Shown here one piece after another: positions 1 through 64,000 of a stretch of 64,000 bases of DNA (the stretch's first letter is position 1; each line of letters begins with the position of its first letter). The notes below the pieces were generated by a model. That model did not search any database, was not told the DNA's origin, and saw only the letters and a list, made by a program, of their open reading frames with translations. The position numbers and the translations under genes are program-made. This DNA comes from Burkholderiales bacterium (GTDB lineage: Bacteria > Pseudomonadota > Gammaproteobacteria > Burkholderiales > Burkholderiaceae_E): contig JAIYCW010000001.1 of assembly GCA_027487815.1 (NCBI GenBank), positions 1 to 64,000 on the forward strand, written 5' to 3'.

Positions 1-1
1 A

Positions 2-1237
2 TTCGACCGCCGTCAGTTACTTCAATCTGCACTTGGCGCCTATGCGCTGACCAGCCCCTGGCAAACCTGGGCCGCGAACCCGGATCCTTCGTCGCACGCG
101 CTTGTTGTTGTATTTCTTCGCGGGGCGGTGGATGGGCTCAATGTGTTGGTGCCTTATGCCGATCCCGAGTATTACCGGCTGCGGCCAACCATCGCTGTAG
201 CTCGCCCGGGTGAAGCCAATGGCGCGCTGGATCTGAATGGGCGCTTCGGCTTGCATCCTGCGCTTGCTGCACTCAAGCCGCTTTGGGATCAGGAGCAGCT
301 GGGGTTTGTGTGTGCTAGCGGTTCGCCCGATCCGACCCGTTCGCATTTTGATGCCCAGGACTACATGGAAACCGCCACCCCTGGCGTGAAATCCACCTCC
401 AGTGGCTGGCTCAATAGGCTAGCTGCGCAGCTGCCCGATCAGCGCCTGCTCAAAGCCCTGAACATTGGCACCAACCTGCCACGTGCGCTTGCAGGGCCAC
501 ACCAAGTCGCCGTGTTGGGGTCAGGCAATCAAGCCACTCAAACCACGGCACTGGATCGCGAGCCGATGCAGCAGTCCTTGCAGCGGCTCTATGCCAATGA
601 CCCGCAACTGAAACAACTCACTCAGGATGCAATTGCTTCGAGGCGAGACATCATGACTGGCCTGACGCCACCGCTCGAAGAAGGCATGGATCCGAAGGCC
701 GATGTTGGCGCCATCACTGCCAGCGGGTTTGCGCAGGATGCGGCACGTCTGGGCATGCTGATGCGACGCGACTCATCCATTCGCCTGGCGTTCGCAGCAG
801 TGGGGGGCTGGGATACTCATGTCAATCAAGGCGCGGGCACAGGCCAGCTGGCCAACCGCTTGCAGTCGCTCGGTGATGGTCTGGCTTTACTGGTCAAGCA
901 GCTCGGAGAACGCTATCGCGAGACCACCATCATGGTGATGTCCGAGTTCGGCCGCACTGCACGCCAGAATGGCAGTCAGGGCACCGATCATGGCCATGGC
1001 AATACGCTTTGGCTATTGGGCGGGAAGGTTCAGGGCGGCAAGATCCATGGCCGGTGGCCCGGCCTTGATAGCGCAGCGCTTTACGAAGGCCGCGACCTCG
1101 CGGTGACCACCGACTTTCGTAGTGTGCTGAGCTCGGCTTGTGGCGGCTTGATGCGCCTACCCGATCAGGCGATTAACCAGGTATTTCCGGTTGCGCCCAA
1201 GGGGCTGGAGAGTCAGATGCAGCTTTGGCGCACCTGA
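2..1237 (+). CDS. DUF1501 family exported protein (5' truncated)
   Basis: The frame is open from base 2 and has no start in the window, so the true start lies upstream; the first internal ATG is at 128. The visible N-terminus carries RRQLLQ followed by a small hydrophobic stretch, as in a twin-arginine signal peptide, so export as a folded protein is likely. The body matches DUF1501 (a sulfatase-like fold, function unknown): FLRGAVDGLNVLVPY near the start, then SPDPTRSHFDAQDYME and SEFGRTARQNGS...TDHGHG near the C-terminus. About 411 codons are visible, close to full family length, so little is missing. DUF1501 genes often sit beside a DUF1800 gene; any such partner would lie upstream of the window. 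Its TGA directly abuts the stop of the convergent gene. Confidence 0.9.
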   Translation, partial: FDRRQLLQSALGAYALTSPWQTWAANPDPSSHALVVVFLRGAVDGLNVLVPYADPEYYRLRPTIAVARPGEANGALDLNGRFGLHPALAALKPLWDQEQLGFVCASGSPDPTRSHFDAQDYMETATPGVKSTSSGWLNRLAAQLPDQRLLKALNIGTNLPRALAGPHQVAVLGSGNQATQTTALDREPMQQSLQRLYANDPQLKQLTQDAIASRRDIMTGLTPPLEEGMDPKADVGAITASGFAQDAARLGMLMRRDSSIRLAFAAVGGWDTHVNQGAGTGQLANRLQSLGDGLALLVKQLGERYRETTIMVMSEFGRTARQNGSQGTDHGHGNTLWLLGGKVQGGKIHGRWPGLDSAALYEGRDLAVTTDFRSVLSSACGGLMRLPDQAINQVFPVAPKGLESQMQLWRT

Positions 1238-1687
1238 TCAGGAAGAAAAAGAGGCCGACCGAGGTCGGCCTAACTGCCATGCCAAGAAACCGATACCCAA
1301 TAACATTGCCACGCCCGGCAAGGGCACTTGCGCGCTGCGCTCCACGATAGTCGCTGGGCCGTCATTGCTGGAGGATTCAAAACTCAAAGTGGTTTCAACC
1401 CGCACCATCTCGCCCATGGATCGCATTTGCGGCTCCCGATCGGAACCGTCGTCAGCCGGTTGCTGCTGACCTAAATGCTCCATCAGCAAGGCGTCGAGTG
1501 CAGCTTGCGAAATCCGCTGTTGACATTCGGGGGCAGTGGCGCTTACAACGCTACTGCCAGGTGCCACGCAATTCGATGGCTCTGATACGGAGCTTGTGGG
1601 GCCCGCTTGGGCCACGGCGCTCAGACTCAGCCCAAACAGGACAACGAGGTGGCGAACGCCTTTTAGCGCATAGTGATGTGTGTTCAT
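1238..1687 (-). CDS. Secreted protein with PEP-CTERM-like C-terminus
   Basis: Small protein of unknown function. From the ATG at 1687 it starts with basic residues and a hydrophobic segment (HLVVLFGLSLSAVAQA), a good Sec signal peptide. The middle is Ser/Gln-rich and low in complexity. The C-terminus reads VPLPG, a hydrophobic helix (VAMLLGIGFLAW), then basic GRPR, which is the layout of PEP-CTERM/VPLPA-type sorting tails recognised by exosortases; the short basic end is weaker than usual. A GTG eight codons upstream (1711) is an alternative start; neither has a clear ribosome-binding site. The stop touches that of the convergent DUF1501 gene, and a terminator-like hairpin lies inside its last codons. 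I do not recognise a named family. Confidence 0.6.
   Translation of the reverse strand: MNTHHYALKGVRHLVVLFGLSLSAVAQAGPTSSVSEPSNCVAPGSSVVSATAPECQQRISQAALDALLMEHLGQQQPADDGSDREPQMRSMGEMVRVETTLSFESSSNDGPATIVERSAQVPLPGVAMLLGIGFLAWQLGRPRSASFSS
1244..1271 (-). terminator. Rho-independent terminator-like hairpin inside a CDS end
   Basis: Nine-base inverted repeat AGGCCGACC / GGTCGGCCT (1252-1260 and 1263-1271) with a 2-base spacer (or 8 pairs with a 4-base loop). On the minus strand it is followed by CTTTTTCTT (1251-1243), a proper U-tract. Only the minus orientation has the U-tract. The whole element lies within the coding sequence of the minus-strand gene, whose TGA is at 1240-1238, so termination would occur at or just before the stop codon. 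Confidence 0.6.
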
Positions 1688-1731
1688 GCCCGCACAATAG
1701 GTGCAGGCCACCCGGGACGCAGTGAACTAGA

Positions 1732-2307
1732 TCACACCAGCCGTGAATGAGGCGGCAGACCGGCCCGCAAAAACTCCATTTGATCGCCCAGCACATGACC
1801 TTGGCGCATTTGCAGGATCATATCCTCCCAGCGGGTAGGCACATAGGGTACGTAAAGCAGAGGCATACGCGCCTGCTCCGGGGTGCGATTGGCCTTGCGT
1901 TGATTGCAGGGCCGGCAGGCCGCAACAACATTCATCCAGGTATCTTTGCCGCCCTGGGCAAACGGCACGATATGTTCACGCTCCAGGGAGCGGGCTTCGT
2001 AATGCCCGCCACAATAGGCGCAGGTAAAGCGATCGCGTTGAAACAGTTTGGTGTTGAATCGGGTGAGCCGGGGCTGCGACTTCAGCAGCTTGCCCGCCGC
2101 GCTTTGCCCCTTGATTGCAATGATCGGATGAATATCGATCTGCGAACGGCGAGCATTCAGACGCGAAAAACCACCTCGTAGTGAAGCGCAAATGTCGCCA
2201 TAGCAATAGGCCACGGAATCGGTGGCGTAGTAATGCGCCGCTTCTTCAACATTGACCCAGGCTTCGGGAATCCCGCTGATATCGAGCTTAAGAACCGCCG
2301 GCCGCAC
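1732..2307 (-). CDS. HNH endonuclease family protein
   Basis: Protein of about 191 residues ending in a zinc-finger HNH nuclease domain of the McrA/HNH_5 type. The residues are CAYCGGHYE, then LEREHIVPFAQGGKDTWMN and ACRPCNQRKANRTP, i.e. two CxxC pairs holding zinc around a catalytic His with a downstream Asn. I chose the GTG at 2307 because GGAGG lies six bases upstream; the frame extends back to 2421, but that part does not look like protein and would overlap the VOC gene start. Such stand-alone HNH proteins are common in proteobacterial chromosomes beside housekeeping genes, and their substrate is usually unknown. It is transcribed divergently from the VOC gene. Confidence 0.8.
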   Translation of the reverse strand: MRPAVLKLDISGIPEAWVNVEEAAHYYATDSVAYCYGDICASLRGGFSRLNARRSQIDIHPIIAIKGQSAAGKLLKSQPRLTRFNTKLFQRDRFTCAYCGGHYEARSLEREHIVPFAQGGKDTWMNVVAACRPCNQRKANRTPEQARMPLLYVPYVPTRWEDMILQMRQGHVLGDQMEFLRAGLPPHSRLV

Positions 2308-2379
2308 AAACCACCTCCGCATCCGTTTGGAACACACTACAAGCTTCGCGTAGCATACCCCGAGACAGGAGAATTTGTG

Positions 2380-2871
2380 ATGATCACTGGCATCTTCCAT
2401 TGCGCGATTCGCACAGCGCATCTTCCGACCACGATTGGCTTTTACACCAATGTGCTGGGCCTGATGAACGTACCCCGTCCGGCTTCGATCAAGTTTGAAG
2501 GCGCATGGCTCGCGTTACCCGCCCCTGAACCTACTGCAATCATCCATGTGTATGCCGGAAGTGCAGCGCAGGATCAAGCCGGTCATATTGCTGTAAACAA
2601 TGATGCTGGCGTGGTGGATCACCTCAGCCTGAGCGCACAAGGATTCCTGCAGATGCGTGAACGCCTGCAGCATGCCGGGATTTCCTGGCGCGAGCAAAAC
2701 CGCCCAGGCGAGCCGATTTGGCAGATGTTTTTTCATGATCCCAATGGCCTGAAAATCGAACTCACTTTCCACCAGGCCGCTGAAACCGGCCTGCCCGTGC
2801 CTATCGCCCCCGAGCAGCGTTATCAGGCAGCTGAGCGATTTTTTAATCCGGATCAGTACTCCACTCTTTAG
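2380..2871 (+). CDS. VOC (glyoxalase/dioxygenase superfamily) protein
   Basis: Single-unit vicinal-oxygen-chelate protein of 163 residues. A beta-alpha-beta-beta-beta repeat is recognisable: FHCAIRTAHLPTTIGFYTNVLGL at the start with a potential metal His, VVDHLSLSAQ in the middle with a second His, and FFHDPNGLKIELTF at the end with the usual Glu ligand. The ATG at 2380 is preceded by AGGAG at eight bases; the longer reading from 2233 covers the promoter of the opposite HNH gene and is rejected. It lies 19 bases upstream of phenylalanine hydroxylase and is probably co-transcribed. The substrate cannot be read from sequence; lactoylglutathione-lyase-like or resistance roles are possible. Confidence 0.85.
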   Translation: MITGIFHCAIRTAHLPTTIGFYTNVLGLMNVPRPASIKFEGAWLALPAPEPTAIIHVYAGSAAQDQAGHIAVNNDAGVVDHLSLSAQGFLQMRERLQHAGISWREQNRPGEPIWQMFFHDPNGLKIELTFHQAAETGLPVPIAPEQRYQAAERFFNPDQYSTL

Positions 2872-2890
2872 CACCAACGCAGGTCAAAGC

Positions 2891-3727
2891 ATGAGCCAGG
2901 ATGATCAATTCGCAAAGGATGTGGCAGCACGCTCGCAGCACGGCCTGAGAGGTGAGTATCAAAATCTGGGCGCTGATTTTGTCATTCAGCAGGACTACAG
3001 CCGATACACCGAAGCTCACCAGGATGTATGGCGAAGGTTGTACTCCCGCCAGCTTGAATTGCTGGCAGGCCGGGCCTGCGAGGCCTTCAATCAGGCGCTG
3101 GCCGCACTCGACTTTGCCGATGGGATTCCAAAGCTTGATGCCGTCAATGCCAAGCTATTCGCCGCCACTCAATGGCGCTTGGTGCCGGTGCCGGGCTTGC
3201 TGCCTGATGCGGTGTTTTTCGGGCATCTTGCGCAGCGTCAATTTCCGGTCACTGTGTGGATTCGCGAGCCCCATGAGTTTGACTACATCGTGGAGCCCGA
3301 TATGTTTCACGACTTCTTTGGTCATGTGCCGATGCTCTTCAGCCCGCAAATGGCCGACTATTTGCAGGCCTATGGCCAAGGCGGCATGAAAGCCCATCGG
3401 CTCAGTGGCTTGAAGTATCTGGCGCGCCTGTATTGGTACACCGTGGAATTTGGCTTGATTCGCGAGCGCGGTGAACTGCGTGCCTACGGGGCCGGCATCC
3501 TGTCATCGCCCGGAGAGATCCGCTATGCCCTTGACGATCCGAGCCCGCAGCGCCGCCCCTTTGATTTGATCGAAGTGATGCAAACCCGCTACCTGATTGA
3601 TGATTTTCAACAACGCTATTTTGTGATCGATTCTTTTGAGCAACTATTTGAGCAAACAGCGCCCGACTTCTCGCTGCTTTATCGAGCGCTTGAACGCCTC
3701 CCGGAGCTGGACCCGGCGCAAAACTGA
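2891..3727 (+). CDS. phhA: Phenylalanine 4-monooxygenase
   Basis: Tetrahydrobiopterin-dependent aromatic amino acid hydroxylase of 278 residues, the usual size of the monomeric bacterial enzyme; it converts L-phenylalanine to L-tyrosine. The catalytic iron site is visible: His-140 and His-145 in MFHDFFGHVPML, and Glu-186 in YWYTVEFGLI. The pterin-binding part is LPDAVFFGHLAQRQFPVTVWIREPHEFDYIVEPD. There is no regulatory ACT domain, as expected for bacteria. The pterin recycling enzyme (PhhB, carbinolamine dehydratase) is not in this window. It follows the VOC gene closely on the same strand. Confidence 0.95.
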   Translation: MSQDDQFAKDVAARSQHGLRGEYQNLGADFVIQQDYSRYTEAHQDVWRRLYSRQLELLAGRACEAFNQALAALDFADGIPKLDAVNAKLFAATQWRLVPVPGLLPDAVFFGHLAQRQFPVTVWIREPHEFDYIVEPDMFHDFFGHVPMLFSPQMADYLQAYGQGGMKAHRLSGLKYLARLYWYTVEFGLIRERGELRAYGAGILSSPGEIRYALDDPSPQRRPFDLIEVMQTRYLIDDFQQRYFVIDSFEQLFEQTAPDFSLLYRALERLPELDPAQN

Positions 3728-3757
3728 TCGCGCGACATTTGGGCCCCCATTCGAGCT

Positions 3758-5047
3758 CTATACAGTACCGCCCGATGAAGGTGGCACCGCAAGTTCCTGA
3801 CGTGCGCGCGCCGCACGACCCAGCCACAAACTGATCATCACCCAGGCCACGCCCACCGGCACGGCCACCCATGACATCGCGGTAATCGACAGGCCCATCG
3901 ACTTCAAACCGTTGTAAATCCAGCCCGAAGACACATCACCAAACCGATGCACCAGCGTATCGATCACATTTTTGGCTTTGTACTTCTGCTCAGGCGGCAA
4001 CACATTAAACAGCGTCTCGCGTGAGGGCTTGCTGATCGCGTATTCCCCAGCCCTGCGCAAGATGCCAAAAATCAGCAGCGTCGAGAGCATGGGGCTGAGC
4101 GCCAGAGCAGCAAACCCGATCACCGACAAGATCGGCATGCAGATCAACATGCCGGTGATACCCAAGCGCTTGATCAACTTATCAAACGCAGCCAATTGCA
4201 CCAAAAGCGTCAGGAAATTCACTGCCAGATCAACCTGCGCCAGCAGCCGCGTGCGTTCAACCGAATCACTGATCGCTGCGGGCACCAATTCAATTTGCTG
4301 GAAATACAGGAAGGTGGAAAGAAGCGCGTAGCACAGCAGGAAAAAACAGATAGCCAGCAGATACGGACTGCGAACCACGTCCACCAGGCCCGAGAATATT
4401 CCGCCTCCGATAGGCTGATCCGAAGCAGCAGAGCTCACACCGGCATGCACTGCAGCCCAGCGCCGCACCTGGACCAACAACAGGATTGCGCCCATAAGTA
4501 AACACGCCGACACCAGCATCAAGCCCTTGGCACCAACAAAGCCCACCAGCCCTGCAGTGAGCAATGGCCCAGCCAATGCACCGCAAGTGCCGCCCGCAGC
4601 AATGAACCCATACATGCGCCGCGCCTGCTCGGTGCTGAACACATCAGCCATGAAGCTCCAAAACACCGACACCGCAAACAGGTTGAATACACTCACCCAC
4701 ACGAAGAACAGGCGAGCAACCCATGGGGCTTGTGTGCCTTGGGCCATCATCAGGAAAAAGAATCCGATGAGGTTAAGGCCAAAAAAACCATAAAGCCACG
4801 GGAGCAGTTGTCGACGCTTGAAGCGGCTGGTCAGCCATCCGAACACTGGCACCAACACCAGCATCGCAAGGAACACGGTAGTCAGCAGCTCATGCAGCAC
4901 GCCGCGGCCCAACTGCATGGCCATCTCGTCGCGCACGGGCCGCAGCACATAGTAGGCCGCAAGAAGACAAAAGAAGTAACCAAAGCTGGCCCATGCCGCC
5001 GGGCGCTCAATCGGGTGGGCACCGCCCGCCTTGATCTTTTCAAACAC
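3758..5047 (-). CDS. MFS-type / ATP:ADP antiporter-like transporter
   Basis: Integral membrane protein of 429 residues with about 12 hydrophobic helices. The N-terminal YYVLRPVRDEM motif after the first helix is typical of the bacterial proteins annotated as NTP/NDP exchange transporters or MFS transporters (COG3202-like). A conserved C-terminal block has YAISKPSRETLFNVL and KYKAKNVIDTLVHRFGD, also seen in that group. True nucleotide exchange is proven only for intracellular bacteria and plastids, so the substrate here is unknown. Its start overlaps the end of tcdA by 8 bases, implying translational coupling. It converges with phhA. Confidence 0.8.
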   Translation of the reverse strand: MFEKIKAGGAHPIERPAAWASFGYFFCLLAAYYVLRPVRDEMAMQLGRGVLHELLTTVFLAMLVLVPVFGWLTSRFKRRQLLPWLYGFFGLNLIGFFFLMMAQGTQAPWVARLFFVWVSVFNLFAVSVFWSFMADVFSTEQARRMYGFIAAGGTCGALAGPLLTAGLVGFVGAKGLMLVSACLLMGAILLLVQVRRWAAVHAGVSSAASDQPIGGGIFSGLVDVVRSPYLLAICFFLLCYALLSTFLYFQQIELVPAAISDSVERTRLLAQVDLAVNFLTLLVQLAAFDKLIKRLGITGMLICMPILSVIGFAALALSPMLSTLLIFGILRRAGEYAISKPSRETLFNVLPPEQKYKAKNVIDTLVHRFGDVSSGWIYNGLKSMGLSITAMSWVAVPVGVAWVMISLWLGRAARARQELAVPPSSGGTV

Positions 5048-5819
5048 GCTTGCCCCCTTGCGCTTGCGACGCCAACGCCAAAGCTTGATCCACCGCCCAC
5101 TGGGCCGCTGCGAGCCCCATGCTTGCTGTGACCATCACACTTGATCCATAGCCCGCGCAGTTGAGCGCAGCCCCGGTGTGTTGATCGCCAGGTTGTTGGC
5201 CGGTCGCGGCCTGAGTACTGTGCAAAGCCATCACCCCCATCGCGCGGCCAGTATCGCGGGAAAATCCAAAATCGCGGCGCAACTTCGCTCTCACAGTCGC
5301 CAACAAGGGATCACCCTTCAGCAGGGCGATATCCGCGATACGCAAAGCCTGGGGCTGGGTGCGCCCGCCCGCTGCTCCGCAAACCAGCAATGCTTGCCCG
5401 CGCGCTTGGCACAAGGCGATTAATGCCGCTTTGACTGAAGCGCTATCAACCGCATCAATCACGATGGTGTGGCCGGGGACCAGCTGGGCGAGGTTATTCA
5501 CATCCGCCGCCTGATCAATCGCATGCACCTGGATTTGCGGGTCGATATCACGCAGCCGCGCGGCCATCACATCGACCTTGGCCGCACCCAGCGTAGATTC
5601 GAGGGCCAACACCTGCCGGTTCAAATTCGACTCACCCACATGATCCGGGTCAATCAGCGTGAGATGCCCCACCGCACTGCGCCCTAAAGCCTCGGCTGCC
5701 CACGACCCCACCCCGCCTACACCCAACACCACCACATGGGTCGCCTGCAAAGCGTCAATCGCCGACTCGCCATAAAGACGAGCCAGCGACGCATATCGCC
5801 GTAAGTCAGTAGATGCCAA
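5040..5819 (-). CDS. tcdA: tRNA threonylcarbamoyladenosine dehydratase (TcdA/CsdL)
   Basis: E1-like ThiF-family enzyme of 259 residues that cyclises t6A at position 37 of ANN-decoding tRNAs to ct6A, using ATP. The adenylation fold is clear: VVVLGVGGVGSWAAEALGRS (nucleotide-binding GxGGxGS at about residues 33-39), DPDHVGESNLNRQ with the conserved Asn-Arg-Gln, and VIDAVDSASVKAALI. CGAAGG, KLRRDFGFSRDTG and a C-terminal Gly/Ala helix match E. coli TcdA. It is the first gene of a pair with the downstream transporter, overlapping by 8 bases. The CsdA/CsdE sulfur partners are not in view. Confidence 0.9.
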   Translation of the reverse strand: MASTDLRRYASLARLYGESAIDALQATHVVVLGVGGVGSWAAEALGRSAVGHLTLIDPDHVGESNLNRQVLALESTLGAAKVDVMAARLRDIDPQIQVHAIDQAADVNNLAQLVPGHTIVIDAVDSASVKAALIALCQARGQALLVCGAAGGRTQPQALRIADIALLKGDPLLATVRAKLRRDFGFSRDTGRAMGVMALHSTQAATGQQPGDQHTGAALNCAGYGSSVMVTASMGLAAAQWAVDQALALASQAQGGKRV

Positions 5820-5890
5820 AAGGGCTAGCCAAGCGAGCGGGGTCCATGGTCAGCAACACCGCGAATCAGCAAAACCAAGGATCAAGAACA

Positions 5891-6874
5891 CTAGGGCAGC
5901 AAAATGGTTGAGCCCGTGGTTTTACGGGCTTCCAGATCCTGATGGGCCAAAGCAGCATCCGCCAGTGCAAAGCGCTGATCGATCTTGATCTTGACCTTGC
6001 CCGAACTCACCATCTTCATCAGATCTGCGGCCATCTCGTCCAGATTTTCGCGCTTGGTAATGTGGGGAAACAATGAGGGCCGGGTCACATACAGAGAGCC
6101 CTTGAGCGCGGTGAGCGGCATGGGCGGCACAGGGCCTGAAGCGCCACCAAAACTCACCATCAGGCCGAAGGGCTGCAGGCAATCCATCGAGGCCTGGAAA
6201 GTATCCTTACCGACCGAGTCGTATACCACCGGCACCATTGCACCCTTGGTGATTTCGCGCACCCGCTCCACGATGTTTTCCTTGTTGTAGAGAATGGTGT
6301 GATCGCAACCATGCGCACGAGCCAGGGCTGCTTTTTCCTCGGACCCTACCGTGCCAATCACTGTCACGCCCAGGGCTTTGGCCCATTGCATCGCGATCAG
6401 GCCCACACCGCCTGCCGCCGCATGGAACAAAATGGTCTGCCCCTTTTGCAGCTTGTACGTGCGACGAAACAGATATTGCACCGTCAGGCCCTTGAGCATC
6501 ATCGCCGCACCAGTATCAAAGTCGATCGACTTGGGCAACTTCACCAGATGCTGGGCAGACATGGTCCGGTCGGTGGCATAAGCGCCCGGTGGCTGGCTGG
6601 CATAGGCCACGCGATCACCCACCTTCAAATGACTGACACCCGAACCCACGGCTGTGACCACACCCGCGGCTTCCATACCAATGGTCGCCGGCATCGGCAG
6701 GGGATACGCGCCAGTGCGGAAATACACGTCGATATAGTTCAGGCCACAGGCATGTTGCTTGAGGGTGACCTCGCCTGCCTTGGGCGCAGCCACATCAACC
6801 TCCATCAGCTTGAGAGCTTCGGGCCCGCCAGCCTGTTCAATGCGAATTGCTTTTGCCATGTTTTTCGTCCCCAT
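5891..6874 (-). CDS. qor: NADPH:quinone oxidoreductase (Qor-like, zinc-independent MDR)
   Basis: Medium-chain dehydrogenase/reductase of 327 residues. The GroES-like half has KQHACGLNYIDVYFRTGAYP, and the nucleotide-binding half has HAAAGGVGLIAMQWAKALG. There are no structural or catalytic zinc cysteines, as in the quinone reductase branch. The cytosolic enzyme passes one electron from NADPH to quinones; E. coli QorA is the model. The ATG at 6874 has AGGAG eight bases upstream; an internal ATG at 6859 also has GGGGA at a good distance. The start lies inside the end of the upstream DMT permease gene (38-base overlap, 23 from the second ATG), so the pair is probably coupled. Confidence 0.9.
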   Translation of the reverse strand: MGTKNMAKAIRIEQAGGPEALKLMEVDVAAPKAGEVTLKQHACGLNYIDVYFRTGAYPLPMPATIGMEAAGVVTAVGSGVSHLKVGDRVAYASQPPGAYATDRTMSAQHLVKLPKSIDFDTGAAMMLKGLTVQYLFRRTYKLQKGQTILFHAAAGGVGLIAMQWAKALGVTVIGTVGSEEKAALARAHGCDHTILYNKENIVERVREITKGAMVPVVYDSVGKDTFQASMDCLQPFGLMVSFGGASGPVPPMPLTALKGSLYVTRPSLFPHITKRENLDEMAADLMKMVSSGKVKIKIDQRFALADAALAHQDLEARKTTGSTILLP

Positions 6875-7763
6875 GTGATGTGCTCCTGATTGTCAAAATG
6901 GATACGCCCGCCAGCACAATCGCTGTGCCAATGAGCTGGGTGCTTGTAATGGGTTCGCCCAGAAGCCAGGCGGCCAATGCAATTGTAGATACAGGCCCAA
7001 GCATACCGGTTTGTGCGGTGACTGATGAGCCCACCTTGTTGATTGCCAGCATCACAAACAACACCGGCACGAAGGTGCAAAACAGGGAATTGACCAGCGA
7101 AATGCCGTAGACCTCAGACGTCTGGATAAACATGCCCGATGGATTGAGAATCAAGGACTGCGCCACACATAGCGCACAAGCCACAAGCGTGGCATAGGCA
7201 GTCAGGCGCAAGGAGCCGATTCTTTTCACCATCTCGCCTGCCATCACCAAATACACCGCATAGCTCACCGCACTGCCGAATACCAGCGCGGCACCCAAAG
7301 GCAAATTGCCGCCTTCGAGCTTCAGGTCATGCCAAAACACAAACAGCACGCCGGCGTAAGCCATGCCCAGAGCCACCCATTGCCTGCGGGATACCGACTT
7401 CTTGAGCCACACCACTGAAATCAACAACACCAGAGTGGGGTTCAAATAAAGGATGATTCGCTCCAGGCCAGCGGTGATGTATTGCAGCCCAAGGAAATCA
7501 AGAAAGCTGGCCAGGTAGTACCCCACTGTGCCGAGTAGCAAGATCGCCTGCCAATCGCGTGCGCTATACCTGGGGCGGCCCTTGCGATCAACCCACCAGG
7601 CCAGCACTGCAAACATGGGGAATGCAAACGCCATGCGCAAACCGAGCACACTCATGGGGTCTGCCCCATAGCGATACATCAGCTTGACGAACACCGCCTT
7701 GGCTGAAAAACAAATCGTGCCGACGGCGGCCAGCAGCATCCCCTGGTGATAGGGCGACATCAA
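6837..7763 (-). CDS. EamA/DMT family permease
   Basis: Inner-membrane protein of 308 residues with ten predicted hydrophobic helices in two repeated EamA halves; the first half starts MLLAAVGTICFSAKAVFVKLMY and the second half contains GAALVFGSAVSYAVYLVM. Members export or import metabolites such as amino acids or nucleosides; the substrate cannot be inferred here. A charged tail follows the last helix and overlaps the start of the quinone reductase gene. It lies 24 bases downstream of the DUF853 ATPase gene on the same strand. Confidence 0.85.
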   Translation of the reverse strand: MMSPYHQGMLLAAVGTICFSAKAVFVKLMYRYGADPMSVLGLRMAFAFPMFAVLAWWVDRKGRPRYSARDWQAILLLGTVGYYLASFLDFLGLQYITAGLERIILYLNPTLVLLISVVWLKKSVSRRQWVALGMAYAGVLFVFWHDLKLEGGNLPLGAALVFGSAVSYAVYLVMAGEMVKRIGSLRLTAYATLVACALCVAQSLILNPSGMFIQTSEVYGISLVNSLFCTFVPVLFVMLAINKVGSSVTAQTGMLGPVSTIALAAWLLGEPITSTQLIGTAIVLAGVSILTIRSTSHGDEKHGKSNSH

Positions 7764-7787
7764 TGTTTACCCACTAATGCTTTCCCA

Positions 7788-9296
7788 TCAACGCTTTCGC
7801 ATGATCGAGCCCAATACCCCTCTCAGGATTTCACGCCCCAGGGTTGATCCGATCGAGCGAGCAGCACTTTTGGTGAGCGCCTGCAACACCGAATCGCCGC
7901 GCCCGGATTTGCTGCTCAGCACCTCGCCCGCCATATCCTTCATGCGCTCGGCCCAGCCGCCGCTGGCCTCCGATGGTTCGGCCGAAGGGCTTGCCCCCTC
8001 GGTCGGGTGGGTCGGCCCCTTTAACTTTTCATAGGCCGATTCGCGATCAATTGCGGTGTCGTAAACCCCAGCCACCAACGATTCACGAATCACCTGAGCG
8101 CGCTCATCATCATTGAGCGGGCCAATGCGCGAAGCTGGAGGCATCACAAAAGCTCGTTGCACGATTTCCGGCCGCGCCTTGGCATCGAGCAAGGAAATCA
8201 GCGCTTCGCCCACCTCAAGCTCAGTGATCACCTGGGCTGCGGAAAACTCGGGGTTGGCGCGCATGGTATCGGCCGCGGCTTTCACTGCCTTTTGATCCTT
8301 GGCGGTAAAGGCACGCAAGGCGTGCTGCACACGATTGCCCAATTGCGCCAACACGGTATCGGGCACATCAAGCGGGTTTTGAGTCACAAAAAACACGCCC
8401 ACCCCCTTGGAACGAATCAGCCTGACCACTTGCTCGACTTTCTCCAGCAAGGCCTTGGGAGCTTCATTAAAGAGCAGATGCGCTTCATCAAAAAAGAACA
8501 CCAGCTTGGGCTTTTCCAAATCTCCCGCCTCGGGCAGGGTTTCAAACAGCTCCGAGAGCAGCCAAAGCAGAAATGAAGCGTAAAGACGCGGGGCATTAAG
8601 CAATTTATCGGAAGCCAAAATATTGACGACTCCTCTGCCTTGCGCATCGGTTTGCATCAGATCGGCCAGATTGAGCATCGGTTCGCCAAAAAACTTGTCG
8701 CCGCCCTGCTCGGCCAGAGTCAGCATCGAGCGCTGAATCGCTCCAATCGAGGCAGCAGACACATTGCCATACTCGGTAGTGAACTCCTTGGCGTTCTCCC
8801 CCACAAACTGGAGCATGGCGCGCAAATCCTTCGCATCCAGAAGAAGCAAGCCACGTTCATCGGCGATCTTGAATACCAACTGAAGTACGCCAGCCTGAAT
8901 CTCATTGAGATTGAGCATGCGCGCGAGCAAAAGTGGCCCCACATGGCTGATCGTGGCCCGTAAAGGATGACCTTGCTCGCCATAGGCATCCCAAAGCGTG
9001 ACTGGAAAGGCCTGCGGATCGGGCATGGTGATGCCGCGTTGCTGCAAGCGCTCGACCAGCTTGGGATTTACCGCCCCAGCCTGGGCCAACCCGGCCAGGT
9101 CGCCCTTGACGTCAGCCATAAACACCGGCACGCCAATGGCGCTGAGCTGCTCGGCCAGGCGCTGCAGGGTCACGGTTTTGCCGGTGCCGGTAGCGCCAGT
9201 GATCAAGCCATGCCGATTGGCCATCGCTGGCAAGATGCCAAAAACATGCTGACCTTGTTTGGCCAGATCGAGGGGGGCAAGCACGGAGCCGGACAT
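7788..9296 (-). CDS. HerA-like ATPase, DUF853/YjgR family
   Basis: RecA-fold, HerA/FtsK-type cytosolic ATPase of about 502 residues from the ATG at 9296 (GGGA six bases upstream); a TTG four codons earlier is the alternative. Walker A is GATGTGKT at residues 34-41, Walker B is [13 protein letters not shown], followed by a sensor-like [11 protein letters not shown] and an arginine-containing [12 protein letters not shown]. The C-terminal part carries a Gly/Ser-rich tail ending in [15 protein letters not shown]. Family function is not established; E. coli YjgR is the best known relative. It is divergent from yebC with 52 bases between starts. Confidence 0.9.
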
Positions 9297-9348
9297 TCTG
9301 AATCCCAATGGTAAAATCCAAGGTTCACGATCTTACTGCCTTCAGACC

Positions 9349-10074
9349 ATGGCTGGACATTCGAAGTGGGCCAATATTCAGCATCGCAAGGGGCGGCAAG
9401 ACGCCAAACGCGGTGCGGTATTCACCCGACTCATCAAGGAAATCACAGTAGCTGCCCGAATGGGCGGGGCGGATGCCTCGGCTAACCCGCGCTTGCGCCT
9501 GGCGATGGACAAAGCATCGGACAACAATATGTCCAAGGAAACCGTGCAGCGCGCAGTGCAGCGCGGCGCTGGCGGCCTGGAAGGCGTCAACTATGAAGAA
9601 ATCCGCTATGAAGGTTATGGCATCAATGGCGCGGCCGTGATTGTGGATTGTATGACCGACAACCGCACCCGCACCGTCGCTGAAGTCCGTCATGCCTTTT
9701 CCAAATACGGCGGCAACCTGGGCACCGATGGCTCGGTAGCGTTTTTGTTCAAACACTGTGGCCAATTGCTTTATGCCCCGGGCACCTCCGAGGATCGGGT
9801 CATGGAAGTTGCGCTTGAGGCCGGCGCTGAGGATGTGATCAGCGATGAAGAGGGTGGCATTGAAGTGCTGTGCAGCCCCTATGACTTCTCCAACGTCAAA
9901 GCCGCAATGGAAGCTGCGGGCCTGAAAGCCGAGGTTGCCGAAGTCACCATGAAGCCCAGCATGGAAGTGGTGTTTGAGGGCGATGATGCGCAGCGCATGC
10001 AAAAGCTGCTCGATGTGCTGGAGTCACTTGATGATGTGCAGCAGGTGTTTACCAGTGCTGTGATTGCTGCCTGA
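9349..10074 (+). CDS. yebC: YebC/TACO1 family protein
   Basis: Cytosolic protein of 241 residues starting [22 protein letters not shown], the signature N-terminus of the YebC/TACO1 family. These proteins act in translation of difficult (for example polyproline) stretches and have also been described as transcription regulators. [18 protein letters not shown] and [10 protein letters not shown] are family blocks, and the length is normal. The ATG at 9349 is set by the family N-terminus; the frame upstream to 9259 covers the opposite gene's start. It heads the housekeeping operon, with purD starting two bases after its stop. Confidence 0.95.
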
Positions 10075-10076
10075 CG

Positions 10077-11387
10077 ATGAAAGTGCTTGTGGTTGGTGGT
10101 GGTGGTCGAGAGCATGCGATGGCTTGGCGTATTGCGCGATCACCGCGCGTGCAAAAGGTATTTGTAGCGCCGGGCAATGGCGGCACCGCACTCGAACCCG
10201 ATCTGGTGAATCTGCCCATTACGGATCTCAACACTCTGGCCGCATTTGCCGAGCATGAGGGTATCGGCCTGACAGTGGTAGGGCCCGAAGCACCTCTCGC
10301 CGCGGGCATCGTGGATCTGTTTCGCTCGAAAGGCTTGCGCATTTTTGGCCCGAGCAAACTGGCTGCCCAATTGGAGTCTTCCAAGGATTTTGCCAAGCGC
10401 TTCATGATCCGCCATCAGATCCCCACGGCGGCCTATGCAACCTTCACCGATGCGGCCCAAGCGCATGCCTATATCGATCAGCATGGCGCGCCAATTGTCA
10501 TCAAGGCTGATGGCCTTGCTGCCGGCAAAGGCGTAGTGGTAGCGAGTTCGCTGGCTGAAGCTCACGCAGCAGTTGATGCCATGCTGATCGACAACAAGAT
10601 GGGCTCGGCAGGCGCTCGGGTCGTGATCGAAGAATTTTTGGTGGGCGAGGAAGCCAGCTTCATTGTGATGGTCGATGGCAAGAATATTCTTGCGCTCGCC
10701 AGCAGCCAGGATCACAAGCGTTTGCTGGATGCCGACCAGGGCCCCAACACCGGTGGAATGGGCGCTTATTCGCCGGCCCCGGTGGTCACGCCTTCAGCGC
10801 ATGCGCAGGTGCTGCGAGAAATCATCGCTCCCACGGTTGCAGGCATGGCCAAAGACGGGATTCCTTACACCGGGTTTTTGTATGCGGGCTTGATGATTGA
10901 TGCGCAGGGCAAGGCAAAAACGCTTGAGTTCAATTGCCGCCTCGGTGATCCGGAAACCCAGCCGATCATGGCCCGGCTCAAATCTGACTTTACTTTGGCC
11001 CTGGATGCCGCGATCGATGGCAAACTCGATCAGATCGAGCTGCAGTGGGATCGGCGCACCGCGCTTGGCGTAGTGCTTGCCGCGCAAAACTATCCTGATG
11101 AGCCGGTCGTTGGGGATGTAATTCAAGGACTCAACCCTCGGGGTAATCATGGCGCTGAGGATCAGATGGTGTTTCACGCAGGCACCCGATCCAGCGATGC
11201 CGGCGTAGTAAGCAGTGGCGGCCGGGTGTTATGCGTGACCGCGCTTGGCGATTCAGTCAAAATGGCCCAACTCGCCGCCTACCGGGCGATTGATGGCCAT
11301 GAGGGCCCACCCATCCACTTCCGGGGAATGCAATACCGCCATGACATTGGTTATCAAGCCATCGGACGCAAACGCAATGCTGGATAG
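10077..11387 (+). CDS. purD: Phosphoribosylamine-glycine ligase
   Basis: GAR synthetase of 436 residues, step two of de novo purine synthesis: ATP-dependent joining of phosphoribosylamine and glycine. The N-terminus has [17 protein letters not shown]. The ATP-grasp domain has [17 protein letters not shown] and [14 protein letters not shown], and the catalytic block [11 protein letters not shown] and [11 protein letters not shown] is present. It follows yebC by two bases. The C-terminus ([15 protein letters not shown]) is as expected and overlaps the start of hemF. Confidence 0.96.
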
Positions 11388-12291
11388 CCGCGCGGTCAAG
11401 GACTACCTCACCGGCTTGCAAGAGCGCATTGTGCAGGCGCTTGAAGGCGTGGATGGCCACAGCTTCATGCGCGATCAGTGGGAGCGGCCAGAAGGCGGCG
11501 GCGGGATCAGTCGCATGCTGGAGGAAGGCGCGTTTTTCGAGCGTGCGGGCGTCGGGTTTTCGCATGTTTTGGGCACCAAGATGCCCGCCTCGGCCACCGC
11601 AGCCCGCCCGGAGCTGGCCAATCGGGCCTGGGAAGCGATGGGAGTTTCGCTGGTGCTGCATCCGCGTAATCCTTATGTGCCCACCGTGCATATGAATGTG
11701 CGCTTCTTTATTGCCAATCCTCCGGCCGGCAGCGATGCCGAGCCGGTGTGGTGGTTCGGCGGCGGCATGGATCTCACTCCGTACTATCTTGATGATCAGG
11801 ATGCCCGCCACTTCCATCTCACCTGCAAGCAGTCCCTCGATCCCTTCGGCCCCGAGCTGCATCAGCACTACAAAACATGGTGCGATGACTACTTCTTTCT
11901 CAAGCATCGCAATGAGCCACGTGGCATAGGCGGCGTGTTTTTTGATGATTTAAGCGAGGGCGGCTTTGAGCGCTGCTTTGCGATTCAGCGCTCAGTGGGC
12001 GATGCGTTCCTGTTGGCTTATCTGCCGATTGTTGAACGTAACCGGGACCGGGCCTATGGCGAGCGTGAGCGTGAGTTTCAGGCCTATCGACGTGGCCGGT
12101 ATGTGGAATTTAATTTGGTGTTTGACCGAGGCACTTTGTTTGGCCTGCAATCGGGCGGGCGTACTGAATCAATACTGATGTCGATGCCACCCCGAGTCAG
12201 CTGGAAGTATCGCTGGGAGCCGCAAGCCGATTCGCCTGAAGCGCGCCTAACCACCCACCTACTGCAGCCCCGCGATTGGCTGACGCCCTGA
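11341..12291 (+). CDS. hemF: Oxygen-dependent coproporphyrinogen-III oxidase
   Basis: Aerobic heme-pathway enzyme that oxidatively decarboxylates coproporphyrinogen III to protoporphyrinogen IX. Family blocks are [36 protein letters not shown] split by short variable parts, [15 protein letters not shown] with conserved His, [24 protein letters not shown] and the C-terminal [12 protein letters not shown]. Two starts are possible: ATG 11341 (316 residues, overlapping purD by 47 bases) and ATG 11377 (304 residues, 11-base overlap). The second fits the family length and operon spacing well, but neither has a strong ribosome-binding site. Confidence 0.94.
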
Positions 12292-12959
12292 ACCAAGCTG
12301 CACCGCGCCCGCGTATCGGCATCTTCGGCGGCAGCTTTGATCCGGTGCATTGTGGGCATTTGATGTTGATGCGCTGGGCTATTGAAACGCTGAAGCTTAA
12401 TCAATTGCTGGTGATCCCGGCGCAGCGCTCCTGGCAAAAATCAGCCCCCGGGGCCAGCCCTGAAGCACGGTTGGAAATGCTGCGCCTGGCACTGCAAACC
12501 CTCGATCAGGAGCTCGCCTCGCGTATCATGGTGGATGCTGTTGAGCTTAAGGGGCGCACGCCCAGTTACACTGTGCCTACGCTCAAGATCCTGAGAGAGC
12601 GTTTTGGCCCTGACACCAGCTTGGTGTTGTTGATGGGCAGTGATCAGCTGCACAACCTGTCCACCTGGTATCGCTTCGAAGAATTACTTGGCCTGGCGCA
12701 TATTGCAGTGACACAGCGCGAGCAGGTGGCACTACAAGACTTTCCACCCGCAGTTGAAGCCTTGGTGCGGGGATCCGGAGTGCAAATATTGCCGGATGTC
12801 GCGCAAGGCTCGATCGTGTTTTTCCGTATGCCGCTCATGCCGGTATCCTCTACCCGCCTGCGGGCAGACCTTGCCGCCGGACATGATGTTGGAGCATTAT
12901 TGCCGCCAACGGTCGCGGCTTACATCGCACAGCATCAGCTGTACACCAAAGGAGTTTGA
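12276..12959 (+). CDS. nadD: Nicotinate-nucleotide adenylyltransferase
   Basis: NaMN adenylyltransferase of 227 residues, making deamido-NAD in NAD synthesis. The nucleotidyltransferase signature [18 protein letters not shown] contains the HxGH-type motif, and the C-terminal [10 protein letters not shown] matches the family SSTxxR. There is no ATG before the first strand, so a TTG at 12276 is the only reasonable start (CTG 12288 otherwise); it overlaps the end of hemF by 16 bases. The gene ends with an AAAGGAG that serves as ribosome-binding site for rsfS. Confidence 0.93.
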
Positions 12960-13565
12960 TTGGATCTTCGTAAATTACAACGTCTGGTAGTGGATGCCCT
13001 GGAAGACGTCAAGGGGCAAAACATCGAAGTCTATGACTCGACTGCAATCACCGAGCTGTTTGACCGGGTGGTAGTGGTGAGTGGTACTTCGAATCGACAA
13101 ACCCGCTCGCTCGCCATGCATCTGCGTGATCAGGCGAAAGCGGCCGGGATCGACCAGATCAGGATCGAAGGCGAAGACACAGGCGAATGGGTACTTGTTG
13201 ATCTTGGCGATGTAATTGTCCATGTGATGCAGCCCGCGATCCGCCAGTACTACAACCTTGAAGAGCTTTGGGGTGCCAAGCGGGTGCGCGTGCGCCTGGG
13301 TGCAGTATCGCCCGGAGCTGTGGTTGAAGAAGAAGACGAACCCGAGCAGGCTCCTGCTGCAACGTCGAAAAAAACTGCCGCGAGGAAACCTGCAGCAAGC
13401 AAGCCCTCAGCCAGCAAACCCTCCGCTGCAAGAGCCACTGCCGGGCGCAGCACGGAAACCGACCGCCCAGCGCGCAAGCCAGCCGCTAAAACTTCGGCTG
13501 CCAGGAAAGCGCCCTCCGGAGCGACTGGAGCGCGCAAGGCCCCTGCCCCACGTGGCGGGCGCTAG
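12960..13565 (+). CDS. rsfS: Ribosomal silencing factor RsfS with Ala/Lys/Pro-rich tail
   Basis: RsfS binds ribosomal protein uL14 and blocks subunit joining when nutrients are low. The conserved domain runs from residue 1 to about 115 (LVVDALEDVKGQNIEVYD, VVVSGTSNRQTRSLA, EWVLVDLGDVIVHVM, YYNLEELWG). The start is a TTG immediately after the nadD stop, with AAAGGAG five bases upstream inside nadD. After the domain come an acidic patch (EEEDEPEQ) and about 80 residues of low-complexity Ala/Lys/Pro/Ser sequence, very basic overall, which roughly doubles the usual protein length. The tail overlaps the probable start of rlmH. Confidence 0.93.
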   Translation: MDLRKLQRLVVDALEDVKGQNIEVYDSTAITELFDRVVVVSGTSNRQTRSLAMHLRDQAKAAGIDQIRIEGEDTGEWVLVDLGDVIVHVMQPAIRQYYNLEELWGAKRVRVRLGAVSPGAVVEEEDEPEQAPAATSKKTAARKPAASKPSASKPSAARATAGRSTETDRPARKPAAKTSAARKAPSGATGARKAPAPRGGR

Positions 13566-14055
13566 TCGGGCAGGCTCCACTAAACCCGCAATTCGTGTGA
13601 TTGCGGTTGGGCAACGGCTGCCCAGCTGGGTTTACGACACCGTCAATGACTACACCCGGCGGTTGCCACCCGCCTGGGCTGTTGAGTGGGTGGAGGTCAA
13701 GGCGGCCATCCGTGACAGCACTGCCACGCCCATTCAGTGGATGCAGCGCGAAGCCCAGGCGATCGAAACTGCATTACCAGCCCAATCCCTGCGAATTGTG
13801 CTGGATGAGCATGGCAAAGACCTCACCACCAGCGCTTTGGCCCAACGCATGCAAACCTGGCAGGAAAGTGGGCGCAGCCCTTGCCTCATCATCGGCGGCC
13901 CGGATGGTCTGGATGCAGGATTCAAGGCCAAAGCCGACGAAACCCTCAAGCTCTCCAGCCTCACTTTGCCGCACCCCCTGGTTCGCGTGGTCCTCGCCGA
14001 ACAACTCTACCGAGCCTGGTCCTTGATGACCGGCCACCCCTACCATCGTGAATAA
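13552..14055 (+). CDS. rlmH: 23S rRNA pseudouridine1915 N3-methyltransferase RlmH
   Basis: SPOUT-class SAM-dependent methyltransferase that modifies pseudouridine 1915 in helix 69 of 23S rRNA. The core begins IRVIAVGQRLPSWV and contains LRIVLDEHGKDLTT, the SAM-knot LIIGGPDGLD, LPHPLVRVVLAEQLYRAW and the diagnostic C-terminus HPYHRE. No ATG precedes the first strand. I take GTG 13552, inside the end of rsfS, giving 167 residues; a GTG at 13597 would cut into the first beta strand, and an ATT in between is possible. No ribosome-binding site is obvious, so coupling to rsfS is likely. It overlaps maf by 8 bases. Confidence 0.92.
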   Translation: MAGASRAGSTKPAIRVIAVGQRLPSWVYDTVNDYTRRLPPAWAVEWVEVKAAIRDSTATPIQWMQREAQAIETALPAQSLRIVLDEHGKDLTTSALAQRMQTWQESGRSPCLIIGGPDGLDAGFKAKADETLKLSSLTLPHPLVRVVLAEQLYRAWSLMTGHPYHRE

Positions 14056-14644
14056 GATTTATCTGGCTTCCAAAAGCCCGCGACGCCAGGAGCTCTTGCG
14101 CCAGCTCGGCGTTGCCTTCGAGCCACTTTGGCCCTTGGCAGAGGAAGCCGAGGCTGCCGAAGCCTTGGAGGTTCGCTTGCCAGGCGAAACCCCGGTGCAA
14201 TATGTGCAGCGGGTGGCTTTAGCCAAACTCCAGGCGGCGTGCGAGCGGCGCTTATCGCGCAACCTTCCTGCCCTGCCGATCCTCACAGCCGACACCACCG
14301 TGGCGCTCGGCAGCACGATTCTGGGTAAACCAGCTGACGCTAACGAGGCCTGCTCTATGCTTCAGGCGCTAAGCGGCAAAACTCATAAAGTGCTCACCGC
14401 AGTGGCTGTGGCCCGACCCGAAAGCTGGCAACCCAAGGTGGTATTGAGCCGTTCGCGGGTATTGTTCGCGCGATTGAGTATTACCCAGATTCGCGAGTAT
14501 GTCGCCACAGGTGAGCCCATGGACAAGGCTGGCGCTTACGCTTATCAAGGCGGAGCGGCGCGCTTCGTGCGAAAAATTGAAGGTAGTGCCAGCGGTATCA
14601 TCGGACTACCGCTTTACGAAACCGCGCAACTTCTCAAGCTATGA
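14048..14644 (+). CDS. maf: Maf-family nucleoside triphosphate pyrophosphatase
   Basis: House-cleaning pyrophosphatase of 198 residues. The N-terminal SKSPRRQELLRQLGV is the Maf signature. TADTTVAL carries the catalytic Asp, ILGKPADANEACSML the following helix, and GAYAYQG...RFVRKIEGSASGIIGLPLYET the C-terminal block. The YhdE subgroup hydrolyses dTTP and UTP; subgroup assignment here is by likeness only. It starts with GTG overlapping rlmH by 8 bases, and its TGA overlaps the rng ATG (ATGA). Confidence 0.93.
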   Translation: MNKIYLASKSPRRQELLRQLGVAFEPLWPLAEEAEAAEALEVRLPGETPVQYVQRVALAKLQAACERRLSRNLPALPILTADTTVALGSTILGKPADANEACSMLQALSGKTHKVLTAVAVARPESWQPKVVLSRSRVLFARLSITQIREYVATGEPMDKAGAYAYQGGAARFVRKIEGSASGIIGLPLYETAQLLKL

Positions 14645-16110
14645 CCCAAGAGATTCTTATCAACCACACTGCGCATGAGACCCGTGTGGCCATTGTGCAG
14701 CAGGGTGCGATTCAGGAACTCCTGATAGAGCGTGCTGCAACCCGCGGCATTGTGGGCAATGTCTATCTGGGCAAGGTCTCGCGGGTCTTGCCGGGTATGC
14801 AATCGGCATTCGTCGACATCGGCCTGGAGCGCGCGGCATTTTTGCACGTGGCCGATGTCTGGCAAGCCAGGCAGGGCAATAGCAAGAGCTCCAATAATGC
14901 AACAGCGCCTATCGAGAAAGTCTTGTTCGAGGGCCAGACCCTGATGGTGCAAGTCATCAAGGATCCTCTCGGTACCAAAGGCGCTCGCCTGTCCACACAG
15001 ATCAGTATTGCCGGGCGCTTGCTCGTGCATTTGCCCCAAGACCCGCATATCGGTGTCTCGCAGCGTATCGGGGATGAAACCGAGCGCTCCCAATTGCGCC
15101 AACGCCTGCAGGGTTTGATGCCCGAAGGCGCAAAAGGCGGCTTCATCATTCGCACTTCTGCAGAGGAGGCGAGTGATGATGACTTGCGCACCGATATCGA
15201 CTATCTGCAAAAACGCTGGCAACAGATTCTTGGCTTGAGCGGCAAGCAGCCCGCGCCCTATTTGCTCTATCTGGATCTGAGTCTGACGCAGCGGGCCTTG
15301 CGCGATATCGCTGATGAGCAAACCACTGTCATCCAAATTGATCATGCGGGCGAGCTTGAAGCATTGCGCGAGTTTGCCCGGCAATACACCCCGAGCATAA
15401 CTGGCAAGCTGAAAATGTTTGCTGGCGACCGACCGATCTTCGAGTTGCATTCCATTGATGACGAGATCGAGCGGGCTTTGGCCAGGCGGGTTGATCTGAA
15501 AAGCGGCGGCTACCTCATCATTGATCAAACCGAAGCGCTCACCACGATTGATGTGAATACCGGAGGGTTTGTTGGCGGGCGCAATTTCGATGAAACCATT
15601 TTCAAGACCAATCTCGAAGCCGCCCATGCAATCGCACGCCAATTGCGCCTGCGCAATCTTGGCGGCATCATCATTCTTGACTTCATCGACATGGCCGCTC
15701 AGGAGCATCGCGATACCGTGCTCAGCGAACTGCGCAAAGCTCTGGCTCGTGACCGCACCAAATCTGCCGTCAATGGCTTCACTTCACTTGGGTTGGTTGA
15801 AATGACCCGCAAGCGCACCCGCGAATCCCTGTCGCATATCGTGAGTGAGTCCTGCGTAGTTTGCGCCGGCAAAGGTCATGTCAAGACTGCGCGCACTATC
15901 TGCTATGAAATCCTGCGTGAGATCGAGCGCGAAGCCAAGCAGTTCAACCCGCGCGAATTTCGTGTCGTTGCATCCCAACCTGTCATTGATCTGTTTCTTG
16001 AAGAAGAGGCCCAACCGCTTGCCAGCTTGAGCGCAGCGATTGGCAAGACGGTAGCCTTGCAGGTCGAGACCGTGTATGGTCAGGAGCAGTACGACATCGT
16101 ATTGATGTAA
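14641..16110 (+). CDS. rng: Ribonuclease G
   Basis: Endoribonuclease of 489 residues that matures the 5' end of 16S rRNA and degrades mRNAs. It has an N-terminal S1-like domain (GNVYLGKVSRVLPGMQSAFVDIG with an inserted Ser/Asn-rich loop around residue 80), a 5' sensor region, and the DNase I-like catalytic part with TTIDVNTGGFVGG and GGIIILDFIDM holding the metal-binding Asp residues. ESCVVCAGKGHV supplies the CxxC zinc link. The C-terminal RNase E scaffold is absent, so it is RNase G rather than E. The ATGA overlap with maf marks it as the last tightly coupled gene of the operon. Confidence 0.95.
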   Translation: MTQEILINHTAHETRVAIVQQGAIQELLIERAATRGIVGNVYLGKVSRVLPGMQSAFVDIGLERAAFLHVADVWQARQGNSKSSNNATAPIEKVLFEGQTLMVQVIKDPLGTKGARLSTQISIAGRLLVHLPQDPHIGVSQRIGDETERSQLRQRLQGLMPEGAKGGFIIRTSAEEASDDDLRTDIDYLQKRWQQILGLSGKQPAPYLLYLDLSLTQRALRDIADEQTTVIQIDHAGELEALREFARQYTPSITGKLKMFAGDRPIFELHSIDDEIERALARRVDLKSGGYLIIDQTEALTTIDVNTGGFVGGRNFDETIFKTNLEAAHAIARQLRLRNLGGIIILDFIDMAAQEHRDTVLSELRKALARDRTKSAVNGFTSLGLVEMTRKRTRESLSHIVSESCVVCAGKGHVKTARTICYEILREIEREAKQFNPREFRVVASQPVIDLFLEEEAQPLASLSAAIGKTVALQVETVYGQEQYDIVLM

Positions 16111-16117
16111 AGGTTTC

Positions 16118-17452
16118 ATGCAGGTGCGCTCCAGCCCCAACGTGTGCGTTTCGCGGCGCCAATTGATCGCCACTATCGGGGGCCTGCTTGCTGCCACCAA
16201 GCCCGCAGGTACGTTTGCGCAAAGCCCTTCGATGTTTCGCATACCGGGTGAATTTGAGCCAACCGCTGCGCTATGGATGGGCTATGACCAGGGCCATGCA
16301 GAGTTCACCACGGCGTTGGTCAGGCTGCTGATCGATCATGTGCCGATACGCATCCTGGTATCAACCCAAGCCAAAGCGAATGCCGCTCGCCAGTTGCTCA
16401 ATGAATCAGGCATTGATACTCAGCGCCTGCGCTTCAGCGTGGAATCCACCGCGATGTTTTTCTTGCGTGATGCAGCGGTATTTGCCCACGCACCAGCGAG
16501 CGCTGGACGCCCTACTACACTTGGTGTTGTGGACTTTCAATGGAATCAGTATGGCCTGCCCGGATGGTGCGCCAACCGGCATCGCAATGAACCCACCCGA
16601 ATCGCCCAATGCAGTGGCCCGGCCCGTCCGCCTGAACAAGTGCTCGATCAGCGTATCGCACGCCTGACCCGCGCCTCGGTGCTGAGATCAAGCATCACGA
16701 TTGAAGGTGGTGCTGTTGAAGTAAACGGACAGGGGCTGATGATCGCGAATCGGGCCTTGCTGATGCAGCGTAACTCCCGCCTGTCCATCGGCGAAATTGA
16801 AAGGCAATTGCTGCGCTTGCCTGGCGTCACGAAAGTCATCTGGCTGCCCGCCGGGCTGGCGGAAGATCCCCATTTGCGCTCGGTGATCACTCGCGGTTAT
16901 GTGGGCTGGGGTACTGGCGGGCACACCGATGAGTTTGTGCGCTTTATCGCGCCATCCACCGTAGCGCTGGCCTGGCCCGATGCAAAACTCGCGCGCGAAC
17001 ATCCAGTGGTTGCGCTGAATCTGCTGCGCATGCAAACCAACTATGACATCCTCAGCCAGGCCCGTGATCATCGCGGACAAAGCCTGCGAGTCATCAAGCT
17101 GCCGATGCCGCGTCCGATTCAACGCAGCATAGTGCTATCAGAAAATGCCGATCCCGCTTGGTCGGATCAATGGACCGCCGACTTCTTTCATCCGCGCGAG
17201 AATTTGAAGCAGGGCGATGAGCTGATTCAAATGGCGGTGGCAAGCTACCTGAACTTTGTCATCGTCAACAATCACCTGATCTTGCCCGACTACCGGTCTC
17301 ACGGCACACCCGCTTGGCTTCAAGATCAAGTCATACAATTACTCAGCGATGCACTACCAGGCTATCGAATCAGCCTGATCGATGCCATCGGATTAAACTG
17401 GGTAGGCGGTGGCCCGCATTGCGCCACGTTGAAAGAGCCCCGCCTGGGTTAA
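16118..17452 (+). CDS. Exported agmatine deiminase-like protein (PAD_porph family)
   Basis: Guanidino-modifying enzyme family, 444 residues. The N-terminus has SRRQLIATIGGLLAATKPAG, a twin-arginine-like signal peptide, so the mature protein should be periplasmic. The body matches agmatine deiminase/peptidyl-arginine deiminase: FLRDAAVF, ITIEGGAVEVNG, GTGGHTDEFVRFI with the catalytic His-x-Asp, and a C-terminal NWVGGGPHCATL with the nucleophilic Cys. Cytosolic AguA forms usually lack export signals, so the in vivo substrate may differ. It starts seven bases after rng and ends 21 bases from the convergent VWA gene. Confidence 0.85.
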   Translation: MQVRSSPNVCVSRRQLIATIGGLLAATKPAGTFAQSPSMFRIPGEFEPTAALWMGYDQGHAEFTTALVRLLIDHVPIRILVSTQAKANAARQLLNESGIDTQRLRFSVESTAMFFLRDAAVFAHAPASAGRPTTLGVVDFQWNQYGLPGWCANRHRNEPTRIAQCSGPARPPEQVLDQRIARLTRASVLRSSITIEGGAVEVNGQGLMIANRALLMQRNSRLSIGEIERQLLRLPGVTKVIWLPAGLAEDPHLRSVITRGYVGWGTGGHTDEFVRFIAPSTVALAWPDAKLAREHPVVALNLLRMQTNYDILSQARDHRGQSLRVIKLPMPRPIQRSIVLSENADPAWSDQWTADFFHPRENLKQGDELIQMAVASYLNFVIVNNHLILPDYRSHGTPAWLQDQVIQLLSDALPGYRISLIDAIGLNWVGGGPHCATLKEPRLG

Positions 17453-17473
17453 AGCAGGGGTTAAATCAGAGGC

Positions 17474-18523
17474 TTAAAGCAAACGATTAAACCAGAGCAA
17501 TGACAAGCCGCCCGCCAAAATGGAAAGCAGTAACGCGCCCAAGGCAAACAACGCGGTGATTTCACTTTCCTTGCGCTCAAGTACCAAGCGGGAATTCAAG
17601 GCCTCATACACCTGCTTGAGGTCTGCGCCAGACGCGGCATAAAAGTATTCGCCGACGGTCGTGGCGGCAATTTGCTTGAGGGTTTCTTCATCCAGACGCA
17701 CCCGCATGCGCCAGCCGGAATCGAGCATGATCTCGCCATTGGGCGTACCAAAGCCCACGGTAAAAATCTTGACCCCGCGCTCTGCGGCCAGCTTGGCCGC
17801 CTCCAAAGGATCCGCACCAGTCGTGGTTTGCCCATCACTCAGCACAATGATGGTGGCCGAGGCATAGGAGCCGGGTGGTACCGCTTTAAAGGGCTTTTTG
17901 TCCTTCTTGGGCAAAGGCCCACCAAAGCTTTCCTGTGGCTGGGTGCGGCCCATCATCCCTTTGATTTCGATCTCCTGATCGGGAAACAAAGTCTGCAAAG
18001 ACACCACAATTGCGTTGCCCACGGCTGTGCCGCGTTGCAACTGAAAGCGCTCTATCGCACCCAGTACCTCCTCGCGATTTTCAGTGGGCGGCTGAACCAG
18101 CATCGCCGTGCCGGCAAATGCCACCAACCCTATCCGGGTGTTCGCAGGCAAGTCCGTCACAAACGTGCGAGCCGCTTCCTGCGAGGCACTGATGCGGGTT
18201 GGGGACACATCGGTGGCGCGCATGCTGCCCGATACATCCATTGCCAAAATCACGGTCTTGGTTTGCGACGGCAAGGTGATCACTGCGGAAGGACGCGCCG
18301 CGGCAAGTATCAAAGCGATCATCGCCAGCAGAAAAAGCGCAGGCGGAACATGCCGACGCCAACTGCTCGCACCCTTCATAGCCTCACGCACCATGCCCAG
18401 GGAGGAGTACCGCAAGGCGACCTTCTTTTTACGCTGCAGCACCCACCAATAAAACCACAGCAATAGCGGGACGAGCATGAGAAGCCAAAGGAAATTCGGC
18501 CATTGAAAACTCATTGGATTCAT
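17474..18523 (-). CDS. VWA-domain membrane protein (BatA-like)
   Basis: Protein of 349 residues with the BatA layout. Two N-terminal transmembrane helices (FLWLLMLVPLLLWFYWWVL and HVPPALFLLAMIALILAAA) are followed by a von Willebrand factor A domain with an intact MIDAS DVSGSM near residue 95 and VGFGTPNG later, then a final membrane helix at the C-terminus. A lysine-rich KKDKKP insert sits in the domain. It is the last gene of a MoxR-DUF58-VWA set, sharing one base with the DUF58 gene. Such sets act with MoxR ATPases in envelope stress or complex maturation; the target is unknown. ATG 18514 is an alternative start. Confidence 0.88.
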   Translation of the reverse strand: MNPMSFQWPNFLWLLMLVPLLLWFYWWVLQRKKKVALRYSSLGMVREAMKGASSWRRHVPPALFLLAMIALILAAARPSAVITLPSQTKTVILAMDVSGSMRATDVSPTRISASQEAARTFVTDLPANTRIGLVAFAGTAMLVQPPTENREEVLGAIERFQLQRGTAVGNAIVVSLQTLFPDQEIEIKGMMGRTQPQESFGGPLPKKDKKPFKAVPPGSYASATIIVLSDGQTTTGADPLEAAKLAAERGVKIFTVGFGTPNGEIMLDSGWRMRVRLDEETLKQIAATTVGEYFYAASGADLKQVYEALNSRLVLERKESEITALFALGALLLSILAGGLSLLWFNRLL

Positions 18524-19500
18524 CAGCCTGACCTCCTCATGCCTTGCTCCCCGTTCAAGCTGGCTTCAAGCTCGGCCCCGGCATAAGCTGCGGAATACCC
18601 GCCAGCTCCCGAGCGCGAACGTGCCTTGCGCAGTTGCGCAAATACAAGCAATGCATCCACCGGATCGTCCTCAGTGCTGATTTCCAGGGTGTCTACCATC
18701 GCACGCGCCAAAGCCGTTTCCACCAGCTCGCGGCGCTTGAGTGCAAGTTGCTTGAAGCGCCGACGAAACCCGGCATCATGGGTATCCACCCACAAGCTTT
18801 CTCCGGTCTCGGCATCGCGCATCATCATGTAACCCAAATCGGGCATCACTTCTTCCAGCGGATCACTCAAGCGCAGCGCAGTCACATCATGGCGCTGCGT
18901 CATGCTGCCCAAGGCACTTTCCCATCCCGATTGCGCTACGAAGTCAGAAATTACAAACACTGCACACCGCCTTCGAATACTGGCGTTCGCGCGGCGGATA
19001 AACGCTTCGAGATCGGTGGCTTTGGAAGGACGGGCCAGGCAATTCTGGGCACTACGAATCATGTTGAGCAAATGGATTCGGCCATGACGCGCAGGCAACA
19101 CCTGCTCCACCTGATTGCGATAGAGCATGATGCCCACCCGATTACCGTGGCGCATGAGCATGGATGCAATCAGCGTGGCCAATTCAATGGCCAGCATGCG
19201 CTTGGTGCGCTCGCCCGAACCAAAATCCATCGAACCGCTCAGATCAAGCAATAGCCAGGCGGTGATTTCGCGATCTTCAAAATAGTCCCGCACATAGGGC
19301 ACTTGCAATCGGGCTGTGACATTCCAGTCGATATGGCGCACATCATCATGAAACTGATACTCGCGTAAATCCGCCAGATCGACACCCAGGCCGCGAAGCA
19401 AGCTGCGATAATCCCCATGCAGCTCGCCTGCCAACCGACGCAACACCGTCCACTCTATCCTGCCCAGGACCGCTTCCGGCGCAGCTTCAAGCAGATTCAC
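18523..19500 (-). CDS. DUF58 domain protein
   Basis: Protein of 325 residues with the DUF58 signature LREYQFHDDVRHIDWNVTARLQ followed by a VWA-like fold: LLLDLSGSMDFG gives an apparent MIDAS, and FVISDFVAQSGWESAL lies later. DUF58 proteins are cytosolic or peripheral partners of MoxR AAA+ ATPases. The gene sits between moxR-like (4-base ATGA-type overlap) and the VWA gene (1-base overlap), so all three are translated from one message. No membrane helix is visible. Confidence 0.9.
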   Translation of the reverse strand: MNLLEAAPEAVLGRIEWTVLRRLAGELHGDYRSLLRGLGVDLADLREYQFHDDVRHIDWNVTARLQVPYVRDYFEDREITAWLLLDLSGSMDFGSGERTKRMLAIELATLIASMLMRHGNRVGIMLYRNQVEQVLPARHGRIHLLNMIRSAQNCLARPSKATDLEAFIRRANASIRRRCAVFVISDFVAQSGWESALGSMTQRHDVTALRLSDPLEEVMPDLGYMMMRDAETGESLWVDTHDAGFRRRFKQLALKRRELVETALARAMVDTLEISTEDDPVDALLVFAQLRKARSRSGAGGYSAAYAGAELEASLNGEQGMRRSG

Positions 19501-20531
19501 GCTGCCAGCGCTCCATGGGATTGCAAGACCTTGTCTGGCGGGGGTAGCTTCTTGAGCACCTTGGCAATCAGCGCATCGGCACTCAGCCCCTCGGCCAGAG
19601 CCTCATAGGACAACACCAATCGATGACGCAACACATCGGGTACGAGATCCACAAGATCCTGAGGCAGCGCATAAGTGCGGCCCCGCAGAAAAGCCAGCGC
19701 GCGTGCGCCTTCAATCATGTTGATCGTGGCCCGTGGGCTCGCGCCGAACGTGAGCATGCCTTCAAGATCATCCAGGCCATGAGCTTTGGGAAAACGGGTT
19801 GCATTGACCAGCCGCGCTGCGTAACGAATCAAGGATGGGTCCACATAGCCGCGTCGACATTGCTGCTGCAACTGCGCCAGCTGCTCGGTGGAGGCCACAC
19901 TGGCCACACTTGCAGGCTCGCCGATCACCCGCTCAACAATCACAAACTCCTGATCTTCCGTGGGATAGTCCACCAGCACCTTCATCATGAAACGATCCAC
20001 CTGCGCCTCGGGCAAGGGATAGGTGCCCTCGGTTTCAATCGGATTTTGCGTGGCCATCACAACAAAGGGCCGGGGCACCATATGAGACTCACCTGCGATC
20101 GTGACCTGGCGCTCCTGCATCACCTCAAGCAATGCGCTTTGCACTTTGGCAGGCGCACGATTGATTTCATCGGCAAGCAGCAGGTTGGCAAACACCGGCC
20201 CGAGCGAGGTGCTGAACTCGCCACTCTTTTGGTTATACATCCGGGTGCCGATCAAATCCGCAGGCACTAGATCCGGAGTGAATTGAATCCGCTTGAATGA
20301 CCCCCGCACAACTTGCGCAAGTGTCTTGATCGTGAGGGTTTTTGCCAGCCCCGGCACCCCCTCGACCAGCAGGTGCCCCTGCGCAAGCAAAGCGACCATC
20401 ACCCGTTCAAGAAAATGGTCCTGCCCAACCACGACCTTCTTGACCTCGTAAAGAATCGACTCCATCAGCGCGGCAATATGCTCACCATCAGGGGCCGATG
20501 CCGAACGGGAATCAAACGCTTGAGCACTCAC
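19497..20531 (-). CDS. MoxR-family AAA+ ATPase
   Basis: AAA+ chaperone-like ATPase of 344 residues. Walker A GVPGLAKT, Walker B LLLADEINRAPAKVQSALLEVMQERQ, sensor region FVVMATQNPIETEGTYPLPEAQVDRF and the arginine-containing GASPRATINM are all present. MoxR proteins help VWA partners insert cofactors or assemble complexes. The start is GTG with AGGAG eight bases upstream. It follows the protease gene by 18 bases on the same strand. Confidence 0.93.
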   Translation of the reverse strand: MSAQAFDSRSASAPDGEHIAALMESILYEVKKVVVGQDHFLERVMVALLAQGHLLVEGVPGLAKTLTIKTLAQVVRGSFKRIQFTPDLVPADLIGTRMYNQKSGEFSTSLGPVFANLLLADEINRAPAKVQSALLEVMQERQVTIAGESHMVPRPFVVMATQNPIETEGTYPLPEAQVDRFMMKVLVDYPTEDQEFVIVERVIGEPASVASVASTEQLAQLQQQCRRGYVDPSLIRYAARLVNATRFPKAHGLDDLEGMLTFGASPRATINMIEGARALAFLRGRTYALPQDLVDLVPDVLRHRLVLSYEALAEGLSADALIAKVLKKLPPPDKVLQSHGALAA

Positions 20532-20549
20532 TGGAGATTCTCCTCAAAA

Positions 20550-21518
20550 TCAAAAAGGCGGCATACCCACCGCAGATGCTGCTGACTCGATGGGTACTGC
20601 AAAGCCGATGCCGATAAACACACGCTGTTGGGTGGGATTAAGAATGCCTGTGACTATCCCCAGCACCTCACCCTGCGCACTCACCAGCGGGCCGCCAGAA
20701 TTGCCAGGATTGGCAGCAGCATCAAATTGGATCAGGTTGCTCAGTGGGCGCGTGCCGTCCTGGGTTTCATGTGCCCGCTTGAGCCCACTCACAATGCCCG
20801 CCGAGGCTGAAGGGCCTATTCCGAAGGGAAAGCCCACTGCCAGCACATGATCACCCACTTGAAGTTCCCGGGTGGAGCCCAGTTTTGCTGCGACAAGATC
20901 ATCAGGCAGCGTAGTGGCCTGAATCACCGCCAGATCGTTTTCGGGCTGGGTGCTGACCACGCGCGCCTCAGACTCGGTACCATCGGAAAACACCACGCCA
21001 ATCTTTTTAGCGCCACTGATCACATGCAGATTGGTGAGGATCAATCCACTATCCACAATCACCACCCCCGAGCCCACACTGGTTGGCGGATCATCCTCAT
21101 CAAGCTTGCCGTCTCCACCCACCACCCTGACTACCGAGGGTCGGATCGCTGCATACGCGGCCGTCGAGAACGCCGGTATCGGCTTGGTTTGTAAGGCCTG
21201 CTCGATCAAATAATCCACCTCGGCCTGATCCACTCCACGCAGCGGTCGGGTGAGATATTGCACACCCAGAATCAAACCCACCAGCACGGCGAGCTGCACC
21301 AATTTGGCGCTCCATTGCCCAAAGCGTGTGGATCGAAAGCGGGCCTGCCTTGCCACCAGCCGCTGACGCAGGCTTGGGCCTTCATCGTCTTGAGATTCAA
21401 GTGCAAACAGCGAGGGCTGCACACCTGCAGGCGGGGAACTACGAGCACGCGTGGGGCTGGATCGCTTGGCTCGCGAGGCACTGCTGCTGACAATCGGACG
21501 CCGCGCTGCCAAATCCAC
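20550..21518 (-). CDS. Membrane-anchored trypsin-like serine protease (HtrA-type, no PDZ)
   Basis: Protein of 322 residues. An Arg/Ser-rich N-tail of about 70 residues precedes one membrane helix (LVQLAVLVGLILGVQYL), placing the protease domain in the periplasm. The catalytic triad is visible: His in LILTNLHVISG, Asp in QPENDLAVIQ and Ser in NPGNSGGPLVS. The domain ends without a PDZ module, unlike DegP/DegS. The reading frame opens at GTG 21518, but AAGGGG is one base from it and seven from a TTG at 21512, so TTG is the better start. It lies 15 bases after the RND pump gene and 18 before moxR. The N-tail contains QPSLF. Confidence 0.9.
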   Translation of the reverse strand: MDLAARRPIVSSSASRAKRSSPTRARSSPPAGVQPSLFALESQDDEGPSLRQRLVARQARFRSTRFGQWSAKLVQLAVLVGLILGVQYLTRPLRGVDQAEVDYLIEQALQTKPIPAFSTAAYAAIRPSVVRVVGGDGKLDEDDPPTSVGSGVVIVDSGLILTNLHVISGAKKIGVVFSDGTESEARVVSTQPENDLAVIQATTLPDDLVAAKLGSTRELQVGDHVLAVGFPFGIGPSASAGIVSGLKRAHETQDGTRPLSNLIQFDAAANPGNSGGPLVSAQGEVLGIVTGILNPTQQRVFIGIGFAVPIESAASAVGMPPF

Positions 21519-21533
21519 ACCCCTTAACTAGAT

Positions 21534-24500
21534 CTACCCGGTTTTTGGCACGTTAGCATGAACCACGGATTTGCGTTTGAACATCCTGCCCGGCAGCGAC
21601 ACCAGATCGTCGATCAGGGTGTAGAGCACCGGAATCACCAGGAGACTCAAAAAGGTGCTGGTAATCAACCCGCCAATCACTGCTACCGCCATCGGCGAGC
21701 GAAAGCTCGGATCCACCCCCACGCCGATTGCAATCGGCAACATGCCGGCCCCCATCGCGATAGTTGTCATCACAATTGGGCGCGCACGCTTGTGGCATGC
21801 ATCAATGATTGCATCGAGCCGATTCATGCCTTCGCGGCGGGCAATGATTGCGTAGTCCACCAACAAGATGGAGTTTTTGGTGGCGACTCCCATCAGCATG
21901 ATCAGGCCAATCAGGCTGGGCATCGAAAATGCCTTACCGGTCAGCAGCAAGGCTACGAAAGCTCCACCCACCGAAAGCGGCAGCGCAGCCAATATCGTGA
22001 TCGGTTGAAAGAAGTCTTTGAACAGCAGCACCAGCACGATGTAAATGCAAAGCACGCCAGTGGCCATGGCCAATCCGAAGCTTGCGAACAATTCGCCCAT
22101 CACCTCGGCATCCCCCAGGGTTGCGCGCGTAACGCCGACAGGTAAGTTGTTCAAGCTCGGCAGCTTATCAACCGCCGCAGCAACATCGCCCAGCGGCACA
22201 TTATTGAGTTCGACTTCAATATTGACGTTACGCAAACGATCATAGCGATCAATTTGCGCGGGTCCACTTTCAATGGTGAAGCTCGCAATCGACCCAAGAG
22301 GCACAGCGCCTGATCGACCGGGCACGGTGAGCTGCTTGAGCAACTCAATATCCTGCCGAGCGCTGCTTGGTAAGCGCACCACAATCGGTATCTGACGCTG
22401 ATCAAGATTAAGCTTGGGCAAGGCCGCATCGTAATCGCCCAAGGTTGCGATACGCAGGGTATCTGCAATGGTTGCTGAGCTGACGCCTGCCGCAGCAGCT
22501 TTTTCAAAATCGGGCCGGATGACCAACTCGCCACGGATCAGGCTTGCACTTGAGGCGATGCCTCCCAGGCCAGGAATCGTACGCAACTCGCGCTCCACAA
22601 CCAATGCTGTTGAGCGCAGGGTTTCGCCGTTATCTCCGGAGAGCACAAGCACATACTTCTCACCCGAGCCACCCAGCCCTACCTTGATGCGCACCCCTGG
22701 CAGCTCGCTAATCAGCTCACGCAGGTTGGCTTCAATATCCTGCTTGCTGGTTCCTGAGCGTTCGGTGCGTGGGGTCAAGTTAATCGTCAGCGTAGCCTTG
22801 CGAACCTCAGCGGCTCCGGGAGGAGCAAACGGATCACCCCCACTGCTCCCGCCACCGATAGCGGTGTAGACCATCTTCACATGGGAATTTCGCTCAACCA
22901 GTTGCCGGGCTTTTTCAGCGGCAGCATAGGTGTCTTTCAAAGTACTCCCCGGGGGCAACTCCACAATCACCTGAGTCTGGCTCAAGTCATCTGCAGGGAT
23001 GAACCCGGTGGGCAACAGGGGCACCAGCATCACCGAACCGATGAAGAACAGCCCGGCCAATATGCATGTGATCAAGCGGTGCCCCAGGCACCAGCGCACC
23101 AGTCGCATGTACCAAAGCGTGACCCGGCCATCCTTGTGCTCACGCGTGCTGGGTTTGAGCATGTAAGCAGCCATCATCGGAGTGAGCATCCTGGCCACTA
23201 CCAGCGAAGCAAACACTGCAAGCGCCGCAGTCCAGCCAAACTGCTTGAAGAATTTCCCTGGCACACCACTCATGAATGCAGTGGGTAAAAACACCGCAAT
23301 CAAGGTGAAGGTTGTTGCTATCACTGCCAGCCCGATTTCATCGGCCGCTTCAATCGCTGCCTGCATCGGTGTTTTACCCATCCGCAAATGGCGCATGATG
23401 TTTTCGATCTCAACAATCGCATCATCCACCAGTATGCCGACCACCAGCGACAGGCTTAGCAAGGTGACTACGTTGACCGAAAACCCGAGTGCCCACATGC
23501 CGATGAATGCTGGAATCACCGATAAGGGTAAGGCCGTGGCGGAAACAAACGTGGCACGCCAATCGCGCAAAAAGAGCCACACCACGATCACTGCAAGAAT
23601 GGCTCCTTCATAAAGGAGCCAAAGCGAGCCATCATAGTTTTCCTGTACAGGATCGGTAAAGTTGAAGGCTTCAGTAAATGTCACATCGGGATGAGCGGCT
23701 CGCAGTTGCTCAACTCGCGCGCGAACGCCATCCGCAACTTCTACTTCCCCGGCCGACTTTGCCCGCGAGATCTCAAAGCCCACCACTGGCTTGCCATTGA
23801 GTAATGCAGCCGAGCGCCTTTCGCTCACGGTATCTTTCACACTGGCGACTTGATCGAGCCTGATCCTGCGGCCATCGGCAAGATTCAGCTCGATGGCTGC
23901 CAGCTGCGCGGCATCGGCAACCGTTGCAATCGTTCTGACGGTTTGTTCTTTATCCCCAAGATCGACCCGCCCGCCGGAAAGCTCACGCTGCACTTGCCGC
24001 AGCTGACGCGATACCTCTGCAGCTGTCGCATTGAGTGCAATCATCTTGTAGGGATCAAGCTCAATACGCACTTCGCGGCTCACACCGCCCACGCGCGAAA
24101 CCGCCCCCACGCCCTTCACACTGAGCAAGGCCTTGGCAGCCTCGTTATCCACAAACCAGCTCATTGCCTCCTCATCCATCTTCGACGAGGCCACGGTGTA
24201 GGTCATGATGGGCAGGCCCGCAATGTTGACCTTGGAAATCACGGGATTAAGCAGGTCAGCCGGCAATTCACTGCGAATCCGGTTCACCGCATCACGGGTT
24301 TCATCCAGTGCTTCCTGAGTGGGTTTTTCAAGGCGAAACTCCACCGTGATGACAGCCGATCCATCCTGCACTTTGGTATAGATATGCTTGACGCCTTGCA
24401 GGGTCGCCACCGCATTTTCAATCCGCCTCGCAACCTCGGTTTCAAGTTGACTGGGGGCAGCCCCGGGCAAGTTGGCAGTGATGTTGATTGTGGGTAAGTC

Positions 24501-24620
24501 AATATCCGGAAAGTTCTGAATCTTCATCATGTTGAAGGTCGCAAACCCCGCGAGCGTCAGCAGGACAAAGACCATGACCGAAGCGATCGGATTGCGGATC
24601 GACCATGTGGATACATTCAT
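21534..24620 (-). CDS. RND efflux pump inner-membrane subunit (HAE1/AcrB-like)
   Basis: Proton-driven efflux transporter of 1028 residues with the AcrB layout: helix 1 (IASVMVFVLLTLAGFA), a large periplasmic loop, helices 2-6, a second loop and helices 7-12. The proton relay in helix 4 is intact (VVGILVDDAIVEIENIM, the Asp-Asp pair). GKPVVGFEIS, LPTGFIPADDLSQ and GVATKNSILLVDYAI are family blocks. The branch looks like the broad MexB/MdtBC-like HAE1 group; the substrate is not deducible. Its start overlaps the fusion-protein gene by 4 bases. Confidence 0.95.
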   Translation of the reverse strand: MNVSTWSIRNPIASVMVFVLLTLAGFATFNMMKIQNFPDIDLPTINITANLPGAAPSQLETEVARRIENAVATLQGVKHIYTKVQDGSAVITVEFRLEKPTQEALDETRDAVNRIRSELPADLLNPVISKVNIAGLPIMTYTVASSKMDEEAMSWFVDNEAAKALLSVKGVGAVSRVGGVSREVRIELDPYKMIALNATAAEVSRQLRQVQRELSGGRVDLGDKEQTVRTIATVADAAQLAAIELNLADGRRIRLDQVASVKDTVSERRSAALLNGKPVVGFEISRAKSAGEVEVADGVRARVEQLRAAHPDVTFTEAFNFTDPVQENYDGSLWLLYEGAILAVIVVWLFLRDWRATFVSATALPLSVIPAFIGMWALGFSVNVVTLLSLSLVVGILVDDAIVEIENIMRHLRMGKTPMQAAIEAADEIGLAVIATTFTLIAVFLPTAFMSGVPGKFFKQFGWTAALAVFASLVVARMLTPMMAAYMLKPSTREHKDGRVTLWYMRLVRWCLGHRLITCILAGLFFIGSVMLVPLLPTGFIPADDLSQTQVIVELPPGSTLKDTYAAAEKARQLVERNSHVKMVYTAIGGGSSGGDPFAPPGAAEVRKATLTINLTPRTERSGTSKQDIEANLRELISELPGVRIKVGLGGSGEKYVLVLSGDNGETLRSTALVVERELRTIPGLGGIASSASLIRGELVIRPDFEKAAAAGVSSATIADTLRIATLGDYDAALPKLNLDQRQIPIVVRLPSSARQDIELLKQLTVPGRSGAVPLGSIASFTIESGPAQIDRYDRLRNVNIEVELNNVPLGDVAAAVDKLPSLNNLPVGVTRATLGDAEVMGELFASFGLAMATGVLCIYIVLVLLFKDFFQPITILAALPLSVGGAFVALLLTGKAFSMPSLIGLIMLMGVATKNSILLVDYAIIARREGMNRLDAIIDACHKRARPIVMTTIAMGAGMLPIAIGVGVDPSFRSPMAVAVIGGLITSTFLSLLVIPVLYTLIDDLVSLPGRMFKRKSVVHANVPKTG

Positions 24621-25735
24621 TTGGAATCCACCACCTTGACTTGATCACCATCGCTCAAAAACGCCACACCACTAGCCACCAGCTTGGTGGTGACGGTGAT
24701 GGTTGATGCGCCAGCTCCTGCCATCACCTCAACCCGCTCGGCCACCCGGCGCCCCAATTGCACCTTCACCTGCTCGACCTTGTTATCCGGCATCAAACGA
24801 AACACGTAGGCAAAGCCATCGCGCTGCAGGATTGCAGATTGCGGAATGCTCAGGCCGGTACTTGATCCGGTAGCAAACTCGCCGCGCACAAACAATCCCG
24901 GACGCAGTTCAGAGGACAAGGGCAGACTGACATAGACCAACCCATTGCGGGTCTGCGCATCTACTGTTGGGGCTACCATCCTGATCTTGCCTGCAAGCGG
25001 GGCTGCACCATCGGCAAGAAACACTTTCACCGCTTGGCCCGGCTTCAACAGGCGTAATGCCGTGCCCGGCACTTCAGCACGCCATTCAATACGACTTTGC
25101 CGAATCAGCCGAAACAAATCCTGCCCAGGTTGCGCCATCGCACCCACGCTTGCGCTACGCGCAGAGATCACCCCTTCATCGGGCGCCACAATCCGGGTGT
25201 TTTGCAATCGCAACTGCACTGCTTGGACTTGAGCCTGCACCAACTGCACCCGCACCTGGGTTTGCTTTTCAGTGTTGAGTAACTGGCTGATCTGTTGAGC
25301 TGATAAAGCCTGTGTGCCACTGGCTTCGATTTTTCGGGCGCGGTCGGCCTGCTCTTTCGCATCCGCGGCGAGCACCTGAGCCTCGGCCAGGCTCGCACGA
25401 GATTGCGCGAGTTCGTTGTCGATTTCCGCTGCGCGCAGCGTGGCGAGTACCTGGCCCTTCACCACACGATCCCCGATATCCACCATGACCTGTTCGATCC
25501 TGAGTGCATTGGTCTGCGCGCCAATCACCACCTCTTGCCAGGGTGCAAGCGCACCATTGGCCATCAGTGTTTGCGGCCACTCCTGTTGCAGCGGAGAAAT
25601 CAGGCTCACGCTCAAGGCTGCGCGCCCGGCCTTGGCAGGCTTTCCTGCTGCGTCAGGGGCTTGAGCGGATCCTGGAGTTGCAGCGAGCAGCGCCACCGCG
25701 CCCGCGATCATCCATGTGGTCAATTGCAATTTCAT
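24617..25735 (-). CDS. RND efflux periplasmic adaptor (membrane fusion protein)
   Basis: Periplasmic adaptor of 372 residues that links the RND pump to the outer-membrane channel. It starts with a Sec signal peptide (MIAGAVALLAATPGSAQA). It has a lipoyl-like half-motif (VVKGQVLATLRAAEID), a long alpha-hairpin rich in Ala/Gln/Glu (residues about 110-175), the second half (RIVAPDEGVISARSASVGAMAQPGQDLFRL), then beta-barrel and membrane-proximal domains. There is no lipobox Cys. It lies 18 bases after the outer-membrane channel gene. Confidence 0.93.
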   Translation of the reverse strand: MKLQLTTWMIAGAVALLAATPGSAQAPDAAGKPAKAGRAALSVSLISPLQQEWPQTLMANGALAPWQEVVIGAQTNALRIEQVMVDIGDRVVKGQVLATLRAAEIDNELAQSRASLAEAQVLAADAKEQADRARKIEASGTQALSAQQISQLLNTEKQTQVRVQLVQAQVQAVQLRLQNTRIVAPDEGVISARSASVGAMAQPGQDLFRLIRQSRIEWRAEVPGTALRLLKPGQAVKVFLADGAAPLAGKIRMVAPTVDAQTRNGLVYVSLPLSSELRPGLFVRGEFATGSSTGLSIPQSAILQRDGFAYVFRLMPDNKVEQVKVQLGRRVAERVEVMAGAGASTITVTTKLVASGVAFLSDGDQVKVVDSK

Positions 25736-25753
25736 AGCCGTTCGATCAAAAAA

Positions 25754-27250
25754 CTATTGAGGGGTTCGGAAAGAAGCCAAGGCACTTGAAGTCCCCTGCC
25801 AACCGCTTCCCAAGGCCTTGTAGAGCGCAAGTTGTGCGAGCAATGCTTCACGTTGAATCACGACAATTTGCTGCCTAGCGCTGAGCGTTTGGCGGCGTCC
25901 GTCTGCCAACTCACTGGCTGCGGCAAGGCCCACTTGCAAGCGTTGTTCAATCAAGCGCTGGGCGGTAATGGTTTGCTCGAGCAACTCGTTTTGCACACCG
26001 AGCCTGTCCTGGGCGCTTTGGAGTTTCACCATCGCTTCTTCAACTTCACGCACTGCTTGAGCAGCGCGTTCGCGATACTGCGCTGCTGCCTCGGTATATC
26101 GGGCCTTGGCGGCATTCACATCGGCCTTGCGCCGACCGCCATCAAACAAGGGCAACCCCAGGGTTGGAGCAACGCTCCAGCTAATGCCATTGGAGTTTCC
26201 AATGCTGTTGGAGCGTAACCAGCCAGGACCCACCTGCCCGGTCAGTGCAAGCCGGGGGTAACGCGCAGCATCACTTACACCGATATCGAACTGGGCCGCT
26301 TCCAGCTCTAACGCAAGCGCCACCAGATCGGGCCGCTCTCCAATCCATTGCGCAGGTAAGGTGTTGACCGGAAGTGGCTGGGCCCTGGGTAACCCTTGCA
26401 TCACAACCTGCTTCAAGACCGGGGCATACATTTCGCGAAGCCGGGCCTCGTTGATCAAGCTCAACGTGCTTAAAGCCTTAAATCCCAGATCACATTGCTC
26501 GACCTGCGCGAGCTCCCGTTGACGCGCTTCGGTGAGTTGGCGGCTTGCGATATTCAATTCCGGTGTGCCAGCCAATCCTGCCTGCAAGCGCACCCTTACA
26601 AGATTTTCGCTCGCGGCTACCAAGCGGGTGTCTTCCTTGGTCACTGCGACTGCCATCGCGCAAGCAAGAATGCCCAAATGGGTTTGGGCCACTTCTGAGG
26701 CCACCGCTGAAGCAAGTTCCTGGGCCGAAACAACGCGGGCTAACAAGCGTTGCTCTGCCGCTTGAGCCCGCATCGCATTGGCACCCCAGATATCAATTTC
26801 CCAGGCGGCATCCAAAAGAATGCTGGCTGTGTTGAGAAGCAGCCCCGGAGGGAACAACACATTGCGCGCACGCGAGACCCGATTGTTCAGATCCAGCGAT
26901 GGCAGGCCTGAGCTTTGCGCACTTGCAAGCAAGGCGCGCGATTGGGCCACCCGGGCTTGCGCGGCCTCGAGATTGGGTGAGCCAGCCAGAGTCTGTTTTT
27001 GAAGCTCCAGCAACAAGGCATCATTCCAGCTTTGATACCAGTTTTGCGGATTTGCCGCGCTACCGGACGGATCAGATGATGCTCGCCCTGCCAGGGCTTC
27101 CCAGCGATTGTGATGCTCCAAAGCGCGCGCTTGCTCAGCATTGACCTTGCTGCGGGTTTGTTCAGAGCTTACTGACGTGCATCCGGCGCCCACTAGCACG
27201 AGGCCCGCCAACAAGGCACAACGTGCTGACTTGAAATTGACTAGCGGCAT
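25754..27250 (-). CDS. Outer-membrane efflux lipoprotein (TolC/OprM family)
   Basis: Outer-membrane channel of about 498 residues. The ATG at 27250 is chosen because a lipobox follows (LAGLVLVGAGC, Cys about 23 residues in) and AGGG lies seven bases upstream; the frame continues to 27520 but that part is out-of-frame shadow of the TetR gene. Two OEP repeats are visible, each with a long helical region (LEAAQARVAQSRALLASAQSS and ARYTEAAAQYRERAAQAVREVEEA split by variable parts) and WSVAPTLGLPLFDGGRR near the second barrel strand. It is the first pump gene, ten bases after the TetR stop. Confidence 0.92.
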   Translation of the reverse strand: MPLVNFKSARCALLAGLVLVGAGCTSVSSEQTRSKVNAEQARALEHHNRWEALAGRASSDPSGSAANPQNWYQSWNDALLLELQKQTLAGSPNLEAAQARVAQSRALLASAQSSGLPSLDLNNRVSRARNVLFPPGLLLNTASILLDAAWEIDIWGANAMRAQAAEQRLLARVVSAQELASAVASEVAQTHLGILACAMAVAVTKEDTRLVAASENLVRVRLQAGLAGTPELNIASRQLTEARQRELAQVEQCDLGFKALSTLSLINEARLREMYAPVLKQVVMQGLPRAQPLPVNTLPAQWIGERPDLVALALELEAAQFDIGVSDAARYPRLALTGQVGPGWLRSNSIGNSNGISWSVAPTLGLPLFDGGRRKADVNAAKARYTEAAAQYRERAAQAVREVEEAMVKLQSAQDRLGVQNELLEQTITAQRLIEQRLQVGLAAASELADGRRQTLSARQQIVVIQREALLAQLALYKALGSGWQGTSSALASFRTPQ

Positions 27251-27260
27251 AACATCCCTT

Positions 27261-27983
27261 TCACTTTCGCGCCCTTTTTGAAGCTGCGGGTTTTGATCCG
27301 AACTCGGGCGAGACGCGCCTCGCTTTCTCAGCCTGAACCATCCCAAACCCCAGATCACATAGGTGCTGGATGGTGTCATCAAGCCAGGACTTGCGCGCTC
27401 GCAATTGCGGAGAGAGCTCGGACATAAACGCCTCCGACATCCAGTAATCATTGGCGATCGAAATGAGTGCAAAGGCCAGGCGGTGCACCGCCACATCCGA
27501 ATGCGCCAGACCAAGCTCACGCATCAACATATTTTCAAGTTGTAAAAACATCGGGCCTACTGTGCCCCGCACCCACTGCTTGAAGACCAGACTCGGATCG
27601 GCACATTCACGAAAATGGATCTTCATCATCAAGCGCGACTCCTGGTCATCTGCATCCAGATCGCCAATAAAGCCACGATACAAGCCCTCGAGCGCCTGAG
27701 CGAACGGCACACTGCGATGCTCAAGTTGCTCAAAGGCTTCGCCCACCGAGGCTGAAAGCTCGGTCAGCACTGCCCGGTAGAGGCCTTCCTTGTCGCCAAA
27801 GTGGTAGCTGATTAGCGCAACGTTTGCATTGGCTGCTCCAGCAATGGCGCGGGTGGAGGCGGCCGCAAACCCGTGTTCGGCAAACTGCCGCAACCCGGCG
27901 TGAAGCAACCGGGTGCGAGCGTCTGCTCCCTGGGTGGCAGACGCAGAAGATTTGGCCGGTCGGCCGACAACACTATTTGGCAT
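27261..27983 (-). CDS. TetR-family regulator of the RND operon
   Basis: DNA-binding repressor of about 240 residues. The N-terminal helix-turn-helix is typical: LLHAGLRQFAEHGFAAASTRAIAGAANAN with ISYHFGDKEGLYRAVL. The C-terminal part resembles the CerR/YbiH type. ATG 27983 is taken as start; a GTG three codons upstream (27992) lies inside the -10 hexamer and is unlikely. A 34-base operator overlaps its promoter, so it probably represses itself together with the pump genes that follow after ten bases. No other promoter is visible between it and the channel gene. The tail is basic (PAASKRARK). Confidence 0.92.
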   Translation of the reverse strand: MPNSVVGRPAKSSASATQGADARTRLLHAGLRQFAEHGFAAASTRAIAGAANANVALISYHFGDKEGLYRAVLTELSASVGEAFEQLEHRSVPFAQALEGLYRGFIGDLDADDQESRLMMKIHFRECADPSLVFKQWVRGTVGPMFLQLENMLMRELGLAHSDVAVHRLAFALISIANDYWMSEAFMSELSPQLRARKSWLDDTIQHLCDLGFGMVQAEKARRVSPEFGSKPAASKRARK

Positions 27984-27990
27984 GGCGCGC

Positions 27991-28019
27991 ACTTTAGCGC
28001 CCCAGATTTAATTAGTCAA
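27991..28019 (-). promoter_or_regulatory. Promoter of the TetR-RND operon, apparently leaderless
   Basis: On the minus strand TTGACT (28019-28014), a 17-base spacer and TAAAGT (27996-27991) form a good sigma-70 promoter. Only seven bases separate the -10 hexamer from the ATG at 27983, so transcription should start at or next to the A of the ATG, giving a leaderless message for the regulator. Confidence 0.65.
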
Positions 28020-28038
28020 ACGATTGATTAATTAAATC
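28005..28038. promoter_or_regulatory. Palindromic operator for the TetR regulator
   Basis: Fifteen-base arms GATTTAATTAGTCAA (28005-28019) and TTGATTAATTAAATC (28024-28038) are inverted repeats with one mismatch around the 4-base spacer ACGA. The element is AT-rich in GC-rich surroundings and covers the -35 hexamer of the tetR promoter, the classic position for TetR-family self-repression. Confidence 0.8.
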
Positions 28039-28098
28039 AGGTATCAGGAGAAACATCACCGGCAGTGGTTAAAGCCTCGCAACCGCGCCAGCAACACG

Positions 28099-29046
28099 CT
28101 ATTTTTTGGCTAGCTTGGTCACAATACTCAGACCATTGATCTGCTCATGCATCCTCAGCATTGAAGGCGTGTAGGACTCCCCCAATCCCAAAGCGCTTGC
28201 CTGCACAAAGGCCTGATGCACCGATTGCGCAACCGGCGCAGGCATTCCAAGCTGCTCGGTGAGGTGGCCGTAATAGCTCAAATCCTTTTGCGCATTGGCA
28301 ATTGAAAACTTGAGCCGCTCCAGATCACCCTCCAAGGCTCCACCGATCATGCCTTGCATCAGCCCCGAATTCACCGCGCCAACACTCATCAAATCAAAAA
28401 GCTTCTTAAGATCCAGTCCCGCTTTAGCTGCGGCCGCATACCCTTCCGCCAAAGCCGCAATCTGGGCCAGAGAAACAAAATTATTGACAAGCTTCATGGT
28501 GTGCCCAGCTCCTGGCCCACCCACATGAAAGATGTTTTCGCAAAAAGCTGAGAGCACCGGCTTGATACGCAGAAAATCAGCCTCACTCGCTCCTACCATG
28601 ATGTTCAAGCGCCCTTCCTGCGCCTCTTTGGGCGTGCGGGCAAGCGGCGCATCAATGAATGTGACGCCCTGCTTTTCACAGGCTTCGCGCACGCGGGTTG
28701 TGGAGGCGGGCTCGGCGGTTGAGCAATCAATAATCGTCAGGCCTGCAGGCGGTGCGGACAACACTCCCGGCTGCTCACCACCCAGCACAATCTCTTCAAC
28801 CTGCTTTGAGCCTGTCACGCAGAGAAACAAAATATCGCTTGCCTGAGCGCAAGCCAAATTACTCGAAGTCTCTTTTGCACCTGCCTCAATCAGAGCCTGC
28901 GCAGCAGCACGATTACGATGCACGCGCACGCTCAAGGGATAACCCTTGGCAAGCAAGTTGCTCGCCATTCCCTGGCCCATCAGGCCGATACCAATAAAGC
29001 CGATGCGAGGCAGGCCGGTTGTAGTTGATGAACTGCTCACGATCAA
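28099..29046 (-). CDS. NAD(P)-dependent oxidoreductase, 3-hydroxyisobutyrate dehydrogenase family
   Basis: Beta-hydroxyacid dehydrogenase of 315 residues. The Rossmann motif is IGFIGIGLMGQGMASNLL (about residues 15-32). The substrate segment reads DAPLARTPKEAQEGRLNIMVG, where the usual SGG after DAP is replaced by ART, and the catalytic Lys is in GAGHTMKLVNN. Relatives reduce tartronate semialdehyde or oxidise 3-hydroxyisobutyrate; this variant could act on another short hydroxyacid. It is the third gene of a set with an AhpD-like gene (4-base overlap) and a glycosyltransferase. Confidence 0.88.
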   Translation of the reverse strand: MIVSSSSTTTGLPRIGFIGIGLMGQGMASNLLAKGYPLSVRVHRNRAAAQALIEAGAKETSSNLACAQASDILFLCVTGSKQVEEIVLGGEQPGVLSAPPAGLTIIDCSTAEPASTTRVREACEKQGVTFIDAPLARTPKEAQEGRLNIMVGASEADFLRIKPVLSAFCENIFHVGGPGAGHTMKLVNNFVSLAQIAALAEGYAAAAKAGLDLKKLFDLMSVGAVNSGLMQGMIGGALEGDLERLKFSIANAQKDLSYYGHLTEQLGMPAPVAQSVHQAFVQASALGLGESYTPSMLRMHEQINGLSIVTKLAKK

Positions 29047-29630
29047 GCTCCTTGAGTTGAGTTGCGAGGCATGCGCCCCATCATGTAAAACTCATCATTG
29101 GGCATCATGCCCGAGAGGTTGGCCATCCGATTCGAGAGCGCATAAAAAGCCGCGATCGCACCAATATCCCAGGCGTCTTCATCGCTAAAGCCCGCCGCAT
29201 GCAAGGCTTCATAATCCGCAGGCTCAATTTGCGCAGAATGCAAAGCCACCTTCATTGCAAAATCAAGCATGGCATGCTGACGTGCGGTGATTTCAGCCTT
29301 GCGATAATTGGTGGCCAGTTGATCTGCGATCCGCGGATTCTTGGCATAAATTCGCAGAATCGCGCCATGCGCCACGACGCAATACAGGCAGTTGTTGGCA
29401 CCACTGGTCGCCACCACGATCATTTCTTTTTCTGCCTTGCTCAGATTGTTTTCCTTGAGCATCAACGCATCATGGTAGGCAAAAAAGGCTCGAAACTCCT
29501 CAGCCCGGCGCGCGAGCTTGAGAAACACCGCCGGCACAAATCCGGCCTTCTCCTGCACCTCCAGAATACGTGCTTTTACATCTTCAGCCAGATCCTTCAG
29601 ATCGGGCGAGGGGTAACGTTCTTGATTCAT
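29043..29630 (-). CDS. AhpD-like carboxymuconolactone decarboxylase-family protein
   Basis: Protein of 195 residues from the ATG at 29630 (AAGGAG seven bases upstream). It has the alkylhydroperoxidase D core: EKEMIVVATSGANNCLYCVVAHGAILR with a redox CxxC and nearby His, matching the peroxidase-related (PMD-like) subfamily. Likely cytosolic and peroxide- or thiol-linked. Its start overlaps the upstream glycosyltransferase gene by 4 bases and its end overlaps the dehydrogenase by 4 bases, so translation is coupled across all three, though no shared pathway is obvious. Confidence 0.88.
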   Translation of the reverse strand: MNQERYPSPDLKDLAEDVKARILEVQEKAGFVPAVFLKLARRAEEFRAFFAYHDALMLKENNLSKAEKEMIVVATSGANNCLYCVVAHGAILRIYAKNPRIADQLATNYRKAEITARQHAMLDFAMKVALHSAQIEPADYEALHAAGFSDEDAWDIGAIAAFYALSNRMANLSGMMPNDEFYMMGRMPRNSTQGA

Positions 29631-30409
29631 TCCAGGTCTCCTTGTAATTGCAGTTTTCCGGCTTGGGCGAGCCCCGCCCAACGATACTTCAGATAACTTC
29701 CCCGACCATTAAGCCATGCAATCTTGAGGCCGGTGATCCCATCAAGCACTCCGCCTCGCAGCACCAGGCCACGAATCACCGTCCACACGCCATGCAGCCA
29801 CGCCGAGCCGAGCGAGCCTCGACCCTGCGCTGCAAGCTTGCGGGCACTGAGCCAGGCGTATCGCCTCATTTTGTTAAACCCATCGTCCCATGAATCCACG
29901 CTGTCGTGCTCCAGGGTGGCGGGCAAGGTTAAGAGCTCACCTTGTACTTCCAGCCTCTCATGCACCAGGTCATCACTGAACTTGCCGCAGTGTCGACGAA
30001 ACAGGCGCAACACACGATCGCCCTGCCAATCGCCAAAGCGCACCAGCTTGCCGCAAAAGCGCGAATGCCGCCGCAACCAAAAACCGTCATATCGCCGACC
30101 TTGCCAAAGCCCGTCGCTGGCCACAATAGCCTGCACCTGCTGCTGCAACCTATCGCTCAATACTTCATCGGCATCAAGCGACAACACCCAGGGCTCTTCG
30201 GCCAGCGCCAAAGCGCGATTTTTCTGAATGCCGAACCCTGGCCAATCAACGCTGTGATGAATCTGCGCACCCATTTCTCGCGCAATCTCGCAGGTTCGAT
30301 CGGTGCTGCCTGAATCAAGAATAATCCGCTGATGTGCGAAAGCGACCGAGTTCAGACAACGGGCGATGCGGTTTTCTTCGTTTTTTGTGATGATGGTGAC
30401 ACTAAGCAC
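29627..30409 (-). CDS. Glycosyltransferase family 2, WaaE/KdtX-like
   Basis: GT-A transferase of 260 residues. The N-terminus is LSVTIITKNEENRIARCLNSV, followed by RIILDSGSTDRTCEIA and the DXD-like SLDADEVLS. DGFWLRRHSRFCGKLVRFGDW and FSDDLVHERLEV are conserved in the LPS core beta-1,4-glucosyltransferase group (WaaE/KdtX). It probably adds a sugar to the inner core at the cytosolic face of the inner membrane. The start is GTG with AAGG seven bases upstream. It is divergent from the epimerase gene (56 bases between starts). Confidence 0.88.
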   Translation of the reverse strand: MLSVTIITKNEENRIARCLNSVAFAHQRIILDSGSTDRTCEIAREMGAQIHHSVDWPGFGIQKNRALALAEEPWVLSLDADEVLSDRLQQQVQAIVASDGLWQGRRYDGFWLRRHSRFCGKLVRFGDWQGDRVLRLFRRHCGKFSDDLVHERLEVQGELLTLPATLEHDSVDSWDDGFNKMRRYAWLSARKLAAQGRGSLGSAWLHGVWTVIRGLVLRGGVLDGITGLKIAWLNGRGSYLKYRWAGLAQAGKLQLQGDLE

Positions 30410-30465
30410 AAGTCGACCTTGGGTAAACTGACGTCATCCTACTGCAAAGCCCCCTGTCATCATCC

Positions 30466-31509
30466 ATGTCCTCGCCTGCGCCCCTGTCCAATGACCCCAT
30501 CCTGATCACCGGTGTGGCTGGGTTCATCGGCTTCACGGTTGCACGCCAACTGCTGGCCCAGGGCCACGCCGTGCTTGGCATCGACAATCTGAATGACTAT
30601 TACGATCCGAAGCTCAAGCGTGCCCGCCTGGCACAACTTCAGCAACCAGCTTTTGAATTTCAAGCGCTTGACGTGGCCAATTGGGATCGAGTGCAAACAC
30701 TTTTCGATCAAACCAAGCCGCGGTATGTGGTGCACTTGGCAGCGCAAGCCGGAGTGCGCTATGCGATGAGCAACCCGAAGGCCTACAGCGATAGCAATCT
30801 TGCAGGTTCAAGTGCAATTCTGGAAGCCTGCCGAATCCATAAGGTCAAACACCTCGTGTTTGCCAGCTCATCAAGCGTGTATGGTGGCAATCAGAAAGTG
30901 CCCTTTAGCGAATGCGATGCGGTGGATCATCCTGTGAGCTTCTACGCCGCGAGCAAACGCTCAAACGAGTTAATGGCGCATTCATATAGCCATCTGTATA
31001 ACTTGCCGATCACCATGCTGCGTTACTTCACCGTGTATGGCCCCTGGGGTCGACCCGATATGGCGATCTGGAAATTCACTGATGCCATGCTGCGTGGCCA
31101 GCCCATTGATGTGTATGCACAAGGCCGCTTGTCGCGTGACTTCACCTTTGTGGAAGATGCAGCCCACGCCACGATTGAGCTGCTGAAGCGGCCCAGTGCC
31201 CGCATTGCGACAAGCGACCCGGCCACCTGGCGCACCGAAGGGCCGGCAACCAGTTGGGCACCCTTTGAAACATTCAATGTCGGTCGCCGCGATCCAGTCA
31301 CCGTCAATGAACTGATTGCTCTTTTGGAGGCTGCTACAGGACATACTGCTTTGCGCAATGAAATGCCAATGCAGGCGGGTGATGTGGAAAAAACCTCTGC
31401 AGACACGTCAAAGCTTGCAGCGGCGATTGGCTTTGAACCCCGCACTTCACTTGCAGACGGACTACAGCAGTTTGTGCGATGGTTTCGTGAGTATCGCGAC
31501 TTACGCTAG
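30466..31509 (+). CDS. UDP-glucuronate 4-epimerase-like NAD-dependent epimerase
   Basis: Extended short-chain dehydrogenase of 347 residues. It has the NAD motif ITGVAGFIGFTVARQLL, LAAQAGVRYAM, the catalytic FASSSSVYG and YAASKRSNE (YxxxK), and RYFTVYGPWGRPDMA. The overall pattern, especially DNLNDYYDPKLKRARL after strand 2, is that of UDP-GlcA C4-epimerases making UDP-galacturonate. An Arg/Thr-rich insert (PATWRTEGPATSW) is unusual. The product could feed LPS core or capsule. The next gene, a transferase, starts 8 bases later. Confidence 0.87.
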   Translation: MSSPAPLSNDPILITGVAGFIGFTVARQLLAQGHAVLGIDNLNDYYDPKLKRARLAQLQQPAFEFQALDVANWDRVQTLFDQTKPRYVVHLAAQAGVRYAMSNPKAYSDSNLAGSSAILEACRIHKVKHLVFASSSSVYGGNQKVPFSECDAVDHPVSFYAASKRSNELMAHSYSHLYNLPITMLRYFTVYGPWGRPDMAIWKFTDAMLRGQPIDVYAQGRLSRDFTFVEDAAHATIELLKRPSARIATSDPATWRTEGPATSWAPFETFNVGRRDPVTVNELIALLEAATGHTALRNEMPMQAGDVEKTSADTSKLAAAIGFEPRTSLADGLQQFVRWFREYRDLR

Positions 31510-31517
31510 AGTTCGGC

Positions 31518-32270
31518 ATGGCCTCAAAACCTACTGTCGAAGTCACCCTGATAAGCGGTCGACGGCCAGCGCTGCTGGATGCCACCCTGTCGTCGTTTCA
31601 CAAGAACCTGTTCGCGCACTGCACGGTTTCACGCTTCATCGCCAATATCGATCCTTTTGGTGGATCAGCGCAAGATCAGAAGAGTTGTGTTGAACTCATC
31701 CGCGGTTACTTTCCAGACGCCGAGATCTTTGAACCATTAACCCCGTCCTTCGGCGGCGCTGTGCAACGTGTGTGGCAGGCCAGTACCGGCCCAGTGCTTT
31801 TTCACCTCGAAGATGATTGGCTCTTGCTGGAGCCGCTTGACGTGGAGAAGTGCCTGGGACTTTTTACTGAGCAGGTTGCTGTTATTAAGCTTGTGTCAAA
31901 AGAGCATGGCTGGACCCCTGAAGATGGCCCTTACCTGAAGGGCCGGGTAAGCCGAAAATGGTTAGGAATGCGTTTGGGCAAGCGCACATTCAACAAACAT
32001 GGATTGAGCCCCGGCTTCTTCCTTGGCCCGTTTGTACGCAAGTGGGCATCAATGATTCACCCTGATTCGGACCCCGACTTGGATCCCGAAAAGCAAGCAC
32101 GCCCAGGAGTCAATCAGGCGTTGTTTGAGTATGTTGACCAATTCACTTGCAAGATGCTTCCTGGTCAAAGGACTGTGAATCTGATCGAGGATATCGGCAG
32201 GCAGTGGCGGGACAATCAAGGACTGGTGAAACGCGTGCACGATGGCAAGAGCACTTGGGAACGCGGCTAG
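31518..32270 (+). CDS. Putative glycosyltransferase, unclassified
   Basis: Cytosolic protein of 250 residues with no named family that I recognise. The start (VEVTLISGRRPALLDATLSSFHKN) resembles a GT-A fold, and FHLEDDWLLLEP supplies a DXD-like motif near residue 100. GLSPGFFLGPFVRKW and GQRTVNLIEDIGRQWRDNQG look like acceptor-site segments seen in small GT2-like proteins of surface-glycan loci. The 8-base spacing to the epimerase suggests it uses that product, possibly transferring galacturonate. This is inference from context. Confidence 0.6.
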   Translation: MASKPTVEVTLISGRRPALLDATLSSFHKNLFAHCTVSRFIANIDPFGGSAQDQKSCVELIRGYFPDAEIFEPLTPSFGGAVQRVWQASTGPVLFHLEDDWLLLEPLDVEKCLGLFTEQVAVIKLVSKEHGWTPEDGPYLKGRVSRKWLGMRLGKRTFNKHGLSPGFFLGPFVRKWASMIHPDSDPDLDPEKQARPGVNQALFEYVDQFTCKMLPGQRTVNLIEDIGRQWRDNQGLVKRVHDGKSTWERG

Positions 32271-32307
32271 TCTTTGGATTTGGAACCATCCGTTCCCGCT
32301 ACCAAGC

Positions 32308-32982
32308 TCACTCAGGTTTTCGTAGCACCAGGCAGCTCATTTGATATGGACGAAACAGCCAGGTAAAACGATGCGCATGTGATAACCATCGCTTCGGTCT
32401 GACAAAAGGAAACAGTAGACGCAGAACCTTGCGAATTCTGCGCCCCAATGAGGCGGCAAAAAACTCGTCACCATAGGACTCGCTGTTGATCACCTCGGCG
32501 GCTTCAAGCTTGAAGCTGGAAAATGAGCCTGCCACTTCCTCGGGTGAGGGTCGATACATCGTATCCAGAGGGTCCGCATGATATGGATAGGAATGCGGCA
32601 CGGTAATGAAAGCTCTGCCACCGGGCGCCAAAATCCTGCTGAAAATCTCTGGCACCTGATCACGCAGCTTCACCGGCAGGTGCTCAAGCACATTACAAAA
32701 GAGCACAATTCTTGGCTGCAAGTCCGCCAGGGTTGCCTGGAATGCCGGATCAAAGATATCGCCTTGCAACTCTACGCCGTCTGCCTGCATCAAATCCGAA
32801 TGCACCACTCGATAGCCCAAGGCGCTAAGCGGAGCGATCGTCATCGCTTGGATGTAGGGCTTGGAGACTTCGCGGCTCTTGCGGGTGCCGCAACCCAGGT
32901 TCAAAGCTACTGGTGAATCAGAGGTCGCATCGAGCAACTCACGGTAACGTGCTTCCAACCAACGCGCCTCTTCAATGCGCAT
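32308..32982 (-). CDS. Class I SAM-dependent methyltransferase
   Basis: Protein of 224 residues from the ATG at 32982, which has AGG at a suitable distance and overlaps the upstream transferase gene by 11 bases. SAM-binding motif I is VALNLGCGTRKS; VVHSDLMQADGVELQGDI and FCNVLEHLP follow, then GRAFITVPHSYPYHADPLDTMYRPSPEE. It belongs to the Methyltransf_11/23 type found in glycan loci, and may methylate a sugar. It is the last gene of the dnaE-msbA run. Confidence 0.82.
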   Translation of the reverse strand: MRIEEARWLEARYRELLDATSDSPVALNLGCGTRKSREVSKPYIQAMTIAPLSALGYRVVHSDLMQADGVELQGDIFDPAFQATLADLQPRIVLFCNVLEHLPVKLRDQVPEIFSRILAPGGRAFITVPHSYPYHADPLDTMYRPSPEEVAGSFSSFKLEAAEVINSESYGDEFFAASLGRRIRKVLRLLFPFVRPKRWLSHAHRFTWLFRPYQMSCLVLRKPE

Positions 32983-34075
32983 GCTGACCTGCCTTCGCCG
33001 AGACTTCCATGAACACTCTTTCCATCGCATCACACATCGCCTGATCCGAGCATTTTGCGCGGGCCGCATCCAAGGCCGCCTGCCCCAGCCGTTGCCTCAA
33101 TGCTGCGTCGGTGGCGACTCGTACCAGGGCAGCGCGGAGCTGTCCAACATCGCGAGGCGCTGTCATCAATGCACTCACCTCATCGGTGACGAGCTCGGGA
33201 ATCCCCCCGACCGGGGTGGTCACGCAACACAGTCCGCAAGCCATGGCTTGAGCCAGCGACTGTGGCACGCCTTCATGGAGCGTTGGCAGTACAAAGACGT
33301 CAAGCGCTTGCAACCATGGCATCACATCAGTCTGATTGCCCACCATATGCACCCTGGAGCGCAGGCCCAGGCTATCGATTTGCTTCTCAAGGCGCTCGCG
33401 CATCGGGCCATCACCCATGACCAACAATTGCCAAGACGGCAACTCAATCTGCGCTAACGCTTCAAACAAAAAATTGTGTCCCTTGGCCATACGAAGGGTA
33501 GCCACTATCCCGAAGGTAAAAGGCTCAGTGGCCACACCCAGTTTCTGGCGTTGTTCAAGCGCATTGCCAGGTTGATAGTGATCCAGATCAATCCCTGTGG
33601 GCACCGAAATCATTTTCTCGGGAGCAAAACCATAATCCCTGGCCAACTGTTGGCGCAAGGCTTCACCCGTTGTAATGACTTTACTTGCCGCTGTCATGTA
33701 GAGCCAGCGGGTGGCAGCCGAGTTTGGCATCGGGGTAGAGATATGACGGGTTCGAACGATCGGGGCGGCCCGGCCCATGGATGCGCAGGCCAGCGCCGTG
33801 AGCCAGCTATCGGTTGATGAGTGAGTATTGATCACATCAAAGGAATGCAACTTGAGAAACCGGCGCATGGCGATCAGCCCACGAATCGTTTTTCGCTCCA
33901 TCGGCAAGCAATGCATTGGCAATCCAAACTCCTTTGCTCGGCTTGCTATGGTGGCTTGCGGCGGGCAGGCCAGGCTCACTTCATGCCCCCGCCTGATAAG
34001 GCCGGCTGCTTCGGTAAGGATCCGAAGCTCCTGACCTCCCCAGCCGCAAGATGATTCAGTATGCAAGATGCGCAC
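32972..34075 (-). CDS. Glycosyltransferase family 4
   Basis: GT-B transferase of 367 residues. The N-terminus is MRILHTESSCGWGGQELRIL and the donor-binding half contains FTFGIVATLRMAKGHNFLFEAL, WQLLVMGDGPMRERLE and PTLHEGVPQSLAQAMACG, the EX7E region. It probably extends LPS core or O-chain in the cytosol. Its start shares one base with the stop of msbA, and the methyltransferase begins inside its end. Acceptor and donor cannot be told from sequence. Confidence 0.88.
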   Translation of the reverse strand: MRILHTESSCGWGGQELRILTEAAGLIRRGHEVSLACPPQATIASRAKEFGLPMHCLPMERKTIRGLIAMRRFLKLHSFDVINTHSSTDSWLTALACASMGRAAPIVRTRHISTPMPNSAATRWLYMTAASKVITTGEALRQQLARDYGFAPEKMISVPTGIDLDHYQPGNALEQRQKLGVATEPFTFGIVATLRMAKGHNFLFEALAQIELPSWQLLVMGDGPMRERLEKQIDSLGLRSRVHMVGNQTDVMPWLQALDVFVLPTLHEGVPQSLAQAMACGLCCVTTPVGGIPELVTDEVSALMTAPRDVGQLRAALVRVATDAALRQRLGQAALDAARAKCSDQAMCDAMERVFMEVSAKAGQHAH

Positions 34076-35817
34076 TATTTCCCCGCTGGCTCATCTTGTG
34101 TGAGATGCAATCGCGAGTACGCTCCTCGTGCAGCCATCAATTCATGATGGGTGCCCTGCTCGACGATGCGGCCACCTGAAATCACCAGGATGCGGTCAGC
34201 CCTCTCGACGGTTGAAAGTCGATGTGCAATCACAATTGTGGTACGACCCGCCATGCCGTGTTCCAGCGCAATTTGCACTTCACGCTCGGTCTGGCTGTCC
34301 AGCGCTGAGGTTGCCTCATCAAGCAATAGAATCGGCGCATCCTTAAGCAGGGCTCGTGCAATGGCCAAACGTTGCCGCTGCCCGCCCGAGAGTTTCGTGC
34401 CGCGCTCACCGACCAGAGTGTCGAGTTGGTCGGGCAATGAACGAACAAACTCGTCAAGCGCCGCAGACTTAAGTACCGACCATACGGCCTCGTCGCTCAC
34501 CTGCCCGGCCTTGCTGAACGCCACGTTTGAGCGAATTGTGTCGTTAAACAGCACAATCTCCTGACTGACCAGGGCCATCTGATCGCGCAGACTGGCCAGT
34601 CTGAGTTCCTCAATCGGAATGCCATCAAGCCGAATCTGCCCGCGGGTTGGGCTGATAAAACGCGGGATCAAATTCATCAGGGTAGTTTTCCCGCCGCCCG
34701 AGCCCCCGACCAGAGCCACCACTTCGCCTGCGCGCACCTGCAGATCAATGCCATCAAGCGCCTGGCTGCCGGCCCCGGGGTAAGCAAAGCCTACCGCCTC
34801 AAAAGTAATCTCACCGCGCGAGCGCTGAATCGACTTTTGACCGGTATCCGGCTCGGAGCCCCGGTCCATCACCTCAAATACGCCATCTGCAGCCACCAGC
34901 CCCCGCTGCAAAAGACTGTTCACATCAGCCAACTGCTTCATGGGCGCAAGCAACATGATCAGGGCAGTAAGAAACGACGCAAAGCCACCCACAGTGATTT
35001 CGCCATTGGCCGATTGCGCCAACGCTATCGACACGACGATGGCCACAGCCACTGCCGCACAAAGCTGCGTGACTGGAGAGATTGCCGCCGACGCGATGAC
35101 AATACGCATGGCTGAACCCCGCAAGCGCTCGACCGCTGCCGAAAACACTCCCTTTTGCTTATCGTAGGCGCCAAAAAGCTTGATTGGTTTGTACGCATGA
35201 ACCGCCTCCTCCACCACACGGGTAAGGTCTCCGGTCTGGTCCATGTTTTGCCGACTCAGGGTCCGCAATCGCCGCGTAAAGTACACGTTAGCGATCGCCA
35301 CGATTGGCACGAGTGCAAGCGCTATTAAAGTGAGCCGCCAGTTCTCGTAAAGCAGATATCCCAGCAGTCCAAGGATCACGATCGACTCCTTGATCAGGGT
35401 AAGCAAGGCTCGGGAAATAGCCACCGTCACGCTATTGATTTCAAACACCACTTTCGAGATCAACACGCCCGACGACTCGCGCTCAAACTCGGCTGTGGGC
35501 AGACGCAAAATATGCGCAAACAAATCGCGGCGCAAATCGGCCAATACCTTATTGGCCACCCAGGAGAGCGCATAGTTACTGCAAAAAGCAGCCACACCTC
35601 GTATGGTGAATAGTGCAATGATGCAAGCTGGCACGAGCCATGCGGGCATGGGCGTGCGTTTCACAAAGCCCTGATCGAGCAAGGGCTTCATCAAGGCTGG
35701 AAACAGCGGCTCGGTAGCCGCAGTGATCACCATGGCGATCACCGCCGCAACATACCCCATCCTGTAAGAGGCGGTGTAGCGCAGCAGGCGGCGAAAAGTG
35801 GAGTAACTCGAGCGCAA
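34075..35817 (-). CDS. msbA: Lipid A export ABC transporter MsbA
   Basis: Half-size ABC exporter of 580 residues. Six membrane helices fill the first 320 residues. The nucleotide-binding domain has Walker A VGGSGGGKTTL, signature LSGGQRQRLAIARALL, Walker B ILLLDEATSALD and the switch His in IVIAHRLS. As a homodimer it flips lipid A-core across the inner membrane. The surrounding LPS transferase genes support MsbA over other half-transporters. It follows the WaaG-like gene by 29 bases and overlaps the next transferase by one base. Confidence 0.92.
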   Translation of the reverse strand: MRSSYSTFRRLLRYTASYRMGYVAAVIAMVITAATEPLFPALMKPLLDQGFVKRTPMPAWLVPACIIALFTIRGVAAFCSNYALSWVANKVLADLRRDLFAHILRLPTAEFERESSGVLISKVVFEINSVTVAISRALLTLIKESIVILGLLGYLLYENWRLTLIALALVPIVAIANVYFTRRLRTLSRQNMDQTGDLTRVVEEAVHAYKPIKLFGAYDKQKGVFSAAVERLRGSAMRIVIASAAISPVTQLCAAVAVAIVVSIALAQSANGEITVGGFASFLTALIMLLAPMKQLADVNSLLQRGLVAADGVFEVMDRGSEPDTGQKSIQRSRGEITFEAVGFAYPGAGSQALDGIDLQVRAGEVVALVGGSGGGKTTLMNLIPRFISPTRGQIRLDGIPIEELRLASLRDQMALVSQEIVLFNDTIRSNVAFSKAGQVSDEAVWSVLKSAALDEFVRSLPDQLDTLVGERGTKLSGGQRQRLAIARALLKDAPILLLDEATSALDSQTEREVQIALEHGMAGRTTIVIAHRLSTVERADRILVISGGRIVEQGTHHELMAARGAYSRLHLTQDEPAGK

Positions 35818-35846
35818 GGCGAATCGCAGAAAGTTTCTAAAACATC

Positions 35847-37076
35847 TCAGGGCCGGACAATACCACGCCCCAACTCTTGAGCTTTGCCTCCGTTTAATCC
35901 TTCATCAGCCTGACCAAGCAGCCCACGGTAAAGCGTAATCATTTCCCCGGCCATCTGCTCAAGTGACAGGTGAGCCACCGCCTGGCGTGCAGCCTCTCGC
36001 TTAATCCCTGTGTTCTGGCTACTGAGCATGTCGCCGCACGCTGAATTAATGCCACTTTGGTCAGCCGCCGAAACCACCCGGCCGGCATCCGGATTTTTGG
36101 CGAGCAGCTCGCCCACACCACAACCATCGCTGGTCACCAAAGGCACACCGCAGGCCAGCGCTTCGATTGCTGCGTTTGGGAAAGGATCATAAATTGCAGG
36201 CAACACCATTAAATCGCTGCTCCACAGCACCGGCCGCACATCCTCAACCGCGCCGAGGAAACGAACCCGCTCGCCAATCCCAAGCGCCTTGGCAAGTTGC
36301 TCGTAATGTGGCCGGGCCTTGTCTTGCCCCGCCACCAGGAGGACTGACTCCAGCCCGCCCTGATTCAGGGCCGCACAAGCGCGAAGCGCCTGTTGCAAAC
36401 CCTTACGCTCAAAGCCCGAGCCCAGGAAACACATCACCTTTACGCTACTTCGCATTTCGAAATTGCTACGAGCTTTCTGACGCTGCGGCCCATCCGGTGG
36501 CTGGAAATGGGTCAGATCCAAACCATTTCGAATCAGATGCAGCTTATGCTCAGGCACGCCGAAATACCTCTGAATCTCGCTACGTACCATCTGCGAATTG
36601 CAGATCACTGCTCGCAGCTGTGGGTTGCTGAACATGGCACGCTCTTCATTCAACACCCAGCGGTGATGGGCGTTTAGAGCCACCCCCAGCTTTTGCCACG
36701 AGGATTGAAATGCCGCGCGGCGATTGAGAAAAGCGGCATGCACCCCATCACCCGCCCGATAAAGCTGCACCCCATTGATCCGCTCATGCGATTGCACAAG
36801 GTCATAGTGATGCTCTTTGAGGTGCCCGCGCACTGCTGCAGCAAAACTTGCATCGCGCCAGCGGCTGCCGATATAAAACGGGTCGAGTTTCACCCATTTT
36901 AAATCTGATGCCTGCTGCGCGGCTTGCCATCGCCGAGCCACAATGCTGAGCTGCAGGCCTTCACGCCCTAAAGCATCCAGCGCACGCTGCACAAATCGCT
37001 CAGCTCCGCCACTTCCGGAATAACGCGCGCGAACTATCGCGACCCGAACCGGCGGACGACCAGACCCTGAATTCAA
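35847..37076 (-). CDS. Glycosyltransferase family 4, WaaG-like
   Basis: GT-B enzyme of 409 residues. ARYSGSGGAERFVQRALDAL at the N-terminus, FLNRRAAFQSSWQKLGVALNAHHRWVL in the acceptor half, MCFLGSGFERKGLQQALRA and LPAIYDPFPNAAIEALACG in the donor half match LPS core glucosyltransferase WaaG and close relatives. It likely adds the first outer-core hexose. It starts two bases after the dnaE stop, so it depends on dnaE transcription or read-through unless an internal promoter exists in dnaE. Confidence 0.87.
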   Translation of the reverse strand: MNSGSGRPPVRVAIVRARYSGSGGAERFVQRALDALGREGLQLSIVARRWQAAQQASDLKWVKLDPFYIGSRWRDASFAAAVRGHLKEHHYDLVQSHERINGVQLYRAGDGVHAAFLNRRAAFQSSWQKLGVALNAHHRWVLNEERAMFSNPQLRAVICNSQMVRSEIQRYFGVPEHKLHLIRNGLDLTHFQPPDGPQRQKARSNFEMRSSVKVMCFLGSGFERKGLQQALRACAALNQGGLESVLLVAGQDKARPHYEQLAKALGIGERVRFLGAVEDVRPVLWSSDLMVLPAIYDPFPNAAIEALACGVPLVTSDGCGVGELLAKNPDAGRVVSAADQSGINSACGDMLSSQNTGIKREAARQAVAHLSLEQMAGEMITLYRGLLGQADEGLNGGKAQELGRGIVRP

Positions 37077-37078
37077 AC

Positions 37079-40000
37079 TCAGTAGACCACGGCAACATGC
37101 TGGGGATGCAAATGCTGCAATACGCTTTGCAGCATTTCTTCGCGTGGACGCACCCGCCAGCTTTGCCCCAGCTCAATTTCGCAACGGCCATGCTCGTTGT
37201 GATATCCCAGCAAGACCTGCAGGCCTGCGCCTTGTGGCGGTGTTGGCATTCCCGATTGAGAAGCGACGCGATGATCCATCAGGGCCCGGCGCACCGCAGT
37301 GTATTGCGCCACACCATTAAGTTTGATGAGTACCCGCTTGCCAAATTTCTCGCGCGCAGCGCAAAGATCAAGCAACTCATCCACGCTCACCCGAACCCCG
37401 CCACTGTATTCATCCTTGCTGATCTTCACATTGGCAATCAGCAGCTCATCTTCCTTCAGCAAGTGACGGTGCCGCTCCAGCATTTCGCTGTAGACGGAAA
37501 GCTCAACATGCCCGGTGCCGTCGTCAAGTGTTACCACCGCCATCTTGCCCCGGCGGGTCATCGCCGTGCGCAGTGCACTAACGATGCCGGCAATCCAGAT
37601 CGTCGCTCCGCCAGGCTGCACATCGGCCAGCCGGGTTCTGACAAACCGACGCACCTCGGGCTCGAAGCCGTGAAACAAATGTCCGCTTAGATAAAGGCCC
37701 AGCGCAGTTTTCTCTTCGCGCAAACGCTCTCGCTCACTCCAGGGTGCTGTGTCACTCCACACCACCATATCCTGTGCGCTGTCTTCGCCGGCTCCGCCAA
37801 ACAATGAGCTCTGACCGGCATGCGCCGCTACAGCATCCGCAGCCTCGACAGCTTTGCCTACATGAGCCAAAAGCTTGGCGCGGTTAGTATCCAGGGCATC
37901 AAAGGCCCCGGCCCGAATCAAGGCTTCAATAGCCCGCCGGTTGACTACCCTGCGATCAATGCGTCTCGCAAAATCGAAGAGGTCAGTGTAGGGCTTGGCT
38001 TCACGATGCTTGATGATGTTCAGCACCGCTGCCTCGCCTGCACCCTTCACCGCCCCCAAACCATATCGGATCACCCGATCACCCACTGGCTCAAAGCGAT
38101 AAGTCGACTGATTGATATCAGGCGGCAGCACCGTGACTTTATTGAGCTTGCAGTCATTCACGAACAGCAGCATTTTGTCGGTGTCGTCCATATCGGAAGA
38201 CAGCGTGGCCGCCAGAAACTCCGCGGGGTAATGCGCCTTCAGCCAGGCCGTATGGTATGTGACCACAGCATATGCCGCCGTATGGGATTTATTGAATCCA
38301 TACTCGGCAAACATCGCCATCAAATCAAACAGCTTGTTGGCCAATACCTCGCCATAGCCCTTGGTCTTTGCGCCCTCCACAAACAGACCTCGGTGCTGCG
38401 CCATTTCTTCGGGCTTTTTCTTGCCCATCGCACGACGCAGAAGATCGGCGCCGCCCAGGGTGTATCCGCCGATGATCTGGGCGATCTGCATCACCTGCTC
38501 CTGATACACGATCACACCATAGGTGGGCTCAAGTGTGGCAGTGAGATCCGGATGAAAATAATCAATATCCTGCTGACCCTTTTTGCGCAGAATAAAGTCG
38601 TCGACCATGCCCGAACCCAAGGGGCCCGGACGATACAGCGCGAGCACCGCAATGATGTCTTCGAAACGATCCGGCGCCAGCTTCTTCAGAAGCTTTTTCA
38701 TACCATCACCCTCGACCTGAAAAATCGCGGTGGTGTTGGCATCCTTGAGCACCTGGTAGGCCTTGGGATCAGTGAACTCCAGGCTGGCAAGATCGAGGTT
38801 TAATCCCGGATGGCGCTGATTGATATAGCGCACCGCAAGATCAATGATGGTGAGGTTGCGCAAACCCAGAAAGTCGAACTTCACCAGCCCAACCGCTTCG
38901 ACGTCGTCCTTGTCGAACTGGCTGACCACCGAATCCGTGCCAGGGGCCTGATACAAAGGACAAAAATCGGTGAGCTTGCCGGGCGCAATCAATACGCCTC
39001 CGGCATGCATACCCACGTTGCGGGTCAGATCTTCGAGCGGCCCGGCGAGCGCAAGCAATTCACGCACTTCATCTTCATTGTGCTCGCGCTCAGCCAGCAT
39101 TGGCTCGGCCTCACGAGCCTTGGCGAGCGACAGCGGTTTATTCTGTACTACTGGAATCAATTTGGAGAGCTGATCGCAGAAGTTGTAGCCCATGTCGAGC
39201 ACACGCCCAGCATCGCGAATCACAGCCTTCGAGGCCATGGTGCCAAAGGTCGCTATCTGGCTAACGGCCTGCTCACCATACTTCGAGCGCACATAGTCGA
39301 TCACCTTGTAGCGATTGTCCTGACAGAAATCGATATCGAAGTCGGGCATCGAGACCCGCTCCGGATTCAGAAAGCGCTCAAACAGCAGGGCATAGGGGAT
39401 CGGATCGAGATCCGTGATGCCCAATGCGAAGGCCACCAACGAGCCCGCACCTGATCCGCGCCCAGGCCCAACCGGCACGCCATTGGCCTTGGCCCAATTG
39501 ATAAAATCGGCCACGATCAGAAAGTAGCCGGGAAACCCCATCGCGAGGATCGTGTCGCACTCGAACGCAAGGCGCTGCTGGTAGAACTCCAGCTTCTCGG
39601 CCCGCTCAATCTCGTCGGGAAAGCATTTGAGCATGCGCTTGTGCAGCCCTTGCATGGCTTGGTCACGCAAGAAGTTCTCTAGCGTAGTGCCCTCAGGAAT
39701 CGGGAACTCTGGCAAGCGCGCCTTGCCCAGGGTCATGGTCACGCTGCAGGCCTGCGCAATAGCGAGGGTATTGGCTAAAGCCTGCGGCAAATCAGCAAAA
39801 AGCTCGGCCATCTCGGCCTGCGACTTGAAGTATTGCGAAGGCAAAAATCGTTTGGTGCGCCGAGGGTTGGCCAGAATCTCTCCCTCGGCAATACACACCC
39901 GCGCTTCATGAGCCCGGAACTCATCAGGCCCCAGGAACTGCACCGGATGGGTTGCGACTACAGGAATATCGAGTTCAGCCGCCAATCGCACTGATTGGCG

Positions 40001-40555
40001 CACCAGGGTTTCGCTTTCTTCATTACCCAAACGCTGCAGCTCAATGAAGTAGCCGTCACCAAAGTCTTCGCGCCACGCGCGCGCGAGCTTGAGTGCTTGG
40101 GCTGACGCACCTGCAATCAGGGCCTGACCGACATCGCCCATCGCCGCACCTGAAAGCACAATCAATCGATCTGCACAGCCGCGCAGCCACTCGCGCCGAA
40201 TTTCGCCACGGCCCCGATACTCGTTTTCGATCCATGCGCGCGAAATCACTTCACACAGCAGTTTGTAGCCCGCATTGTTGCGGGCAAGAAGAATGATGCG
40301 GCCGGGGCGATCAGGCTCGGCCGCGTTATGCAGCCAGACATCAACGCCGCAAATCGCCTGCACACCAGCGGCACGCGCCGCGCGATAGAACTTGACCCAG
40401 CCGAATAGATTATTGAGGTCGGTCAGCGCTACCGCCGGCTGCTGGTCTGCAGCCGCAGCTTGTGCCAATCCATCGATGCGCACAATCGAATCGCTGATCG
40501 AATACTCCGAGTGGGAGCGCAGATGAACAAACTGACAGGCAATCACGGACCACAA
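37079..40555 (-). CDS. dnaE: DNA polymerase III alpha subunit
   Basis: Replicative polymerase of about 1158 residues, normal for DnaE1. The PHP domain starts [17 protein letters not shown]; the polymerase active site contains [12 protein letters not shown], with [14 protein letters not shown] just before. A helix-hairpin-helix and an OB-fold ([26 protein letters not shown]) follow. QSSLF (in [10 protein letters not shown]) is the internal beta-clamp-binding motif. The frame opens at TTG 40555; GTG 40546 has AAGGG ten bases upstream and is an equally good start. It is divergent from trhO with only about 35 bases between. Envelope genes follow on the same strand without a gap. Confidence 0.95.
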
Positions 40556-40590
40556 ACCCTTACAATCGCTGGTTTTGGATTTTACCTGTT

Positions 40591-41331
40591 GTGGCCTACC
40601 TCAATCTTTCCGCTTACAAGTTTGTGGCTTTGCCCGAGCATGCTGTGCTCGAAGAGCGGGCGGCTGCCTTGCGTACTTTAGGCGAAGCACTCGGCTTGGG
40701 GGGTACGGTTTTACTCGCCCCTGAGGGGATCAACCTGTTTGCCTGTGCCACCTCAGACGCGCTTCAAGCACTATGTGAGTATGTGGATACCCAGGTCGGT
40801 TGCGGGGCATTGGATTACAAGCGCAGCCTGAGCCCGGAACAAAGTTTCAAGCGCTGGAAGGTCAAGGTCAAGGACGAGATCATCACCTACCATCAACCGC
40901 AGGTGCGCCCCCAAGATGGGCGTGCACCGAGTGTAGAGCCGCACACCCTGGCCCTATGGATAGCACAGGGCCATGATGACTCGGGCCGGGAGCTGGTGCT
41001 GCTGGACACCCGTAACGAGTTTGAAGTGCAAGCAGGCAAGTTTGCTCAAGCGCACAGTCTGGGCATCAACAAATTCACTGAACTGCCGCGAGCTCTTCAA
41101 CCGCAGGCTGCGCAGTGGCAAGATAAGCGGGTTGTCGCTTACTGCACTGGGGGAATCCGCTGCGAGAAAGCGGTGCTCACCATGCAGCAGGCCGGCCTGG
41201 AACATGCCGTGCAATTGGAGGGCGGCATCCTGCGCTACTTCGAGCATGTCGGTGCTGAGCATTGGCAAGGGGAGCTTTTTGTGTTCGATGAGCGCGTAAC
41301 CATCGATCACGAACTCGGTGCGCAGTCGTGA
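40591..41331 (+). CDS. trhO: tRNA uridine(34) hydroxylase TrhO (YceA)
   Basis: Rhodanese-domain protein of 246 residues that makes 5-hydroxyuridine at the tRNA wobble base in an oxygen-dependent way, the first step to cmo5U/mo5U. The N-terminal ferredoxin-like part has GTVLLAPEGINLF. The rhodanese domain has LLDTRNEFEVQAGKF and the active-site loop YCTGGIRCEKA with its Cys. The length is shorter than the E. coli protein, lacking its C-terminal zinc part, as is common. The start is GTG 40591, and its stop overlaps the next gene (GTGA). Confidence 0.9.
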   Translation: MAYLNLSAYKFVALPEHAVLEERAAALRTLGEALGLGGTVLLAPEGINLFACATSDALQALCEYVDTQVGCGALDYKRSLSPEQSFKRWKVKVKDEIITYHQPQVRPQDGRAPSVEPHTLALWIAQGHDDSGRELVLLDTRNEFEVQAGKFAQAHSLGINKFTELPRALQPQAAQWQDKRVVAYCTGGIRCEKAVLTMQQAGLEHAVQLEGGILRYFEHVGAEHWQGELFVFDERVTIDHELGAQS

Positions 41332-42224
41332 GTACCCCAGGCAGTTCATCAGCTCATTGGCGCGCGATTGCGCTCCTGGCCTTTTGCTCCGTGCTGTGGA
41401 GCATCGCAGGCGTGTTCACCCGGCATCTTGAGCAGGCCCAAAGCTTTGAAGTCACCTTCTGGCGCAGCTTCTTTTGCTTCTTTGCAGTGGTGGCTCTCAC
41501 CTGGCAGCGGACTCGGGCCAATCCATGGATTGCAGTAAAAGCAATGGGCTGGGCCGGGCTGTTTTCCGGGGTTATGTGGGCCATCATGTTCACCTGCTTC
41601 ATGGTGGCGCTCACCCGCACCAGTACGGCCAATACCTTGCTGGTCTCAAGCATCTCACCGCTTCTGGCAGCAGTGCTTGCCTGGGCCATATTGAAACAAC
41701 GCTTGGCGCTGGGCACCTGGGTTGCGATCCTGATGGCGATTGCGGGCATCTGGTGGATGGTGCGCGAGGGCGTATCTGCGCAAGGCTTGAGCGGCATGGC
41801 GATTGCTCTCGGTGTGCCGATTGCGGCCGCCCTTAACCTGGTCATGCTCAAGAAAATGCATGCCAGCGTGGATTTAGCTCCTGCAGTGCTGGTGGGTGCT
41901 GTGATTTCAGCGCTGGGCACCCTGCCCTGGGCCATGCCCTTCCAAGCCTCATGGCACGACGTCGGGATTCTGGCTTTTCTTGGCGTGTTTCAGCTGGCCG
42001 TACCCTGCTTTCTGATGCTGCGCGCAGTGCCGCATCTGGCGCCTCATGAGATTGCCCTGATCAGCATGCTTGAGGTGGTGCTTGGGCCCATTTGGGCATG
42101 GTGGGGCGCTGGCGAAGTGATCGGGGCCAGCACCTGGCAGGGCGGCTTACTCGTTATCGGAGCGCTGGTAACCAACGAACTGCTGCAACGTTGGCGCCCA
42201 GCGCAACCTGCTTCAATTACTTGA
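41328..42224 (+). CDS. EamA/DMT family permease
   Basis: Membrane protein of 298 residues with ten helices in two EamA repeats: LLAFCSVLWSIAGVFTRHLE in the first and GMAIALGVPIAAALNLVML in the second. The start GTG 41328 overlaps the TrhO stop, so the two are coupled although no functional link is apparent. It differs from the DMT gene at 6.8 kb. Its 3' end overlaps the convergent flavodoxin gene by 8 bases. The substrate is unknown. Confidence 0.85.
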   Translation: MSTPGSSSAHWRAIALLAFCSVLWSIAGVFTRHLEQAQSFEVTFWRSFFCFFAVVALTWQRTRANPWIAVKAMGWAGLFSGVMWAIMFTCFMVALTRTSTANTLLVSSISPLLAAVLAWAILKQRLALGTWVAILMAIAGIWWMVREGVSAQGLSGMAIALGVPIAAALNLVMLKKMHASVDLAPAVLVGAVISALGTLPWAMPFQASWHDVGILAFLGVFQLAVPCFLMLRAVPHLAPHEIALISMLEVVLGPIWAWWGAGEVIGASTWQGGLLVIGALVTNELLQRWRPAQPASIT

Positions 42225-42774
42225 GCCGAACTGCGGCATAGGTAGCAATCCGCTCGCCATAGTGGGCTGCGGTATCCAGGTCGCCTTTGGGCGGCGTGAT
42301 ATCGGCCGGCGCATTATCGGCTTGCGCCATCACACCGATCGATGAGCCCAAACGGTTGGTGGTTTCAGGTGCGCCACCGGGAGTGGGTGGCAGCGAGTTA
42401 CCTACCCACACCATCGCATGCTGCATCGCAAGCGTCACAAAGTACATCAGGGTGGAGTACTTGTCGCCGCTCATGTTGGTCGAACAGGTAAAACCACCTG
42501 CAATCTTGTTTTTCCAGCCCTGGGTAAACCAGCGTTGGGCGGTGGCGTCTGCAAACATTTTGAAGGGGCCTGAGGGGCCACCCATGTAGGTGGGGGAGCC
42601 AAATACGATGGCATCGGCCGCATCCAGCTCGGTCCAGTCCGCCTCCTGAATTTTCGAAACATCAAGCAGCTTGGCCTGGGTGCCTGCAACCTTGGCTGCA
42701 CCCGCAACCACAGCTTCAGCCACTTTCAAGGTGTGGCCGTAGCCTGAGTGATACGCAACAATAACTTTCGACAT
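42217..42774 (-). CDS. Flavodoxin-fold NAD(P)H:quinone oxidoreductase (WrbA-like)
   Basis: FMN-binding protein of 185 residues. The phosphate loop is VAYHSGYGHTLKVAE; the isoalloxazine loops are GSPTYMGGPSGPFKMF and FTCSTNMSGDKYSTLMYF, as in WrbA-type quinone reductases. These enzymes do two-electron reduction of quinones and avoid semiquinone. The ATG at 42774 has AAGGA six bases upstream. It lies downstream of pirin on the same strand and may be co-transcribed with it under the divergent LysR regulator. Confidence 0.87.
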   Translation of the reverse strand: MSKVIVAYHSGYGHTLKVAEAVVAGAAKVAGTQAKLLDVSKIQEADWTELDAADAIVFGSPTYMGGPSGPFKMFADATAQRWFTQGWKNKIAGGFTCSTNMSGDKYSTLMYFVTLAMQHAMVWVGNSLPPTPGGAPETTNRLGSSIGVMAQADNAPADITPPKGDLDTAAHYGERIATYAAVRLK

Positions 42775-42844
42775 CAATTTTCCTTAAGCAATAAAAGTCA
42801 AACAAACCTGTTTCGCAAGGCGCGGTCAGGTATCCAAAAAGACA

Positions 42845-43546
42845 TCAAGCCGGTAGATCAAAAAGCAGTACTTCGGCCTGCTCACCCTTCTCCAGGCTCA
42901 GCGCGGTTTCATCCGAAAGCATCAAGGCATCGCCAGTTTGCAAAGCTTCACCGTTGGCCGTGACCTTGCCCCGAGCAACATGCAGATACACCTTGCGGCC
43001 AGCCGCCACTTCCAGGTGCGCCTTCTCTTCACCGTCAAACAAGCCGCCGTACAGATTCACATCCTGCTGGATGCGCACCGAGCCATCGCGGCCGTCATGC
43101 GAGCCCACCAAGCGCAAGCGCCCGCGCTTGCTTTGCTCATCAAAATGCTTCTCCTCATAACCCGGTGCGGTGCCATTGCGATCCGGCTGAATCCAGATTT
43201 GCAAAAAATGGGTTTCGCCAGCCTTTTCATGGTTGAACTCGGAATGCATTACCCCAGTACCTGCGCTCATGCGCTGAACATCTCCGGGTCGGATCACCGA
43301 GGTGTTGCCAAGGTTGTCTTTGTGACCCAGCGAGCCCTCCAGTACGTAACTGATGATCTCCATGTCGCGGTGACCATGAGTACCAAAACCAGTGCCCGGC
43401 GCAATACGGTCTTCGTTGATCACCCGCAGGGGCCCAAAGCTCATCCAGCGGGGATCGTAGTAGTCCGCAAACGAAAAGGTATGAAACGATTTGAGCCAAC
43501 CATGATTGGCCAGGCCGCGGTCAGCAGAGCGTCTTACTTGTTGCAT
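42845..43546 (-). CDS. Pirin family protein
   Basis: Bicupin of 233 residues. The first cupin has the metal site GFGTHGHRDMEIISYVLEG (His-x-His) and GVMHSEFN, and the N-terminus RSADRGLANHGWLKSFHTFSFADYY is the pirin signature. Bacterial pirins include quercetin 2,3-dioxygenases (YhhW) and metabolic regulators. The ATG at 43546 has AGGAG six bases upstream. The divergent LysR gene and a box between them point to regulation by that protein. Confidence 0.9.
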   Translation of the reverse strand: MQQVRRSADRGLANHGWLKSFHTFSFADYYDPRWMSFGPLRVINEDRIAPGTGFGTHGHRDMEIISYVLEGSLGHKDNLGNTSVIRPGDVQRMSAGTGVMHSEFNHEKAGETHFLQIWIQPDRNGTAPGYEEKHFDEQSKRGRLRLVGSHDGRDGSVRIQQDVNLYGGLFDGEEKAHLEVAAGRKVYLHVARGKVTANGEALQTGDALMLSDETALSLEKGEQAEVLLFDLPA

Positions 43547-43627
43547 CACAAACTCCTGAATTAAGTGGATGGGTAGCAATGTAGGGCCCCAGCCAAGCCT
43601 TGCGATCGGCTAGAATTGACCCTAGTG

Positions 43628-43642
43628 TTCAAATTTTTTGAA
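43628..43642. promoter_or_regulatory. LysR-type T-N11-A box between pirin and lysR genes
   Basis: TTCAAATTTTTTGAA is a perfect 6-base inverted repeat around TTT and contains the T-N11-A pattern TCAAA-N3-TTTGA. It lies in the 124-base divergent gap, 28 bases before the LysR start and 81 before the pirin start, a normal place for a LysR-type autoregulatory and activation site. Confidence 0.5.
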
Positions 43643-43670
43643 GTCTTGATTTTGCGGAACTCATTCGAAA

Positions 43671-44609
43671 ATGGCTTTAGACCTTGAAGCGCTTGCGGTG
43701 GTGGATGAAATTGAGCGGCGAGGCAGTTTTGCGGCTGCAGCCGCGCATCTGGGCAAAGTTCCCTCAGCACTGACCTACACAGTGCGCCGTCTGGAGCAGG
43801 ATCTTGATGTTTTGATTTTTGACCGACGAGGCTCCCGAGCCAAGCTCACTGCAGCTGGGCAGCTGCTGCTCAAGGAGGGGCGCGAGCTGCTGCGCGCAGC
43901 CGAAGACACCTCCTTGCGATTGCGTGCGATTGCATCGGGCTGGGAAACCGAACTGCGTATTGCACTTGATGCGGTTATTGCGTTTGACCGGATACGGGTT
44001 TTGATTGATGAGTTTCATCGCCTCAAGGTGCCCACCCAGCTACGTTTCAGCACCGAGGTACTCGACGGCTCCTGGGATGCATTACTGAATAGCCGCTGCG
44101 ATCTGGCCATCGGCGCGCCCTATGAAGCCCCTAGTGACCTGTTTGATGGCGCGCGGTTTCGATTGCGCTCGCTGGGCGAAGTGCACTGGGTGTTTTGTGT
44201 GGCGCCGCACCACCCTCTCGCAAGCGCATCCCAGCCACTTGGCCGTGATCAGATGATCGGGCATCGTGCAGTGGCGATTGCTGACACCACACGCATGCTC
44301 GGCGGGCGGAGCTCAGGTTTACTGAATGGCCAGCAGGTGATCACCGTGGCAACGCTCGAGCATAAGCTTGCACTGCAGATGTCTGGCACCGGCGTAGGCT
44401 ATTTGCCTGCGATGTTGGCCAAACCCTATCTGGATTCCGGCCGGCTTGTGGCGCTCAAGATACAGGAGCCCAAACGTAAAGCCGAGGTGCGCTATGGATG
44501 GCATACCCGCAATGAAGGCAAGGCACTCGCCTGGTGGCTAGGCAAGCTGGATAACCCGCGAGTGCGCAGTAAATTGTTGGCAGGTCCCATTACAGCCGCT
44601 GACCAATAG
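43671..44609 (+). CDS. LysR-family transcriptional regulator
   Basis: Regulator of 312 residues with the N-terminal winged helix-turn-helix LEALAVVDEIERRGSFAAAAAHLGKVPSALTYTVRRLEQDL split in the usual way, and a C-terminal ligand-binding domain (LRIALDAVIAFDRIRVLIDEFH). The type resembles regulators placed next to pirin and quinone reductase genes (YhaJ-like). It is transcribed divergently from pirin across a T-N11-A box and probably senses aromatic or quinone compounds; this last point is inference. Confidence 0.9.
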   Translation: MALDLEALAVVDEIERRGSFAAAAAHLGKVPSALTYTVRRLEQDLDVLIFDRRGSRAKLTAAGQLLLKEGRELLRAAEDTSLRLRAIASGWETELRIALDAVIAFDRIRVLIDEFHRLKVPTQLRFSTEVLDGSWDALLNSRCDLAIGAPYEAPSDLFDGARFRLRSLGEVHWVFCVAPHHPLASASQPLGRDQMIGHRAVAIADTTRMLGGRSSGLLNGQQVITVATLEHKLALQMSGTGVGYLPAMLAKPYLDSGRLVALKIQEPKRKAEVRYGWHTRNEGKALAWWLGKLDNPRVRSKLLAGPITAADQ

Positions 44610-44634
44610 CGTCACTAGCCTTTAAGACTAGCCT

Positions 44635-45996
44635 TCAAGGAAAGTTATGCCGTTGGGTTGGAGTACGCAATGTCACCAGCTCCTCAGCGGCGGTGGGGTG
44701 GATGGCCAGAGTCGCATCAAAATCCTGCTTGCGGGCACCCATCTGCATGGCTACCCCCACCAGCTGAGCGAGCTCGCTCGCATCACCACCGACGGCATGA
44801 AATCCAACCACCCTGTCATTGCTTCGATCCACCAGAAGCTTGTACATCACACGCCCGGTGTGTCCTGACAATGTGGCCTTGATCGGCTTGAAATCCGTGC
44901 GGTACACATCCAGTTGTGGATGATGTTGCAAGGCCTGCAATTCAGTCAGGCCTACTGTGCCAATTTCCGGGGTAGTAAACACCGCGGTGGGTATCAGGCC
45001 ATGACGAATCGGCTTATCCATCCCACCAAAGACATGATCGGCGAAGGCATGCCCCTCGCGAATTGCGGCCGGGGTCAGCGTAACGCGATTCGTGACATCA
45101 CCCACAGCCCAGATGGACTCAATATTGGTCTGGGAATAGTCATTCACTGCCACCGCACCGGTTGGAGTGAGATTCACACCAAGCTCTTCAAGGCCAAGGC
45201 CCTTAGTGCTGGGTTCACGACCAAGCGCATGCAAAACTTTCTCCACATACACGGTTGAATCGTCGCTTAGCGTGACCTTGAAGCCTGCGGTTGCTTGCGG
45301 CTCGATCGCCTTGACTGTAAGCCCGGGGCGTAACTCCAGCCCACTTGCCCTGACCTCGCGCGTGACATGCTGCTGCACATCATGATCGAAACCCCGCAAT
45401 ACCTGATCGCCTCGAAACACAATCTGCACCTGGCTTCCAAGCTTTTGCAAAACACACCCCAACTCCATCGCGATATAGCCCGCACCCTGAATGAGAATCG
45501 AAGCCGGTAACTGCTCCATCTCAAAGAAGTCATTGGAATCGAGGATATGCTCGCGGCCCGATATCTCAGGCGGTGTCACCGGGTGCGACCCGGTAGCAAT
45601 CAGGATATGGCGCGCCTGGTAGTGCTCAGCCCCTACGACCACGGTGTGGGGATCGATCAGCCTCGCGTCCCCCTGCACCACTTCAACACCTGAGCGCTCA
45701 AGCAAACCGCGGTAAATCTCCTCAAGGCGGGCAATTTCGCGATCCCTGTTCGCCTTGAGTGTGGGCCAATCAAAGCTCACCGGGCCGACGTTCCATCCAT
45801 AACCCGCTGCCTCTTCAAACTCCTGGGCAAATCGCGAGGCATAAACCATGAGCTTTTTCGGAACACAGCCACGGATCACACAGGTGCCGCCCAGACGATA
45901 GCGCTCTATCAGTACAACCTTGGCACCGTAGCCTGCAGCAATCCGCGCCGCTCGCACGCCACCGGAGCCGCCCCCCACCACGATCAAATCGAACAT
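44635..45996 (-). CDS. gor: Glutathione-disulfide reductase
   Basis: FAD-dependent reductase of 453 residues that regenerates GSH with NADPH. FAD site: LIVVGGGSGGVRAARIAA. The redox disulfide is GGTCVIRGCVPKKLM (C-x4-C). The NADPH half has ILIQGAGYIAMELGCVLQKLG; YSQTNIESIWAVGDVTNRVTLTPAAI binds FAD. The catalytic C-terminal block is LAIHPTAAEELVTL. The absence of a trypanothione-specific charge pattern supports a glutathione enzyme. It is divergent from the nitroreductase gene. Confidence 0.92.
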   Translation of the reverse strand: MFDLIVVGGGSGGVRAARIAAGYGAKVVLIERYRLGGTCVIRGCVPKKLMVYASRFAQEFEEAAGYGWNVGPVSFDWPTLKANRDREIARLEEIYRGLLERSGVEVVQGDARLIDPHTVVVGAEHYQARHILIATGSHPVTPPEISGREHILDSNDFFEMEQLPASILIQGAGYIAMELGCVLQKLGSQVQIVFRGDQVLRGFDHDVQQHVTREVRASGLELRPGLTVKAIEPQATAGFKVTLSDDSTVYVEKVLHALGREPSTKGLGLEELGVNLTPTGAVAVNDYSQTNIESIWAVGDVTNRVTLTPAAIREGHAFADHVFGGMDKPIRHGLIPTAVFTTPEIGTVGLTELQALQHHPQLDVYRTDFKPIKATLSGHTGRVMYKLLVDRSNDRVVGFHAVGGDASELAQLVGVAMQMGARKQDFDATLAIHPTAAEELVTLRTPTQRHNFP

Positions 45997-46100
45997 GCTT
46001 CGACCCTTACCTGCTTGTTGTCCAAGTTTGTAAGGCTACGCTTGTCACCCGGACTTTGCAGATTGTGTATCCTGCCCCCACTTTTACTGGAGATCTTCCG

Positions 46101-46688
46101 ATGACAACGATCAATCAAGCCGCTCTCGACCATTTGTTTTTCAATGCGCGCACCGCCAATGGATTCACTGAAGCTCCGGTGCAGATGGATGTACTCAAAC
46201 GCGCCTACGAGATTGCAGCGATGGCACCAACCTCGATGAATTCCCAACCCACCCGGTATGTGTTTCTGACCACGCCCCAAGCCAAGGAACGGCTGATGCC
46301 TGCGCTCTCTCCGGGCAACGTGGATAAGACTCGCAGCGCACCAGTCACCGTGATTGTGGCTACCGATATGCAGTTTTACGAACACATGCCACAGATCTGG
46401 CACGGTGCAGGTGCCAAGGAAATGTTTGCCGGCAATGCCGCCCTGGCTGAAGCCACCGCGATTCGCAACGGCACCTTGGGCGGGGCCTATTTCATTTTGG
46501 CTGCCCGCGCGGTAGGCCTGGATTGTGGCCCGATGAGTGGCTTCGATATTGGCAAGGTTAATGCCGAGTTTTTCCCTGATGGGCGCTTGCGTGCCAACTT
46601 CCTGATCAACCTGGGTGTGGCTGATCATTCCAAGGAGTTTGCCCGCAATCCTCGCCTGAGCTTTGATCAGGCCGCCCAAGTGCTTTAA
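46101..46688 (+). CDS. Nitroreductase-family reductase, malonic semialdehyde reductase RutE-like
   Basis: FMN-dependent protein of 195 residues from ATG 46101 (GGAG eight bases upstream). It has the RutE/HadB/EcoNfnB-like layout: LFFNARTANGFTEAPV at the start, MAPTSMNSQPTRYVFL with flavin-contacting residues, and GLDCGPMSGFD near the end. RutE reduces malonic semialdehyde to 3-hydroxypropionate during pyrimidine breakdown, but no other rut gene is nearby, so a more general semialdehyde or nitro-group detoxification role is possible. Confidence 0.86.
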   Translation: MTTINQAALDHLFFNARTANGFTEAPVQMDVLKRAYEIAAMAPTSMNSQPTRYVFLTTPQAKERLMPALSPGNVDKTRSAPVTVIVATDMQFYEHMPQIWHGAGAKEMFAGNAALAEATAIRNGTLGGAYFILAARAVGLDCGPMSGFDIGKVNAEFFPDGRLRANFLINLGVADHSKEFARNPRLSFDQAAQVL

Positions 46689-46722
46689 AGCTTGGTTTCG
46701 CTGACACTCCCCGGTTGGAGCA

Positions 46723-47619
46723 ATGGCTGCACGTTTTGCCCCTTCGCCCACCGGTGAATTGCATCAAGGCTCGCTGGTTGCAGCGATGGCGAGCTATCTG
46801 GATGCAAAGGTTGCTGGTGAGCCTTGGCTGATCCGCATTGAGGATGTTGATCAGCCGCGTAGCGTTCCCGGTGCCGACCTGGCGATCATCCATACCCTTG
46901 CGCAACTTGGCATGCACTCTGATGGCCCGGTCGTGTATCAATCCCAACGCTTCGCACTTTACGAGCAGGCGTTTGCAAGGCTGCAGGCCCTCGATCAGCT
47001 ATTCGGCTGCCAGTGTTCGCGGCGCGAACTTGAAGAACAAGGTGCCACCCGCTATCCCGGCACCTGCCGCGACCTTCAATTGCAGGCAGGCATTTCGCAC
47101 GGACCATTGGCATGGCGGGTCAAGCTTCCGATGGCGCCTATCGAATGGACCGATCGTTGGTTGGGTCCGCAAACCGATGATTTGCGCAAGACCAGTGGCG
47201 AGTTTGTTATACGCCGCAAAGATGGCCTGTGGGCCTATCAACTGGCGGTAGTAGTTGATGACGCTGCCCAGGGCGTGAGTAGCGTCGTGCGGGGCGCTGA
47301 TTTGCTGGACTCGACCGCCCGGCAAATTCATTTGCAGCAATTGCTGGGCTTACCTCGGCCGCGCTATATGCATGTGCCGGTTGTGCTGGCAGCAAATGGC
47401 GAGAAGTTGTCCAAGCAAAATGGCGCAAGCCCTGTGGCCGCAGCCTGGGCCGACCGAGCGGATGCCTGGCTGGCACAATTACAGGTGCTGAATCTTGCGT
47501 TGACGAGTTTGCAGCTTGAGCCAGTGCCAAAAGCGACCGACATTCACGCATTCTGGAGTGGCGCTACCGCCCAATGGGCGGCACGCTGGTCAGGTGCGCT
47601 TGGCCCCGCCACCCAATAA
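46723..47619 (+). CDS. gluQ: Glutamyl-queuosine tRNA(Asp) synthetase
   Basis: Truncated class I synthetase of 298 residues that attaches glutamate to queuosine 34 of tRNA(Asp). It lacks the anticodon-binding domain. The HIGH-type motif is FAPSPTGELHQGS, the KMSKS-type motif EKLSKQN. Zinc ligands are FGCQCSRRELEEQ, a Tyr and YPGTCRD. The start gives only three residues before the first motif. Its 3' end overlaps the convergent rhlE by 30 bases. Confidence 0.92.
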   Translation: MAARFAPSPTGELHQGSLVAAMASYLDAKVAGEPWLIRIEDVDQPRSVPGADLAIIHTLAQLGMHSDGPVVYQSQRFALYEQAFARLQALDQLFGCQCSRRELEEQGATRYPGTCRDLQLQAGISHGPLAWRVKLPMAPIEWTDRWLGPQTDDLRKTSGEFVIRRKDGLWAYQLAVVVDDAAQGVSSVVRGADLLDSTARQIHLQQLLGLPRPRYMHVPVVLAANGEKLSKQNGASPVAAAWADRADAWLAQLQVLNLALTSLQLEPVPKATDIHAFWSGATAQWAARWSGALGPATQ

Positions 47620-49158
47620 AGCGGGCACGGGACGCTTGGCTGACTTGATGCCGGGCCGCATCGTTCCGACCGCCGGAGGATTGCTCGACCCAACACTTTC
47701 CGGCAAGGCCGAATTCATCGCAGGTTGGTCTTCTTCGTATGGCTTGAAGAAAAAATCATCGTTGGAAAACCCGGGTAAACGATTCACTGCCTCAGGTGAA
47801 TTGCGCTTACGCTCACGATGATCCTCACGATCACGGTGGTCACGCGCACGGCGCTCGGCGCGATCGGCCCGAACAATAGCTTCCGGATCCTCAACACTCA
47901 GGCTTTGCTGGGGCAGCTTGCGCTTGATGAGCTTTTCAATATCGCCTAAATAGCGCGCATCTTCGCTGGTCATCAATGACAGTGCCACACCGCTTGCACC
48001 CGCCCGTCCGGTGCGGCCAATCCGGTGCACATAATCCTCGGGGCTATGCGGCAAGTCGTAATTGATCACTGCGGGCAACTCAACAATATCGAGGCCGCGT
48101 GCCGCAACATCGGTCGCTACCAAAATGCTGATGGTGCCTTTCTTGAAGGCCTCCAATGTGGCTAGCCGCTCTTGCTGGGTCTTGTCGCCATGAATGGCGG
48201 CCGAGTTCAGTCCATCGCGCTCAAGCTGACGCGCCAGGCGGCTGCAACCGATTTTGGTGTTGGAAAACACAATCACCTGCGACAACTTGCGCTCGCGCAC
48301 CAAGTGGGCCACTGCTGCACGCTTGGCTTCGCTGCTGGGCAAGAGATAGACCTGCTGCTCAACATTCTCGGAGGTTGCATTGCGGCGGGCGACTTCGATA
48401 GAAATCGGATTGCGCAAAATGCTTTCAGCAAGCTTGCGAATATCGCCTGAGAAGGTGGCTGAGAACATCAGGTTTTGCCGCTTGGGTGGCAGCAATTGAA
48501 TGATGCGCTGGATGTCGGGCATGAAACCCATATCCAGCATCCGATCCGCTTCATCGAGCACCAGGATCTCGGTGGTGCCCAGACTCACGGTTTTTTGCCC
48601 GACGTGATCAAGCAGGCGGCCCGGAGTAGCAATCAGAATTTCGCAGCCCGCGCGTAAATCGGCGGTTTGTGGCTTCATATCAACGCCACCAAACACAACC
48701 GTGCTGCGCAGACCCGAATACTTGGCGTATTCGCGCACATTGGCATAAATCTGGTCGGCCAACTCACGCGTTGGCGCGAGGATCAGGGCGCGCACCGGAT
48801 GGCGGGCGGGCGAAGCACTGGTGTTGGCATGCACCATCAGGCGCTGCAAAATTGGAAGCGCAAAGCCAGCCGTTTTTCCGGTTCCGGTTTGCGCAGCACC
48901 CATCACATCGCGCCCCTCAATCACCACCGGAATAGCCTGCTCCTGAATCGGCGTCGGAATGGTGTAGCCCATTTCCGCAACAGCGCGCTGAATTGGCTCG
49001 GCGAGTCCGAAGCTGTTAAAGGTCACTACCGTGGCAGGGGCCTGCCCCTCGGCAGCGGGCGCTGGGGGCTCCGGGATACCAGGGGGTGAGGAGATGGCTT
49101 CGGGGGCCTGAGGGGCCTCGGAGGCCGTAGGGGCGATAGGTGCTAAAGGTAAGTTCAC
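47590..49158 (-). CDS. rhlE: DEAD-box RNA helicase RhlE
   Basis: ATP-dependent RNA helicase of 522 residues. Q motif TPIQEQAIP, I AAQTGTGKTAG, II VLDEADRML, III FSATFSG, and VI HRIGRTGRAG are intact; the order and the C-terminal basic tail (RAERRARDHRDREDHRERKRN) fit RhlE. An uncommon Pro/Ala/Glu-rich extension of about 45 residues precedes the helicase core. The start is GTG 49158, where GGAGG is only one base away, so initiation may be weak or the spacing atypical; no better in-frame start exists. It overlaps gluQ at the 3' end. Confidence 0.92.
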   Translation of the reverse strand: MNLPLAPIAPTASEAPQAPEAISSPPGIPEPPAPAAEGQAPATVVTFNSFGLAEPIQRAVAEMGYTIPTPIQEQAIPVVIEGRDVMGAAQTGTGKTAGFALPILQRLMVHANTSASPARHPVRALILAPTRELADQIYANVREYAKYSGLRSTVVFGGVDMKPQTADLRAGCEILIATPGRLLDHVGQKTVSLGTTEILVLDEADRMLDMGFMPDIQRIIQLLPPKRQNLMFSATFSGDIRKLAESILRNPISIEVARRNATSENVEQQVYLLPSSEAKRAAVAHLVRERKLSQVIVFSNTKIGCSRLARQLERDGLNSAAIHGDKTQQERLATLEAFKKGTISILVATDVAARGLDIVELPAVINYDLPHSPEDYVHRIGRTGRAGASGVALSLMTSEDARYLGDIEKLIKRKLPQQSLSVEDPEAIVRADRAERRARDHRDREDHRERKRNSPEAVNRLPGFSNDDFFFKPYEEDQPAMNSALPESVGSSNPPAVGTMRPGIKSAKRPVPALLGGGAKRT

Positions 49159-49194
49159 CCCTCCATTGTCCGGGTTTCGTGCAGTGCCGCAAAA

Positions 49195-49223
49195 TTGACC
49201 ACTTGGCGGCGCTCATATATGTA
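49195..49223 (+). promoter_or_regulatory. Promoter of the exonuclease/GIY-YIG gene
   Basis: TTGACC (49195-49200), 17 bases, TATGTA (49218-49223) inside the AT-rich run TATATGTATAAAAT. The predicted start point is about six bases before the ATG at 49236 and no ribosome-binding site is present, so the message should be leaderless or nearly so. Confidence 0.45.
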
Positions 49224-49235
49224 TAAAATCACAGT

Positions 49236-50738
49236 ATGTTTGATAAGCCCTTGGTGTTTGTGGATGTAGAAACCACCGGCAGCTCGCCCGGGCGTTCGCG
49301 CATCACTGAGGTAGCAGCGCTGCGGGTGGATTGGGGGGCTCAGGGTGACCCCGTCCTGAGTGAATTCAGTGCGCTGATCAACCCTCAGCAGGCTATTCCC
49401 GCTGAAATCCAGGCCCTCACGGGCATTACCCCTGCGATGGTGCGAGATGCCCCGGTGTTTGAATCAATTGCCCGGGAATTGGTTGACATCCTCGCCGGAG
49501 CAGTTTTCGTCGCCCATCACGCCCGCTTTGACTATGGCTTCATCAAGGCCGAACTGGAACGCGCAGGGGTAACCTGGCAAGCCAAGACTCTTTGCACTGT
49601 AAGGCTCTCGCGGCTGCTTGACCCCGATCGCTCTCCCCACGGCCTGGATGCGGTGATGTCGCGCTACAACCTGAGCAACCAGCAGCGGCATCGTGCGATG
49701 GGGGATGCGGAAGTGCTGTGGCGGCTATGGCAAGCGTGGGCGCAACGCAAGGGCCTCGACACCTTGCAAAAAGCGGCTCGTCTGCTGCTCAAGCAACCGA
49801 GCTTGCCTGCCCATTTACCGCCCGATCTGTTGCAATCCATTCCGCATGGCCCGGGCATTTACCGCTTCCACGGCCTGAATTCGCATCCTCTCTATATCGG
49901 CAAGAGCGTGGATCTGCGTCAACGGGTCTCAAGCCATTTTGTGATGGATCATCGCTCGGAGCGCGGCATGAGGCTGGCGAGCGAGGTACGCGAAGTCACT
50001 TGGGAATCTACCGCAGGAGAGTTGAGTGCTTTGCTGCGCGAACAGCAAGCGATCAGCGCCGAGATGCCCGCCCATAACCAGGCCCTGCGCCGCAATGCCT
50101 ATTGCTTTGTCCATCTTGATAACGAGCAATGGAGTATTCATTTGGAGCCGCCCAATGACACCGCCATCAGCCAAAGTGGTCAGTGGTTTGGGCCGTTTGG
50201 CCAGCGTAGCTCTGCCCGGCGGATGCTGCTCGAAGCGGCCTACCAGGTTGGGGCTTGCGCTGTAAGCCTGGGGCTCGAACGCGGCAGAAACAACGGGCCG
50301 TGTTTTGCATATCAGGTAGGTAAATGTCTGGGCGGATGTGTTGGTGAGGACCCTCCCGGCAGCCAACTCGAACGTATCGCTTTGGCGCTCCAGGCACATC
50401 AATGGACCGCCTGGCCTTGGCCCGATCACTGGGCCGTAATTGAAGAGATTTCGGCGAACAGTGGTGGGAGCAGCGCCTTTCTCGTTGATCGCTGGCAAAT
50501 CCTCGGTTACAAACATGCAAGCGACTACGCGCCCTGGGAGATCGAAAGTTTCGAGGCTGATACTCGGGCCCGGTTTCACCCGGGTCTGTATCGCCTGCTA
50601 AGCAAAAGCTTTCTTGCCTCTAGCGAGCCCGCAACTGACAGCCCGTGGCTTGTGCGATGGCGCCCGGTGCCGTCTCCAGCCAAGCGACTACCTGGCGCTG
50701 TGCGTTCGCAGGCCCCGGGGGTATCGGCAGCTGCGTGA
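49236..50738 (+). CDS. DEDDh exonuclease fused to GIY-YIG nuclease with UvrC-like Cys cluster
   Basis: Three-part protein of 500 residues. Residues 1-170 are a DnaQ-like 3'-5' exonuclease: VFVDVETTG (Asp-10, Glu-12), AHHARFDYGF and HRAMGDAEVLW. Residues about 200-290 are a UvrC-type GIY-YIG domain (GPGIYRFHG, PLYIGKSVDLRQRVSSHF). Around residues 339-367 four cysteines occur as C-x14-C-x7-C-x3-C (GAC, GPCFAYQVGKCLGGC), as in the region of UvrC that follows GIY-YIG and holds an iron-sulfur cluster. The RNase H half of UvrC is missing. Such fusions are known in several phyla (M. tuberculosis Rv2191 is similar) and are thought to act in DNA repair, but the function is unproven. The last 119 bases overlap the convergent DUF1223 gene. 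Confidence 0.9.
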   Translation: MFDKPLVFVDVETTGSSPGRSRITEVAALRVDWGAQGDPVLSEFSALINPQQAIPAEIQALTGITPAMVRDAPVFESIARELVDILAGAVFVAHHARFDYGFIKAELERAGVTWQAKTLCTVRLSRLLDPDRSPHGLDAVMSRYNLSNQQRHRAMGDAEVLWRLWQAWAQRKGLDTLQKAARLLLKQPSLPAHLPPDLLQSIPHGPGIYRFHGLNSHPLYIGKSVDLRQRVSSHFVMDHRSERGMRLASEVREVTWESTAGELSALLREQQAISAEMPAHNQALRRNAYCFVHLDNEQWSIHLEPPNDTAISQSGQWFGPFGQRSSARRMLLEAAYQVGACAVSLGLERGRNNGPCFAYQVGKCLGGCVGEDPPGSQLERIALALQAHQWTAWPWPDHWAVIEEISANSGGSSAFLVDRWQILGYKHASDYAPWEIESFEADTRARFHPGLYRLLSKSFLASSEPATDSPWLVRWRPVPSPAKRLPGAVRSQAPGVSAAA

Positions 50739-51348
50739 TTGCCCGTCCGTTGCCGGCATTCAACTCAATGGGTCCGCTAAAAGCGCGCACCACATGATCG
50801 TGATTCAGGGTCTCCCCTGCATTTTCCCCACGGGTAACTTTCGACACCAATCCACTATAAGTCAGGGCCACAAAAGCTTTGGGCGGTGGCGTCGTGTTCT
50901 GCCCCGCAACTGGATCGGCCTGGAGATAGAGCCGGAGTTGATTGCCCCCGGTTTGCGCGGACACCTTGAGGGTCCAGGCGGCTGGCTGCTGATTGATTGC
51001 GCGCACCTTGCCGCTCAGTCCGGCGGACCAAGACCGCTCATCGCGGCCCTGCAACACCACCTGGGGCGTGTACACAGTGGTGCTGTTTCGAAGCCTCGCA
51101 TAGTCGCGCTGGCGATCGGTGAAGCGAGGGTCCGCGTAGGGATCTTTCCAACCGATGTAATCCCAGTAGTTCACATGCAGTGCCAACGGGATAGCCTGAT
51201 CGAAACGTACTTGAGGCCAAGCCTGCCCCAGCCAACGCTCAGCCGGAGGGCAGCTGCTGCAGCCTTCTGAAGTGTAGAGCTCGACCAGGGCAACCCGATG
51301 TGCGGGGCTTATCGCCTGGCAAGAAAGTTCAAGGGCTTGTGTTTCCAT
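50620..51348 (-). CDS. DUF1223 (thioredoxin-like fold) protein
   Basis: Protein of 242 residues. The family N-terminus VALVELYTSEGCSSCPPAERWL holds a CxxC in a thioredoxin-like fold, followed by ALHVNYWDYIGWKDPYADPRFTDRQRDYA and YTPQVVLQG, all typical of DUF1223. Function is unknown. Most relatives have a signal peptide; none is visible here, so this protein may be cytosolic or the start may be misplaced. No in-frame start lies upstream. Its 3' 119 bases are antisense to the exonuclease gene. Confidence 0.85.
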   Translation of the reverse strand: METQALELSCQAISPAHRVALVELYTSEGCSSCPPAERWLGQAWPQVRFDQAIPLALHVNYWDYIGWKDPYADPRFTDRQRDYARLRNSTTVYTPQVVLQGRDERSWSAGLSGKVRAINQQPAAWTLKVSAQTGGNQLRLYLQADPVAGQNTTPPPKAFVALTYSGLVSKVTRGENAGETLNHDHVVRAFSGPIELNAGNGRAITQLPIPPGPANAQRQVVAWLETAPGAIAQATGCQLRAR

Positions 51349-51382
51349 ATGAGGTATGGTCGAGCCACCCCTGCAAAACCTT

Positions 51383-52351
51383 TCAGCCGATTAACCTCGC
51401 CTGAAAAAAGCTGGTGAAATCATTCATGAAGTCCTGCATCTGACCCGGTCGTGTGCCAATTGATACCCCGCGACGAATAAATGGCAACAGCAGATCGCGG
51501 ATAGTGAGATCGCTCGCACCAGGCTGCAAACGCCGATTCCAGGGATTAACCAACACGCCGCTGTCATTGAACTCCACTACAGGCGCCGCCAGTGCCGTCA
51601 TCGCCTCAGGAAACTCCCGAAACTCGGTGCTGTAGCCAAACCCGTGGCTTGCGTTGGCCACCAGCCGCATGCTGATATCAGCGCCACGTGCGCGCAAGGC
51701 GAAATACTGCGCTTGCACCTGCAGCACCGAGGCCCAGTTATCCTGATCTGCGGCAATCAGGCGCATCGCAGTGCGGCCAATATCGGGGGCGCTAAATTGA
51801 TAACCACACCACGGCCAGCCCGCCACCACTGCAGTCAAAGCGGGTTGCCCCTGCAACACTGCATCAGCCAAGGGCTTCATCGCAGCCTGAATCACTGCGA
51901 GACCGCCTCGGCTATACCCCATCGCTCCAAGCCGGTTGACATCCACACCCGGCTCTTCGGCCAAGCGTTTCATGCAGGCAAACACATCCCAGCTCGATGA
52001 TGCAAAGGAAAACTGCTGTTGCGCGGCAATCGTGTCTTGCACACCCCGGCCGCCGAAAGGGTCGAACACAAAGGCTCCGATCCCTGCAGTAAGCAACGCT
52101 TGAGCATGGCTGAGAATCGAAGGGTTCACCCCACCGGATCCCGGTATCAAGATCACCACCGGCGCCAGGGCGGCTGCAATCTCGGGTAAAAACAAGCTGC
52201 CGAATAACCGCACGGCCGGCCCCTGATTGCCGGCAATGATGGCCTCGTAGCTCAGCGGATTGGCGCTGGCAACCTCAATCAACTTCCCGGTTTGGCCCGT
52301 GGCCAGGGTGAGGGTTTGCGCTTCGAAAGCGATGCTGGGGTCGAAGTCCAT
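51383..52351 (-). CDS. Alpha/beta hydrolase (dienelactone hydrolase-like)
   Basis: Cytosolic hydrolase of 322 residues. VVILIPGSGGVNPSI is the oxyanion strand. The nucleophile elbow is GAMGYSRGGLA, the acid is likely the Asp in RLIAADQDNW, and the catalytic His is in VANASHGFGY. No signal peptide. Its ATG shares one base with the stop of the Bug protein gene, so the two are co-translated. The pairing with a carboxylate-binding protein suggests action on an imported ester, lactone or carboxylate; this is inference. Confidence 0.85.
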   Translation of the reverse strand: MDFDPSIAFEAQTLTLATGQTGKLIEVASANPLSYEAIIAGNQGPAVRLFGSLFLPEIAAALAPVVILIPGSGGVNPSILSHAQALLTAGIGAFVFDPFGGRGVQDTIAAQQQFSFASSSWDVFACMKRLAEEPGVDVNRLGAMGYSRGGLAVIQAAMKPLADAVLQGQPALTAVVAGWPWCGYQFSAPDIGRTAMRLIAADQDNWASVLQVQAQYFALRARGADISMRLVANASHGFGYSTEFREFPEAMTALAAPVVEFNDSGVLVNPWNRRLQPGASDLTIRDLLLPFIRRGVSIGTRPGQMQDFMNDFTSFFQARLIG

Positions 52352-53352
52352 CAGTCAAGCTTCAATCCGGACTTCTGTATCACCGGCTCCCACTGCGCCT
52401 TGAAGGCCTTGAGCATGGCTGCAGTTTGTTCCTGAGTCGCGGCCACAGGCTCGGCCTTGGCCGCAAGAAACTGCTCACGCAACGCAGGCTGAGTCATGAC
52501 TTCCCGAATGTCCTGAGCCAGACGCTTGGCGCGATCAGGGGGCATCGAAGACTTGGCATACAGCACATTCCAGCCTGTGGCCACCACATTAAAGCCCGAC
52601 TCCTTGAGGGTGGGAATCGAAGCCACCGCACGCTTTTCGCCCGAGGTGCCGAGGATCCGCAATTTGCCGCCTTCGTGTTGTGGCAACAAGGTGTCCAGGG
52701 TGTCGATAGCCACTGGCAAATGCCCACCGATCAGATCGGTGAGTAGCGGCGCCGAGCCCCGATAGCCCACCACATTGGAAGGCACTCCAGCAGCTTGCGC
52801 GACCATCAAGCTAAAGAAGTGCGGCAGGCTGGCAGTGGCGGGCACCCCCATGTTGGCCTTTTCCGGATTGGCTTTAACCCAGGCCACCAGATGGCTGAAT
52901 TCGCGCACCGGCACTGCTGCAGACACCGCGGCGGCGAATTCATAACGCGATATCTGTGAGATCGGCTGGAAGTCGCGCTCCACGTCATATTCATTGCTTT
53001 TATAAACGAGCGGTGCCACCACCATCAAGGCTGGATTCACCAGCACCAACACGTTGGTATCAGCAGGCATACGACGCACCTGCTGCACACCCAGGCGTCC
53101 ACCGGCCCCACTGATATTCTCAACCACTACCGGAGTACCGGTTTTCAAGCGCAAGGCTTCACCCAGCAAGCGCGCCGAGCGATCGCTCGACCCCCCGGGC
53201 GGATAAGGCACCACGATGCGCAATGTGTTGTCCTGCGCATGAGCCGGGCCAATGGCCATGGCCGAGATCGCACCCAACACCGCAATACTGGCCCACAAGC
53301 CTGCCACTTCAATCGACTTGCGAATCCTGATTGACACAGTCCCCAACTTCAT
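52351..53352 (-). CDS. Bug-family (TctC-like) solute-binding protein
   Basis: Periplasmic binding protein of 333 residues from ATG 53352 (AAGGAG seven bases upstream). A long signal peptide ends at AIGPAHAQ. IVVPYPPGGSSDRSARLLGEAL and VENISGAGGRLGVQQV are hallmark motifs of the Bordetella Bug family, which is hugely expanded in Burkholderiales and binds carboxylates. No tctA/tctB membrane genes are nearby, which is usual for orphan Bug genes. It is divergent from the iorA-like gene. Confidence 0.92.
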   Translation of the reverse strand: MKLGTVSIRIRKSIEVAGLWASIAVLGAISAMAIGPAHAQDNTLRIVVPYPPGGSSDRSARLLGEALRLKTGTPVVVENISGAGGRLGVQQVRRMPADTNVLVLVNPALMVVAPLVYKSNEYDVERDFQPISQISRYEFAAAVSAAVPVREFSHLVAWVKANPEKANMGVPATASLPHFFSLMVAQAAGVPSNVVGYRGSAPLLTDLIGGHLPVAIDTLDTLLPQHEGGKLRILGTSGEKRAVASIPTLKESGFNVVATGWNVLYAKSSMPPDRAKRLAQDIREVMTQPALREQFLAAKAEPVAATQEQTAAMLKAFKAQWEPVIQKSGLKLD

Positions 53353-53477
53353 TGCTTTTCTCCTTGTTTCCGTCGACGCCTGCAAAAAACGAGCAGGCCG
53401 CGAGTATCGCATCCCCGCCGCTCACATTCTTTTTCACAGGGTGCATCGCTTTGGAACACGATGCAGCGCAACATGTA

Positions 53478-53506
53478 TTGACGTATTTTCTTCTCGGGAA
53501 TAGGGT
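53478..53506 (+). promoter_or_regulatory. Possible promoter of the iorAB-like genes
   Basis: TTGACG (53478-53483), 17 bases, then TAGGGT (53501-53506), 34 bases before the iorA-like ATG in the 187-base divergent gap. The -10 is poor. An AGGAG ribosome-binding site follows at ten bases from the ATG. Confidence 0.35.
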
Positions 53507-53539
53507 CATTGCTTCGATAAGAAGAGGAGACACATCGAA

Positions 53540-54004
53540 ATGGCGACACGATTCAAACTCAACGGCAAGTCGGTGTCATCCACCGCAGAAGCCGACACCC
53601 CCATCCTGTGGGTCATTCGTGATGAGCTTGGCATGACCGGGACCAAATTCGGCTGCGGCGCAGCGCTTTGTGGAGCCTGTACTGTGCAGCTCAACGGCGA
53701 TCCGATTCGCGCATGTCAGACCCCGGTGTCAGCCATCGCCAATCAGTCGATCCGCACGATTGAGGGCCTTTCGCCCAACAGCTCGCATCCCCTGCAAAAA
53801 GCCTGGATTGCCCACGATGTGCCGCAATGCGGTTACTGCCAGTCAGGTCAGCTCATGAGTGCTTCGGCCCTGCTTGCAAAAAACAAAAACCCCAGCGATG
53901 CGGATATTGATGCCGCCATGAACGGCAATCTTTGCCGCTGCGGTACCTACCCCCGGGTTCGCGCTGCGATCAAGAGTGCAGCCGCTGAAATGCGCAAGGC
54001 CTGA
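53540..54004 (+). CDS. iorA: (2Fe-2S) subunit of molybdenum hydroxylase, IorA-like
   Basis: Small subunit of 154 residues with two [2Fe-2S] sites. The ferredoxin-type site is [16 protein letters not shown] plus a later Cys (RACQTP), and the helical site is CGYCQSGQ plus LCRCGTY. This matches isoquinoline 1-oxidoreductase alpha and related aldehyde or N-heterocycle dehydrogenases. It has no signal peptide and must travel with the Tat-bearing large subunit, whose ATG is 14 bases downstream. AGGAG lies ten bases before the ATG. Confidence 0.92.
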
Positions 54005-54017
54005 GGAGAACACCACC

Positions 54018-56216
54018 ATGACACAACGTATCAAAACAAACGAAGACAGCATCGGCGCCGAGCGCTCCGCTGGCCCTGCCAATGCCAAAAGCCCAGCGCG
54101 CCGTGGCTTTCTAAAAGCGGGAGCCGCAATCTCGGGCGGAGTAATGTTTGGTCTCGTCATCCCGGGCAGCAAGATTGAAGCTCAGGCCGCTGGCACGCTA
54201 TACACGCCCAATGCCTGGGTCCATATAGCGGACAACAACGAAATCACGCTGATCTCGAACCAATCCGAAATGGGCCAAGGGGTGTACACCGCCTTGCCCA
54301 CACTGATTGCTGAAGAGCTCAATGTCGATCCGCGTCGCGTGAAGGTAGCAATAGCCCCACCAGGCCAAGCCTATATCAACACCATTCTGGGAGCCCAGCT
54401 TACCGGTGGCTCAGCCTCAGTGCGCAGCGGCTATGAGCGCTTGCGGATTGCTGGCGCGCAAGTGCGTGAAATGCTGATCACGGCTGCAGCCAACACATGG
54501 AATGTTGATCGTGCCGGCCTTAAAGCCGAAAACGGTATGGTCACCGGCCCGGGTGGCAAGAAGGCAACCTACGGCCAGCTCGCGGCCGCAGCATCGCGCG
54601 TACCTGTGCCCGAAAAGGTTGCCATCAAGGATGCAAGCCAGTTCCGCTTGGTGGGCAAGCCCATGAAACGGCTGGACACCCCACTCAAAGTGAATGGCTC
54701 TGCAGAATTCGGAATTGATGTGAAGCTGCCCGGCATGGTCTATGCCGCAGTCAAGCAGTGCCCGGTGATTGGTGGCAAAGTCAAATCGCTCGATAGCGCT
54801 GCGGCCAAGGCCATGCCTGGGGTGATCGATGTGGTCAACATGGGTGAAGGCGTGGCCGTGGTGGCGAACTCATGGTGGCGTGCCAACAAAGCGACCAATG
54901 CCTTGAAGATCGAATGGGACGAAGGCCCTGGCGCTGCACTGTCTACAGCGAGCGTGGCTGCCGCCATTGAAAAGGCCGCGGTGGATGGGAAAGTGCTGGA
55001 GGGTGGCAAGCCCGTAGGCAACTTCGCAACCGGCATGGCAGGCGCCACCCGCATCATCCGTTCGGATTACTGGTCGCAAAACCTCGCCCATGCACCGATC
55101 GAGCCGATGAATTTCACCGCAAGCTTTAAAGACGGCAAGATGCTGCTCATCGGTGGCACGCAATTCCAGCAGGGTGCACAAGGCGCGGTGGCGGCTGTGC
55201 TCGGCATCAAGCCGGAAGACATCACGGTAAAAACCACCTTCCTGGGTGGCGGATTCGGGCGCAGGCTGGAGCTGGATTTCATTTTGCAAGCTGCAATGAT
55301 TTCCAAGGCGATTGGCAAGCCAGTAAAAATGGTTTGGACACGCGAAGAAGACATGACCCATGACTTCTATCGCCCGATGGCGCTCAACCGCATGGAAGCC
55401 GGGCTCGACGCGCAGGGCAATCCTGTCGCCTATAGTTTCCGACTTGTTTCGCAGTCCGTGACCCAGCGCGCTTTCGGGTTACCCAAGGATATCCCCGACC
55501 CCTTCATGCTTGAGTATGCGCAGGCGCCTTACTCGATTCCGAATACCAAACATGACCTGGTCATTCACGATACCGGTATGCGCGTGGGCTATCTGCGATC
55601 AGTCAGCCATCCTTTTAACGTGTTTGCCAACGAAGGCATGATCGATGAAATGGCGGCGCTTGCTGGCAAGGATCCTGTGGCCTATCGCATGGGCCTGCTC
55701 AAGGACAAACCGCGATTTGCCAATGTGCTCAAGCTTGCAGCCGACAAAGCCAGCTGGGGCTCACCGCTGCCTACCGGCCGCACCCGTGGCGTGGCCTTGA
55801 TGGATGGCTATGACTCCTATATGGCGGTGGTCTCGGAGGTGTCGGTTAACAACGGTCAGGTGAAAGTGCACAAGATCACCGCAGCTGTTGATATCGGCCA
55901 AATCGTCAATCCGGATATCGTCAATCAGCAGATTGAATCGAGTGTGGTGTTTGGCCTGACGATGGCATTGATGGGCAACATCACGCTCGATAAAGGCCGT
56001 GTCCAGCAAGGCAACTACGGGGATTACCCGATCATGCGCTTTGCCGATATGCCTGAAGTCGATACCGTGGTGGTCAGGAGCACCGAGAAGCCCGGCGGCA
56101 TTGGTGAGCCGATTGCAGCTATCGTTGGAGCAGCCACTGCGAATGCCGTGTCTACTGCTACCGGTAAGCGGCAGCGGCGCATGCCACTCACCGCCGAAAA
56201 TGTGATGAAGGCCTGA
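54018..56216 (+). CDS. iorB: Molybdopterin large subunit, IorB-like, Tat-exported
   Basis: Molybdenum hydroxylase of 732 residues. The start ATG 54018 has GAGGAG upstream and leads to a twin-arginine signal (SPARRGFLKAGAAIS). Domain blocks are NEITLISNQSEMGQGVYTALPTLIAEEL, GQVKVHKITAAVDIGQIVNP and KPGGIGEPI, which holds the catalytic Glu of this family; GGGFGRRLELDF binds the cofactor. It oxidises aldehydes or N-heteroaromatics in the periplasm, passing electrons through the IorA-like subunit. A cytochrome partner and an XdhC-like maturation factor are not in this window. Its stop abuts that of the convergent acyl-CoA synthetase. Confidence 0.92.
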   Translation: MTQRIKTNEDSIGAERSAGPANAKSPARRGFLKAGAAISGGVMFGLVIPGSKIEAQAAGTLYTPNAWVHIADNNEITLISNQSEMGQGVYTALPTLIAEELNVDPRRVKVAIAPPGQAYINTILGAQLTGGSASVRSGYERLRIAGAQVREMLITAAANTWNVDRAGLKAENGMVTGPGGKKATYGQLAAAASRVPVPEKVAIKDASQFRLVGKPMKRLDTPLKVNGSAEFGIDVKLPGMVYAAVKQCPVIGGKVKSLDSAAAKAMPGVIDVVNMGEGVAVVANSWWRANKATNALKIEWDEGPGAALSTASVAAAIEKAAVDGKVLEGGKPVGNFATGMAGATRIIRSDYWSQNLAHAPIEPMNFTASFKDGKMLLIGGTQFQQGAQGAVAAVLGIKPEDITVKTTFLGGGFGRRLELDFILQAAMISKAIGKPVKMVWTREEDMTHDFYRPMALNRMEAGLDAQGNPVAYSFRLVSQSVTQRAFGLPKDIPDPFMLEYAQAPYSIPNTKHDLVIHDTGMRVGYLRSVSHPFNVFANEGMIDEMAALAGKDPVAYRMGLLKDKPRFANVLKLAADKASWGSPLPTGRTRGVALMDGYDSYMAVVSEVSVNNGQVKVHKITAAVDIGQIVNPDIVNQQIESSVVFGLTMALMGNITLDKGRVQQGNYGDYPIMRFADMPEVDTVVVRSTEKPGGIGEPIAAIVGAATANAVSTATGKRQRRMPLTAENVMKA

Positions 56217-58190
56217 TCACTCGATCAGGTGGCGCAGGGTAAAGGGCGAAAGCTTCGCTTCAATACTCTGCGCCAGCGCATCAGGCGTCATATGCGCTGG
56301 GCAAGCTTCGATAGAAATGCGTGCCAAGTTGCCATGTGTGCCATCGGCACCCACACTGACCTTGATCTTTGCGCCCTTGTCGGTGAACTGCTGCAATAGC
56401 TCTGTAAATACCAACTCAGCCGCGTTCCAGCGCAACTGCGGTTTGAATACCTTACCCACCGCTGTTAATGGCAGCGCCGGTACGATGTGAATTGCAACCG
56501 GCACTGCTGCTCGCTCGGGAGTGCCGCGTTTCACATGCGTCAATAGCTCTTCGCTGCTTGCCATGCTCCCTGCCTTGAGCTGTACATAGGCCACCGGCAA
56601 CTCACCTGCATAAGCATCAGGCTGCCCAACCACTGCGGCAAGTGCAACCGCTGGATGCTGATAAAACACCTCTTCAATCGCCAGCGGATCAATGTTGTGT
56701 CCGCCGCGAATGATGAGATCTTTTGCGCGCCCGGTGATCCACAAATAGCCCTCGCGATCCAGACGCCCAAGATCTCCCGAATTCACCCATCCCGGTTCAA
56801 TAAACGCGCCTGCGTTATGCCCATCGGAAAGATAACCTTCAAACACGCCCGGCCCTGCCATCGCCACCACGCCGATCTCGTCGACCGCGCATTCCCCGGA
56901 ATACTTCCCTTGCGCATCAAGCCTCACCACACGCACGCGCGCATAGGGCACAGCGTGACCCACCGACCCCAGCCGCACTTCGCGATCAGCGTAGCTAATC
57001 GTGTGCACGCTCGAGGTTTCGGTCATGCCGTACACCTCAAGCACTGGCGCTGCAAAGCGCTGTGTCATGGCTTGTGCGACAGCCACCGGAATCGCCGACC
57101 CGCCGCCACTGATGAGCTTGACGCTTGAGGTGTCGCAACCCTGCGAACTGGTGGACTGCGCTGCCGCAAGCACCGTGGGCACTCCGCCGAGCACCGGCGG
57201 CTTGAAGCGATCCACCAAGCGCCATACGTTGCGCACGGCATTCGGATGGCGCCACCCCGCGCCCGACACTATGACCACCGTGCGCCCTGTGCCCAGCAGT
57301 GCGAGGCCTTGCGTGAGCGAACCGCCCACATGAAAGAGCGGCAACCCAAACAACAACTTCGCATCCTGGGGGCTTGGCACCATCAGTGCTACCGCCCAGG
57401 CCTGAAACAACTGGTTGGAATGCGAATGGCGCACAAGCTTGGGCGTGCCCGTTGTTCCCCCGGTATGAAAATAGCCTGCAACTTCATCTGCTGCGATGAC
57501 GCGCTTACTGATCAACTGATCTTTCGGCTGGCGCGCACATGCACTTGCAAAATCCACCACTGGAATCGATCCCAAAGCGGGATAGACCGGCAGCTCGCCA
57601 GCTTCTTTTGGTTCATCGCGAGCGCTCGAATTCCGCACCATCACAATGGCCTTCAGACCAGGCAACTGCGCACCGATTGCCAGCACTTTCTCCCAGATAT
57701 CGCTACCCTCGGCAGGCCCGAGCGCTACCAGTATTTTGGTGTTGGCCGCCTGCAAAATCTCGGCAATCTGATGCGGTTCGAGAAATGAGTTCACCGGGTT
57801 GGCGATGCCCGCTGCTTGCGCGCCATACAGGGCAAAAAAGGTTTGCGGTAACAGCGGCATTAACAGGCTCACCACCTCGCCCGGCCCTACGCCCAACTCG
57901 TGAAACAGATTCGCTGCTTGATGGACACCTTCGAGTAAGTGCGCAAAGCTGGTCGTGTGCGCTGGATTGTCGGCGTCTTCCGGTTCAGCGCGCGGCAGCA
58001 TGATGATCGCAGGTGCATTGCCCCGGTGCTGCGCTGCGAGCTTGATTGCGTGATAGGTGCTTTGCACTGCACAACGCTTGGCCCATGGCACCGATTCGAT
58101 CTGTTCAACATTGGAGTGGGTCGCTGTGCTGGGTCGCATCAACGGATCTACGGTATCGAGCAAATTGGCATAGGGCAGATGCAGGCTCAT
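56217..58190 (-). CDS. AMP-binding acyl-CoA synthetase
   Basis: Adenylate-forming ligase of 657 residues from ATG 58190 (GGAG eight bases upstream). The phosphate loop is YFHTGGTTGTPKLVRHSH, then YGMTETSS, GDLGRLDREGYLWITGRAKDLIIRGGHN with the hinge, and the C-terminal catalytic Lys in LTAVGKVFKPQLR. It activates a carboxylate with ATP and CoA; the relatives are fatty or aryl acyl-CoA synthetases. A helix-like extension at both ends makes it somewhat longer than usual. It may activate the acid made by the neighbouring periplasmic oxidase; this is inference. It is divergent from a hydrolase gene. Confidence 0.9.
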   Translation of the reverse strand: MSLHLPYANLLDTVDPLMRPSTATHSNVEQIESVPWAKRCAVQSTYHAIKLAAQHRGNAPAIIMLPRAEPEDADNPAHTTSFAHLLEGVHQAANLFHELGVGPGEVVSLLMPLLPQTFFALYGAQAAGIANPVNSFLEPHQIAEILQAANTKILVALGPAEGSDIWEKVLAIGAQLPGLKAIVMVRNSSARDEPKEAGELPVYPALGSIPVVDFASACARQPKDQLISKRVIAADEVAGYFHTGGTTGTPKLVRHSHSNQLFQAWAVALMVPSPQDAKLLFGLPLFHVGGSLTQGLALLGTGRTVVIVSGAGWRHPNAVRNVWRLVDRFKPPVLGGVPTVLAAAQSTSSQGCDTSSVKLISGGGSAIPVAVAQAMTQRFAAPVLEVYGMTETSSVHTISYADREVRLGSVGHAVPYARVRVVRLDAQGKYSGECAVDEIGVVAMAGPGVFEGYLSDGHNAGAFIEPGWVNSGDLGRLDREGYLWITGRAKDLIIRGGHNIDPLAIEEVFYQHPAVALAAVVGQPDAYAGELPVAYVQLKAGSMASSEELLTHVKRGTPERAAVPVAIHIVPALPLTAVGKVFKPQLRWNAAELVFTELLQQFTDKGAKIKVSVGADGTHGNLARISIEACPAHMTPDALAQSIEAKLSPFTLRHLIE

Positions 58191-58254
58191 GACTCGGTCT
58201 CCAATATGTTTTGTTTGGGACCATGATAGCCCTGGTCCGTACAATTCCGGCACC

Positions 58255-59100
58255 ATGACCAACCCAATTGCTTTTTTCCATGCCAATGGCTATCCCACGG
58301 GGGTTTATCGCCAGTTCCTCGCTCATCTTCGCCAAACCCGCGAGGTGATTGCTCCCGAGATCATCATCACACCGCTGGCCACTCCGGGCCCAAAGCGCTG
58401 GGCAATGACTGTAGCCACGGCGTTGAAGTGGCTTGATGATCAACCCACCGAACCGCTTGACCTTGTAGGCCATTCGATGGGAGGCTATCTAGCCGTGATC
58501 CTCGCGCAGTTGCGGCCCAAGCGTGTACAACAAGTGGTGTTGATTGACGCACCGATTGTTGTTGGCTGGCGCAGTGCGCTACTGAGCACCGTTCAGCGCA
58601 GCGGGCATGCCGGGCGTTTTGGGCCAGCGCCCATCGCAGCAAGACGCAAACATGAGTGGCCGGACATGGAGAGCGCCAAGGCCTATTTTGAGTCGAAAAA
58701 ATTCGTTCAGGTTTGGGCACATGGCGTTGCCGATGACTTCTACGAACATGGGCTCATGCGGGCTGAAGATGGTTCGGTACGTTTACGCTATGCGCGTGAA
58801 ATCGAGCGCGACATATATGCCTATATCGGCCACCGGCAGGCTTACACAGCGGTTCGGACTGTTCAAAAACTTGCAATAAGCCCGGTGAGTTTTATCGCAG
58901 GAACTCGCTCGGAAGAATTACGTTTGGCGGGGTATCAAAACAACAAGCGGCTATTTGGCAGCCGCTTTCACGAGATTGCCTCTGGCCATATGGTGCCGCT
59001 TGAAGCGCCCCAAGCCTGCGCGACCCTGCTTGTGCAGATGCTGGAGCTCGGCGCTCAAGACCGCCGCGCCACCCAAAACACTGCACCATCCGACCCATAG
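58255..59100 (+). CDS. Alpha/beta hydrolase
   Basis: Hydrolase of 281 residues from ATG 58255. FFHANGYPTGVYRQFL near the start is the oxyanion region, LVGHSMGGYLAVILAQL the nucleophile elbow, and ASGHMVPLEAPQACA the catalytic His. The place of the acid reads FIAGTRSEELR; there is no Asp, so a Glu may serve. No signal peptide. It is close to esterases of the MhpC/BioH type by overall pattern only. Its 3' end overlaps the convergent cupin gene by 46 bases. Confidence 0.85.
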   Translation: MTNPIAFFHANGYPTGVYRQFLAHLRQTREVIAPEIIITPLATPGPKRWAMTVATALKWLDDQPTEPLDLVGHSMGGYLAVILAQLRPKRVQQVVLIDAPIVVGWRSALLSTVQRSGHAGRFGPAPIAARRKHEWPDMESAKAYFESKKFVQVWAHGVADDFYEHGLMRAEDGSVRLRYAREIERDIYAYIGHRQAYTAVRTVQKLAISPVSFIAGTRSEELRLAGYQNNKRLFGSRFHEIASGHMVPLEAPQACATLLVQMLELGAQDRRATQNTAPSDP

Positions 59101-59336
59101 CGCTCGGCATGCGGCACATTGCGATCAAGCTCAAACCATTCGCCTGCTTTGACGTGTCGCACCTGATCGCCCACCGTGAGCCAAAACTCACCGCGCTGGA
59201 CTTGGGCTTTAACGTCAAACGGATGGGTGTGTTCGCCGGTGCTGAAGCCTGGCTCCCAGACCCGCTCGATACAATCCGGGTAGCCGCGCGCTTGCCAATC
59301 GGCCTCGAACTGCGCAAAGGTGGAATGCTGAATCAT
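59055..59336 (-). CDS. Small cupin-domain protein
   Basis: Single-cupin protein of 93 residues from ATG 59336 (AAGGAG six bases upstream). Metal residues are GEHTHPFDVKAQVQRGEF (His-x-His and Glu) and the second motif VPHAERYGSDG (His). Likely binds a metal and a small carboxylate or sugar; the role is unknown. It lies 41 bases downstream of the photolyase gene on the same strand. Confidence 0.85.
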   Translation of the reverse strand: MIQHSTFAQFEADWQARGYPDCIERVWEPGFSTGEHTHPFDVKAQVQRGEFWLTVGDQVRHVKAGEWFELDRNVPHAERYGSDGAVFWVARRS

Positions 59337-59377
59337 GGGGCTCTCCTTGTATTGGAAAGAGTCTACCAGTGCCGCAA

Positions 59378-60856
59378 TCAAAACAACTCCCCCTGGGGCG
59401 AGCTGACCACTGTTTTGCTGGAGCGCTTCTTGGCAGGCGGCAAGCCGCTGCGCCTTGATCCATGCTTAAGTTGAATTGCAGAGGCTTCGGCGCGCACCGG
59501 CTCTTGCTTGCGCAATCCATACAGCTTCGCCTTGATAGCACCCAGCACCTGAGCCTCGTCAACAATCGGCTGCGGATAAGCTGCTGTTCCCGACTCGGGC
59601 ACCCATCGGCGGACATACTCGCCCGTTGGATCATGTTCTTTTTGCTGGCGTGAAGGCGAATAGATGCGCAGGGTGTTGATGCCGGTGGTGCCACTTTGCA
59701 TCTGCATCTGGCTCCAATGAATGCCGGGCTCAAAATCAAGAAACTGCCGTGCCAAATGCAAGCCTGGTTCGCGCCAATGCAAGCCCAGGTGGTAGCTCGC
59801 AAAACTCACCAGCATCGCGCGCATCCGAAAGTTCAACCAACCGGTGGCGCAAAGCTGACGCATGCAAGCATCCACCATCGGAAAACCAGTGCGCCCCTCT
59901 TTCCATGCCGCCAATCGCTCTTGATCAAGTGCATCCGGGTGGGTGCCGTCCCCTGCCCGCAAGCCATCATGGCTGCGCGCGACATTGCGAAACTCGATCT
60001 GTGGCTCGTCTTCCAACTTCTGCATGAAGTGGCAATGCCAACGCAGCCGACTCGAAAAGCCTCGCACATCGTAAGCAAGCTCGCGCAAGGCCGTATCGCG
60101 AATAGCGGCTTCAGTGGCTTGATGCACTTGTCGCATTGAGATACATCCAAATGCCAAATAAGGCGAAAGCCGGCTGCAATGCTCGGGCGCGCTCAGCGGG
60201 CTCGACATAGCCTTGCGATAGCCCAGGGCACGCCCGGTCAGAAAACCGCGGAGAACCTCACGGGCGGCGGCCTCCCCTGCCTCAGGCAAGGCAATGCCAT
60301 TGGGCTGCACACCAAGCATCTGCAAGTCGGGGATTTGTGCTTGCTCTCTCACTGACCAGCCCGCAAAAGCACGAAGCTGATTCGGCTTGTCAACCATCGC
60401 TTTATCCATGAAGCGCTGCCATCGCCCAGCCCAGCCGCGCCGGTCTTGCAAGCGCCTGACCACGCCGGTTTGGCTCCATTCCTGCCACGCCACATGAACT
60501 TGCTGAGCCCAACGCCTCACAGCACGATCACGGGCATAACTCCAGCCTGTGCCGGTCTCCTCATGGCTCAGGAGATGCGTAACGCCGTGGCCGGAACGCA
60601 AGCCTTCAAGCACTTCGACCGCGTCGCCCACCGCTATCAACAGGGGGACCCCAATCGATGCCAAATCATTGCGCAACGCATCCAGACAAGCCAAGGTAAA
60701 AGCCACATGACGAGGATCGCATTCCGGACTAGCCAACCACTGCGGCTCGATAATGAATATGCCCAGCGCTTCGTCACATGTAGCCGCGTGAGCTAGCGGC
60801 GCATGATCGGAAACCCGCAAATCGCGCTTGAACCAGATCAGGGCTTTGGTCGTCAT
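59378..60856 (-). CDS. Cryptochrome/photolyase family protein
   Basis: FAD-binding photolyase/cryptochrome of about 492 residues. The N-terminal Rossmann domain starts ALIWFKRDLRVSDHAPLAHA. The FAD domain has AGRWQRF, LSPYLAFGCISMRQVHQAT, SSRLRWHCHFMQKLEDEP and WLNFRMRAMLVSFASYHLGLHWREPGLHLA split by short variable parts, plus MDACMRQL-type VDACMRQLCATGW. The ATG at 60856 is fixed by the family start; the frame extends upstream to 60979 without similarity. It either repairs UV dimers or signals light; the class is not certain. The C-terminus is a basic extension (KKRSSK) ending SSPQGELF. Confidence 0.9.
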   Translation of the reverse strand: MTTKALIWFKRDLRVSDHAPLAHAATCDEALGIFIIEPQWLASPECDPRHVAFTLACLDALRNDLASIGVPLLIAVGDAVEVLEGLRSGHGVTHLLSHEETGTGWSYARDRAVRRWAQQVHVAWQEWSQTGVVRRLQDRRGWAGRWQRFMDKAMVDKPNQLRAFAGWSVREQAQIPDLQMLGVQPNGIALPEAGEAAAREVLRGFLTGRALGYRKAMSSPLSAPEHCSRLSPYLAFGCISMRQVHQATEAAIRDTALRELAYDVRGFSSRLRWHCHFMQKLEDEPQIEFRNVARSHDGLRAGDGTHPDALDQERLAAWKEGRTGFPMVDACMRQLCATGWLNFRMRAMLVSFASYHLGLHWREPGLHLARQFLDFEPGIHWSQMQMQSGTTGINTLRIYSPSRQQKEHDPTGEYVRRWVPESGTAAYPQPIVDEAQVLGAIKAKLYGLRKQEPVRAEASAIQLKHGSRRSGLPPAKKRSSKTVVSSPQGELF

Positions 60857-60899
60857 GGGCCAAAAGTATCCCAGACCGTGGCCCCATCCTGCGCTGCAA

Positions 60900-61169
60900 T
60901 TACCCCACTGGATCGACGTCTTTGTCGCCCTTCCTGGATTTAGGCGATTTGGGCTCCGATTTCTTGTGATCGGCACCATTTTCGGGGACGGGTTCAGCGG
61001 CAGGAATACCGGTGGATACCTTGCCAGGCGGCGGCGAGCCCTCAGCGGTGAAGTCGGACTTTTGCTCGGCGAGTGTTTTCGGCACTGGCGGGGGCGTTTC
61101 TATTGGGGTTGGAAGAGCGGCTGGAGCAGGAACCGGAGCCAAAATTGGAGCCTCAGATGGTTTGGTCAT
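60900..61169 (-). CDS. Small proline-rich hypothetical protein
   Basis: Protein of 89 residues, over one quarter proline, with no signal peptide or membrane helix. The N-terminal half is Ala/Pro (APVPAPAALPTP), the C-terminal half acidic-basic (DHKKSEPKSPKSRKGDKD). The central EQKSDFTAEGSPPPGKV is not low in complexity and looks like a conserved motif that I recall from small Burkholderiales proteins. The ribosome-binding site is weak. It is likely a disordered protein of unknown role, upstream of the photolyase on the same strand. Confidence 0.5.
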   Translation of the reverse strand: MTKPSEAPILAPVPAPAALPTPIETPPPVPKTLAEQKSDFTAEGSPPPGKVSTGIPAAEPVPENGADHKKSEPKSPKSRKGDKDVDPVG

Positions 61170-61390
61170 ATCGCCACTTTAAGATGCAAGAGCCACCTTA
61201 TAGTCCAGCCAGGCAAGCCATGTATGTAGGACAAAGCTCAAAGCGCGATCTTTCATTTTCAATGAGTGCCACAACGACCAACCAAGCCCGAAAGCATGAC
61301 TCGGACTACCGCTCATACTTCCCCTGCGCGAGCTTAGTTTTGGCTTATAAAACTTAACTCATGTGGCTCAGTTCCCTTGGGTAGAGTCGG

Positions 61391-62221
61391 TCAAGCGAGT
61401 GGTCCACCTGCCGTCTCAATGTATAGCGGCGCCGCGCCGAGAAGTTGTGAAGGTGAGATCCCAAACATCTCCTTGAATGCAGTACTCAAGTGGGCCGAAC
61501 TGGACAAGCCAGCCAGCATCGCCGCTTGAGTCAAGCTTGCACCTTGCATGGCATGTCTAAGAGCGATTCGCATGCGCGCCCAGAGCCGAAAACGCCTGAA
61601 CGAAACACCTACCGTTTGCTTGAACAAGTGCTGAAAAAACGAGGAAGACAAACCAACCTTTGTTGCCCAGTCTTTTGCGCTGTGCGCATCGTCGGGATCG
61701 GAGAGCAGCGCCTGTACTACGTGAGCAATACGTGGATCACTTCGATGCGCACCAAAACCGAGTCTGTCGGCTAAAAGTGACTGCGTCTTGCTCCATGACA
61801 TGGCATCTCGCGACATTCCCCCGAGGATATCGATGACCTCGGTTTCATGAAGGAAATCAAAGTGAAGATCCTTTCCGCGGCACGCACATTTATCACGTAG
61901 TTTGGGCAGGTCATGACTCAAAGCATCCACGTAGATGAAGGCATGTTCTTCATGGGTCATTGTTATCAGATGCAGCTGATTGGGTTCTATCAGCGCACTG
62001 CGGCATAACCGAAAGCCTTTGGCTGGATCCAGGGGATCGCAGGCAACACTCATCTGCCCATTCAAAGCGAGTGCAAGCACCGCTACTGTATTTCTGTGTG
62101 CCGGCAGCTGAAAGCCGGGTCCTATATAAACGGCACGCACACCCCAGCTAATCAAGACGGTTTGCTTCAAGTAGGGTTGCTGCTGCAAATCGAAGCTCGT
62201 TTTTGAAAGCGCCAATGTCAT
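61391..62221 (-). CDS. AraC-family transcriptional regulator
   Basis: Regulator of 276 residues. The C-terminal 100 residues carry the double helix-turn-helix: WATKVGLSSSFFQHLFKQTVGVSFRRFRLWARM and QAAMLAGLSSSAHLSTAFKEMFGISPSQLL, each split by family spacing. The N-terminal half looks like an AraC cupin-type sensor (VYIGPGFQLPAHRNTVAVLALAL), with no clear ligand. Base composition is more AT-rich than the neighbouring core genes. It is divergent from a four-helix membrane protein gene, which it may regulate. Confidence 0.88.
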   Translation of the reverse strand: MTLALSKTSFDLQQQPYLKQTVLISWGVRAVYIGPGFQLPAHRNTVAVLALALNGQMSVACDPLDPAKGFRLCRSALIEPNQLHLITMTHEEHAFIYVDALSHDLPKLRDKCACRGKDLHFDFLHETEVIDILGGMSRDAMSWSKTQSLLADRLGFGAHRSDPRIAHVVQALLSDPDDAHSAKDWATKVGLSSSFFQHLFKQTVGVSFRRFRLWARMRIALRHAMQGASLTQAAMLAGLSSSAHLSTAFKEMFGISPSQLLGAAPLYIETAGGPLA

Positions 62222-62520
62222 CGGTTATCTAAAGTGCGGAGGTCGACAAAGCTTCAACGGACCAGCCTCTAATTTAAACAGGGAAAATCGAATGATTTCA
62301 GCTATTTTTTCGCACACCTCACTATTCAATCCAGGGAGATTCTTATTCTTGGCGGTGGTCAGCCTTTGCACAGGCACATACCCAAAGGCAAGGTTGGGTA
62401 TGAGGTTCCCGCAATCGGTGTTATTCACCTCAAGGAAGGACTGGTAAGCGCCGAGCCATGAGTCGCTTAATGATTGGCCATGAGTTGGCGCCGCAATAAA
62501 CCTGACTAACAAAGCAAACC
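62222..62520. other. Divergent intergenic region without a supported gene
   Basis: About 300 bases between the AraC regulator and the membrane protein gene, clearly AT-richer than most of the window. It should hold both promoters, but I find no convincing -35/-10 pair or operator. A minus-strand frame (62225-62512) starts with TTG, has no ribosome-binding site and no recognisable protein features. Confidence 0.6.
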
Positions 62521-62886
62521 ATGTTGATTAAATCGAGTTGGGCGGTTTTGGCCCTGATCCACGCCTTGCCCGCTGTAGCCCTATTCAAACCTTCATTGTT
62601 GGAAAATTTGTACGGGGTCCAGGCAGGCTCCACGACTTACCTGCTGCTTCAGCATCGCGCAGCCATGTTTGCTGGAGTTTTCCTTGCATGCCTATGGGCC
62701 TTTGCCAAGCCCGAATCACGCCAACTGGCGGTGATCGTTGTTGGGTTCAGCATGCTTTCCTTCCTGGTTTTGTACCTCGGCAATGGGATGCCTGAACGGT
62801 TACGAGTCATTGGAATTGTCGACCTTATCGGGCTGCCGTTTTTGACTTTGGCAACCTGGAACGCCTTTTTTAGCTCTGGGCGATGA
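62521..62886 (+). CDS. Four-helix membrane protein of unknown function
   Basis: Protein of 121 residues with four hydrophobic segments: AVLALIHALPAVALF, AMFAGVFLACLWAF, LAVIVVGFSMLSFLVLY and GIVDLIGLPFLTLATW. YGVQAGSTTYLLLQHRAAMFAG between helices 1 and 2 contains a conserved-looking LLQHRA. This pattern resembles a family of about 120-residue membrane proteins without known function, some of which carry misleading names in databases. The ribosome-binding site is poor. It is divergent from the AraC gene. About 220 bases with no gene follow before the tRNA. Confidence 0.7.
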   Translation: MLIKSSWAVLALIHALPAVALFKPSLLENLYGVQAGSTTYLLLQHRAAMFAGVFLACLWAFAKPESRQLAVIVVGFSMLSFLVLYLGNGMPERLRVIGIVDLIGLPFLTLATWNAFFSSGR

Positions 62887-63107
62887 GCATTGAATGGAAT
62901 GTAATTGGCATAGGTCTGATTGCAGGGCGAATCATCTCGGCACTACTGGTTCGGGGCATCGACGCTGCACCGGCGCTTTTCTTTCGAAATTGAGCTAGTT
63001 GACTCTGCACTTTTTGCAGCGCTGAACTTCTCTAACCAAAGTCAACCAAGCTGTTTGAGCGGGTGGAGTAGGGATATTCAGGCGGCTCTGTGTCGAACCA
63101 CTAAATT

Positions 63108-63184
63108 TGGTAGGCCGTGCAGGACTTGAACCTGCGACCAAAGGATTATGAGTCCTCTGCTCTAACCAACTGAGCTAACGGCCC
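63108..63184 (-). tRNA. tRNA with anticodon CAU (Met elongator or Ile2)
   Basis: Complete cloverleaf of 77 bases including the encoded CCA. The acceptor stem is GGGCCGT/ACGGCCT with a G1-U72 wobble, the D-arm has AGCTCAGTTGGTTAGAGC, the anticodon loop is CTCATAA (anticodon at 63150-63148) and the T-arm is GCAGG-TTCAAGT-CCTGC. It is not an initiator (no GGG/CCC anticodon stem). C4-G69 and C5-G68 and the TTCAAGT loop resemble E. coli tRNA-Ile2, whose C34 is changed to lysidine by TilS, so Ile2 identity is possible although automated callers would name it Met. Confidence 0.93.
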
Positions 63185-63203
63185 GTCTCGCGACAAGCCG
63201 CGC

Positions 63204-63232
63204 ATTATAAGCTTCGATATTCAAAAGAGGCA
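63204..63232 (-). promoter_or_regulatory. Promoter of the tRNA gene
   Basis: On the minus strand a perfect TATAAT (63209-63204) is followed by a GC-rich discriminator (GCGCGGC), typical of stable-RNA promoters under stringent control. The -35 position (TGCCTC at 17 bases) is poor. The start point would be about 13 bases before the tRNA. Confidence 0.5.
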
Positions 63233-63286
63233 TCGTGGCCTGCCTGCGGGTATCCTTACGGCAGACGGCTATAGGTGGAGAGAATC

Positions 63287-64000
63287 ATGCGCTGGGAAGG
63301 TGAACGCGAAAGCAGCAATGTGGAGGATCGACGCTCCTCTAGCCCGTCCATGGGCGGCGGCGGTGTGGGTGGCGGTTTGGGCCGGGGCGGAATTGGCGGC
63401 CGTGGCATTGGGCTGGGCACGATTGCGATTGCTCTGGTCGGCGGCTGGCTCCTTGGCGTAAACCCTCTCACCATTCTCGGTGCGCTCAGTGGTGCCGGCC
63501 CCGGCATTGAAATGCCTGCCCCATCGTCCAGCCCCGGCGGCATGAGGGCCCCTGGCGGTCAGGTATCGCAACCTACCGATCAGGGTGGCAAGTTTGCCTC
63601 GGTAGTTTTAGCCAGCACGGAAGATGTTTGGAAGGCCATGTTCGCCAAGGCCGGAGCCCAATATCAACCGCCCAGACTCGTCTTGTTCCGCGGGCGCACC
63701 CAAACCGCTTGCGGCCTGGGGGAGTCGGCTTCCGGACCGTTTTATTGCCCGGCTGATCAGAAGGTCTATATTGATCTCGCGTTTTTCGATCTGATGCAAA
63801 AACGCCTGGGTGCGGCCGGCGATACCGCTCAAGCCTATGTGATTGCGCATGAGGTCGGCCACCACATCCAGAATCTCACTGGCACGATGGACAAGGTGCA
63901 AAAGCTGCGCCAGCGCCTGAGCGAAGCGCAATACAACCAATACTCGGTGCGGCTCGAATTGCAGGCGGATTGTTATGCAGGCGTGTGGGTGCATCACAGC
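63287..64000 (+). CDS. YpfJ-type neutral zinc metallopeptidase (3' truncated)
   Basis: The first 238 codons of a gene that runs off the window. ATG 63287 has GGAG six bases upstream. MRWEGERESSNVEDRR is the family N-terminus, followed by a Gly-rich stretch (residues about 22-45), one membrane helix (LGTIAIALVGGWLLGV), and the peptidase domain: FRGRTQTACGLGESASGPFYCPADQKVYIDLAFF split by family spacing, then YVIAHEVGHHIQ, the HExxH zinc site, and LELQADCYAGVW with the downstream ligand. It is anchored in the inner membrane with a periplasmic domain; the substrate is unknown. Confidence 0.93.
   Translation, partial: MRWEGERESSNVEDRRSSSPSMGGGGVGGGLGRGGIGGRGIGLGTIAIALVGGWLLGVNPLTILGALSGAGPGIEMPAPSSSPGGMRAPGGQVSQPTDQGGKFASVVLASTEDVWKAMFAKAGAQYQPPRLVLFRGRTQTACGLGESASGPFYCPADQKVYIDLAFFDLMQKRLGAAGDTAQAYVIAHEVGHHIQNLTGTMDKVQKLRQRLSEAQYNQYSVRLELQADCYAGVWVHHS

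Follow-up and report, generated by a model that had tools for sequence, protein, structure and literature searches.

The window, which is the whole 64-kb stretch of DNA analyzed, contains four closely spaced genes on the minus strand in the order tetR, outer membrane factor, adaptor, and RND permease. A near-perfect palindrome lies 18 bp upstream of tetR, whose ATG is at 27983.

21534..24620, minus strand: RND permease (PF00873, E 8.7e-232)
24617..25735, minus strand: RND periplasmic adaptor (TIGR01730, 167.5 bits, cut-off 94.9)
25754..27250, minus strand: outer membrane factor, NodT type (TIGR01845, 225.2 bits, cut-off 210.05)
27261..27983, minus strand: tetR, 240 aa, TetR_N and CecR_C domains (PF00440, E 4.1e-13; PF09209, E 3.3e-10)
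28002..28041, no strand: 40-bp near-perfect palindrome, predicted operator (17/20 pairs)

The outer membrane factor (searched as 25754-27253, one codon beyond the ATG at 27250), the adaptor, and the RND permease together make up a tripartite RND efflux operon. The genes behind tetR are therefore those of an RND pump, which bears out the description of the TetR protein as a pump regulator in the sequence-only reading. We infer that tetR and the three pump genes form a single transcript. The tetR product is a TetR protein with a CecR-type C-terminal domain; PF00440 scores 49.3 bits and PF09209 scores 40.5 bits, both above their curated cut-offs of 24. The score against the CecR equivalog profile (NF008587) is 49.2 bits versus the 365 required, and the score against the Vibrio PsrA equivalog (NF053516) is 48 bits versus a cut-off of 300. 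By these profiles, the window regulator is a relative of CecR and not CecR itself. It has 48 of 212 aligned residues in common with Escherichia coli CecR, and 30 of 69 within the DNA-binding part. Around the recognition helix a common pattern is found: the window protein reads N..[AL]..Y.FGDK, more than 80% of the aligned rows have N..A..Y.FGDK, and E. coli CecR has FGSK.

The palindrome was analyzed for its geometry and its likelihood of arising by chance. The feature first noticed by eye at 28005-28038 was confirmed as two 15-bp arms (28005-28019 and 28024-28038) with one mismatch and a 4-nt centre between them. Symmetry reaches further out, to 28002-28041, with the dyad at 28021.5. The 17 of 20 pairs are the top score in the 64 kb, and the runner-up has 15. 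Dinucleotide shuffles of the whole window attained 17 pairs in 3 of 200 cases and local 200-bp dinucleotide shuffles in 0 of 2000, and when the 40-mer alone was shuffled 5000 times, no shuffle exceeded 14 pairs. These results indicate that the palindrome is unusual by symmetry alone, not impossible, and the case for an operator is made by its place and sequence rather than by its symmetry. The earlier description of an AT-rich core differs in one detail: the AT-rich GATTTAATTA is the outer arm and not the centre. What relatives have in common with the window is the TCAAACGATTGA at the centre; the outer GATTTAATTA arms are not part of this element, and outer arms of such length were not found in the seven other sites compared.

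An operator motif was learned from homologues. The upstream regions of 50 of 86 homologues (tblastn E below 1e-15), with the window excluded, were used in a symmetric motif search at six widths from 14 to 24. The learned motif is TTCAAACAATTGTTTGAA-like, and its best match in the whole 64 kb falls inside the palindrome at 6 of 6 widths. This match of an independently derived motif supports the earlier assignment of the palindrome as the operator of the pump regulator. Two overlapping matches lie within the palindrome.

28016..28031, minus strand: best match to the CecR-type 16-mer motif, TTAATCAATCGTTTGA (rank 1 in 64 kb)
28012..28027, plus strand: second match, overlapping and dyad-related at a 4-bp offset, TTAGTCAAACGATTGA (rank 2, 3, or 5 by width)

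The two halves of the window 16-mer are unequal: GTTTGA is strong, and the other is weaker. Motifs trained on shuffled upstream regions at width 16 placed their best match inside the palindrome in 0 of 20 runs, and their likelihoods were at best 69.9 versus 472.3 for the real run, with 12 search starts per shuffled control and 25 for the real run. The next match of the real motif in the window, near 17475, falls in the gap where two convergent genes meet end to end and was dropped. The palindrome is thus a TCAAnCnnnnGnTTGA-like palindrome shortly before a regulator gene, as in a CecR-type operator, where the operator motif is defined from relatives in the present analysis and not from a published CecR box. 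A literature search found no paper on a described CecR box, and the motif is not claimed as new.

Conservation was measured in 34 relatives of the same order, which comprise L032 and those same-order matches with E values of 1e-22 or lower from which loci were made. L010 (a weaker match in two pieces), L088 (the same contig stretch as L033), and two matches without a locus were left out, and the order, Burkholderiales, was deduced from L032 and L033. Leave-one-out scoring found a site scoring at least 12 in 33 of the 34 relatives, and L083 was the one without a site. Several of the 34 relatives are near duplicates of one another, and together they hold 29 distinct best 16-mers. A site of this kind recurs ahead of the regulator gene in these relatives and ahead of cecR in E. 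coli, in agreement with the operator reading. In all 20 relatives with long flanks, which were hand-picked from the list (L123-L142), tetR is followed by adaptor and RND genes in the same orientation, and in 15 of the 20 an outer membrane factor could be detected. RND genes lie behind the regulator gene on the same strand in only 7 of 26 more distant relatives (L034-L059), so the link to a pump is tight only in the closer group. Two or three tandem operator copies, 18 to 33 bp apart, are present in L002, L003, L004, L044, L090, L094, and L104, in contrast to the overlapping pair of the window. The Desulfovibrio-type relatives L038, L047, and L058 have TCAATCAAGCGTTTTAATC before the regulator gene, close to the window form. 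The regulator reading frames of L009 and L093 each contain one in-frame stop.

The sequence-only reading placed the palindrome over the tetR -35, and a -35-like TTGACT is indeed inside it on the minus strand (28019-28014).

28014..28019, minus strand: -35-like hexamer TTGACT, within the predicted operator (consensus match only)
27991..27996, minus strand: -10-like hexamer TAAAGT, 7 nt before the tetR ATG (consensus match only)

TTGACT-17-TAAAGT has 9 of 12 matches to the consensus and is the sole promoter-like site found in 27900-28200, where shuffles give 0.2 on average. A promoter-like pair with at least 9 of 12 matches is present upstream of the gene at 11 of the 29 distinct relative sites, and none at this threshold was found at the other 18. 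The best pair overlaps the site in 9 of these 11 cases, where random placement expects 1.8. The position of the site varies among relatives (many of the pairs are weak): it fills the spacer in some and contains the -35 in others, and the window resembles the latter. No ribosome-binding site was seen before the tetR ATG (window 27983-27996), and the -10-like hexamer is only 7 nt ahead; a leaderless tetR mRNA is therefore possible. The distance from the -10-like hexamer to the ATG is 8-9 nt in L032, L033, and L081, with weak promoter matches in L032 and L033.

Three known systems were compared with the window. In E. coli K-12, TTAATCAATCATTTGATTAA closely precedes cecR, and 18 of its 20 bases are identical to the central TTAATCAATCGTTTGACTAA of the window read on the minus strand. 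The best match of the motif in the 8-kb cecR region of E. coli falls in that 20-mer at the four widths tried. A table in a genomic-SELEX paper gives cecR-ybh/rhlE as a target of E. coli CecR (PMC8249747). The window regulator resembles E. coli CecR (YbiH) in being a TetR protein with a CecR_C domain encoded by the first gene of an export operon, and resembles cecR-ybhGFSR in having the near-identical central palindrome just before the regulator gene. The two loci differ in that cecR-ybhGFSR encodes an ABC exporter whereas the window encodes an RND pump, and the palindrome is longer in the window than before E. coli cecR. The TetR protein PsrA is described as footprinted on TTCAAACN4GTTTGAA (PMC13104628). 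The predicted autoregulatory palindrome of the window is of this kind and comparable to the Pseudomonas PsrA site C/GAAAC(N2-4)GTTTG/C (PMC13104628, PMC10304680). Unlike the window regulator, PsrA governs fatty-acid and rpoS genes. E. coli EefR is described as a TetR repressor that in gel shifts binds a palindrome preceding both its gene and the pump operon eefABCD (PMC12482432). The window has the same arrangement of a TetR gene with a palindrome ahead of itself and a pump operon, but the EefR operator, TGAGAACGATCATTCTCA, is different.

The palindrome could also act as RNA, as the terminator or attenuator hairpin of the same-strand upstream gene (28099-29046). That gene runs in the same direction as tetR, and the minus-strand RNA can form a long stem (-17.1 kcal/mol, z = -2.66, equalled by 5 of 200 shuffles). 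Such a stem would arise from any DNA palindrome, no T run follows this one, and relatives retain the motif but not the long stem. The hairpin reading was rejected as very unlikely because no terminator-like site was found in 27900-28200. Chance alone could also produce symmetry in AT-rich intergenic DNA, and the whole-window shuffles (3 of 200 reaching 17/20 pairs) are the argument for it, but this reading is extremely improbable given the independent motif, the position before a regulator gene, and the E. coli match.

The operator might instead serve a different regulator, for example a fatty-acid sensor like PsrA, that is encoded at another place in the genome and acts on the pump. The consensus of PsrA sites is the same, and in other genomes two near matches to the window site (L203, L205) precede TetR genes with another C-terminal domain, TetR_C_30. 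In relatives, however, the site precedes the local regulator's own gene, and the five other TetR matches to the window protein in this genome have E values of 2.6e-7 or worse. We regard a different regulator in place of the local one as highly unlikely; a different regulator as an additional one at the site is possible.

The favored reading, at a probability of roughly 0.9, is that the palindrome is the predicted operator for autoregulation by the CecR-type TetR repressor whose gene lies next to it on the downstream side; this repressor would repress the pump operon. One dimer, or two overlapping dimers, would bind the central TTAATCAATCGTTTGACTAA. The bound repressor would block RNA polymerase at the tetR-outer membrane factor-adaptor-RND operon; exclusion of the polymerase is proposed because the site holds the -35-like hexamer of the operon. 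A pump substrate or related small molecule would free the repressor from the operator, and the regulator and pump would then be produced together. What the analysis shows is the palindrome, its co-conservation with the regulator gene, the overlap with a promoter-like sequence, and the order of the genes; binding, repression, ligand release, and the number of dimers at the site are what we infer.

The palindrome had also been offered as a key to a wider regulon, and the genome scan does not uphold this use. It occurs once in the 3.7-Mb assembly; no second copy was found with a 30-bp pattern allowing up to 3 mismatches, and the regulon is therefore probably the tetR-pump operon alone. With 91 contigs and a completeness of 95.57%, the assembly may lack a site. 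The exact family-core pattern occurs at three places in the same genome. The two besides the window's own were rejected as operators since both are inside reading frames, as is one of the one-mismatch core matches. Allowing up to 1 mismatch in the core pattern gives 97 matches versus 59 for the reversed control, and loose matching is therefore uninformative.

In scans of 399 and 369 genomes, a few of which (such as the window's own) are in both sets, the exact 20-mer pattern was seen in two genomes only, the window's own and that of L201. Both exact sites directly precede a TetR gene with CecR_C, and adaptor and RND matches also lie behind the TetR gene of L201. The 78 loci examined, which include one place twice and are part of the matches listed, contain 7 that adjoin a profile-matching TetR gene, the window's own included. 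Such a gene lies beside 1 of 4 distinct places at 1 mismatch and 4 of 71 loci at 2 mismatches, and CecR_C is present in only two of these five. Most of these inexact matches, at 1 or 2 mismatches, are attributable to chance. The six other TetR-adjoining loci encode CecR_C (L201, L207, L172), TetR_C_30 (L203, L205), or the DNA-binding domain only (L164). The TetR_C_30 genes of L203 and L205, which lack CecR_C, come directly after near copies of the same operator.

L203 and L205 point to a code common beyond CecR_C proteins. A tentative extension, which we consider rather doubtful, is that one operator code, TCAAnCnnnnGnTTGA in 1-3 copies over the promoter, serves the CecR_C-type export regulators of Burkholderiales, E. 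coli, Deltaproteobacteria, and Verrucomicrobia as well as TetR_C_30 (PsrA-like) proteins, with the 40-bp palindrome of the window being two overlapping sites. In that variant, the 4-bp offset could let two dimers share one stretch of DNA. The window site itself would be ordinary local autoregulation of a pump, a well-supported case of a kind of control site already known. The analysis turns a pattern spotted by eye into a tested operator prediction with the type of regulator named, and the motif may help to predict operators of further pump operons that have a CecR-type regulator and are uncharacterised.
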